This document shows positions 1 to 38,040 of a DNA stretch of 38,040 bases, in pieces. Below the pieces are notes generated by a model. That model had not been told where the DNA came from, searched no databases, and saw only the letters and a list, made by a program, of their open reading frames with translations. The DNA is from an uncultured Verrucomicrobiota bacterium. GTDB lineage: Bacteria > Verrucomicrobiota > Verrucomicrobiia > Limisphaerales > UBA9464. Both the position numbers and the translations under genes were made by a program. Numbering within the stretch: the first letter of the stretch is position 1; every line of letters begins with the position of its first letter. The stretch covers positions 1-38,040 of the forward strand of contig CAIVQB010000105.1 of the NCBI GenBank assembly GCA_903907925.1, read 5' to 3'.

Positions 1-330
1 GCTTGGAAATTTGTTCGCAACGAGGACGATCTCCCGGTGGACCAGCACATGCTGATCGCCTGCATCGCCCCGCGACCCGTCTACGTCCACAGCGGCGTGG
101 ACGACACCTGGGCCGATCCGCGCGGCGAATATCTCGGTGCCTACTATGCCAGCGAGGTTTACCGCCTTCTGGGTAAGCACGGATTGACGTCGGAAACCTC
201 TCCTCCGGTTGGTGAAACCATCATCAAGTCAGACGTCGGCTATCACAATCGACCTGGCGGCCATTCCATCGAGATGTTCGATTGGCTGAAGTTCCTGGAA
301 TTCGCGGAATATCACCTCCTCAAGAAATGA
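1..330 (+). CDS. Glucuronoyl-esterase-like (CE15-type) alpha/beta hydrolase, C-terminal fragment
   Basis: The reading frame is open from the first base to a TGA at 328-330, so this is the last 109 residues of a gene that starts outside the window. The piece has the C-terminal signature of CE15 4-O-methyl-glucuronoyl methylesterases and related acetyl-xylan-esterase-like hydrolases: a HMLIACIAPRPVYVHSG strand segment, then DDTWADPRGE, and near the end YHNRPGGHSIEMFDW, which should carry the catalytic histidine. These enzymes are usually secreted and cut ester links between glucuronoxylan and lignin; the nucleophile and signal peptide would lie upstream and cannot be checked. The nearest in-frame GTG (37) is an internal Val, not the start. 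Substrate is inferred from the family only. Confidence 0.75.
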   Translation, partial: AWKFVRNEDDLPVDQHMLIACIAPRPVYVHSGVDDTWADPRGEYLGAYYASEVYRLLGKHGLTSETSPPVGETIIKSDVGYHNRPGGHSIEMFDWLKFLEFAEYHLLKK

Positions 331-786
331 TCCGCCTTTGTTCCAAAGAAGGTGCGTGGTGGATTGAAATTGAGACTGCCAGTGAAACTGCCAGTGAAAG
401 TAGTGGCTGGGTAGTGAAGTGGTAGTGGCCGATTAGGCCAAATCCGGCTTGAATCCCAAGGAAAACAAGCGATTTTAGGCCTGTTCCAACTCGGGAACTC
501 AGTCCGATTCCGACCCTCGCCTCCAGTTAAACGCTTGCATCGCAACATGTTAGATGCGTTTTTAGGATTTCGTAAACCGACCCTCGCTTCTCTTCGTAAG
601 TATCTCAGGTGGAACGTACCAGTCGGCGCGGTGTGGCCACTGCCAGTGGAACCGGATTTCCCAAAACATCATCACTTTCAAATAAGTGGGGGGTATTGTG
701 GACTCCAAAGAATGCACCTCCGTTTCCCGAGAGCGGAGACTGCGTTCGCGGCTTGTCTGCCTGCGTCGCTTCACCATTCTGAAGCT
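331..786. other. Intergenic stretch without a recognisable gene
   Basis: About 455 bases separate the esterase stop from the broken sigma-factor frame. A frame is open from 535 but its first 84 codons look like non-coding translation. Visible here are a perfect tandem 12-mer (375-398), further loose copies of the core CCAGTG (for example near 610-650) and weak stem-loops such as CTCCG/CGGAG near 717-737. No convincing promoter, RNA gene or insertion-sequence end was found. Confidence 0.5.
375..398. repeat. Perfect tandem 12-mer, two copies
   Basis: ACTGCCAGTGAA occurs at 375-386 and again directly at 387-398 with no mismatch. It is followed by AGTAGTGG-type sequence that looks like further degenerate slippage. 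It lies just downstream of the esterase gene and has no evident function. Confidence 0.7.
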
Positions 787-1059
787 TTGAGCGAGTTCAC
801 GCACATTTTGGAACGGGTGGAACACGGTGATCCCCAAGCCGCCGCCGAACTTCTCCCCATCGTTTACGAGGAACTCCGCCGTCTGGCGGCGCAGAAGATG
901 GCCAACGAAGCGGCCGGCCATACGCTCCAGCCCACCGCCCTCGTCCACGAGGCCTGGATGCGCTTGGGCGGCACGGAGGCCCCGGCCTTTCAAAATCGCG
1001 CGCATTTCTTCGGTGCTGCCGCCGAGGCGATGCGGCGCATCCTGATCGAGCACGCCCGG
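787..1059 (+). pseudogene. Truncated ECF-type RNA polymerase sigma factor
   Basis: From a possible TTG start at 787 the frame reads SEFTHILERVEHGDPQAAAE and continues through EELRRLAAQKMA, LQPTALVHEAWMRL, FFGAAAEAMRRILIEHAR. This is the region-2 half of the planctomycete/verrucomicrobial ECF sigma subfamily, which is about 180-200 residues long and often controls extracytoplasmic functions. After roughly 91 residues the homology stops at IEHAR and the frame runs straight into transposase sequence, so the DNA-binding sigma-4 half is missing. The product could not recognise a -35 element and is presumably inactive. The open frame extends up to 535, but residues before 787 do not look like sigma sequence. 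The start is uncertain; the truncation is clear. Confidence 0.75.
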
Positions 1060-1269
1060 TCCCACTGGGACGGCGTTGTCGCCTACCTTCGCACCCGGAT
1101 CACCAACGGAGCCGCCGAGGCCCTCAACGGCATCATCCAAACCGTCAAACGCAAGGCCCGTGGCTTTCGTACCGTCGAGTACTTCACCGCCATGATCTAC
1201 CTCGTCGCCTCTCATCTGAAGTTCAACCTCCCAGACCCCCTCCCTGCTACCCACACAAAGTCATATTGA
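1060..1269 (+). mobile_element. ISL3-type transposase C-terminal remnant
   Basis: Directly joined in frame to the sigma fragment is HWDGVVAYLRTRITNGAAEA, followed by LNGIIQTVKRKARGFRTVEY and FTAMIYLVASHLKF, ending in a TGA at 1267-1269. This matches the C-terminal end of ISL3-family DDE transposases, where N-G-x-x-E-x-x-N and K-x-x-A-x-G-F-R motifs close the catalytic core. Only about 69 residues remain of a protein usually near 400-450, so it cannot transpose. No left or right terminal inverted repeat was identified. It is most simply read as a deletion scar that removed most of an element together with the 3' half of the sigma gene. Confidence 0.7.
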
Positions 1270-1276
1270 GGCTCTT

Positions 1277-1290
1277 TTCAACCCTTCAAC
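1277..1290. repeat. TTCAACCCTTCAAC short repeat, copy 1
   Basis: This 14-mer is identical to bases 22971-22984. On the minus strand it reads as a GTTGAAG/GGTTGAA heptad repeat. It overlaps the last codons and stop of the 1278-2351 gene, so that protein's final residues ELKG are encoded by repeat sequence. Confidence 0.6.
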
Positions 1291-2351
1291 TCCGCCCCAA
1301 CTCGCGGGCGAAACAAATAATGACTCACCAACCACTCATTACCGCTGCGGAAGTTCCAAAGCTCGGCGCAGGCCATGTAGAACACCCGCCAATAAACCCA
1401 CCACTTCGTCTCGTGACCCGCTCCGTAGGTTTCGCGGAAGATCGACCGGATCTCTGCTTCGTTCGCATCCATGTTTTCCAGCCAGTCTTCGGCGGTCTGC
1501 CCGTAGTGACGGCCGCAGACGTTCCAATGGTTCACCAGTTCCACATCGTGCTGGAAGTAGAGCAGGAGGTCGTCGCTGGGCATGATACCGCCGGTGAAGA
1601 AATGCCGGCTCATCCAATCCGAGGCGTCGCGCGCGACGAAATGATAGGCGAATTCCTTGTGGGTGAAGATGTGGACGAAGAGGCGTCCCTCGGGCTTGAG
1701 CCAGCGGGCGATATTCGCGAGCAATCGCTCGTAGTTCTTCATGTGCTCGAACATCTCGACCGAGACCACGCGATCGAACCGGGCGATGCATCGACCGGAT
1801 CCGTCTGCGGCCGGCGGCTCAAACCGGTTCATGTCGCAGGTCAGGATCGTGACATTCTTCAACCCGCGCCGGAAACACTCGGCGTCGATGTGCTGCTTCT
1901 GAGTGGCGGAATTGGAGACGCCAGTGATTCGCGCAGCGGGATATTTCTCCGCCATCCATAACGTGAGCGAACCCCAGCCGCAGCCGAGCTCGAGGATCTC
2001 CTGTCCGTCGGCGAGTTGCGCCCGCTCGCAGGTGAGAGCGAGCATGATTTCCTCGGCATGGGCCAGGGATTCCTGGCCGGTCGGGTAGTAGCAGGACGAG
2101 TACTTCAGGCGCGGCCCGAGACAGAGTTGATAGAAGCGGGTGGGAACCTCGTAGTGCTGTTCGTTGGCCGCCGCCGTTTCGATGGCGATGGGCGAACGGC
2201 GCAGTTCTTCGACCAGGGCGAGAAGATGAGCGCGGTTCGGCTCGAGCCCGCCGTGATCCTCCTCGCGGAGCCGTTGCCGCAGGAGCCGCCGGATCCCGAC
2301 GCGCAGCAGAAAATCCGGCAAAACATTGCGAGTCAGAAGAGCGTCGAGCAT
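1278..2351 (-). CDS. SAM-dependent methyltransferase of the cyclopropane-fatty-acid-synthase superfamily
   Basis: A 357-residue soluble protein. It has the CFAS-type entry motif [20 protein letters not shown] followed by YSSCYY (residues about 65-90) and the SAM-binding motif [20 protein letters not shown] (119-138), then [17 protein letters not shown]. The overall layout resembles the subgroup that includes plant coclaurine-N-methyltransferase-like proteins and bacterial CFAS homologues. It would methylate a lipid or amine using S-adenosylmethionine in the cytoplasm; the substrate is not readable from sequence. It is the last gene of a minus-strand operon, starting 26 nt after the DUF1295 gene. 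ATG at 2351 is the natural start. Its C-terminus runs into a short repeat. A second, different CFAS-like enzyme sits three genes upstream, so the two probably act on related substrates. Confidence 0.85.
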
Positions 2352-2377
2352 GGATGAGAAACGATGCGAATTGGTGG

Positions 2378-3271
2378 CTACCGATTACTTCCCGACTTTT
2401 TCTTCATCCACGGCACAAAGGCACTGGTGGTCCGCTGATACTCGCGATACGCGTCGCCCTTTGATCTCACGGAAAGCGCTTCGGTCATGGGGATTCCGGT
2501 GACGTTGTGGAGGAAGTGGAACATGAGTGCGGGAGCAATGAGACCCAGCCAACCGAGGGGCGACCCGAGGGCAAACACCGCGTAGCCGACCCAGATCATC
2601 CATTCGAAAAAATAATTGGGATGCCGGGAATGGTTCCAGAGCCCGGCCTGGCAGACCTTGCCCCGATTCGCCGGGTCGGCACGGAACGCGGCGAGTTGGC
2701 GGTCGGCGAGGGATTCGCCGATCAGGCCAGTGAACCAGAGAAGAATCCCAAAAGTTTCGGGCCATCCAAGGGCAAGTGGGCAATAGGACCTTTGCAGGTT
2801 TAGGTTCACCAATACGACGGGTATCGACAGGACGACCTGCAGCACGCCTTGAAGTAAGAAGAAGCCAAACATCTTTGTGCCGACTCTTTGTCCCCATTCG
2901 TGTCTGAGTCTGGCGTAGCGCACGTCTTCAGTGGGATGATGAGACTTAACACGGACGAACAAATGGATTCCGAGTCGCATGCTCCAAATCGCGACCATGG
3001 CAGTGAAAACGGCAGACCTGGGCCATGCTTCAAAAAGTGTTCGTCCGCCTGAAAGCAACGGGTATTGCGACCCCCCAAAAAAGTACAAGTTGCGGGCAGA
3101 CCAGGTGAAGTACAGCAGAGCGAGAGGCGTGAACCCGACAGACCAAACGATATCCACGATCCCAAAATTGTTGACGCGCCGGGCCAGGACAAAGGTCGCC
3201 GTCATTTCGAGGGTGACGAAGGCCAGACCGGGGGCGATGACGAGCGCGAGGAATCTCGCGTTTTCGATCAC
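2378..3271 (-). CDS. DUF1295 membrane protein (steroid 5-alpha-reductase-like)
   Basis: A polytopic membrane protein of 297 residues. The C-terminal half has the signature of the DUF1295/isoprenylcysteine methyltransferase/steroid 5-alpha-reductase group: [20 protein letters not shown], then [20 protein letters not shown] and a final [12 protein letters not shown]. Family members with known activity are NAD(P)H-dependent double-bond reductases or methyltransferases acting on membrane lipids. The frame is open further upstream to 3541, but that part is a shadow of DUF1475. The GTG at 3271-3269 has a strong GGAGGAA ribosome site and overlaps the upstream TGA (GTGA), showing translational coupling. 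In this operon it is the best candidate for a reductase that works on the product of the CFAS-like enzyme; that role is inferred. Confidence 0.85.
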
Positions 3272-3603
3272 TGATTCCTCCTCGCCAGCAGTTGTTCCAG
3301 CGTGGCATTGGTCGGGAGGCGGAACAGTTGGATCAGCATGTAGGCGGCCATGGCGATGTTGCCGAGCAGGAGGATGGCGATCAGCCAGACGAGGCGCGGA
3401 AGCCAGCGGCGTTCCCGCCAGGCGAGCCACAGCCAGAAAGTGAGAAACGCGAAGTAGGTGTCGAACAACGTCGCGATGAACCAGGGATGCATCGCCACCG
3501 CCCGCGGCGTCTCCCACAACGCCACCACCGAGCTGGCCCACGACGTGACGCAGAGCATCGCCACCAGTACTCCCGAGAACACCACGCGGAGGAGAATGAT
3601 CAT
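3268..3603 (-). CDS. DUF1475-like small membrane protein
   Basis: A 111-residue protein with about three hydrophobic segments: MIILLRVVFSGVLVAMLCVT at the N-terminus, a segment around WFIATLFDTYFAFLTFWLWL, and LVWLIAILLLGNIAMAAYML. This matches the DUF1475 family of small membrane proteins, for which I know no assigned function. It starts 7 nt after the CFAS-like gene stops and its TGA overlaps the GTG start of the DUF1295 gene, so it is translated as part of the lipid operon. Its two tight junctions suggest it works together with DUF1295, perhaps as a membrane partner. The family assignment is from memory and moderately sure; membrane topology is clear. Confidence 0.75.
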   Translation of the reverse strand: MIILLRVVFSGVLVAMLCVTSWASSVVALWETPRAVAMHPWFIATLFDTYFAFLTFWLWLAWRERRWLPRLVWLIAILLLGNIAMAAYMLIQLFRLPTNATLEQLLARRNQ

Positions 3604-3610
3604 AGGCCGC

Positions 3611-4900
3611 TCACATCAACGTCCGGTTGTTGGGGCCGGTCCAGGTGGCTTGCACGACGCTGATGTTGCGCCAGGCGAAGGCGGCTTCGCAGTAGGCGAG
3701 GTAGTAGTTCCAGGTGCGGATGAAACGGTCGTCGAAGCCGAGTTCGCGCACGGCGCCCAGCTGATCGTTGAAGCGTTCGCGCCAGTGCCGGAGCGTGCGG
3801 GCATAGTCGAGTCCGAGATCCTGCAGCGAGTGGAGCGAGAGTGAGCCCGTCTTCTGGATGGCCTCCCCGACGCGGTTCATCGAGAGCAGGAGGGACCCGG
3901 GAAAGATGTGTTTCTGGATCCAATCGGCGCCGCGCCGGAATTCGGCATAGCGCGAATCCGGACAGGTGATGAATTGGGCGGCAAACACGCCATCGCGACC
4001 GAGCAGTGACTGGACCTTGCGGAAGTAGGTTTCCAGGAATTCATCACCGACCGCCTCCAGCATCTCGATGCTGACGATGCGATCGAACTGGCCGGACAGA
4101 AGACGGTAATCCTGAAGCTGCACCTGCGCGCGATCGGCAATGCCGGCGCGTTGAAACCGTTCCGCGGCGAATTTGGCCTGCTCCGGGGAAATCGTGACCG
4201 TGGTGACCTTGCAGCCGTGATGCCGGACCGCGTGTTCAGCGAAACCACCCCAGCCGGAGCCGATTTCGAGCACGTGATCGGACGGTCTCAGCCGGAGTTC
4301 GCGGCAGAGGCGTTCGTATTTGGCGGATTGCGCCTCGGCGAGGGATTGATCGGGATACTCAAACAACGCCGCGCTGTAGGTCATGGTGGGATCAAGCCAG
4401 AGCGAATAGAACGGATTGCCGAGGTCGTAGTGCGCCTGGATGTTGACCTTCGATCCAGACAGCGTGTTGCGATTCAGACGGTGCCGGAGCCAGTTGGCGA
4501 CGCGGCCGATGTTGGTGAAGAGGTCGCGATTGTTGGAACCGCTGAACGTCGGGGCGCTGTCCGCGTTTGCGCAGAACCAGGAAATTACCGCGACCAGATC
4601 CGGGCTGTCCCAATGACCGTCCTGATACGCCTCGCCGAATCCGATGTCGCCGCCGATCACGCCCTGGCGGAAAAAGTGATGGTCGCGAATGTGCATCTCC
4701 GCCACCGGACCGGTCGTTCCGGTTCCGAGAATCCGGGAAGAGCCGTCGGGCAGGTGCAGGGTCAGCCGGCCGTGGGACATCGGCGATAGTGCGCGGAGGA
4801 CCAGCGATTCGCAGAGTCGATCGATCCAGCCCGGTTTTCCTGGCTGGGAACGGACGGATTCCAGTCCGATGGGCCCGGGGGGCATGGGGAAATCCTTCAT
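3611..4900 (-). CDS. Cyclopropane-fatty-acyl-phospholipid synthase-like methyltransferase
   Basis: A 429-residue CFAS-family protein. The N-terminal third holds the lipid-binding region (GRLTLHLPDGSSRILG and GFGEAYQDGHWDSPDLVAVI). The catalytic domain begins with NIQAHYDLGNPFYSLWLDPT and carries the SAM motif VLEIGSGWGGFAEHA, then IVSIEMLEAVGDEFLETYF. CFAS enzymes transfer a methylene from S-adenosylmethionine onto the double bond of membrane phospholipid acyl chains. Oddly, the YSCA motif with the bicarbonate-site cysteine of E. coli Cfa reads TYSAALF here, so the usual Cys is Ala. The open frame extends to 5011, but ATG at 4900 overlaps the DUF1365 stop (ATGA) and is the better start. DUF1365-linked CFAS proteins often make 10-methyl or otherwise modified acyl chains rather than cyclopropanes. 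Confidence 0.9.
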   Translation of the reverse strand: MKDFPMPPGPIGLESVRSQPGKPGWIDRLCESLVLRALSPMSHGRLTLHLPDGSSRILGTGTTGPVAEMHIRDHHFFRQGVIGGDIGFGEAYQDGHWDSPDLVAVISWFCANADSAPTFSGSNNRDLFTNIGRVANWLRHRLNRNTLSGSKVNIQAHYDLGNPFYSLWLDPTMTYSAALFEYPDQSLAEAQSAKYERLCRELRLRPSDHVLEIGSGWGGFAEHAVRHHGCKVTTVTISPEQAKFAAERFQRAGIADRAQVQLQDYRLLSGQFDRIVSIEMLEAVGDEFLETYFRKVQSLLGRDGVFAAQFITCPDSRYAEFRRGADWIQKHIFPGSLLLSMNRVGEAIQKTGSLSLHSLQDLGLDYARTLRHWRERFNDQLGAVRELGFDDRFIRTWNYYLAYCEAAFAWRNISVVQATWTGPNNRTLM

Positions 4901-5793
4901 GTCGACGGGGGTGGTATTGGGGCGGGTGTCAGCGAAGAATGCGGCCGGAAAACTCCAGTTTGAAGATCGCGTCTGTCGGCCTTGCGAAACCACGGCAGGC
5001 GTTTGAACCACAATCGGAGCGCGTGCCAGTGGATCAGAGTGATGACGCGCATCGTCATCAACGGATGGCGTGCGGTCATCCGCAGGAGTGAGGTGTCGGT
5101 GAGCGGCAGGCGGTCTCCGGTGAGCGTGCTGATCAGATGCGTGGCGCCAGTGTCGTCGATATCATTGACGCCGAGGTTCAAACGTTCGCCGGGTGTCCGG
5201 AGCCGGAAATCGAAGTTCAAATCGAGGCTGCTGAACGGCGAGACGTAAAACTCCTTTCTCACCCGCCGTCGGTACTGTTCACGGCCCGGATTGGTCGTTG
5301 TTTCGGCCGTCGTTGCGGTCACGATTGAATCCAGCGGCACCCGATACGGCTTGAGTTCGCCGAAGGTGTTCTGCACTTCGGCGACGGCGGTGATCGGTTT
5401 GCCGGCCGCGTCGTGAACGAAATAGAAGCTGACCGGATTGAAAATGTGTCCCAGTACCCGCGGAAGGGTGAGGAGTTGAATGCGGGCATTTGCGGGGATC
5501 TCGACGCCTTCGGAGGCGAGCCAGGCGGTCAGCGAATCCCGAAGCGGAATGCGGCTTGGCTTGCCTGCCGGGAATTGGAGGTGATCCGTATCGCGGAAGG
5601 AATAAAGCCGGGGCCGGGCGTGTCCGAAGGTCCTCAGGGTGGTGTCGAGACGGGGGAGCTCATCGAGATCAATGAGCATCATGAAGATCCGGTACCGGAA
5701 TCGATGGCGCTTCGGTATCAACCGTTCATGGACCACCGAGCACTCGTAAAGACACGAGTTCAGATCCTTTGGATTGGCGTTAACGGTTGGCAT
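4897..5793 (-). CDS. DUF1365 domain protein
   Basis: A 298-residue DUF1365 protein starting MPTVNANPKDLNSCLYEC. Family marks are LYECSVVHERLIPKRHRFRY near the N-terminus, FMMLIDLDELPRL, the central LPRVLGHIFNPVSFYFVHD, and RKEFYVSPFSSLDLNFDF. The biochemical role of DUF1365 is not established, but the family is repeatedly found beside CFAS-like enzymes and a flavin-containing amine-oxidase-like protein, so it is assumed to act in acyl-chain modification. Here it is the first gene of the operon and its TGA overlaps the CFAS start. The open frame reaches 5850; ATG at 5793 was chosen because homology begins just after it. No flavoprotein gene lies next to it, which is unusual for this neighbourhood. 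Confidence 0.85.
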   Translation of the reverse strand: MPTVNANPKDLNSCLYECSVVHERLIPKRHRFRYRIFMMLIDLDELPRLDTTLRTFGHARPRLYSFRDTDHLQFPAGKPSRIPLRDSLTAWLASEGVEIPANARIQLLTLPRVLGHIFNPVSFYFVHDAAGKPITAVAEVQNTFGELKPYRVPLDSIVTATTAETTTNPGREQYRRRVRKEFYVSPFSSLDLNFDFRLRTPGERLNLGVNDIDDTGATHLISTLTGDRLPLTDTSLLRMTARHPLMTMRVITLIHWHALRLWFKRLPWFRKADRRDLQTGVFRPHSSLTPAPIPPPST

Positions 5794-5967
5794 CGGTGAC
5801 GCACAGAGCCGGCGCCTCGGGATCGTGCCACAGGTCGACCGGAACGCCAACCGGGGAAGAGGACTCCTTCAACGGTGGTTTCCCCACCTCTGAGGCCGGC
5901 ACTTAATCCCCTCCAATCGCCTCATTTCGAACAGGTGCAGGGATGAGTTGTCGATGGGCCGGGTTGG

Positions 5968-5991
5968 GTCGGATTTGGATTCCAAACCGAC
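5968..5991. promoter_or_regulatory. Hairpin/operator-like palindrome upstream of the secretion ATPase
   Basis: GTCGG(A)TTTGG and CCAAACCGAC form a 10-bp inverted repeat with one bulged A and a 4-base centre. It lies 69 nt upstream of the ATPase start at 6060, in the gap between the divergent lipid operon and the gspE-like gene. The rest of this 266-base gap holds no gene. A role as operator or leader hairpin is only inferred. Confidence 0.35.
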
Positions 5992-6059
5992 GAAACCTGT
6001 TGGCATCGATCTCCAAAGCGCCTTTCATCAGCCCCCAAGGCAAGGGCAGGTTTTATTCC

Positions 6060-7280
6060 ATGAGCTCTCAAACGACCCAGTTCCTCCAGACCGTCACCGG
6101 TGATGAGGAAATCGACATCGTCCGTCTGGTCGATTGCGTGATCGTCGACGCAGTCAAGGCCGGGGCGTCTGACATTCACATTGAGCCCTGGGAAAGCTCG
6201 ATTGCCGTCCGGGTTCGGCTCAGTGGCGTGTTGAACGAACTGGTACACCTGCCCAGCGATCTCCTGCCCAAGATCGTCGGCCGGCTGAAGATCATGGCCA
6301 ATCTGATCGGCCACGAAACCATCCTCCCACAGGAAGGTCGCGCGAACACCTTCGAGGAGGCGGGGAATGTGGTGCTCCGTATTTCGACCTTCCCGACCAT
6401 CCGTGGGGAAAAGGTCGTTCTCCGCATTTTCGATCCCAAAGGCCGAAGCTTCGATCTGGACAGTCTCGGGATGGAGGAGGACTCGCTTTCGACTTTCAAG
6501 ACGCTGCTCCAGCGCCCGACCGGGCTCATCTTGCTGACCGGTCCGACCGGTTCCGGCAAGACGACCGCGATCTACGCGGCGCTGCATCACGTCATTGAGC
6601 GGGCTGGACCGAGCATCAGCGTCGCCACGGTGGAGGATCCGGTGGAATTCAACCTGCCGTTGATCGCCCAATCCCAGTGCAATCCGGCCCGTGATTACAC
6701 CTACCCGGTGGCATTGCGGTCACTCATGCGGCAGGACCCGCAGGTGATCATGATCGGCGAAATCCGGGATCCGGAGACCGCCAATATCGCGGTCCAGGCC
6801 GGCCTAACCGGCCACTTGGTGTTGAGCACCATCCACGCCTCCAGCACGGCCGGCGTGTTCGCACGGTTGATCAACATGGGGATCGAACCGTTTCTGCTCT
6901 CGTCGGCCATCGTCGGTGTCTTGGGCGTTCGGCTGGTCCGGCGGAATTGCCCGGTGTGTTCGGAGCCGTACATGCCCGAGGCGGCGCTTCTGTCGGCCAT
7001 GCCGCCGGAGATTGCCGAATCGGTCGAGTTCCGGAAGGGCATGGGCTGCACCGCATGTAACCACACCGGATTCAGCGGACGGGTGACGGTCACTGAGATG
7101 TTGACCGTCGGTGAAAGTTTGCGGCAGGCGATCATGGAGAAACGCCCGACCCGACAGCTCCAGGAAATCGCCCAGGCCGATGGACTTCTCACGCTGTGGC
7201 AAAAGGGATTGCGCCGTGTCCTGAGCGGTGAAACCACGCTGGAAGAAGTCATGCGGGTCATCGGGCTCGAAGGGTTTTAG
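6060..7280 (+). CDS. GspE/PilB-family secretion or pilus assembly ATPase, short form
   Basis: A 406-residue hexameric secretion-type ATPase. It has a compact N-terminal domain (DAVKAGASDIHIEPWESSIA, residues 30-50), Walker A GPTGSGKTT (161-169), an Asp box VEDPVEF, Walker B VIMIGEIRDPETA (229-241), a His box TGHLVLSTIHA, and a four-cysteine zinc motif CPVC...CTAC (297, 300, 330, 333). The zinc motif favours GspE/PilB assembly ATPases over PilT retraction ATPases. The usual GspE N-terminal domain of about 150 residues is missing. The frame is open from 5943, but ATG at 6060 has AGGGCAGG upstream and leads directly into the domain. It would act at the inner membrane in type II secretion or type IV pilus assembly. 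A cysteine desulfurase gene follows after 17 nt. Confidence 0.9.
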   Translation: MSSQTTQFLQTVTGDEEIDIVRLVDCVIVDAVKAGASDIHIEPWESSIAVRVRLSGVLNELVHLPSDLLPKIVGRLKIMANLIGHETILPQEGRANTFEEAGNVVLRISTFPTIRGEKVVLRIFDPKGRSFDLDSLGMEEDSLSTFKTLLQRPTGLILLTGPTGSGKTTAIYAALHHVIERAGPSISVATVEDPVEFNLPLIAQSQCNPARDYTYPVALRSLMRQDPQVIMIGEIRDPETANIAVQAGLTGHLVLSTIHASSTAGVFARLINMGIEPFLLSSAIVGVLGVRLVRRNCPVCSEPYMPEAALLSAMPPEIAESVEFRKGMGCTACNHTGFSGRVTVTEMLTVGESLRQAIMEKRPTRQLQEIAQADGLLTLWQKGLRRVLSGETTLEEVMRVIGLEGF

Positions 7281-7297
7281 TCGGGGGGTTGCGTTCC

Positions 7298-8506
7298 GTG
7301 GATCCTCCAAGTGAGCGTCGACAACCGGTGACGGCCGGCGATGCTCGCGAGGTGCCGTCGGACCCTGTCTATTTCGATTATAACGCCACCACGCCCCTCG
7401 ATGCCGGGGTTCGCGAGGCGATGTTGCCGTTTCTCGGTGCGAACTGGGGCAATCCATCGAGTGTCCACTCCATCGGCCGCACCGCTCGCGCCGCGTTGGA
7501 CGAGGCGCGATACCGACTGGCGGGACACTGGCGCTGTCGTCCCTCCGAGGTGGTGTTCACCGGCGGTGGAACCGAATCCAACAACCTGGCCATCTTCGGA
7601 ATCGCCCGGCTTCTCCGCTCAAAAGGGCGGCACCTGATTTGTTCATCGGTCGAACATCCGGCGGTCCTTCATGCCTTCCGCTTTCTGGAACGCCACGAGG
7701 GATTCGAAGTGACCTATCTGCCGGTGGACACTTCGGGGCGGGTTTCCGTCGATTCGGTGGAAGCGGCATTGCGACCCGAGACCGTTCTCGTATCGGTGAT
7801 GGCGGCCAACAACGAGGTGGGAACGCTTCAACCAGTGGCGGAGATCGGTCGATTGTGCCGGCAACGGGGAGTGTTGTTCCACACCGACGCGGTGCAGGCC
7901 TTCGGCAAGATTCCGTTCCAGGACATTCACCAGTTCGAGGCCGATCTCGTCTCGGTCTGCGCCCACAAATTCCATGGTCCCAAGGGTGCGGGTGCATTGT
8001 TCGTGAAATCTCCCCTGCAGCCGTTGCCCACACAGGTCGGCGGTGGACATGAAAATGAGCGAAGGGCCGGGACCGAAAACCTGGCCGCCATCGTCGGGCT
8101 CGCTGTGGCCTTCGAACGATGTGTCGTGACGCCGGCATTCGATGCCAGTGCTCTACTGCCGTTGACCGAACGTCTGGCTGCTGCAGCGGCCGCCATTCCC
8201 GGGGTGACACTGCGTCATGCGCCGGAAGGTCGCCTGGCCAACACCATCGCGTTCTCGGTGGAAGGCACGGACGGCATCGCCCTCATGGCGACGCTCGATC
8301 TGGAAGGGATCTGCGCCTCGAGCGGTTCGGCGTGTTCCGCGGGTTCGCTGGAGCCAAGCCATGTCCTGAGCGCGATGGGCGTCCCGGCGGCGGCGGCCAA
8401 TGCGCTGGTCCGCTTTTCGCTCGGTCGCGACTCGACGGAGGCGGAGGTGGATCGCGTGGCGGCGGTGCTTCCTGGTCTGATTCAACGGCTGCGGAACAGC
8501 CGTTGA
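7298..8506 (+). CDS. Cysteine desulfurase (NifS/IscS family)
   Basis: A PLP-dependent class V aminotransferase-fold enzyme of about 402 residues. It removes sulfur from L-cysteine as a persulfide for iron-sulfur clusters or thiolation. Visible marks: VYFDYNATTPLDAGVREAM at the N-terminus, GGGTESNNLAIFG, the PLP region VCAHKFHGPKGAGALF with the Schiff-base Lys near residue 224, the arm GGGHENERRAGTENLAAIVG, and the active-site loop ASSGSACSAGSLEPSHVL with the catalytic Cys near 346. The GTG at 7298 lies eight bases after a G-rich stretch; a TTG at 7289 is possible. It follows the ATPase gene by 17 nt and is probably cotranscribed. No scaffold or other Fe-S genes are adjacent, so which pathway it feeds is open. 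Confidence 0.9.
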   Translation: MDPPSERRQPVTAGDAREVPSDPVYFDYNATTPLDAGVREAMLPFLGANWGNPSSVHSIGRTARAALDEARYRLAGHWRCRPSEVVFTGGGTESNNLAIFGIARLLRSKGRHLICSSVEHPAVLHAFRFLERHEGFEVTYLPVDTSGRVSVDSVEAALRPETVLVSVMAANNEVGTLQPVAEIGRLCRQRGVLFHTDAVQAFGKIPFQDIHQFEADLVSVCAHKFHGPKGAGALFVKSPLQPLPTQVGGGHENERRAGTENLAAIVGLAVAFERCVVTPAFDASALLPLTERLAAAAAAIPGVTLRHAPEGRLANTIAFSVEGTDGIALMATLDLEGICASSGSACSAGSLEPSHVLSAMGVPAAAANALVRFSLGRDSTEAEVDRVAAVLPGLIQRLRNSR

Positions 8507-8523
8507 ATCCTGGAACGGGTTCC

Positions 8524-8554
8524 AAAAAAAGACGGCCCGCCTTTCAGCGGGCCG
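8524..8554 (-). terminator. Rho-independent terminator of efp
   Basis: CGGCCCGC (8533-8540) and GCGGGCCG (8547-8554) form a perfect 8-bp stem with a 6-base loop. On the minus strand the stem is followed by TC and seven T (8530-8524), the classic form, placing it 60 bases after the efp stop. On the plus strand the trailing T-run is weak, so it serves efp mainly but may also stop transcription from the desulfurase side. Confidence 0.85.
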
Positions 8555-8614
8555 ACCATTTTCACACGGAATCGGGAGTTGAGCTCCCAACCAAACTCAA
8601 AACTTGGGGAGGCG

Positions 8615-9175
8615 TCAGGCGCGCTCCATGTATTTCCCGGTGCGGGTATCCACTTTGATCTTCTCACCGGTCTTGATGAAGAGGGGAGCCTGGACGGTCA
8701 CGCCGGTCTCAAGGATGACGGCCTTCTGAACGTTGTTGGCGGAGTCACCACGGACGCCTTCCGGAGCGTCGGTCACGGTGAGGATCACGCTCGCCGGGAT
8801 TTCGATCTGGACCGCCCGGTCTTCGACGAAGGTCATCTGCACCGAGGCGTTCTCGATGAGATAGTGTTTGCCCTCACCCACCAGTTCCGGCGTGACGGTC
8901 ACTTCCTCGAAGTTCTCCGGGTTGACGAAGACGTAGTCATCGCCGGACTTGTAGCTGAACTCCATCCGGTAGGTGTTCAACGGCACCGTCTCGACCTTTT
9001 CCGTCGAACTGAAGCGGACATCCATCGACTTGCCAGTGCGGATGCTCCGGAGGATGCCCTGGACGAAGGCGCGCAGGTTGCCCGGCGTGCGGTGCGTCAC
9101 TTCGAGGACGACACACACGTCGTTGTTATACTGGATCGCCATCCCCTTGCGGAGATCGTTTGCGTTGACAGCCAT
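8615..9175 (-). CDS. efp: Translation elongation factor P
   Basis: A 186-residue EF-P with all three beta-barrel domains: KOW-like N-terminus MAVNANDLRKGMAIQYNND, middle RMEFSYKSGDDYVFVNPENF, and C-terminal domain with GVRGDSANNVQKAVILETG and a TGEKIKVDTRTGKYMERA end. EF-P binds near the ribosomal E site and relieves stalling at proline runs. The loop that normally presents a modified Lys (E. coli PGKGQAF, Lys34) reads PGNLRAF here, with Asn33 at the tip. That residue cannot be beta-lysylated or rhamnosylated in the known ways. This resembles a PVC-group EF-P subtype rather than the classical protein. ATG at 9175 is preceded by CAGGTATT. A hairpin with a T-run lies just upstream and a strong terminator downstream, so it is a single-gene unit. 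Confidence 0.95.
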   Translation of the reverse strand: MAVNANDLRKGMAIQYNNDVCVVLEVTHRTPGNLRAFVQGILRSIRTGKSMDVRFSSTEKVETVPLNTYRMEFSYKSGDDYVFVNPENFEEVTVTPELVGEGKHYLIENASVQMTFVEDRAVQIEIPASVILTVTDAPEGVRGDSANNVQKAVILETGVTVQAPLFIKTGEKIKVDTRTGKYMERA

Positions 9176-9187
9176 AATACCTGAAAA

Positions 9188-9234
9188 AGCGTCGAATTTG
9201 CCTGTTTTTTCGGGAAACAGGAGAGGCGGACGCT
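9188..9234 (-). promoter_or_regulatory. Structured efp leader with attenuator-like hairpin
   Basis: AGCGTC (9188-9193) pairs with GACGCT (9229-9234), and inside it CCTGTTT (9201-9207) pairs with AAACAGG (9215-9221). The two stems are separated by a symmetric 7x7 internal loop. Read on the minus strand the outer stem ends in GACGCTTTTTC, so a five-T run follows it immediately before the efp ribosome site. A 10-codon frame (MGACHHFLFG, 9265-9233) stops exactly at the base of the stem but has no clear ribosome site. Attenuation is inferred from shape only. Confidence 0.45.
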
Positions 9235-9336
9235 AACCGAACAGGAAGTGATGGCAAGCCCCCATTTGAAGTGGGGACGGGATCCATTCCCAACGCCGTC
9301 CTTTGCCCGCGAGGCTCTGATAATGGCGACGGGCTA

Positions 9337-10593
9337 TCAGGCGAAGCGGTCCGGATGCAGTAGATCGAGGGGAATCGAAGGCGGTGTCCCGGCGAGCAAT
9401 TCGGCGACCAGTCGACCGGTGATGGGTCCGAGGCTCAGACCCATCATCGCGTGGCCGGTAGCGACCACGAGATTCCGAATGCTTGCCGGACGCCCGAGGA
9501 ATGGGAGACCGTCCGGCGAACACGGTCGAAGGCCGCGCCAGGCTTGAATACCCTCGAAGTCTTCAATCCGGAACTCCGGGAAGTAGTGCGGCACCGACTT
9601 GATGATGCCGCGCACCCGGATGGGATTGATGTCCTCATTCAACCCGGCGATTTCCATCGTGCCCCCGAAACGGAGACTGTTTCCCATCGGGGTCACGGCG
9701 ACGCGGGCTTCGGTGAAGATCGAGCAAAGGCCCGGCAATTGACGCGGCTGAGATAGGGTCAGCGAATAACCCTTTCCGGCCTGCATCGGCAGATGGAGTC
9801 CCAGGCCCTGTGCGATGCCGGTGGACCACGAGCCGCCGGCGAGGACGAATTCGTCGGCGGTGATCTCGCCGATCGTTCCGCCACAACGGGCGGCCCGCAG
9901 TTTTCTTCCCTCAGTTCGCCAACCCTCTACCTCAGTGTTCCAAAAAAAACGAACTCCACGGGCGACGAGTTGTTGCTGGAGCACGTCCATCAATCGATCC
10001 GGGCACAAATGGCAATCGCGGGGATAATAAACCGAACCCGCTACATCGACCGTGACGCCGGGATCGAGTGTCGCCGTCTGACGGGCATCGAGAATGTCGG
10101 CGGGAATTCCAAGCGCGCGGGCGCGGGTGGCGGCGATCGATTCCTCGTCCAGAGCATGGGCGGTCTTGCAGAGCATCAGCAGCCCTTTGCGAACCAGTCC
10201 GAAGTCATGACCCGGAAGCGCGGCGAGTGCGTCATATTCCCGGCGGCTTGCGAAGCTGAGATCCCGCAACACGGGTGCGGCCCGATGAACATGCCGGGCG
10301 GTGGCGGAACGCCAGAATTGGAACGCCCACGAAATCAGCGCGGCATCGAGTCGGGGCTGGATGTAAAACGGCGATTCCGGATTCCACATCCACTTCAACC
10401 CGAGGGCGACCATGCCCGGTGCGGCGAGCGGAACGAAATGGCTTGGCACGATCATGCCCGCATTGCCGAACGAACAGCCATCGCGCTGCTCGGGATGGCG
10501 TTCGATCACGGTGACCCGATGACCGTCGCGAGCCGCGTAGTACGCCGAGCACAGACCAATGATGCCGCCGCCGAGGATGACGATTTCCGCCAT
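9337..10593 (-). CDS. FAD-dependent D-amino acid dehydrogenase-like oxidoreductase (DadA family)
   Basis: A 418-residue DAO-family flavoprotein. The FAD-binding start MAEIVILGGGIIGLCSAYYA has the GxGxxG dinucleotide fold and an acidic residue at VTVIER. Further marks are CSFGNAGMIVPSHFVPLAAP near residues 40-60, typical of DadA, and the C-terminal FAD motif GLRPCSPDGLPFLG with ATGHAMMGLSLGP. DadA enzymes oxidise D-amino acids to 2-oxo acids at the membrane, passing electrons to quinone; close relatives oxidise D-hydroxyproline. The frame is open to 10716, but ATG at 10593 starts the FAD fold. It is monocistronic and divergent from the beta-propeller gene. A hydroxyproline epimerase gene lies about 8 kb away on the same strand, which makes cis-4-hydroxy-D-proline a reasonable substrate guess. 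Confidence 0.85.
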   Translation of the reverse strand: MAEIVILGGGIIGLCSAYYAARDGHRVTVIERHPEQRDGCSFGNAGMIVPSHFVPLAAPGMVALGLKWMWNPESPFYIQPRLDAALISWAFQFWRSATARHVHRAAPVLRDLSFASRREYDALAALPGHDFGLVRKGLLMLCKTAHALDEESIAATRARALGIPADILDARQTATLDPGVTVDVAGSVYYPRDCHLCPDRLMDVLQQQLVARGVRFFWNTEVEGWRTEGRKLRAARCGGTIGEITADEFVLAGGSWSTGIAQGLGLHLPMQAGKGYSLTLSQPRQLPGLCSIFTEARVAVTPMGNSLRFGGTMEIAGLNEDINPIRVRGIIKSVPHYFPEFRIEDFEGIQAWRGLRPCSPDGLPFLGRPASIRNLVVATGHAMMGLSLGPITGRLVAELLAGTPPSIPLDLLHPDRFA

Positions 10594-10763
10594 GTCGATG
10601 TGTGGGAAGAGCGACGACAGCCTGGGAAGGACTCCAACCGCGGGAACGTCGCCTGCGCCAAGGTTGAAACGCGTGGCAACTGCAAGGCGAGGAGTTCTTT
10701 TGGGTCTCCGGTCCACCGCATTTCCCCGATGACGGATCCCTCAATTGGGCGTAGCGTTTCCGC

Positions 10764-11708
10764 ATGATTCCCATGACTGGCTCCCGCCTGCGTTCCGGCT
10801 GGCTGGCTCTCGCGACTGTTTTCTCCCTGGCCGTCGGCATCGCCCGCGCGGAATCCGATTCCAAGATCACCCATTCCTTCATCGCCTTCGGGGGCGAGAC
10901 CCGGATCGTGGACGCCACCGGCAAGACCACCTGGACCTATCCGCAAGGCACGCGCGACGGCTTCGTTCTCCCCAACGGAAACATTCTCCTGACCCTTTCC
11001 AAGAGCGACACCCACAAGGGCGGCGCGGTCGTGGAATTGACGCGCGATGGCCGCGAAGTATTCCACTGGGAGGGCACGCAATCGGAGGTGAACACCGCCG
11101 AACGCCTGTCCAACGGCAACACCCTGGTGACCGAGGCCGGGGCTCACCCGCGCATCCTGGAATTGGACAAGGCGGGCCTGGTGAAGATCGAAGTGGCGAT
11201 CCAATGCCAGTCCACCAATCACCACATGGAAACCCGGATGACCCGCAAGTTGTCCAACGGAAACTATCTGGTGCCTCAGTTGCTCGACAGGGTGGTCCGC
11301 GAATACACCCCGACCGGCGCGATCGTCTGGGAGTATCACACGCCCGGAGAACCGGCTGAATCCTGGCCGTTCACCGCCATCCGCCTCGCCAACGGAAACA
11401 CCCTCATCAACTGCACCCACGGCAATCACACCATCGAAGTGAACCGCAAGGGCGACATCGTCTGGCATCTCACCAATGCCGATCTGCCCCAGCCGTTGTT
11501 GAAGGATCCGTGCGGCGCGCAGCGGCTCCCGAATGGCAACACCGTCATCACCAGCTACGCCGCCGGCGATCAGGCGGTGAAGCTCATAGAAGTGAACCGG
11601 GAGAAGAAGATCGTCTGGACCTACGAGGAACCCCGGCGGTTCGGCATCCACCATTTCCAGATCCTCGACACCAACGGCCGCCCGCTGAAGGGCGCGGCGA
11701 TGAAGTAG
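10764..11708 (+). CDS. Secreted PQQ-like/arylsulfotransferase-like beta-propeller protein
   Basis: A 314-residue protein with a signal peptide (RSGWLALATVFSLAVGIARA, cut before ESDSK). The mature part is built of about six blades with a recurring L-x-N-G-N-T-L-V strand: VLPNGNILLTL, RLSNGNTLVTE, KLSNGNYLVPQ, RLANGNTLINC, RLPNGNTVITS. They alternate with W-x-Y/H-type strands such as KTTWTYPQGTRDG, EVFHWEG, IVWEYHTPG, IVWHLTN and IVWTYEEP. Such PQQ-like propellers occur as binding or scaffolding modules in the periplasm; the pattern also resembles arylsulfotransferase propellers, but no catalytic histidine set was confirmed. ATG at 10764 was chosen; an ATG three codons later is equally possible. 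The gene stands alone between the divergent DadA-like gene and a small unknown gene. Function is not known. Confidence 0.8.
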   Translation: MIPMTGSRLRSGWLALATVFSLAVGIARAESDSKITHSFIAFGGETRIVDATGKTTWTYPQGTRDGFVLPNGNILLTLSKSDTHKGGAVVELTRDGREVFHWEGTQSEVNTAERLSNGNTLVTEAGAHPRILELDKAGLVKIEVAIQCQSTNHHMETRMTRKLSNGNYLVPQLLDRVVREYTPTGAIVWEYHTPGEPAESWPFTAIRLANGNTLINCTHGNHTIEVNRKGDIVWHLTNADLPQPLLKDPCGAQRLPNGNTVITSYAAGDQAVKLIEVNREKKIVWTYEEPRRFGIHHFQILDTNGRPLKGAAMK

Positions 11709-11745
11709 GGGTGGCTTCGGGGAATCGGCATGCCCTATCATCCGA

Positions 11746-12225
11746 ATGACTCCATTGCACAAACGGCTGATCGGAACGTGGAAATCCGACAAGCGCCTGA
11801 CTCTTCAATTCTGCCATCGGTACCACTGCCTTATCGGAGCTCGGAAACGCAGATTTGGAGCGCTGTTCGGCAAGCTTGAAATTCGGTACACGCAGAAGTT
11901 CGTGTATTCCAAGTTGGGAGATCTCGAGCACCGGGATCCGTACGACGTGGTGGCTGAAGATTCTGAAAGCATCGTCATTCGAAAATTCCCAGTTGGACTC
12001 AAAGCGGAAATCCAGAAAGTAGCCGGGCCTATCTTTGACGAGTTTTTCGAGCCGGGGCTCCAGCGGATTTGTTTTCGAACCCGACGCAGCCGCGAATACT
12101 ATTGGGTCGGCTGTGGCCAGTATTGCGAGTGGTTTCGGAAAATCGACTCGAAAACACGACCCAGCAGACTCCAGCGAAGTAAACCGCCCTCGAAGCGCTC
12201 CATGAATTCCTCTCCATTCCGGTGA
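11746..12225 (+). CDS. Hypothetical protein with LIGTWKSD start
   Basis: A 159-residue protein without signal peptide or membrane segment. It starts [16 protein letters not shown] and continues with [14 protein letters not shown] and later [19 protein letters not shown], a pattern of alternating beta-strands with aromatic ends. Short GTWKSD...FG.L...YT...YW......EWFR proteins recur in this phylum as I recall, but I know no function for them. The coding part seems to end near residue 135; the tail is basic, rich in Ser and Arg, and reads into sequence next to the decayed DUF1501 fragment, so the true C-terminus may have been altered by that rearrangement. No partner gene is evident. Confidence 0.6.
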
Positions 12226-12299
12226 CTTCTTGATCCAGTCCCCGGAATTGGAAGGACATCCGTTCGTGGTTTATGCCGAGCAGTTGAAGAATGGTGGCG
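12205..12299 (-). pseudogene. Decayed C-terminal fragment of a DUF1501 gene
   Basis: On the minus strand this stretch reads [20 protein letters not shown], then [13 protein letters not shown]. The intact DUF1501 protein encoded at 14100-15566 ends [20 protein letters not shown], then [14 protein letters not shown], so about 30 codons are clearly homologous. The homology breaks off upstream near 12300, where the matching IRDFH codons are garbled, and fades downstream near 12205. There is no start and no complete domain. The bases from 12300 to 12464 contain nothing recognisable except a TTGACT near 12380 that could be a -35 element for the hydrolase that follows. Confidence 0.8.
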
Positions 12300-12464
12300 T
12301 TTGGCGCGGATCAGACTCGGGCCGGATCACGATGTGGTCCAAGCGAACCTGCAGGTCGGACGGCCACCAGTGCGGCTGGGTTGACTTCAACCGGCGACAG
12401 AGGAGCATCCGGATCGAGGTCTCTCTTCTGAGATCCGGCCCGACAACACTCTGGCATCCATGAC

Positions 12465-14018
12465 ATGATTCTCTTCCTTCGACTCGTTGTGTGCCTCATC
12501 ACCGTCGTTGGGATGGGCGGTCGCGCCCGGTCGCAAACAATTCCCTATACCCCACCGGAGTTCACCGACCCAAACCGGCGGTCGGCAGTCGAGGCGGTCT
12601 TGCCGGAGATCGATCAACTCTTCGCTGACCTTGCCCGCAAAGAACACTTTCCCGGCCTGGTTTATGGGGTGGTTCTGGATGGACGGTTGATCCATTCCCG
12701 AGCCCTGGGCTTCGCCAATCTCGAACGAAAACTGCCCACCACCCCTGACACCGCCTTCCGAATTGCGTCGATGACCAAGAGCTTCGTGACTCTTGCCATC
12801 TTCAAGCTTCGCGATGACGGAAAATTGTCCCTCGATGATCCGGTGGCGAAGTATCTGCCCGAGTTTCGAAAAGTGCGGCCGCCGACACCTGATTCTCCTC
12901 CGGTCACCGTCCGTCATCTAATGACCATGACCACGGGATTGCCGGAGGACAATCCGTGGGGCGATCGCCAGATGGCCATCGGAAGGGACGCCTTGAGGAA
13001 ATTTGTCGGCGGCGGTCTTTCCTTCTCGAGTCCGCCCGGGCAGCAGTTCGAATACAGCAACCTGGGATTCGTGCTGCTCGGACAGATTGTCTCCAGGGCG
13101 TCGGGCACCTCCTTCGAAAACTATATCACCCGACACATCCTTCAACCGCTGGGAATGACCCACACGGTCTGGGAGTACTCGCAGATTCCCGCGGATCACT
13201 TCGCTCCCGGCTATCGATGGGAGCATGAGACCTGGATACTGGAGCCAATCCTGCACGATGGGGAAGGGGCGGCCTGTGGCGGTCTGATCACCACCCTGGA
13301 AGACTTTTCCAAATACGTCGGGTTTCACCTCAATGCCTGGCCCGCCCGTGGCGATCCTGATGTCGGACCGATCCGTCGGTCCACGGTACGGGAACTCCAT
13401 CGGCCGTTCACCGTTTCCGGCCTTTCATCCAAGGCCACGCTCCTCGATGGAACCACCCCGAACCCGGGCGTTTCGTTTTACGGTTACGGCCTGGGTTGGT
13501 CCATCGACAGCCGGCAGGTGATCGCCCTTTCCCACTCCGGAGGACTGCCCGGATACGGAAGCAACTACCGGTTTTTGCCCGACTACGGTGTGGCAGTCAT
13601 AGCCTTCGCCAACCGGACCTACGCTCCGGCGGGTCGGGGATGCAGCCAGGCCATCAACGTTCTACTGGAGCATGCCCATCTCAAACCACGAATCATCCCC
13701 GCCTCGGGAATCCTTGAGACCCGTGCGCGCCAGGTCCGGGAATTGATCACCACTTGGGAGCCGCGGTTGAGTGATGAAATGGTTGCCGAAAACTTCTTTC
13801 TGGACCGGTCACGGGAGGATTGGAGGACGATCGCCCGCGAAACACTCGCCAAGGCTGGTACCGTTCGCTCAACCAGTCCGGTCGTCGCGGAAAACCAACT
13901 GCGGGGAACCTTCAGACTGGTGGGCGAACACGGGGTGGTGAAAGTGCACTTCACGCTGACACCAGAACGGATTCCGCGGGTCCAGGAACTCGAGCTGATC
14001 TTCGAAGCAAACCCGTGA
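12465..14018 (+). CDS. Serine hydrolase of the beta-lactamase/class C fold
   Basis: A 517-residue exported protein with a signal peptide (LRLVVCLITVVGMGGRARS). It carries the three catalytic motifs of the serine beta-lactamase/D-Ala-D-Ala carboxypeptidase superfamily: S102-M-T-K105 in RIASMTKSFVTLAIF, Y196-S-N198 in EYSNLGFVLLGQI, and H356-S-G358 in ALSHSGGLPGYG. The family includes class C beta-lactamases, peptidases and esterases; sequence alone does not decide among them, and the HSG form instead of KTG is common in the esterase/peptidase members. About 110 residues follow the catalytic domain, with no named domain seen. ATG at 12465 is directly followed by the signal peptide. The gene is monocistronic and converges on the DUF1501 gene at 14100. 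Confidence 0.85.
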   Translation: MILFLRLVVCLITVVGMGGRARSQTIPYTPPEFTDPNRRSAVEAVLPEIDQLFADLARKEHFPGLVYGVVLDGRLIHSRALGFANLERKLPTTPDTAFRIASMTKSFVTLAIFKLRDDGKLSLDDPVAKYLPEFRKVRPPTPDSPPVTVRHLMTMTTGLPEDNPWGDRQMAIGRDALRKFVGGGLSFSSPPGQQFEYSNLGFVLLGQIVSRASGTSFENYITRHILQPLGMTHTVWEYSQIPADHFAPGYRWEHETWILEPILHDGEGAACGGLITTLEDFSKYVGFHLNAWPARGDPDVGPIRRSTVRELHRPFTVSGLSSKATLLDGTTPNPGVSFYGYGLGWSIDSRQVIALSHSGGLPGYGSNYRFLPDYGVAVIAFANRTYAPAGRGCSQAINVLLEHAHLKPRIIPASGILETRARQVRELITTWEPRLSDEMVAENFFLDRSREDWRTIARETLAKAGTVRSTSPVVAENQLRGTFRLVGEHGVVKVHFTLTPERIPRVQELELIFEANP

Positions 14019-14099
14019 GCTGGTTGCTTACGGGCCGGCTTTTGCGTTGGGTCTGTGGATGCAACCTTCGGTTCTCGTTCCAAGCGGGAAGAATCGGGA

Positions 14100-15566
14100 C
14101 TAGGCCAGCAATTCCTTCACCACGCGGGCTTCCTCCACTCCGGTGAGTTTTTGATCGAGGCCCTGGAATTTGAAGGTCATTCGTTCGTGGTTCATGCCGA
14201 GCAACTGCAGGATCGTGGCGTGGAAATCGCGGATGTGGACGGGGTCCTTGACGATGTTGTAGGAGAAATCGTCGGTCTCGCCGTAGATCGTTCCGCCCTT
14301 CACGCCGCCGCCGGCCATCCACATGGTGAAACAGCGGGGATGATGATCGCGACCGTAATTTTCATGGGATAACCCGCCCTGGCTATAAATCGTCCGACCG
14401 AATTCGCCGCCCCAGATGATCAGAGTGTCCTCGAACAGGCCGCGCGCCTTGAGGTCCTGGATCAATCCATACGTCGCCTGATCGATATCCTTGCATTGCA
14501 TTGGCAGCCGGCCGGTCAGGTTGCCGTGATGATCCCAGTTGTTGAGATACACTTGGACAAACCGGACACCGCGTTCCACGAGCCGGCGGGCCAGCAGCGC
14601 GGTGTAGGCAAAGGTGCCGGGCTTCCGCGCCTCGGAACCGTAGAGAGCGTAGGTCGATTCCGGCTCGTCGGCGACGCGGGTGAGTTCGGGTACGCTGGCC
14701 TGCATGCGAAAGGCCATCTCGAATTGCTGAATGCGGGTGTGGGTCTCCGGATCGCCAACCGCCTTGTAGGTCATCTCATTCAACCGACGTAATCCGTCGA
14801 GCTGCGATCGGCGCAGATCCGATGAGACACCGGGCGGATTGTTGATGAACAGGATCGGATCGCCGGCGCTGCGGAAGGAAACGCCGGCATGTTCGCCGGA
14901 GAGAAACCCACTCGACCACAGTCGGGCCGAGATGGCCTGGATCTGTTCCTTGTTGGTGGGTTCCGCCACCAGCACCACGAAGGTCGGCAGGTTGGAATTC
15001 ATCGACCCCAGTCCGTAGCTGACCCATGAACCGATGCACGGCCGGCCGGGCACCTGATTCCCGGTCTGCAGGTTGCAGATGGCCGGTTCGTGGTTGATCG
15101 ATTCGGTGTGCATCGATCGGATGAAGGCCATGTCATCGACGCACTTTGCGGTCCAGGGCAGCAGCTCGGTTACATGCATCCCGCAGTCGCCATGGCGCTC
15201 GAAGCGGAATTTCGACGGCGCGATCGGGAAGCGCGACTGACCCGAGGTCATGGTGGTGAGGCGCTGGCCGTTGCGGATCGATTCCGGCAGGTCCTTGTCA
15301 TACCACTGCGCCATGCCCGGCTTGTAATCGTAGGTGTCCATCTGGGCGGGTCCGCCGACCATGTGGAGATAGATCACCCGCTTGGCCTTGGGTGCGAAGT
15401 GGGGTGCCAATCCCACCGGCATCGCGGCCCGGGCATCGGCATCGCCGAGCACCGGCAGACCGTTGCCCATCAGGCGGGCGAGGGCGGCATAACCGAGCAC
15501 GTTCTTGCCGCGGGTAAAAAACTGTCGGCGGGTCTCGTGCTGCCGGAGTTCGTCGAAAAGGTTCAT
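14100..15566 (-). CDS. DUF1501 family secreted protein, copy 1
   Basis: A 488-residue DUF1501 protein. Its N-terminus has a twin-arginine-like motif ([20 protein letters not shown]), followed by [20 protein letters not shown], the family's entry motif with an alkaline-phosphatase-like metal-binding look. Further marks are [37 protein letters not shown] and [11 protein letters not shown], typical of the sulfatase/phosphatase-like core. The function of DUF1501 proteins is not established; they are expanded in Planctomycetota and Verrucomicrobiota and nearly always sit beside a PSD1/DUF1549/DUF1553 gene, as here, where it starts 17 nt after copy 1 of that gene. The two products probably act together outside the inner membrane. 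It resembles the copy at 22996-24468 throughout but is clearly diverged. Confidence 0.9.
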
Positions 15567-15583
15567 GGAATGTTCCGGTAAGA

Positions 15584-18500
15584 TTATTTGTTGAGGACCT
15601 CGTCGAGGTTCATCAGCTCGTTCACGACCAGGGTCATGGCGGCCACGGTGGGCTCGGGATAGGTGCCGGCGCTCTTGGATTCACCAACGGTCAGCAGGCG
15701 GGCGGCTTCCACCGATTGATCGGCGTAGTGCTGGGTGGCGGACGTGAGGGTGGACTCAACCACTTCGCGTTCCGCGGGCGTGAGGGCACGTGCCAGCAGG
15801 CGGTGGGCGATGAAGTCCAATGCCTGACCCGAATCGCCGCGGGTGGATTGAAGCGCGGCTTCGGCCAGATGACGGGCCGCCTCGATGAACTGCGGATCGT
15901 TCAGCGTGACCAGAGCCTGCAACGGAGTGTCGGTGCGTTCACGGCGGACGGTGCAGGTTTCGCGGCTGGGCGCGTTGAAGACATCCATACTCGCGGGCGG
16001 CGCGGCCCGTTTCCAGAAGGTGTACAGGCTGCGCCGGTAGAGGCCCTCGCTCGAATCGCGCTGGTACCGCTTGGTGTTGCTTTCCGGCATGGCGACCGGT
16101 TCCCACACGCCGTCGGGTTGATACGGTTTGACGCTGGCTCCGCCGATCTTCCGAACCAGCAGACCGCTGGCGGCGAGGGCGTAGTCGCGGACCATTTCGC
16201 CGTCCATGCGGAATCGCGGACCGCGGCTGAGCAGACGGTTCTGCGGATCCTTCTCCAGCTTTTCCGGCGTGGTGGTCGCGCTTTGGCGATAGGTGGCGGA
16301 GAGAACAGCCTGACGGAAGAATCGCTTCACATCCCAGCCGTGCTCGCGGAAATCGACCGCCAGCCAGTCGAGCAATTCCTGATTCACCGGAGTCTCGCCC
16401 ATGATGCCGAAATCCTCGGACGTCTTCACCAGACCGGTGCCGAACAATTCCTGCCAGAACCGGTTCACGGTCACCCGGGCCATCAACGGGTTCTCCGGTG
16501 CCACCAGCCATTGGGCGAGACCCAGCCGATTGCGCGGTGCGCCGACGGGCAGCGGCGGAAGGAAGGAGAATGTCCCGGCCAAAACGGTGTCCTTGGGACG
16601 ATCGTATTGTCCGCGAACAAGGATGCGTGCCGTCGGGAACGCCTGCGGTTTCTCGCGCTGAACATGGGCGACCGGGCTGCGATCGCGAATGGCATCCCGT
16701 TCCACCTCCAATGCCGTCACGCTGCGGTTCAATTGAAGGAAGGCTTCGTCGTGATGCGAGAGATAGTAATCGAACAACCCGCGCGTTTGTTCCGGCGTGC
16801 GTTGTTTCGCATCGATGGCCAGCAGCGCGTTGACGCCGCCTTCGGTGTAAATCGATTTGATCTCGGGCGCCTCGAGTCGGCGTCCGAACACCCGGACGTC
16901 CTGCACGCTGCCGCCATCGAACACCTGATCGCGACTGCGTTGGCCGACCCGCAACGGCGTGTTCGCATGGATGTCGCCCTTGAGTTGATCGACCTCCTGA
17001 CGAACTCGGGCCTCGGCGCCGTTGACATAGATTCGGACCCCGCTGGCCTTGCTTGAACCGTCGTAGGTGACAAACACGTGCTGCCATTCGCCCGGCTTCA
17101 ACACATCGCCGGTGGTCAGCACCTTGAGGGCGTCCTCGGGCCATTTGTGGACGATGTGAACCGCGAAACTGCGGTCGTGCGCGAACAGGTCCCAGCCCCG
17201 GTAGCTGGTTTCCTGATCCATGCGGCCAAGGATGGAGTCAAAGCGACCAGCCGCCGGCACGCGCACCCAGGCACCGAAGCTGAACGCCTGTTCCCGTTTG
17301 AAATCCGCGATGTCCCCGAGGTTGAAGGTGGCGCCCGGCTTCAGGATGGCCGCCGGACCCAGACGTCCGTCGGGTTTCCAGGCGGGCTTGCCGACGGTTT
17401 CAAAAGTGGCGGCTTTGTCCCCCAGTTTTCCGTGAATCGGTTGGTCGGCACCGTCATTCAATGGGGCAAGGACGATTTGTCCGAGTTCGTTGATGGGCGT
17501 TGAAGCGGGTTCGGTGGCGGCCTTGGCAAGCCAGGTGTCGAAGGCCGGTGTGGCGTTGGTCCGGCGCAGTTCGACTTGGAACCGTGCGAGGTCGATCTCC
17601 CCGGGCAGCGCCTTCCACCGGACCCGATCGGACTCGGTTTGCGGCACCACCATGCTGGGATTGGAATCCTTCACGTTGCCGTCGAACCCGGTCTGAACCG
17701 TGTTCCGGAAGAAGGCGGCCATCGAATAGAAATCGCGCTGGCTGATCGGGTCGAACTTGTGGTCGTGGCAGGCGGCGCAGTTGGCGGTGAGCCCGAGGAA
17801 GACCCAGGACGTGGTGGTGACCCGGTCGTTGGCGTAGATGGCAAGGTTCTCCTCCTCGATGGTTCCACCTTCGTTGGTGGTCATGTTGCACCGGTGGAAT
17901 CCGGTGGCGATCCGCTGGTCGTCGGTGGGATCGGACAGGAGATCCCCGGCGATCTGTTCCACGACGAATCGATCGAAGGGTTGGTTGCGGTTGAAGGCGC
18001 GGATCACCCAGTCGCGGTAGGGCCACATCTCGCGGTAGTTGTCGAAATGATAGCCATGGGTGTCGGCGTAGCGGGCCGCATCAAGCCAGTAGCGGCCGCG
18101 ATGTTCACCCCATTGTGGCGAATCCAGCAGGGTGTCGACCAGATGTTCGTAGGCCTTCGATGAGCCGTCGCGGACGAAGGCTTCGACAGCTTCCGGTGTT
18201 GGCGGAAGTCCGGTGAGATCGAGTGAAACCCGTCGTGCCAGCGTCCGGCGATCCGCCTCGGGCGCGGGCGCGAGGCCGCGGGATTCGAGACGCGCGAGAA
18301 CGAAGGCATCGATCGGAGTCCGGACCCATGCGGACTTCCGGACCTTTGGCTCCACGGCTTTTTCGGGTGGAATAAAGGACCAGTGCGGCTGCCAGGGCGC
18401 TCCGGCGGTAATCCATTGCTTGAGGCGCTCCCGCTGTTCGGGCTTCAGCACTTTCCGGGAATCCGACGGCGGCATCATCACGTCCTTGTCGGTTGAGCTG

Positions 18501-18799
18501 ACGTGATGCCACAGGGCGCTTTGGTCGGTGTTGCCGGGAGTGACCACCGGACCGTCTTTCCGGGTCATCCCGAAGACGCCGTCCTTGGTGTCCAATCGCA
18601 GGCCGGCCTTGCGCGAACCCGGGTCAGGCCCATGACATTGAAAGCAATTCTCGGAGAGGATCGGACGGATGTCCCGGTTGAAGACGATGGATCCTGGACC
18701 GGCGGCCGGCACTGGAACGGTGGCGGCCACCAAGAAACCCGACACCCCCAAAAGCAGGGCCGCGGTCATTGCCGGATGTCGTTTCGAGTGAGTCATCAT
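15584..18799 (-). CDS. PSD1 cytochrome c / DUF1549 / LamG / DUF1553 protein, copy 1
   Basis: A 1071-residue secreted protein with a signal peptide ([20 protein letters not shown]). Domains in order: planctomycete-type cytochrome c with a CFQCH heme motif (52-56), DUF1549 (about 156-365) with a second heme-like motif [11 protein letters not shown] (341-351), a concanavalin/LamG-like insertion (about 480-650, with [13 protein letters not shown] and [20 protein letters not shown]), and DUF1553 (about 755-1040, with [20 protein letters not shown]). Such proteins are thought to sit at the cell surface or periplasm and pair with DUF1501 proteins. The LamG insertion suggests binding of a carbohydrate or glycoprotein and is absent from copy 2. 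The start is ATG 18799 or the adjacent ATG 18796. Confidence 0.9.
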
Positions 18800-18861
18800 C
18801 GGAAATTTCGGATCAGACCTGCGGCCAATGTTCCACGTACAGCGCCGGGAACCAGAAACAG

Positions 18862-18883
18862 GACTCTGGGGTCAGACGCCAGA
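18862..18883. repeat. REP-like TCTGGGGTCAGAC motif
   Basis: GACTCTGGGGTCAGAC (18862-18877) contains the TCTGGGGTCAGAC core seen in many REP-type extragenic palindromes, and TCTGG/CCAGA (18865-18869 and 18879-18883) can pair. It lies in the 172-base gap between the PSD1 gene and the epimerase gene. Only one copy was noticed in the window, and no REP-associated transposase is present. Confidence 0.3.
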
Positions 18884-18971
18884 ATAGGCCCGATCTTCAG
18901 TGGGGTTATCACCATTTCTTGCCGACTGACGTGGCTGGATTGGCCTTTATTCGGGTATCGCCCGATGGCGT

Positions 18972-19934
18972 TCAAGCGCCGCCGGGTCCGCTGCTGATTC
19001 CCCAGCAGAAGGGATCGTTTGAATCCAGAATCAACCGCGCCTCGGCATTGACGTGGGCCGTTCCGATGACTGTTGGGGCGACGATCCCCGCAGCGCGGTC
19101 GATCCAGCGATACGATCCGCTGAACTGGCTTCCCAAAATGCTTTCCTGCACCCAGGACTCGCCTTCGTCGAGAGTTCCGTCCGCCGCGAGGCAGGCGAGC
19201 TTGGCGCTGGTGCCGGTGCCGCACGGAGAACGATCGTAGGCCTTGCCCGGGCAGAGCACAAAATTCCGGGAGTCGGCGTCGGGACTGTGTGGCGGTCCGA
19301 AAAGTTCCACATGGTCCACCTCGGGAAATCTCTGCGCATTCACCGCCTGCCGAATCCGCCAGGTGACCTCGGTCAGTTCATCGACACGATCCAGGGTCAG
19401 TTTCCACGGGTGTTTTCCGACCAAGAAAAACCAATTGCCAGCCCAGGCGACATCACCGGTCACGGGGCCGATACCGGCGACATCGACCGTCACCTGCTTC
19501 GCCTTCCGATGGCTCGGCACGTTGGCGACCGAGACCGAACCGTCCGGATGCAGTGTGGCGGTGACCGTGCCGACGGGCGTTTCAATGCGATGATCACCCG
19601 GCGAAATGCGGCCTAAGCGCGCGAGAGTGACGACCAGGCCGATCGTCCCGTGGCCACACATGCCGAGGAAACCGACGTTGTTGAAGAAGATGACGCCAGC
19701 GGCGCAGGTCGGATCTTCGGGCGGAATCAGCAGGGCACCGACGAGGACGTTGGAGCCCCGGGGTTCATTGACGACGGCCGACCGGAAGGCGTCGTGCTGA
19801 TCGCGAAAGACCTCCAACTGCTCGGCCGCACCGCCGCCGCCGAGATCGGGTCCGCCGTCGATTACCACCCGGGTGGGTTCGCCGCCGGTATGCGAATCCA
19901 CCACCCGGACGAATCGTGGTCGGGACGGGGTCAT
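18972..19934 (-). CDS. 4-hydroxyproline epimerase (proline racemase family)
   Basis: A 320-residue cytoplasmic enzyme of the proline racemase family. Both catalytic cysteines are present: Cys93 in GFLGMCGHGTIGL and Cys238 in YDRSPCGTGTSAKLA. Members with two cysteines are racemases or 4-hydroxyproline 2-epimerases, whereas trans-3-hydroxy-L-proline dehydratases have Thr in place of the second, so an epimerase is favoured. It would turn trans-4-hydroxy-L-proline into cis-4-hydroxy-D-proline, the first step of hydroxyproline breakdown. The N-terminus FVRVVDSHTGGEPTRVV is canonical and ATG at 19934 fits. The gene lies between the CxxCH protein gene (32-nt gap) and a PSD1 gene on the same strand, an unusual setting that suggests hydroxyproline comes from a polymer handled by the neighbours. 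Confidence 0.85.
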   Translation of the reverse strand: MTPSRPRFVRVVDSHTGGEPTRVVIDGGPDLGGGGAAEQLEVFRDQHDAFRSAVVNEPRGSNVLVGALLIPPEDPTCAAGVIFFNNVGFLGMCGHGTIGLVVTLARLGRISPGDHRIETPVGTVTATLHPDGSVSVANVPSHRKAKQVTVDVAGIGPVTGDVAWAGNWFFLVGKHPWKLTLDRVDELTEVTWRIRQAVNAQRFPEVDHVELFGPPHSPDADSRNFVLCPGKAYDRSPCGTGTSAKLACLAADGTLDEGESWVQESILGSQFSGSYRWIDRAAGIVAPTVIGTAHVNAEARLILDSNDPFCWGISSGPGGA

Positions 19935-19965
19935 GGTTTCGAGGAGTGGCCCTGCGACCGAAGGC

Positions 19966-22716
19966 TCAGTGAGTCCTGAGGTAGGCCCCGATGTCGGCCA
20001 GGTCCTGCGCCGTGACGCCCAATTGGTCCGCGCTCAACATCAACGAACGTCCGAGCGGTTTGCGGCTGGCGACGCGGGCTTTCGGAACCGTCTGGGTCAG
20101 GCCGCCGGCGGATTGCACGATGAGTGGATCGCCTTCGGACTGCACGAGCCCGTCGATGACAAGGCCGTCCTTGGTTCGGATTTCTGTTCCACCAAAACCG
20201 CTGGCGATGTCGGCGCTGGGGTTGATGACCGAGTTGTAGAAAACCTCCGTGGTCTGACGGTTGGCCCAACCGGTGAGATTGGGCGCGTACTCGGTTCCAA
20301 CATTGCCGGCGCGATGGCAACTGGCGCAGATCGAGCCGAACCGCTCGCCACCGCGCTTCACGTCACCGGAGAGTTTCACAACATCGGCGATGACGAACTT
20401 CGGCGCCTCGGCAGCCGGAACCGTCGCCTCGATGAGTTCAACGGTGTCCGGATCGTAAATCCCGCGCGCCTTGAGCGCCTCGGCCACGCCGAAGTCTTTC
20501 CAGGTGGAATCCTTCCGGTTCAGCAACCACCACAACGACTCCGCCTTGACCGCCTTGTCCGTCTTGGCGGCGATTTCCAGCATCGCCGCCGCACCCGAAG
20601 CGTTGGGATTGTAGCCGATGGCCGTGACCGCAGCCTTGCGGGGAGCGTCGTCGAGTCCGGCCGAAAGCGCCCGCCCCTTGAACGGTTCGACGCTGGCCTC
20701 CGGATGAAGCCGCCAGGCAATGCCGGCGAATGCGGGTGACCAGAACAACGGACCCGTCGTGCCGCTCGCATCGGTCAAGACGGGTTTCACCGCGGCATAA
20801 ACCTCGGCCTCTTTGCCGCTGGCGCCGGTCCCGAACGCCTCCAGATAGGTCCGATCCTTTCCGTCAAATCCGCGGGCCAGGGCGATGAAGATGTCGCGCG
20901 AGGCCTCGAATGGAACATCTCGAAGCGAGAGTGCGACTTCGCGGCGAACGGCGGGTGAGGAGTCGGAAGCGAGCCGCAGGGCGGTGGCCAGGAGCCACGG
21001 CTGGGTGCCGGCAACGCGTTCGGGCGATTGCTTTGCGACGACCCGCCCTTCCTCGGCAGCCCGTCGCAGCGCGCGGAAGGCGACCACCCGCATCGCCGCA
21101 TCCGGATCCTTCAGCAGTTTTTCAACGATCTTCGTGCCCGCAGGCGCCTGCAACGAGAGCAGCCAGACCGCCCGGGCGCGGACGTAAGGATTCTCGACCT
21201 TCAACAGTTTGGCCAGCGGCTGGACGGCCTCCGCCCCGAACTTCTGCAATGCATAGAATGCGGATCCACGCACGTTCACCGCCGGACTCTTCAGCGCAGC
21301 GATGGCACCATTGACGGTGGAAAGATCCAGCCGCGGCGCTTTGCCGTGGAACCCCTTTGGGGCGATGCGGTAAATGGTTCCCGAGGTGGATTCATCCCAA
21401 TCTGCGTGACCACCCACCCGCGCGTCGAACCAGTCGGCGACATAAAGGGCACCGTCCGCGCCGACGCCAATGTCGCTCGGACGGAACATCGTCTTCAACG
21501 TGCGGGCCTCGTTCCGGCCGCCCTTGAAATCGGTCCCCGCGAATTCACCCTCCTTGTTGCTGGTGACGAAGTCGAAGCGCTTGAGTTCGAATCCGGCACC
21601 GACTGGCTTGGGAAAATAGCCAAACACCACATTCCGACCCGGCTCGCAGCTCAGCAGCATTCCCCGGTATTTTGCGCCCAGCGCACTGTCCTCGACATAG
21701 GTGATGCCGGTCGGTGATCCGCCTCCGTAGACATCACCGGCGGGCATGGTTCCGGGATCTTCCTGACGCCATTCCGCGGTGGGAATGGTCTGGCCGGGTC
21801 GGCGATCCGCGCCCCAGGAACGTTTGCCATCGAAGGAGCAGAAGCCGGCGTTTCCGAATTCCAACAGGAACGCCGTCCGGCAGGCGGGAGGATCGTCGTT
21901 GTCGTTCTGGAACACATCGCCGTACGAGGTGACGGTCTGTTCGTAACTGTTGCGATAGTTGTGTCCGATGATGTGAACGCCGGATCCGTCGGAATTCATG
22001 CGGGCGGTGAAGCCGCCGATCCAGACATGGCCGTCGTCGGACTTCATCCCCGCGATCTTGGTCGGTTCCCAGCCGAGGTCGGCCTTGCCGCCGCCGTACG
22101 TGGGATCGTAGGCGCTGCCGATGCGGAACGTTTTTCCGGATTTATCGGTGAACATCGCTCCGGTGTTGCCGGAGTTCCAATACCACTGGCCATCGGGCCC
22201 CACGGTCACGCTGTGGATGGTGTGATCGTGTTTGCGGCCGTTGAAGCCGGTCAGGATGACTTCCTTTCGATCCACCGCCGGGTCGAACTTTCCGTCGCGG
22301 TTCACGTCGGTGTAGACGATGAGGTTCGGCGACATGGAGACCACGACCTTGTTGTCGATCACGGCGAGACCCATCGGCGCGCGCAGTTCCGGATCCTGAA
22401 CAAACACCGAACGCCGGTCGGCCACTCCGTCGCCATCGGTGTCTTCCAGAATGACGATCCGGTCGCCTTCCGGCTGGCGGTTGTAGTGGCTGCGGTAGTT
22501 CACGCCCTCGGCAACCCAGACCCGTCCCTGCTTGTCGAAATCGAGGTTGGTCGGATTCTGGAGCTGCGGTGACGTCGCGAAAACGGTGATCTCCAGATCG
22601 GGATCGGACAACGAGAGCATCGAGGTGGGGACCAGCGTGTCAGCGGCACGGACCGATGCGAAGGCGCAGAGGGCGGCCACGGTGATGGCCGCGGCATAAC
22701 GGGAGGACGGGTTCAC
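19966..22716 (-). CDS. PVC-type heme-binding CxxCH protein with propeller and HEAT-like repeats
   Basis: A secreted protein of about 916 residues. The GTG at 22716 gives a clean signal peptide (VNPSSRYAAAITVAALCAFA, cut before ADTLVP); the upstream extension to 22959 is repeat-laden and unlike protein. The first part is a soluble-dehydrogenase-like beta-propeller (NPTNLDFDKQGRVWVAEGVN, HDHTIHSVTVGPDGQWYWNS, RPSDIGVGADGALYVADWFD). A HEAT-like helical region follows (SAFYALQKFGAEAVQPLAKL, RAVWLLSLQAP). A C-terminal cytochrome c domain has ICASCHRAGNVG and ends in RTH. Proteins of this architecture are typical of Planctomycetota and Verrucomicrobiota; their substrates are unknown, and oxidation of a sugar with electron transfer to the heme is the usual guess. 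The hydroxyproline epimerase gene follows 31 nt downstream. Confidence 0.85.
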   Translation of the reverse strand: MNPSSRYAAAITVAALCAFASVRAADTLVPTSMLSLSDPDLEITVFATSPQLQNPTNLDFDKQGRVWVAEGVNYRSHYNRQPEGDRIVILEDTDGDGVADRRSVFVQDPELRAPMGLAVIDNKVVVSMSPNLIVYTDVNRDGKFDPAVDRKEVILTGFNGRKHDHTIHSVTVGPDGQWYWNSGNTGAMFTDKSGKTFRIGSAYDPTYGGGKADLGWEPTKIAGMKSDDGHVWIGGFTARMNSDGSGVHIIGHNYRNSYEQTVTSYGDVFQNDNDDPPACRTAFLLEFGNAGFCSFDGKRSWGADRRPGQTIPTAEWRQEDPGTMPAGDVYGGGSPTGITYVEDSALGAKYRGMLLSCEPGRNVVFGYFPKPVGAGFELKRFDFVTSNKEGEFAGTDFKGGRNEARTLKTMFRPSDIGVGADGALYVADWFDARVGGHADWDESTSGTIYRIAPKGFHGKAPRLDLSTVNGAIAALKSPAVNVRGSAFYALQKFGAEAVQPLAKLLKVENPYVRARAVWLLSLQAPAGTKIVEKLLKDPDAAMRVVAFRALRRAAEEGRVVAKQSPERVAGTQPWLLATALRLASDSSPAVRREVALSLRDVPFEASRDIFIALARGFDGKDRTYLEAFGTGASGKEAEVYAAVKPVLTDASGTTGPLFWSPAFAGIAWRLHPEASVEPFKGRALSAGLDDAPRKAAVTAIGYNPNASGAAAMLEIAAKTDKAVKAESLWWLLNRKDSTWKDFGVAEALKARGIYDPDTVELIEATVPAAEAPKFVIADVVKLSGDVKRGGERFGSICASCHRAGNVGTEYAPNLTGWANRQTTEVFYNSVINPSADIASGFGGTEIRTKDGLVIDGLVQSEGDPLIVQSAGGLTQTVPKARVASRKPLGRSLMLSADQLGVTAQDLADIGAYLRTH

Positions 22717-22841
22717 GGCCGGAAATCCTGCCGGACTGGTGGCGGGAGGCAAACTGGATTTCGGCGGGAACAGAAGACAATGTGAATCTGGAAGGCAGGA
22801 GGGAACCGAAGACGGGAAAACGAGAACCAGGGAAAACGGGA

Positions 22842-22935
22842 CTGGGAGCGCCGTCATCTTGACGGCTCGGTTGATTTCTTTGTTTCGAAACGCTGAATCG
22901 AACTGAACTGGCCGGCAGGATGACGGCGCTCCCAG
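22842..22935. repeat. Inverted-repeat element, copy A
   Basis: CTGGGAGCGCCGTCATC (22842-22858) is a perfect inverted repeat of 22919-22935. The arms extend to 25 bases with two mismatches (22842-22866 and 22911-22935), leaving a 44-base centre that holds TTTCGAAA. A second element with related arms and the same 44-base centre length lies at 34211-34299. Copy A sits between the second DUF1501 gene and the CxxCH gene. It looks like a small non-autonomous element or structured extragenic palindrome. Confidence 0.75.
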
Positions 22936-22953
22936 GGGCGAAGCCCGCTCCCT

Positions 22954-22984
22954 CTTCAACTCTTCATCATTTCAACCCTTCAAC
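22954..22984. repeat. CTTCAA heptad-like repeats, copy 2
   Basis: CTTCAACTCTTCATCATTTC, continuing to ACCCTTCAAC, is made of four units of a TTCAA/TTCAT type. Its last 14 bases are identical to 1277-1290. It lies 12 bases after the second DUF1501 stop (minus strand), as copy 1 lies at the end of a minus-strand gene. The function is unknown. Confidence 0.55.
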
Positions 22985-22995
22985 CCCACCAACCC

Positions 22996-24468
22996 TCACG
23001 CCAACAACCCGCGGATGATTTCTGCCTCTTGGACTCCCGTCAGTTTCTGCTGCAAACCACCATAGGCATAGGTGAGCCGCAGTGGATCGAGGCCCATCAG
23101 ATGGAGTAGTGTGGCGTGCAGGTCGCGGATATGGTGTCGATCCACGGCGGCGGCGTGGCCGAGTTCGTCGGTTTCGCCGTAGCTGGTTCCACCGCGGGTT
23201 CCACCACCGGCCAGCCAGTAGGTGAATCCAAGCGGATTGTGATCACGCCCGCCGTTGCCGCCCTGGCTCACCGCCTGACGACCGAATTCGCCGCCCCACA
23301 CCACGACCGTCGAATCCAGCAGGCCATGACGATCGAGATCTTCGAGCAGGGCAGAAATCGGCCGATCGATCTCGGGACAATGGATGCGCAGATTTTCCTC
23401 CACGCCGTTGTGGGCATCCCAGTTCTGCTGTTGATGTCCGCCGCCGTGATAAATCTGGATGAAACGGACTCCGCGTTCCACGAGGCGGCGGGCGATCAGG
23501 CATTGGCGACCGAACGGTGCCGGTCCCAGTGCCAGCGGATGAGAATCGGGTTTCGATTCGTGGATGCCGTAGAGTTCGAGGGTTTGACGGCTTTCCTGGG
23601 AGAGATCGAGTGCTTCGGGAGCGGCCGTCTGGAGCTGAAAGGCAAGTTCGTAGCTGGCGATGCGAGCCTGCAATTCGCTGAAGCCGGGATGTGTCGCGAG
23701 ATGATCGGTGTTCAACGCGTTGGCGGTCGAAATCAGGTCGCGCTGCATGTCCGGAGTCAGGCCTGCGGCGGAATCCAGATCCAACACCGGTTGACCGGCG
23801 GAACGAAACACCGTGCCCTGATAGGCCGCGGGCATGAACCCCGCCGACCAATTCGCCGCACCGCTGATCGGGCCGCCCCGGGGATCGAGCATCACCACGT
23901 AGCCCGGCAGGTTTTCGTTCGGCGACCCGAGTCCATACGCCAGCCAGGAACCCATCGACGGCCAGCCCTGGAGAATCCGGCCGGAATTCATCTGCAACAT
24001 CGCCGAGCCGTGGGCGAAGGAATCGCAATAGAGCGACTTGATCACCGCCAGCTTGTCTGCGTGCCGAGCGAGGTTTGGCAAGGCATCGGAAATCCAGAGG
24101 CCCGAATTACCGTGCCGTTTGAACTCCCGTTTGGATCCCAGCAGCGTACCCGACCGGACATCCCGACGACGCTGTTCCAGGTTCGCCGTCTGACCGTGCC
24201 GACGATTCAACTCCGGCTTGTAGTCGAACAGGTCCATCTGCGACGGACCGCCGTACATGAATAGGAAAATGCAGGCCTTGGCTTTTCCAGCCAGTTGAGG
24301 CGGACGGAGCGCCAACGGGCCCGGTGCGAGAATTCCCGTGCGGGCCGGTGAATTGAAGAAACCGTCGCGATCCAACAAACTGGCGAGTGCCATGCCGGCA
24401 AACCCGTTGCCCAACTGCCAGAGGAACTGGCGGCGGTTTGACGGACCGTTGACGGGGGAACCATTCAT
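22996..24468 (-). CDS. DUF1501 family secreted protein, copy 2
   Basis: A 490-residue DUF1501 protein. A twin-arginine-like N-terminus (SNRRQFLWQLGNGFAGMALA) precedes the conserved KACIFLFMYGGPSQMDLFDY; later come VVWGGEFGRQAVSQGGNGGR, DHNPLGFTYWLAGGGTRGGT and a C-terminal LTYAYGGLQQKLTGVQEAEI. The last block equals the end of copy 1 and of the decayed fragment near 12250, showing three DUF1501 relics within 12 kb. It starts 7 nt after the second PSD1 gene, so the two are one transcription unit. The biochemical role is unknown; by context it is a periplasmic or surface partner of the PSD1 protein. Confidence 0.9.
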   Translation of the reverse strand: MNGSPVNGPSNRRQFLWQLGNGFAGMALASLLDRDGFFNSPARTGILAPGPLALRPPQLAGKAKACIFLFMYGGPSQMDLFDYKPELNRRHGQTANLEQRRRDVRSGTLLGSKREFKRHGNSGLWISDALPNLARHADKLAVIKSLYCDSFAHGSAMLQMNSGRILQGWPSMGSWLAYGLGSPNENLPGYVVMLDPRGGPISGAANWSAGFMPAAYQGTVFRSAGQPVLDLDSAAGLTPDMQRDLISTANALNTDHLATHPGFSELQARIASYELAFQLQTAAPEALDLSQESRQTLELYGIHESKPDSHPLALGPAPFGRQCLIARRLVERGVRFIQIYHGGGHQQQNWDAHNGVEENLRIHCPEIDRPISALLEDLDRHGLLDSTVVVWGGEFGRQAVSQGGNGGRDHNPLGFTYWLAGGGTRGGTSYGETDELGHAAAVDRHHIRDLHATLLHLMGLDPLRLTYAYGGLQQKLTGVQEAEIIRGLLA

Positions 24469-24475
24469 CGCGGGA

Positions 24476-27400
24476 TCAATCGGGATATATCACTTCATTC
24501 AGGCCCAGCACCAGCAGGCAATACGCCTCCAGCGCCCTTCGTTCCGCGGTCGGCATCGGAGACGCGTCGGCGGCCCGCCAGTGACGGCCGTTGCCGGAGG
24601 GTTCGATCTCGAGATCATCGACGCCGAGGGCTGATCCCCACGGCCGGATGGCGAGGCGATCCCCAGCGTTGAGCGGAGCCGGATCGGTCACGTCCAACAC
24701 CGGTGTGGCATCATCGTTGACCCACACCTGCCAGCGGTTTCCGACGGATTGAACCCGAACTGGAAAAGGTCGAAGGGTGGGCAATGAACACACCGTTGAG
24801 TCCAGCGTTTGGATCTCTGGACCCAGACGCCGAAGCGTCAACCGTTGCTCGCGCGGATCGAATGACAACTCGTAGCCCACCGATCGGTCCCCGGTCGCGT
24901 TGCAGTGCAGCAGAATGCCACCGTTTTCGAATGCGGGATGCAAGACGACGCGAGTTCGCAGGGTTCCTTCGGTGAATCGCGCAACATCGGAGACGGCGAA
25001 CGGGCCGTTGCCGCGTTCGACGATGCGGTTGCCCTCGTATTGATCCGGCCAGTGACCGCGTCGGGCGGACCAGCCCGCGGGTGCCTGGATGAAGTCTGCG
25101 GGTTGGAGATGGTCAAAATAAGTGGTGTTCATCGTCGCCGGCACGTCGGCCTTGAATTCAAGGCGGGTCGCAATGCGCGCGAACGCCTTCTGCTGGCGTT
25201 TGAGGAATTCCCGACCGAGTTGGTGTTCCCGCGGCGAAGGATTTCGGTTCAGCGCGAGTTGATACGCCCGGGTGATCCAACGTTCCGAGACGGACGATTG
25301 GATCGGGACCGAGGCCGGTGCTGGCGCTGTTTCGCGCAATAGCCTACGGGCAAAGGCCGCCGCCTGATCGCGCATGAAGTCGTCATTCAACAGCAGCAGT
25401 GCCTGCGGCGCGACGGTGGTGACCGGGCGTTCGGTCAGCGGCGAAAACGTATTGGCGTAGTCGAGTGATTCCAGAAACGGCACCGGTGAGGTTCGACGGA
25501 CGTAGGCGTACACGCTGCGCCGGCTCTGCTCCGCCGTTGAGGAGATTTCCCAATCCGTTCCCGGGCGCGAACCGCCGGCAAGCACTTCACCGCCGAGATG
25601 GGGAAAAAATCCGCGTCCGCCCGGATCAAGGTTCAGTTGACCGCTGATGGCGAGGATGGAATCGCGAATGGATTCGGCCTCCAGCCGGCGCAGATTCCAG
25701 CGCCACAACAGTTCATTCGTCGGATCCGCGACGCTGGCAGCGGCGGATGCCGTGGACGTTCGACGGTAGGTCTCCGAAAGCAGAATCGTCTTGTGCAGGC
25801 GCTTCAACGACCAACCTCCGTCGATGAAATCCGCCGCGAGCCAATCGAGCAGCGCGGGATGTGTCGGCAATTCCCCGGCACGGCCGAAATCACCAACCGT
25901 CCGTACCAGACCGCGGCCAAAATGATGGTGCCAGACGCGGTTGACGATGACGCGGGCGGTCAGCGGATTGTCGCGGCTCGCGATCCAATCGGCGAGAGCC
26001 GTGCGCCGGCCGGAGGTTGGGGCATTGGTCGTGCGCGACGGCAGGTGGGGCGATTTCGCACCTAGAACGCTGAGGAACGCAGGTTGTACTTCATCTCCCG
26101 GCGTTCGGGCATTTCCGCGTTTCAACAGGAACGTGGGCTCGGGGGTTCCGCCGGATTCGCGCAGGGCGAGCGCGTAGTCAAACGCCGGAGTTTGCTGCCG
26201 GAGCGTTTTGATGCGGGCGTCCAAGGACTTGCGATCGGTCGTGGCATTGGTGCGGATCAGTTGGCTTTCGAGCTCACGGATTTTCTCGCCGCGTTCCCGT
26301 TCCCAATCAGCGATGGCCGCGGGCGAGGCGAGCAGGCGATGCCCGGTCGATTGGGCGGGTTCGGAAAGATGCTGACCGGGGAGGACGCCGCGGAAAAACG
26401 AAAGCATCCGGTAGTAGTCCTCGTGAGGAATCGGATCGAACTTATGCTCGTGGCAACGGGCGCAGCCAAGGGTTAGCCCAAGAAACGCGGTTCCCGTCGT
26501 GGCGAGCATGTCGTCGAGTTCATCGAATTGGGCGGTCAACGGATCGTCCGGCTCATCGTCCAAAACCCCCAGTCGCGCGAATCCGGTGGCGATCACTCCA
26601 TCGGCCGAGAAGGGTTCCATTTCATCGCCGGCCAGGTGTTCCCGAATAAATTGATCGTACGGCTTGTCCGCATTCAGCGCGCGGATCACGTAGTCGCGAT
26701 ATCGCCAGGCATAGGGTTTCTCACCGTCACGCTCATAGCCGTTGCTCTGGGCGAAGCGCATCACGTCGAGCCAATGCCGTCCCCAGCGTTCGCCATAGAG
26801 GGGCGAAGCCAGCAGGCGATCGACGAGCCGTTCCCAAGCGTCCGGACGATCGTCGCGTTCGAACGCCTCGACGTCTTCGGGAGCGGGAGGGATTCCCAAC
26901 AGATCGAAACTGGCCCGCCGGATCAGTTGGCGACGATCGGCCAGTGGATTTGGCGCGATGCCCGCCGCCCTGAGTTTCTCCAGAATAAAGGCGTCGACTG
27001 GAGGAGTTCCGGCGGGTGCGGGTGGCAATGCGGGACGCCGGATCGGTTGAAACGCCCACCAAGCGCGGCCGGCCGCCATTCGATCCGGGGTGGAATTCGT
27101 CGTCGGAGATGATGTGGCAACGGGGCTCTGGGCGGAACGGGTGACGGGCCAGGGCGTTCCCAAACGAACCCATTCCACCAACAGCGCGACCTCGGATGCC
27201 GACAAGGGCTTCTTCGGGGGCATCTGGAAGTCAGGATCCTTCCGCCGGATCCCGGTGATCATCCTGCTGTCGTCAGGCGCACCTGGCACGGCGATCGGTC
27301 CATGTTCGCCGCCCTTGAGAAATGCTTCGGCCGAATCCAATCGAAGCCCGCCCTTTTGCTTTTCGCTCCCATGACACTCGACGCACCGGTCGAGTAATAA

Positions 27401-27571
27401 CGGGCGGATCTTGGATTCAAAAAACGCGGTGGCGACTTCGGGCGTTGGGACTGCCGGCCCGGCCTGAATCGCCGCGAGCGACACGAAGATCAAGCCGAGC
27501 GCTACCTCCGCGATCGTGGGCAATCGCGAGGCTCGAAATCGGACTGATCGTTGGATGGGTGGCAGTCCCAT
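24476..27571 (-). CDS. PSD1 cytochrome c / DUF1549 / DUF1553 protein, copy 2
   Basis: A 1031-residue secreted protein with a hydrophobic export signal (IAEVALGLIFVSLAAIQAGP). Domains in order: planctomycete-type cytochrome c with CVECH (63-67), DUF1549 (about 190-395) with CARCHEHKFDP (370-380), DUF1553 (about 515-780; LTARVIVNRVWHHHFGRGLV), and a C-terminal jelly-roll-like domain (about 810-1000; HPAFENGGILLHCNATGDRS, FPVRVQSVGNRWQVWVNDDA) that resembles DUF1080 or LamG-type sugar-binding modules. The extra binding domain is at the C-terminus here and between DUF1549 and DUF1553 in copy 1, so the two copies probably handle different ligands. It is the first gene of the minus-strand run, and ATG 27571 is the likely start. 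Confidence 0.9.
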   Translation of the reverse strand: MGLPPIQRSVRFRASRLPTIAEVALGLIFVSLAAIQAGPAVPTPEVATAFFESKIRPLLLDRCVECHGSEKQKGGLRLDSAEAFLKGGEHGPIAVPGAPDDSRMITGIRRKDPDFQMPPKKPLSASEVALLVEWVRLGTPWPVTRSAQSPVATSSPTTNSTPDRMAAGRAWWAFQPIRRPALPPAPAGTPPVDAFILEKLRAAGIAPNPLADRRQLIRRASFDLLGIPPAPEDVEAFERDDRPDAWERLVDRLLASPLYGERWGRHWLDVMRFAQSNGYERDGEKPYAWRYRDYVIRALNADKPYDQFIREHLAGDEMEPFSADGVIATGFARLGVLDDEPDDPLTAQFDELDDMLATTGTAFLGLTLGCARCHEHKFDPIPHEDYYRMLSFFRGVLPGQHLSEPAQSTGHRLLASPAAIADWERERGEKIRELESQLIRTNATTDRKSLDARIKTLRQQTPAFDYALALRESGGTPEPTFLLKRGNARTPGDEVQPAFLSVLGAKSPHLPSRTTNAPTSGRRTALADWIASRDNPLTARVIVNRVWHHHFGRGLVRTVGDFGRAGELPTHPALLDWLAADFIDGGWSLKRLHKTILLSETYRRTSTASAAASVADPTNELLWRWNLRRLEAESIRDSILAISGQLNLDPGGRGFFPHLGGEVLAGGSRPGTDWEISSTAEQSRRSVYAYVRRTSPVPFLESLDYANTFSPLTERPVTTVAPQALLLLNDDFMRDQAAAFARRLLRETAPAPASVPIQSSVSERWITRAYQLALNRNPSPREHQLGREFLKRQQKAFARIATRLEFKADVPATMNTTYFDHLQPADFIQAPAGWSARRGHWPDQYEGNRIVERGNGPFAVSDVARFTEGTLRTRVVLHPAFENGGILLHCNATGDRSVGYELSFDPREQRLTLRRLGPEIQTLDSTVCSLPTLRPFPVRVQSVGNRWQVWVNDDATPVLDVTDPAPLNAGDRLAIRPWGSALGVDDLEIEPSGNGRHWRAADASPMPTAERRALEAYCLLVLGLNEVIYPD

Positions 27572-27896
27572 GGCGGAATTCGGACGGATCGCGGCAGTCG
27601 GGCCTTTCCCAATCCACTCGAAACCCGGTTTTCAACCGCATTTGCACCGGACGATGGTATGGGAAATTCGAGCGGATGCTGGCAGCCCGGGTGGGTGCAG
27701 ACGAGTGGCAAAATAATGGAGCCAATCTAGTCCACCTGTATCCGCTGATGGTGCCGACGAAGTTTGGCGGTCGGGACAAAGCGGTAAGTCCGGTTGCCGC
27801 TTTGTCACGGGGGCTCATCCTTGCTGGTCGGATCGATCGAAAACCGGATAGAGTGTGGCCGGGGCTTCGATTGGGAGAAATTCCAGGAAGCAATCG
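27572..27896 (+). promoter_or_regulatory. Divergent intergenic region with tandem hairpins before the sensor kinase
   Basis: This 325-base gap separates the divergent PSD1 and sensor-kinase genes. GACAAAGCGGTAA (27775-27787) pairs with TTGCCGCTTTGTC (27794-27806), 13 pairs including one G-U, around the loop GTCCGG. Directly before it CCGAC/GTCGG (27754-27758 and 27770-27774) forms a second, smaller stem. The pair ends 90 bases before the kinase start. No T-run follows, so these are not simple terminators. They could be an operator, a leader structure or an extragenic palindrome. No convincing -35/-10 pair was found. Confidence 0.45.
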
Positions 27897-29732
27897 ATGA
27901 TAGACGCCAGGAGAATCAAGTCGGTCTTGCGCGACCGCCTCTGGGTGGCCATTTGCCGCCCGGAGGCGCGTTTCGTCATGCTGATCGTGGTGGTGGGAAC
28001 GCTCCTTCTGGCGGTGGGTTTGGCGCGGGTTTGCCGGCGGCTGGATGAGAGACGGCTCCAGCGCGATGCCCGACTTCTGGCCGCGCTCATCAAGGAACGG
28101 TTCGACAGTCACCGGGATGGATTGGTCAGTCTGGGCAAGAGCCTCGAGTCCAAGGCCGACCTCCACTGGATTGGCTTTTCCAATCAGGTGGAGATGCTTT
28201 ACCCGGCGTTGAACTATCCCGCGTTCACGGAATTCTCCTATGCGCCGCGGGTATTTGATCAGCATCGGTCGGCCTTTGAATCCCGTGCGATGGCTATGGC
28301 GGGTCGGCCCATCCCCATTCGCTTTCCGGACGGTCGTTCGAATGAGTGGATCTCGTTCCCCATTTTTTTTCATCAATTCACCCATCCGCATTGGGCTTTG
28401 GTCGATGACATTTTCACGCTCTGGGGCCTCGATTTGAATCAGGATGATCGCGAACGCGAGTGGATGCGCTGGGCTTGGGGGGCGGGACGGCCGGCGACGA
28501 CCGCCGCGGGTCCCTCGGTCTGGGGGCCGGGTGATTCCGGGCGGATCCGCCTCTACCTTCCGGTCTTTGATCCGGATCAGCAGGACTGGACATCACGGTC
28601 CAACGCAACCTTCATGGGTTCTCCGAGGTTGATTCAGGATCCAGGATTTCGGCGGGAAGCCGTGCGCGCGGAGGTGAATCTTGTCCGACTGCGTGGCCTG
28701 CTCTGCGCCACCATTGATGTTCCACGGCTTGTGGCGCGGGCGTTCCCGTCGAATGCACTTCCGCTGGCGCTGGCCATCGATGACGCCCCGGCAGGAACCA
28801 ACATCCACCGCATGTTCGGGGCAGTTCCTGCGGGCAGCTATTTGCAGACGGAATTCGTTGAGCACTATTTTGGCCGAGACTGGCGGTTTCAATTCGCAAC
28901 GACCCGACTGTGGGAGGCGTCGTCGCTTCGGTACTGGCCGCTGGTGGAACTGGGGGTGGGCGGCCTGCTGAGTGTCGCCGCGGCGGCGATCGTCGGGATG
29001 GGTGTGGAGGGCCGGGCCCGCGATCGGGAAGCGCGACAAAACTCCGAGGCCCAACAACACGAGTTGGAACGGGCGCGGGATGACCTGCGAACCGCCGTTG
29101 AGGCGCGACAACAGTTGAATCGAAACCTTCACGACAGCGTGCTCCAGCGTTTGTACGCGGTCATTCTTCAAACCCGGGAAGTGCGCGACACGGTGGCGCA
29201 TGGTTGGGTTCCGGCCGTCGGCCGGGTGGATCGCCAGATCAGCGAACTCGATTCGGTGATGAATGACATCCGCGGCTTCCTTTCGGGCGGCGGAGTCCAT
29301 GGCATTTCGGGAGCGGACCTCGGACTGGCCCTGCGGGGTGTGAGTGCGACCTTTTCCCGGCAGGGAGGTGTCGTGGTGGAAGTTGTAGCTTCGACGGAGG
29401 CCCTCAACGCGGTGCCGCCCGAGTGCGGTGAGCATTTTCTTCAGATCGTTCGGGAAGGCGTCAGCAACGCCTGGCGTCACGGCAAGGCGCGTCGGGTGAG
29501 TGTTGTCCTCGGAATTGAGGAAGAGCGCGTGATCCTGCGGCTTGAGGATAACGGCCGCGGGTTTAATCCTGAATCCACTTCCCATCGGGGACAGGGACTT
29601 CGCAATCTCCGGGAACGCGCTGCGCTTTGCGGAGGTGTGATGGAAGTGGAGTCCCGCGCGGGCGGGCCCACCCGCCTGACGTTCCGTCTTCCGAAATCCG
29701 GGACTTCCGCGCCGCCGCCGTCCATCTCCTGA
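27897..29732 (+). CDS. Membrane sensor histidine kinase (NarL/DegS-type, HisKA_3)
   Basis: A 611-residue inner-membrane kinase. It has a membrane segment at about 26-43, a periplasmic sensor domain of some 300 residues that looks CHASE-like (SLGKSLESKADLHWIGFSNQ, LNYPAFTEFSYAPRVFDQHR), a second membrane segment near 348-368, a coiled coil (EAQQHELERARDDLRTAVEA), the HisKA_3 phosphorylation site LNRNLHDSVLQRLYAVI with His412, and an HATPase domain (QIVREGVSNAWRHGKARR, LEDNGRGFNPE, GQGLRNLRERAALCGG). ATG at 27897 has AGGAAG upstream; the frame is open to 27855. The response regulator starts 6 nt after the stop, so the two form a two-component system. The ligand of the sensor domain is unknown. 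Confidence 0.9.
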   Translation: MIDARRIKSVLRDRLWVAICRPEARFVMLIVVVGTLLLAVGLARVCRRLDERRLQRDARLLAALIKERFDSHRDGLVSLGKSLESKADLHWIGFSNQVEMLYPALNYPAFTEFSYAPRVFDQHRSAFESRAMAMAGRPIPIRFPDGRSNEWISFPIFFHQFTHPHWALVDDIFTLWGLDLNQDDREREWMRWAWGAGRPATTAAGPSVWGPGDSGRIRLYLPVFDPDQQDWTSRSNATFMGSPRLIQDPGFRREAVRAEVNLVRLRGLLCATIDVPRLVARAFPSNALPLALAIDDAPAGTNIHRMFGAVPAGSYLQTEFVEHYFGRDWRFQFATTRLWEASSLRYWPLVELGVGGLLSVAAAAIVGMGVEGRARDREARQNSEAQQHELERARDDLRTAVEARQQLNRNLHDSVLQRLYAVILQTREVRDTVAHGWVPAVGRVDRQISELDSVMNDIRGFLSGGGVHGISGADLGLALRGVSATFSRQGGVVVEVVASTEALNAVPPECGEHFLQIVREGVSNAWRHGKARRVSVVLGIEEERVILRLEDNGRGFNPESTSHRGQGLRNLRERAALCGGVMEVESRAGGPTRLTFRLPKSGTSAPPPSIS

Positions 29733-29737
29733 GTTCG

Positions 29738-30391
29738 ATGAACCCATCCACCGCTTCGACGCCGATCCGGGTGCTGGTCGTCGATGATCATCATGTGGTC
29801 CGGGCGGGTCTGCGAACCTTGTTGTCGGCCGATCCCCGCATTTGTGTGGTGGGTGAGGCGGCGCTGGCGGCGGAGGTGTTTCCAGCCCTCACTGCGACCC
29901 GGCCGCAGGTGGTCCTTCTCGACGTTCGCCTGCCCGACGGTTCGGGAACGGAGCTGGCCGGTCGCATCACCGCGCTTCCGAATCCGCCCCGCGTGGTGAT
30001 TCTCACCTCGTTTCTGGAACCGACCGAAGTCTTCCGCGCCTTGGCGGCGAACGTCGACGGCTACCTGCTCAAGGACAGCGAAGGCGACGCGTTGGTCGCG
30101 GCGTTGGTGGCGGTGGCCCATGGCGAACAGGTGTTGCATCCGCAGGTGCTGCGACTGGTTTTGGGGCAGGTCCCAGAATCGCAGAGCGGCGGTCCGCTGG
30201 ATCGGTTGACGCCGCAGGAACGGCGTATTCTCGGATTGATCACCCAGGGCCAGACCAACAAGGAAATCGGCGGCGAGATTGGCGTTTCAGAAAAGACGGT
30301 TCGCAATCTCATGACCAACGTCCTGGCCAAGCTGGGTGTCGAACGCCGGCAACAGGCGGTCGCGTTGTTCGTTCGCGAATCGGGGAGCTGA
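29738..30391 (+). CDS. NarL/FixJ-family response regulator
   Basis: A 217-residue regulator with a receiver domain (IRVLVVDDHHVVRAGLRTLL; acidic Asp16/Asp17, phosphoacceptor Asp62 in LLDVRLPDGSG, Thr90 in ILTSF, Lys112 in YLLKDSEG) and a LuxR-type helix-turn-helix (LTPQERRILGLITQGQTNKE, then IGVSEKTVRNLMTNVLAKLG, about 152-197). It would bind DNA as a phosphorylated dimer. The frame is open from 29627 inside the kinase gene, but ATG 29738, 6 nt after the kinase stop, gives the standard N-terminus. The target is not visible; the esterase gene 24 nt downstream and the hairpins upstream of the kinase are the first places to look. Confidence 0.92.
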   Translation: MNPSTASTPIRVLVVDDHHVVRAGLRTLLSADPRICVVGEAALAAEVFPALTATRPQVVLLDVRLPDGSGTELAGRITALPNPPRVVILTSFLEPTEVFRALAANVDGYLLKDSEGDALVAALVAVAHGEQVLHPQVLRLVLGQVPESQSGGPLDRLTPQERRILGLITQGQTNKEIGGEIGVSEKTVRNLMTNVLAKLGVERRQQAVALFVRESGS

Positions 30392-30415
30392 TTGAGCGCG
30401 CGGGAGGTTTCTGGC

Positions 30416-31633
30416 ATGAACCGGCTCGTGCATCCCAGAACCCTTGGATTGGATTTGAGAATCCGGATCCGCCTTTTGAGTTTTACCGTACTGGCGATGT
30501 CTCTGATGCGGGTGTCCGTCGCCGCGTCCCCGGGCCTTCTTCTCGAGTCACCTTCGGACTATCAGGTCGTGCAACGTCGAACCTGGTCGATGGGCGAAAT
30601 TCAGGTCAGCGGTCGCACTACGAGTCCAGCGACGGTTCGCATTCGGATCCGGGGTGAATCGGTGTCGGGTGTCTTTGATTCCGGCGTGGTGGAAGCCCGG
30701 TCCGACGGGATCGAGCCGCGGTTCAGTGCGGTGATCCCGGTCCCGCCCGGAGGATGGTACGAGTTGACCGTGCGATCCGTTGATGGACCCGCGTCCGGAG
30801 ATGAAGTGCGGATCGGTCACGTGGGTGTCGGTGAAGTGTTTGTCGGAGCTGGTCAGTCGAATTCCACCAATTACGGCGAGGAACGGCAGCATCCCGGTTC
30901 CGGTCGGGTCTCGACGTTTGACGGAGTGTCGTGGCGACTGGCGGATGATCCGCAGCCGGGAACGTTCGATCATTCCGGCGGCGGCAGTTTCTGGCCCGCG
31001 CTCGGCGATGTGCTGGCGGAAAGACTCCGCGTGCCGATTGGATTTGCGGTAACCGGCGCGGGCGCGACCAGCGTGCTGCAATGGCAACCGCGCGGATCGC
31101 GGATCGGCATTCGACCCACCGCCTATGGCTTTGTCCGCGAAGTGGGCACCAACGCATGGCAATGCGACGGCGTCTTGTTCGAACATCTGGCACGACGGAT
31201 TGCGGCATTGGGTCCGCGGGGATTCCGTGCCGTGCTGTGGCATCAGGGCGAGAGCGATTCCAACCAGCCGCATCCGGTGCCACGTCGAATCACAGGACCG
31301 GAATACACCGCAGCCTTGGAAACGTTAATTCAGGGTCAGCGAACCCTGGCGGGCTGGCCGATCCCGTGGTTGGTGGCGAGGGTCAGCTACCACGTTCCCG
31401 ACGATCCCGGCTCCGGCGTGATCCGCGATGCGCAGGCTGAGATCTGGCGTCGCGGCATTGCCTTCGAGGGACCGGACACCGACGCACTACAAGGTGACTT
31501 CCGCGAAGCCAACGGTCGCGGCGTCCATTTCAGTGGCAAAGGCCTCCGTGCTCATGGCCGGCTTTGGGCGGAAAAAATCTGGAAGTGGTTGGAGCGCCAG
31601 CGGACTGCGAACCGTCCCGCCGGACCTAGCTGA
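30416..31633 (+). CDS. Secreted sialate-O-acetylesterase-like SGNH carbohydrate esterase
   Basis: A 405-residue exported protein (signal region RIRIRLLSFTVLAMSLMRVS then VAAS). An N-terminal beta-sandwich of about 100 residues (TWSMGEIQVSGRTTSPATVR) is followed by the SASA/SGNH hydrolase core: block I GEVFVGAGQSNS with the nucleophile Ser, a Gly-block near VTGAGATSVLQW, VLWHQGESDSNQPH (block III), and the C-terminal D-x-x-H-like site in GRGVHFSGKGLRAHG. Such enzymes remove acetyl groups from sialic acids or plant polysaccharides. ATG 30416 has GGGAGG nine bases upstream. It lies 24 nt after the response regulator and is probably cotranscribed with the two-component system, an arrangement that suggests substrate-linked control. 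Confidence 0.85.
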   Translation: MNRLVHPRTLGLDLRIRIRLLSFTVLAMSLMRVSVAASPGLLLESPSDYQVVQRRTWSMGEIQVSGRTTSPATVRIRIRGESVSGVFDSGVVEARSDGIEPRFSAVIPVPPGGWYELTVRSVDGPASGDEVRIGHVGVGEVFVGAGQSNSTNYGEERQHPGSGRVSTFDGVSWRLADDPQPGTFDHSGGGSFWPALGDVLAERLRVPIGFAVTGAGATSVLQWQPRGSRIGIRPTAYGFVREVGTNAWQCDGVLFEHLARRIAALGPRGFRAVLWHQGESDSNQPHPVPRRITGPEYTAALETLIQGQRTLAGWPIPWLVARVSYHVPDDPGSGVIRDAQAEIWRRGIAFEGPDTDALQGDFREANGRGVHFSGKGLRAHGRLWAEKIWKWLERQRTANRPAGPS

Positions 31634-31649
31634 AGAGCCAACTCTCGGC

Positions 31650-31817
31650 CTATGGAGTGCGCTGGCAGAGCGAAGCGGCGACAGCGCTTTGGAGCCGGGC
31701 TTGGATGGAAATCGCCGGCGCAGGGGACGATCCGAACCGTGGGTGACTCTTGAGCAACGGCACCGCCCCACCGGTTCCATAGCGGCGTGGCGCTACGCTT
31801 CCCGCCGCAGTCCATGG
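31650..31817. repeat. Inverted pair of a dispersed GC-rich repeat
   Basis: Bases 31650-31692 (CTATGGAGTGCGCTGGCAGA onward) and the reverse complement of 31777-31817 (CCATGGACTGCGGCGGGAAG onward) are imperfect copies of one roughly 42-base unit, placed head to head 84 bases apart. The unit has the GAGTGCG...CGAAGC...GCTTTGG layout of repeats that recur in verrucomicrobial genomes, as I recall. The gap between the esterase and aminopeptidase stops (31634-31909) holds no gene. Confidence 0.55.
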
Positions 31818-31909
31818 GGAGGCAACGCTCCCGGTAAAACGCGTTGCTCTGGATCCCGTTTTCCTTCCGTTCCTGCTTTCGTGCTTTCCAGATTCCTCAA
31901 TTCGGAGGG

Positions 31910-33202
31910 TCACCGCCGCCGGGCCATGAGTTCCTCAATCGCGTCGGCTTCAATCGGAATGCCGGCCATGAGGTCGAGATTGCCGCCGCGCCGGATGACG
32001 ACGTCGTTTTCCAGACGGACGGCGAGGCCCTCGTCGCGGAGGTAGAGGGCGGGTTCAACGGTCATCACCCAGCCCTCCTCGAAGGGCTTTGCGAGGGATC
32101 CGACATCGTGCACGTCGAGGCCGAGCGGATGACCGCAGCCGTGCATGAAATACTTCCGGTAGGCCGGCCGTTCGGGATCCTGATTGCGGATGTCGCGCGG
32201 CTTGAGCAGACCGAGGTCGACGCATTCCTTCTCGATGACCTGTTCGCATTCCTTCTGCCACACGGCCCATTTCTTTCCCGGAATCAAACCGTCGATCTGG
32301 GTGCGAAGGACGCGGAGAACGGCGTTGTAAACTTGGCGCTGACGGCGGGTGAAGCGGCCATTGACGGGAATCGTGCGGGTCAGATCGGCATTGTAACTCG
32401 CGTAACTGGCACCGACATCGAGCAGCAGCAGATCGCCATTGCGGCAGATTTGATCGTTGTCGATGTAGTGGAGAACGCAGGCGTTGGCACCGCTGGCGAT
32501 GATCGGGGAATAGGCGAAACCGCCGCCGCCGCGGGTGAATTCGTGGATGAATTCGGCCTCGATTTCGAGTTCACCGATTCCGGGTTTCACCTTGCGCGCG
32601 ACGCGAGCGAATCCCTTGCCGGTGAGATCGCAGGCCTTTTGGAGCAGCGCGATCTCCGCCGGTGACTTGGTGACACGCAATTTGTGAAGCAGCGGAGCGA
32701 GCCGGTGATAGCTGTGGAGCGGGAACTGGGAGCGGGCCTTTTGGATGAAGCGATCATCGCGGGTCTCGACCTCGGACGTGGACCGTTTGTGTTCGTTGGT
32801 GTTGAGGTAGGCGTGTTCCGCCTCGCACATGATCCGGCGGAACAAACCGGGAAACTCGGAGAGCCAGTGAATCTGCTGGATGCCGGTGCGTTTGCGGGCT
32901 TCTTCGCGGGTAAGCTTGTGGCCTTCCCAGACGGCGATGAGATCGCTGGTCTCGCGAAGGAACAACATCTCGCGATGCTTGGGATCATCGGCGTCGGGAA
33001 ACAGCACGAGGATCGTCTCCTCCTGGTTCACGCCGGTCAGCCAGAAGAGATCGGAATTCGGGATGAGGCGCAGCGTGCCATCGGCGTTGGTGGGAAGGAT
33101 GTCGTTGGAATTGACGACGGCGAGCGATCCGGGGAGCAGGAGGCGGGAAAGACGGGCGCGGTTCTGGACGAACAAGGCGGGATCAATCGGTGCGTGGCGC
33201 AT
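31910..33202 (-). CDS. pepP: Xaa-Pro aminopeptidase (M24B)
   Basis: A 430-residue cytoplasmic metallopeptidase that removes an N-terminal residue preceding proline. The N-terminal AMP_N domain (RARLSRLLLPGSLAVVNSND, SDLFWLTGVNQEETILVLFP) is followed by the pita-bread catalytic domain with all five metal ligands in view: two Asp in LLLDVGASYASYNADLTRTI, His in HGCGHPLGLDVHDVG, Glu in MTVEPALYL and Glu in VRLENDVVI. This is close to the PepP type. ATG 33202 starts at MRHAPIDPALFVQNRA; the open frame to 33376 is not protein-like. The gene is divergent from the TSUP permease gene and has no operon partner. It would help recycle proline-containing peptides, which fits the hydroxyproline theme only loosely. 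Confidence 0.92.
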   Translation of the reverse strand: MRHAPIDPALFVQNRARLSRLLLPGSLAVVNSNDILPTNADGTLRLIPNSDLFWLTGVNQEETILVLFPDADDPKHREMLFLRETSDLIAVWEGHKLTREEARKRTGIQQIHWLSEFPGLFRRIMCEAEHAYLNTNEHKRSTSEVETRDDRFIQKARSQFPLHSYHRLAPLLHKLRVTKSPAEIALLQKACDLTGKGFARVARKVKPGIGELEIEAEFIHEFTRGGGGFAYSPIIASGANACVLHYIDNDQICRNGDLLLLDVGASYASYNADLTRTIPVNGRFTRRQRQVYNAVLRVLRTQIDGLIPGKKWAVWQKECEQVIEKECVDLGLLKPRDIRNQDPERPAYRKYFMHGCGHPLGLDVHDVGSLAKPFEEGWVMTVEPALYLRDEGLAVRLENDVVIRRGGNLDLMAGIPIEADAIEELMARRR

Positions 33203-33286
33203 GGACCCAGTTTCCCCGGGAGAGGCCAGCGCTGCAATCCCGCAGGGGCGAGGTTTGGGCCTGCGAATTCGAAGAAGACGAAGAGG

Positions 33287-33316
33287 ACACTGATTCCACT
33301 GATCTACACGGATTCC
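33287..33316. repeat. ACTGATTCC-type triple imperfect repeat
   Basis: ACACTGATTCCACTGATCTA followed by CACGGATTCC is three imperfect copies of a roughly 10-base unit. This phrase type recurs in intergenic regions of many unrelated bacterial genomes, as I recall. It lies in the 243-base gap between the divergent aminopeptidase and TSUP genes. No promoter was assigned there. Confidence 0.5.
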
Positions 33317-33445
33317 TGAAGAGCAGATTGATTTCGATCCATTCCGTCGGTCGTCAGCAGCCGGGAATTGCTGCACGCCCGCGGTGGATCGGGCAGCCTC
33401 ATCGGCGCGGCGACGAATGTTCGTTCACGCCTCCGACGACCTGCC

Positions 33446-34207
33446 ATGCATTTGAATCCCTGGATGTATCCGCTGTTGTTCTTCACGGGTCTGGCGGCGG
33501 GTTTCGTGGATGCGATTGCAGGCGGCGGTGGGTTGATCACGGTCCCGATGTTATTGGCGGTCGGACTCGATCCGAAGGTCGCGCTGGGGACGAACAAGCT
33601 GCAGTCGTCATGCGGAACGGCGCTGGCCTTGAGGCATTACGCGCGGAGCGGATGGATCGATTGGAGCGAGTTGCGGCCGGGCCTGATCGCTTCGTTTGTC
33701 GGGGCGTTGCTGGGTGCTCTGGCAGTGACGCGGATGAACCCGGCGTTTCTGCGACCGGCGATTCCGGTGTTGCTGCTGGCGATCGCGGTCTACACCGCAT
33801 TGAGCCCGAAAATGGGGTCGAAGGCCGGCCCGCGGCGAATGTCTCCCATCGCTTTCGGATGGGTGTTCGGCCTGACGCTGGGATTCTACGACGGATTCTT
33901 CGGACCGGGCACGGGCTCGTTCTGGACGATGGCCTGCATTCTGGTGTTTGGATTGGATCTGCTTCGTGCCACGGCGTGCACCAAGGCGATGAACCTGATG
34001 AGCAACCTGGCGTCGGTTTTGGTGTTTGTGGCCGCGGGGAAGGTGGACTACGGCGTCGGTGCGGCAATGGCTGCCGGACAGATGATCGGTGGCCGGCTGG
34101 GGTCCGGTCTGGCGGTGAAACGCGGTGCTGGGTTTATCCGACCGGTGTTTCTGACCGTGGTACTGGCGATCACCGCGCGGTTGCTCTGGCAGAACTTCCG
34201 GCGGTGA
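33446..34207 (+). CDS. TSUP (TauE/SafE) family membrane permease
   Basis: A 253-residue polytopic membrane protein. The family signature is clear: YPLLFFTGLAAGFVDAIAGG then GGLITVPMLLAVGLDPKVAL and GTNKLQSSCGTALAL in the first half, and the matching repeat GWVFGLTLGFYDGFFGPGTG, SFWTMACILVFGLDLLRATA and CTKAMNLMSNLASVLVFV in the second half. About seven to eight membrane segments can be counted. TSUP proteins export or import sulfite, sulfonates and other small anions; substrate cannot be read from the sequence. ATG 33446 begins MHLNPWMYPLLF; the open frame upstream to 33368 is not protein-like. It is monocistronic, and its stop is followed after 3 nt by the copy B repeat. Confidence 0.88.
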   Translation: MHLNPWMYPLLFFTGLAAGFVDAIAGGGGLITVPMLLAVGLDPKVALGTNKLQSSCGTALALRHYARSGWIDWSELRPGLIASFVGALLGALAVTRMNPAFLRPAIPVLLLAIAVYTALSPKMGSKAGPRRMSPIAFGWVFGLTLGFYDGFFGPGTGSFWTMACILVFGLDLLRATACTKAMNLMSNLASVLVFVAAGKVDYGVGAAMAAGQMIGGRLGSGLAVKRGAGFIRPVFLTVVLAITARLLWQNFRR

Positions 34208-34210
34208 ACC

Positions 34211-34299
34211 GGGAGCGCTGGCATCCTGCCGGCGAGTGGGAGTCAAGGCCTCCTGCAATGCCGTCGAAAACCTCCGGGCCGGCAGGATGCCAGCGTTCC
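34211..34299. repeat. Inverted-repeat element, copy B
   Basis: GGGAGCGCTGGCATCCTGCC, continuing GGC (34211-34233), is inverted at 34278-34299 with one mismatch over 22 bases and a 44-base centre. The arms share the pattern GGGAGCGCYGKCATCYTGMC plus GGC with copy A (22842-22935), while the centres differ. Copy B sits between two convergent stop codons (34207 and 34304), where a stable hairpin could also end transcription from both sides, though no T-run is present. Confidence 0.75.
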
Positions 34300-34303
34300 G
34301 ATG

Positions 34304-35701
34304 TCAACCGGGAAACCCGAGCAGTTTGCGCTCGCGGATCATGTTGGCGACCTGCGCCGGCACGCCGTCTTCCCAACCGGGAGCGCCAGTTTGGATCCGA
34401 TGAAGCAGGTCGCGGCTGAAGATGGAGAGGTTGGCCTCGTTGATGTCCTTCATGCCCTGGATGAAGTTGTTTTCCTGCAGGTAGCCGTAGAGATGCTGGA
34501 GGTGTGACGCGACACGCAGGTTGCCGGCGGTGATGATCGCCCCGGTCTTCGCATCCTGGTAGGGATAGACGTAGAGTTTCAGGTCGTTGCGGAAGAGGCG
34601 TCCGAATGATTCGAGAATGCCGCCGTCGAGGCCGGCGTAGTATTTCTCGTCGAACAACTCCTTGAGCGTGGGCACGCCCATGACGATGCCGACGGGCATC
34701 CGGGTGTAGCGGAACAGGTAGCTCGCGAGGCGGAAGAATTCGCCGTAGTTGGTGATCAGCACCGGGCGGCCAAGTGTGCCGAGCAGATCGGCGCGATCGA
34801 GGAAGTCGCGGTGATTGATCTTACCCTCCACGTTCAGGTTCTTGAGCGTCATCTCCATGATCACCAGAACGTCCTGACCGGCGACCGAAGGTTCCTGGAC
34901 GAACTGGGCCTGGGCGTAGCGGATCATGTCCACCGTGACCTTGGTGGGAGGGCGGAAGCTGCCGCGTTCGATGAGAACGGGTTTCTTGTAGAGCTGCTCG
35001 GCCGGTTGGACGATTTCGCCGCCGGGCGTGAACATCGCGGCGTTGGTCAGGCCGCGCTCGACCAACTGGAGTGAGACCAGGCGGTTGTCGAGTTGCTTGA
35101 AATCAGGTCCCTCGAACTGGATGACGTCGACCTCGATCCGTTCGATGGAAAGTCCGTCCACCAAGGCCTGGATGACGGCGTCGACATCGTTCGGCATGTA
35201 GAGCGCGGCGTGGATCAGGTTGACGCCGAGAACGCCGAGGGCCTCGGCCTGCTGCATGTTTTCCCGGTCCCACATGCGGACGTGCATGAGGATGTCATTG
35301 GGCGGGCCGCCGGGTTCGGTCTGAAACCGGATGCCCATCCAGCCGTGGGTCTCTTCACGACGACTGTAGCTCTTGGCCGCGACGGTGTCGGCGAAGACAA
35401 AGAACTTGGTGGTCGAGCCGCGTTTGGTGGAGAGGCGTTCAACGAGCAGGGAATACTCGTGCTCCAGCATCGAGACGAGCCGTTGTTTGCTGACGTAACG
35501 CTCCGAATGGCCGTAGATGGCATCGCTGACGATCATGTCGTAGGCCGACATGCTTTTGGCGATGGTGCCGCTGGCGCCTCCGACGCGGAAAAACCAGCGC
35601 GCCACCTCCTGACCGGCACCGATCTCGGCAAAGACGCCGTACTTGCCGGCGTCGAGATTGATCTGGAGTGCCTTCTGGTGGGTGTCCAATCGGTCGCTCA
35701 T
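34304..35701 (-). CDS. Conserved soluble protein of unknown function
   Basis: A 465-residue protein without signal peptide or membrane segment. Highly regular conserved-looking blocks are NLDAGKYGVFAEIGAGQEVA, RWFFRVGGASGTIAKSMSAY and DMIVSDAIYG at the N-terminus; GWMGIRFQTEPGGPPNDIL and GVLGVNLIHAALYM in the middle; FLDRADLLGTLGRPVLITNY and YGYLQENNFIQGMKDINEA near the end. I recall this family in several phyla under misleading names such as TonB-dependent receptor or nicotinate-nucleotide adenylyltransferase; nothing here supports a barrel or a nucleotide-transferase motif. ATG 35701 begins MSDRLDTHQKALQINL; a TTG five codons upstream is less likely. Its 5' side holds two terminators and the structured RNA on the same strand, which could control it. 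Confidence 0.8.
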   Translation of the reverse strand: MSDRLDTHQKALQINLDAGKYGVFAEIGAGQEVARWFFRVGGASGTIAKSMSAYDMIVSDAIYGHSERYVSKQRLVSMLEHEYSLLVERLSTKRGSTTKFFVFADTVAAKSYSRREETHGWMGIRFQTEPGGPPNDILMHVRMWDRENMQQAEALGVLGVNLIHAALYMPNDVDAVIQALVDGLSIERIEVDVIQFEGPDFKQLDNRLVSLQLVERGLTNAAMFTPGGEIVQPAEQLYKKPVLIERGSFRPPTKVTVDMIRYAQAQFVQEPSVAGQDVLVIMEMTLKNLNVEGKINHRDFLDRADLLGTLGRPVLITNYGEFFRLASYLFRYTRMPVGIVMGVPTLKELFDEKYYAGLDGGILESFGRLFRNDLKLYVYPYQDAKTGAIITAGNLRVASHLQHLYGYLQENNFIQGMKDINEANLSIFSRDLLHRIQTGAPGWEDGVPAQVANMIRERKLLGFPG

Positions 35702-35856
35702 TGGGGCTGTAATCAATCACAACCCGTCTCCGCCGGCTAGGCATAAGAACCTGCGGCTGGATCGGGTGTTTTTCCGCTTTCCTTCGATCTATCGGCTTCT
35801 GGCTCAACCGACTTGACCCCATCTGGATTCAGCAGGGGCGGTGATGGGAAGATCGG

Positions 35857-35896
35857 AAAAGAAAAACCCGCGACCCGGTTTAAATCAGGTCGCGGG
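35857..35896 (-). terminator. Second of two tandem intrinsic terminators
   Basis: On the minus strand CCCGCGACC (35896-35888) pairs with GGTCGCGGG (35875-35867), extendable by two pairs, then TTTTTCTTTT (35866-35857). It begins at the base after the T-run of the first terminator. Together they make a double stop before the gene at 35701. Confidence 0.9.
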
Positions 35897-35939
35897 AAAA
35901 AAACCCGGGCGGCAGTCAGAGGATGACCGTCCGCCCGGG
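35897..35939 (-). terminator. First of two tandem intrinsic terminators
   Basis: On the minus strand CCCGGGCGG (35939-35931) pairs with CCGCCCGGG (35912-35904); past one bulged A six more pairs form around the loop TCCTC. Seven T follow (35903-35897). It ends the putative RNA described separately. Confidence 0.9.
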
Positions 35940-36088
35940 GGAATATTCAGAATCAGTTCTGTAGGACTTAGTGGGATATCCGCACTCAACTGAACTAGGT
36001 CGTGTGCGAAACTCGGCGAGCAACCAAAGAACAGGCGGATTCAACCGCAACCGATTGCTCTAAAAACTTCAGTCCTATTCCGTACCGC
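35897..36088 (-). ncRNA. Putative structured small RNA of about 190 nt
   Basis: No protein frame lies here, yet the minus strand has a good promoter, a foldable body and double terminators. Predicted stems, by position: GGAATA (36081-36076) with TATTCC (35945-35940); GGACT (36075-36071) with AGTCC (35968-35964); GAGCAATC (36060-36053) with GGTTGCTC (36025-36018), enclosing GCGG-TTGAAT-CCGC; CGCAC (36008-36004) with GTGCG (35985-35981); and CAGAA-CTGA-TTCTG (35961-35948). A closing stem, an open central region with a hairpin on its 3' side, and the size are compatible with a divergent 6S RNA, but no 6S sequence signature was recognised. Neither tmRNA, SRP RNA nor RNase P motifs are present. 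The 5' end is an estimate from the promoter. Confidence 0.6.
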
Positions 36089-36094
36089 GGGCGC

Positions 36095-36122
36095 AACCTA
36101 GAGTCGTTTCGCCGACTGTCAA
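36095..36122 (-). promoter_or_regulatory. Sigma-70-type promoter of the putative small RNA
   Basis: On the minus strand TTGACA (36122-36117) is followed after 16 bases by TAGGTT (36100-36095). The -35 box is perfect, the -10 box matches at key positions, and the spacer is near standard length. The start would be about 36088. It is the best promoter seen in the window and has no protein gene directly behind it. Confidence 0.65.
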
Positions 36123-36282
36123 GGCCCTTTCCGCATCTTTTATTTCAACCCTCAGGCTTCAAGGAACACGCTGGTAACAAAGGGGTGGACTGGACCCGGG
36201 CGGGTTTGTTCAAAAAGAGTTTACAATTGTGAGGCCCTTTCCCCTTGCCGCACCGGCCGCCATCCCCGTTCATGCGCCCACC

Positions 36283-37074
36283 ATGTCCCATTGGATTGTC
36301 GTTTTCGTGCTCGGCGTGATTGAGGGAATCACCGAATTCCTCCCTGTTTCCTCGACCGGACACCTACTGATCGCCGAGCGCCTGATGCAGGCCCGGCAAA
36401 GCGATCTGTTCAACGTCGTCATCCAGGCGGGAGCGGTGCTGGCCGTGATACCACTCTTCTGGGACAGAATCCTTGGCGCGGTCCAGAATCCCGGGAATCC
36501 CGACGTCCGCGATTATTGGTCCAAATTGATCACCGCCTTCGTCATCACCGGTGCCGGTGGGGTGGTTCTGGACAAGATGAAGGTCAAGCTGCCGGAGGAT
36601 CCGACCTCGGTGGGGATTGCCCTCTTGGTGGGCGGAATCTTGTTCGTGGCGGTCGAATGGCTGATCCGGGGCAGAAAAGGCTCGGAATCGATCACTTGGA
36701 ACATTGCCGTCGTCATGGGTGTCGGACAGCTTGTCGCCGCCATTTTCCCGGGTGCGTCACGTTCCGGAACGACCATCCTCCTGGCGCTGATCCTCGGGAT
36801 GAGCCGCACCGCGGCGACGGAGTTCACCTTTTTGCTCGGGATTCCGACCATGCTGGCCGCCAGCGGATTGAAGATCTTCAAAGCCCTGCACCACCCGCCG
36901 GTCGATGCGGTTCCCGAGGATTGGGCGGCGGTGGCGGTTGGGTTTTTGGTTTCGGCGCTGGTGTCGTTCGTGGTGGTGAAGTGGCTGTTGGGCTATGTCC
37001 GCAACCACACCTTCACCGCATTTGGCTGGTATCGGATCGCCGCCGGATTGTTTGTTCTGCTGCTCCTGCGGTAG
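36283..37074 (+). CDS. uppP: Undecaprenyl-diphosphatase (UppP/BacA)
   Basis: A 263-residue polytopic membrane protein that dephosphorylates undecaprenyl diphosphate to recycle the lipid carrier for peptidoglycan and other surface polymers. Both signature motifs are present: GVIEGITEFLPVSSTGHLL near the N-terminus and FPGASRSGTTILLALILGMS in the centre, each with the catalytic Glu/Ser/Arg set of the family. About eight membrane segments can be counted. The frame is open from a GTG at 36229, but ATG 36283 (MSHWIVVFVLGVIEG) gives the standard length; a TACAAT (36222-36227) at a suitable distance may be the -10 box. It converges with the dehydrogenase gene, whose stop is 30 nt away. Confidence 0.93.
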   Translation: MSHWIVVFVLGVIEGITEFLPVSSTGHLLIAERLMQARQSDLFNVVIQAGAVLAVIPLFWDRILGAVQNPGNPDVRDYWSKLITAFVITGAGGVVLDKMKVKLPEDPTSVGIALLVGGILFVAVEWLIRGRKGSESITWNIAVVMGVGQLVAAIFPGASRSGTTILLALILGMSRTAATEFTFLLGIPTMLAASGLKIFKALHHPPVDAVPEDWAAVAVGFLVSALVSFVVVKWLLGYVRNHTFTAFGWYRIAAGLFVLLLLR

Positions 37075-37104
37075 TCAGAGCACATCTGACCGACTCCCCG
37101 TCCG

Positions 37105-37884
37105 TCATGCGGACTTGGTTCGTCGATAGACCTTGTGGATCGCCGCCTGGTCGGTCGGCTTGATGAGGATTTCGTCTATGCAGACATGCGGGGGACGTGA
37201 CGCCATCCAGACCAGCGTTTCCGCGATGTCCTCACCGACCAGCGGCTGCATTCCTTCGTAAACTTTGGATGCCCGGGTGGTATCGCCCTTGAACCGCACC
37301 AGCGCAAACTCGGTCTCTGCCAATCCGGGATCCAGCGATCCCACCCGGATTCCGGTGCCGCTGAGTTCGAGCCGGAGCGCACCGGTGACGCTCCGTTCGG
37401 CGGCTTTGACGCCGCAATACGCCGCGCCGCCCTCGTAGGCAACGTGGCCGGCGATGGATCCGATGTTCAGGATGCTCGCGCCGGCGTGATGCGGCAGCAA
37501 TGGCAGCACGGCGCGGGTCACTCGCAACAGGCCGAGAAAATTCGACTGAACCATTGCCTCCCAATCCTCGTCGCGTGCTGTCGCCACCGGATCGATCCCG
37601 TGCGCACCGCCGGCGTTGTTGATCAACACATCCACGCGCGGCGTCAGTTGCTTCAACCACTCTACAAACGTGGTGACGCTTTGAGTATTGCCGACGTCCA
37701 GCGGCTGGATCTGGGCCGAGGCCGCGCCCGCGCTGCGAGCCGCCGCCGCCGCGGCTTCCAGTCGATCCACGCGCCGGGCGCCGAGCAAAAGGTGAGCCCC
37801 CTCGGCCCCGAAGGCCCGTGCTGCCGCAGCCCCGAATCCACTGGAGGCGCCGGTGATCAGAACCCATTTTCCGGAGAGTTTCAT
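37105..37884 (-). CDS. Short-chain dehydrogenase/reductase (YdfG-like)
   Basis: A 259-residue classical SDR. It has the cofactor motif TGASSGFG (11-18), LLLGARRVDRL with an Arg pair favouring NADPH, NNAGGAHG (89-96), catalytic Ser143 in LNIGSIAGHVAYEG and Y156-C-G-V-K160. The C-terminal PxxA/E segment SLDPGLAETEFALVRFKGD and IDEILIKPTDQA resemble the YdfG subgroup, which oxidises serine or 3-hydroxy acids or reduces malonic semialdehyde. Substrate is thus a subgroup guess. ATG 37884 is the natural start. The gene is monocistronic, with a region of repeat-like sequence upstream. Confidence 0.9.
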   Translation of the reverse strand: MKLSGKWVLITGASSGFGAAAARAFGAEGAHLLLGARRVDRLEAAAAAARSAGAASAQIQPLDVGNTQSVTTFVEWLKQLTPRVDVLINNAGGAHGIDPVATARDEDWEAMVQSNFLGLLRVTRAVLPLLPHHAGASILNIGSIAGHVAYEGGAAYCGVKAAERSVTGALRLELSGTGIRVGSLDPGLAETEFALVRFKGDTTRASKVYEGMQPLVGEDIAETLVWMASRPPHVCIDEILIKPTDQAAIHKVYRRTKSA

Positions 37885-37904
37885 ACCCGACTTTAAGAGC
37901 CTGT

Positions 37905-38040
37905 CTGAAAATTGGGAAGGGTCCTGCCGCCCGGAGGGTTGTCGGGGAAAAGGCCGGCTGACTTCGTTGCTCCTCGGTCACAGCCCAAAAAGGGCTGCTC
38001 CCTCCTCGCGCCTCGCCATCCAGCCTTTTCCTCGTCAACA
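37905..38040. other. Window end: repeat-like sequence without a gene
   Basis: AGCCTGTCTGAAAATTGGGA followed by GC-rich sequence and the hairpin CAGCCC-AAAAA-GGGCTG (37981-37997). A minus-strand frame runs through, but it looks like translated repeat sequence rather than a protein. It may be the edge of an insertion sequence or dispersed repeat that continues outside the window; no inverted end was identified. Confidence 0.35.

Follow-up and report, generated by a model that had tools for sequence, protein, structure and literature searches.

The window, the whole stretch of 38,040 nucleotides that was analysed, carries on its minus strand (36122-35862) a compact unit in which a putative TTGACA-16-TAGGTT promoter is followed by a structured RNA of about 190 nt and two intrinsic terminators. 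It neighbours a divergent uppP gene (PF02673; NCBIfam equivalog), and the next gene on the same strand (34304-35716, minus) encodes a protein of 470 aa that neither Pfam nor NCBIfam matches at E values up to 0.001. Judged by its homologues, the product appears to be a previously uncatalogued, pseudoknotted RNA of about 190 nt in intergenic DNA, kept across Limisphaerales. The predicted elements, with the basis for each, are as follows.

36117..36122, minus strand: -35 element TTGACA (sequence; homologue enrichment)
36095..36100, minus strand: -10 element TAGGTT, 16-base spacer (sequence; family pattern)
35897..36088, minus strand: RNA of about 190 nt, its 5' end an estimate from the -10 element (fold and homologue searches)
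36071..36077, minus strand: helix P1, 5' strand TAGGACT (covariation)
36055..36060, minus strand: helix P2, 5' strand GAGCAA (covariation)
36024..36033, minus strand: boxA TGTTCTTTGG in the P2 loop, predicted NusB/S10 site (motif conservation)
36018..36023, minus strand: helix P2, 3' strand TTGCTC (covariation)
35978..36012, minus strand: hairpin P3, GTTTCGCAC ... GTGCGGAT (covariation)
35991..35996, minus strand: P3 loop AGTTCA, the 5' strand of the pseudoknot (covariation)
35962..35968, minus strand: helix P1, 3' strand AGTCCTA (covariation)
35955..35960, minus strand: AGAACT, the 3' strand of the pseudoknot (97% of cells paired; two-sided changes in 5/5 pairs)
35938..35954, minus strand: conserved segment before T1, of the GATTCTGAATATTCCCC type, unpaired in the consensus (alignments)
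35897..35938, minus strand: terminator T1 (order-wide conservation, covariation)
35919..35923, minus strand: T1 pentaloop TCCTC, YCCYC family-wide (YCCYC in 108/113)
35862..35896, minus strand: terminator T2 (terminator scan; conserved in the window's family only)

The initial annotation had recognised no known RNA family here, and searches of Rfam 15 agreed. The whole window gave no match at the gathering score; the RNA region, searched at E values up to 10, gave seven matches, all far below the gathering score and 6S RNA not among them; and 20 other family members, searched at E values up to 1, gave only matches far below gathering scores, with sX13 appearing once, sub-threshold, at E 0.82. 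By titles and abstract openings, neither the RNA family nor boxA at 6S RNA is described among the literature matches listed, a scope outside which most subscription papers fall.

BLASTN against 39 genomes, the window's own included, returned long copies from within the window's genus; other genera of the family share a conserved core, for the most part at 84-93% identity. A covariance model built from 17 copies (R1, alignment A1) had matches at E values up to 1 in 45 of 50 genomes of the window's family, in all nine genera, one of the 45 being weak (E 0.85); at E values up to 0.1 it matched 113 of 146 genomes of the order, from 70 of 93 genera, mostly with one copy per genome. A second model, R2, built from 66 diverse members, matched 48 of 52 order genomes, a figure that flatters its sensitivity because many of the matched genomes had supplied R2 sequences. 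In class-wide and phylum-wide searches with R2, in which strict filters can lose weak matches and genomes without a listed match were counted as outside the order by table sorting, no match was listed for any of 234 genomes from other orders of the class; among 240 genomes sampled across the phylum, the listed matches were the window's own genome and a single weak one (E 0.016). A pattern scan of named genomes yielded 18 stretches, 17 of them matched by R2; the other, from Treponema, has no R2 match and was taken as chance. Five of the 17 are labelled as something other than this order (two Proteobacteria, two Akkermansia and one Klebsiella). The 'Proteobacteria' label of L162 looks wrong, because L162 agrees in length and position with G124:C62, from a same-order genome; the remaining four labels, if right, would count against an order limit of the RNA. 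A few genomes hold two or three copies (G099, G083), and G080 has a close tandem pair (G080:C4:61908-62092 and 62233-62405). We regard the family as a probable stand-alone, mostly single-copy structured RNA of Limisphaerales. Element counts refer, where so stated, to a set of 114 copies, 30 from the window's family and 84 from other families, which retains near-identical pairs (L054/L055) and leaves out L027 (at a contig end), L085 and the weakest matches of the R1 order search; the weak members L125, L128 and L132 align poorly.

Comparison of homologues shows the conserved predicted fold to be a three-way junction (P1, P2, P3) with a pseudoknot. On its own, the window's RNA folds at -76.9 kcal/mol (z -4.42), with none of 200 shuffles as good, and an RNAalifold consensus of 17 members contains P1, P2, P3 and the terminator hairpin, with two-sided changes at 16 of 33 pairs. 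Across 66 aligned members, pseudoknot included, 90.7% of cells are paired (72.3 in shuffles), 441 cells carry two-sided changes (130.7 in shuffles) and the covariation score is 0.515, compared with 0.192 in shuffles and at most 0.075 with slid partners. None of 500 shuffles attained any of the five measures; these shuffles take no account of relatedness, a concern that the slide control and the diversity of pair types meet only in part. Two-sided changes occur in pairs of all seven helices, the pseudoknot among them, and P1 is the least regular, with 79.8% of its cells paired. The five compatible stems of the initial annotation were thus largely borne out, in that P1, P2, P3 and two parts of T1 covary among homologues, but the pseudoknot had been missed.

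That pseudoknot, with 97% of its cells paired in the 66 members, joins the P3 loop to the stretch that follows P1 and is the cleaner test of covariation, because the alignment was fitted to the stems and not to the pseudoknot. Its strands change together across the order, from GUUCA/UGAAC in the window's family to GUACA/UGUAC in many others, with AUACA/UGUAU, GCACA/UGUGC, GUACU/AGUAC and GUAAA/UUUAC as rarer pair types. In a swap test on 112 copies (L101 and L125 dropped from the 114), at least five Watson-Crick pairs formed in 90% of copies with their own partners and in 40% with swapped ones; outside the window's family the values were 88% and 46%. Within that family there was no signal (97% versus 90%), because the strands hardly vary there, and allowing G-U over six pairs weakened the separation (84% versus 63%). 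A CAGAA/UUCUG hairpin of the single-sequence fold was rejected, as it would occupy the pseudoknot's GAAC and is not conserved in alignments of other families. A short coding gene was likewise set aside, in keeping with the original view that the unit has no protein frame: closed ORFs of at least 25 aa occur in 73 of 114 copies, near the roughly 62 of mononucleotide shuffles, and the first part of the window's longest ORF (44 aa from TTG) is not kept in the relatives compared.

The promoter elements are present where they had been proposed, and conservation suggests a promoter-like region. Of 113 homologues, 101 (89%) have TTGAC at -90..+8 relative to the RNA model, compared with 10% of dinucleotide shuffles, and in 95 of 114 copies it stands at least 20 bases upstream of the RNA. 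The full -35/-10 score is a weaker signal than TTGAC: at least 8 of 12 matches are reached by 37% of homologues and 18% of shuffles, and for complete matches the enrichment is no more than roughly two- to threefold. TAGGTT agrees with TATAAT at three of six positions, and a consensus promoter scan listed no promoter at the locus. Among copies of the window's family with TTGAC at -70..-20, the hexamer at 16-base spacing starts with TA in 20 of 23; in other families the majority profile is TTGAC followed by TGnTTTATT, with T rather than A at position 2 of the -10 element. In 15 of 78 other-family members (for example L079, L083 and L109) a TAATACTT box precedes TTGAC by 18-20 bases, and this box or the TGnTTTATT profile may point to an activator site or to an uncommon preference of the sigma factor. 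Seven members of one sub-group of the window's family lack TTGAC. At L043, L044, L046 and L048-L050 this sub-group has none in the upstream 90 bases, and the promoter there must therefore differ; the RNA and a 5' boxA are retained.

Two terminators do stand back to back at the end of the unit, as first described, but neither is strictly perfect, T1 having a bulged A and a G-U pair and T2 a G-U pair. The terminator scan lists T2 and not T1, which is plain from sequence and fold. Within the window's family 21 of 30 copies keep T2, compared with 7 of 84 elsewhere and 54 of 570 shuffles. With a promoter-like region of its own, predicted strong termination and covarying stems, the claim of a separate structured RNA is upheld.

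The loops of terminators usually vary freely. The T1 stem covaries while its pentaloop stays YCCYC in 108 of the 113 copies in which scripted loop detection succeeded (114 examined), as TCCTC (48), TCCCC (26), CCCTC (18) or CCCCC (16), closed by A-U or U-A (58 and 8 of 66). The family therefore has the conserved, unpaired C-rich seed looked for in an anti-Shine-Dalgarno sRNA. C-rich regulatory RNAs can pair with purine-rich ribosome-binding sites, and we infer, as the natural reading, that YCCYC would pair with GRGGR, the core of such sites; the loop could instead be a protein site. A C-rich apical loop is common to this RNA and to the staphylococcal UCCC RNAs, the alpha-proteobacterial anti-Shine-Dalgarno RNAs and Xanthomonas sX13. 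Unlike in those RNAs, the loop here belongs to the terminator hairpin itself and comes with boxA and a pseudoknotted body.

The other conserved motif is a boxA, a predicted NusB/S10 site. The pattern G[TCA]TCTTT, widened to this form after 6S leaders had been viewed, occurs in 96 of the 114 copies of the RNA region (shuffle expectation 9.4) and is absent in 18; on the antisense strand of the same set it was found once, and in same-length downstream stretches not at all. Earlier patterns matched 74 of 114 copies ([TC]TCTTT[GA]) and 68 of 114 (G[TC]TCTTTG), earlier patterns matched 10 of 20 6S loci, and the wider early pattern appeared in 3 of 84 and 4 of 30 downstream flanks and 9 of 83 upstream flanks. 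The motif lies inside the RNA in 70 of 84 other-family copies and in all six of the window's genus, and 18 of the 30 window-family copies have it in a 5' leader, before P1; such a shift between body and leader would be expected for a protein-landing site. Predicted unpairedness of boxA is 0.52, against 0.42 for the rest of the RNA (70 copies), a small difference. A second boxA-like element, TGTTCCTTGAAG, lies at 36157-36168 of the window (minus strand), upstream of the -35 element, and some genus relatives have TGTTCTTTGAAG or TGTTCTTTGCAG.

Because the window's own assembly is without 16S, rRNA leaders of five other genomes of the order were used. All five loci have TGCTCTTTGAAA or GTTCTTTGAAA 126-141 nt before 16S, and a second such element follows about 400 nt past the 16S end in the four loci with a complete 16S. 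The motif in the RNA has the sequence of these same-order leader elements, which we take to be the boxA of E. coli (TGCTCTTTAACA). One study (PMC5725501) presents boxA as historically treated as an rRNA signal and Nus factors as acting beyond rRNA in diverse species, with suhB and other boxA targets. Relative to such boxA/NusB-S10 units (rRNA operons, suhB and others), the motif is common to the RNA and the order's rRNA leaders, whereas the present unit is a short structured RNA, neither operon nor mRNA leader.

Other noncoding RNAs of the order provided controls. G[TCA]TCTTT lies within 110 nt upstream of 6S RNA at 18 of 20 order loci, compared with 1 of 30 for RNase P, 2 of 29 for tmRNA and 0 of 28 for SRP RNA; the background was 125 of 2560 random stretches, drawn from all loci, boxA-bearing ones included. 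These samples represent 20 of 50 6S loci found, 30 of 33 RNase P places, 29 of 30 tmRNA loci (one truncated locus dropped) and 28 of 30 SRP loci (two with less than 60 nt upstream dropped). A second 6S sample had boxA at 5 of 5 loci of the order, a set that includes the window's own 6S and counts one genome twice; in the other orders of this class 13 of 25 had it, at distances of up to 90 nt. Where positions are given, boxA lies 9-41 nt upstream of the 6S body at the order's loci (the L178-L197, L001 and L258-L286 set). In the literature on boxA and 6S RNA, PMC2694808 is, by its title, concerned with Shigella invE and Hfq.

Comparison across genomes thus establishes, at the level of predicted elements, the family, its separateness as a unit, the fold, the conserved terminator, boxA and the fixed loop. 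As to function, we believe about as much as we doubt that this is a trans-acting RNA made with a boxA/Nus complex, its C-rich loop pairing with GRGGR targets and its pseudoknotted body serving as a platform. RNA polymerase starting here would be joined through boxA by NusB/S10 and other Nus factors, as presumably at rRNA and 6S, where boxA is seen. The complex would protect the untranslated RNA from Rho and may aid folding of the pseudoknotted transcript. Once finished, the RNA would act in trans, with the C-rich loop most likely pairing with GRGGR, for example in ribosome-binding sites of mRNAs, and the body would be a stabilising or protein-binding platform. Complementarity of the conserved segments to 16S amounts to runs of 6-9 nt, counted without a control.

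Two other roles draw on the same elements. The finished RNA might be a Nus-factor decoy, whose exposed boxA holds NusB/S10 and so tunes antitermination of rRNA, and of 6S, to growth; boxA is common to rRNA and 6S units and sits, in the 70 other-family copies and six of the window's genus, in the RNA body and not in a removable leader. We think this unlikely: a boxA is found ahead of 6S as well, which needs no decoy; 18 of the 30 window-family copies carry theirs at the 5' end, ahead of P1, in the manner of a 6S leader; and the decoy role leaves the fixed YCCYC loop unexplained. Doubtful to a similar degree is a protein platform, in which the pseudoknot and the YCCYC hairpin bind a dedicated protein, such as a regulator of translation or RNA polymerase, and boxA only helps synthesis. 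It is favoured by the strong constraint on structure, which takes in a pseudoknot kept throughout the order and a fixed pentaloop closed by A-U in some members and by U-A in others, although no gene is linked to the RNA in the neighbourhoods examined, which is weak evidence. It is rather improbable that the RNA is a growth regulator imitating precursor-16S signals, with boxA and a 3'-hairpin loop resembling the anti-Shine-Dalgarno, in a circuit with boxA-tagged 6S; if true, such a circuit would tie RNA-polymerase and ribosome output to Nus-factor supply.

The two identities raised by the initial annotation did not hold up. Resemblance to 6S RNA extends to a closing stem in outline, a similar size (about 180-190 nt), a boxA near the 5' part, and wide distribution in the order, mostly in one copy (6S is present in 50 of 58 order genomes). 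A second or divergent 6S acting on RNA polymerase is nevertheless very improbable: RF00013 has no match to the RNA at E values up to 10 and stays below the gathering cut-off in it and in 20 other members, a separate 6S scoring above the cut-off is present elsewhere in the window's genome, and the covarying helices form a three-way junction with a pseudoknot, not the long hairpin with a central bulge or bubble of 6S. BoxA, moreover, lies mostly inside the new RNA and, at 6S, upstream of the body. More improbable still, to the point where we give it almost no credence, is that the RNA regulates the downstream gene in cis, as a leader or riboswitch whose expression platform would be T1/T2. The next gene does lie on the same strand, and at 9 of 55 loci, counting the window's own, a member of its family follows the RNA. 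Among these 55 loci, however, the predicted neighbouring ORFs form 113 clusters and occur in both orientations; the most frequent cluster downstream adjoins nine loci and the most frequent upstream, uppP, eight, all of the window's family. Because neighbours and orientations vary and no single same-strand gene family is constant downstream, we conclude that the RNA is not a leader; the terminator is also among its best conserved parts.

The favoured reading, a trans-acting RNA made with Nus factors, would concern an RNA about as common as 6S across a large order known chiefly through metagenomes, yet unmatched in Rfam 15. In these bacteria boxA marks 6S RNA and the new RNA, and rarely RNase P, tmRNA or SRP RNA, which raises the question of what role Nus factors may play at short regulatory RNAs.
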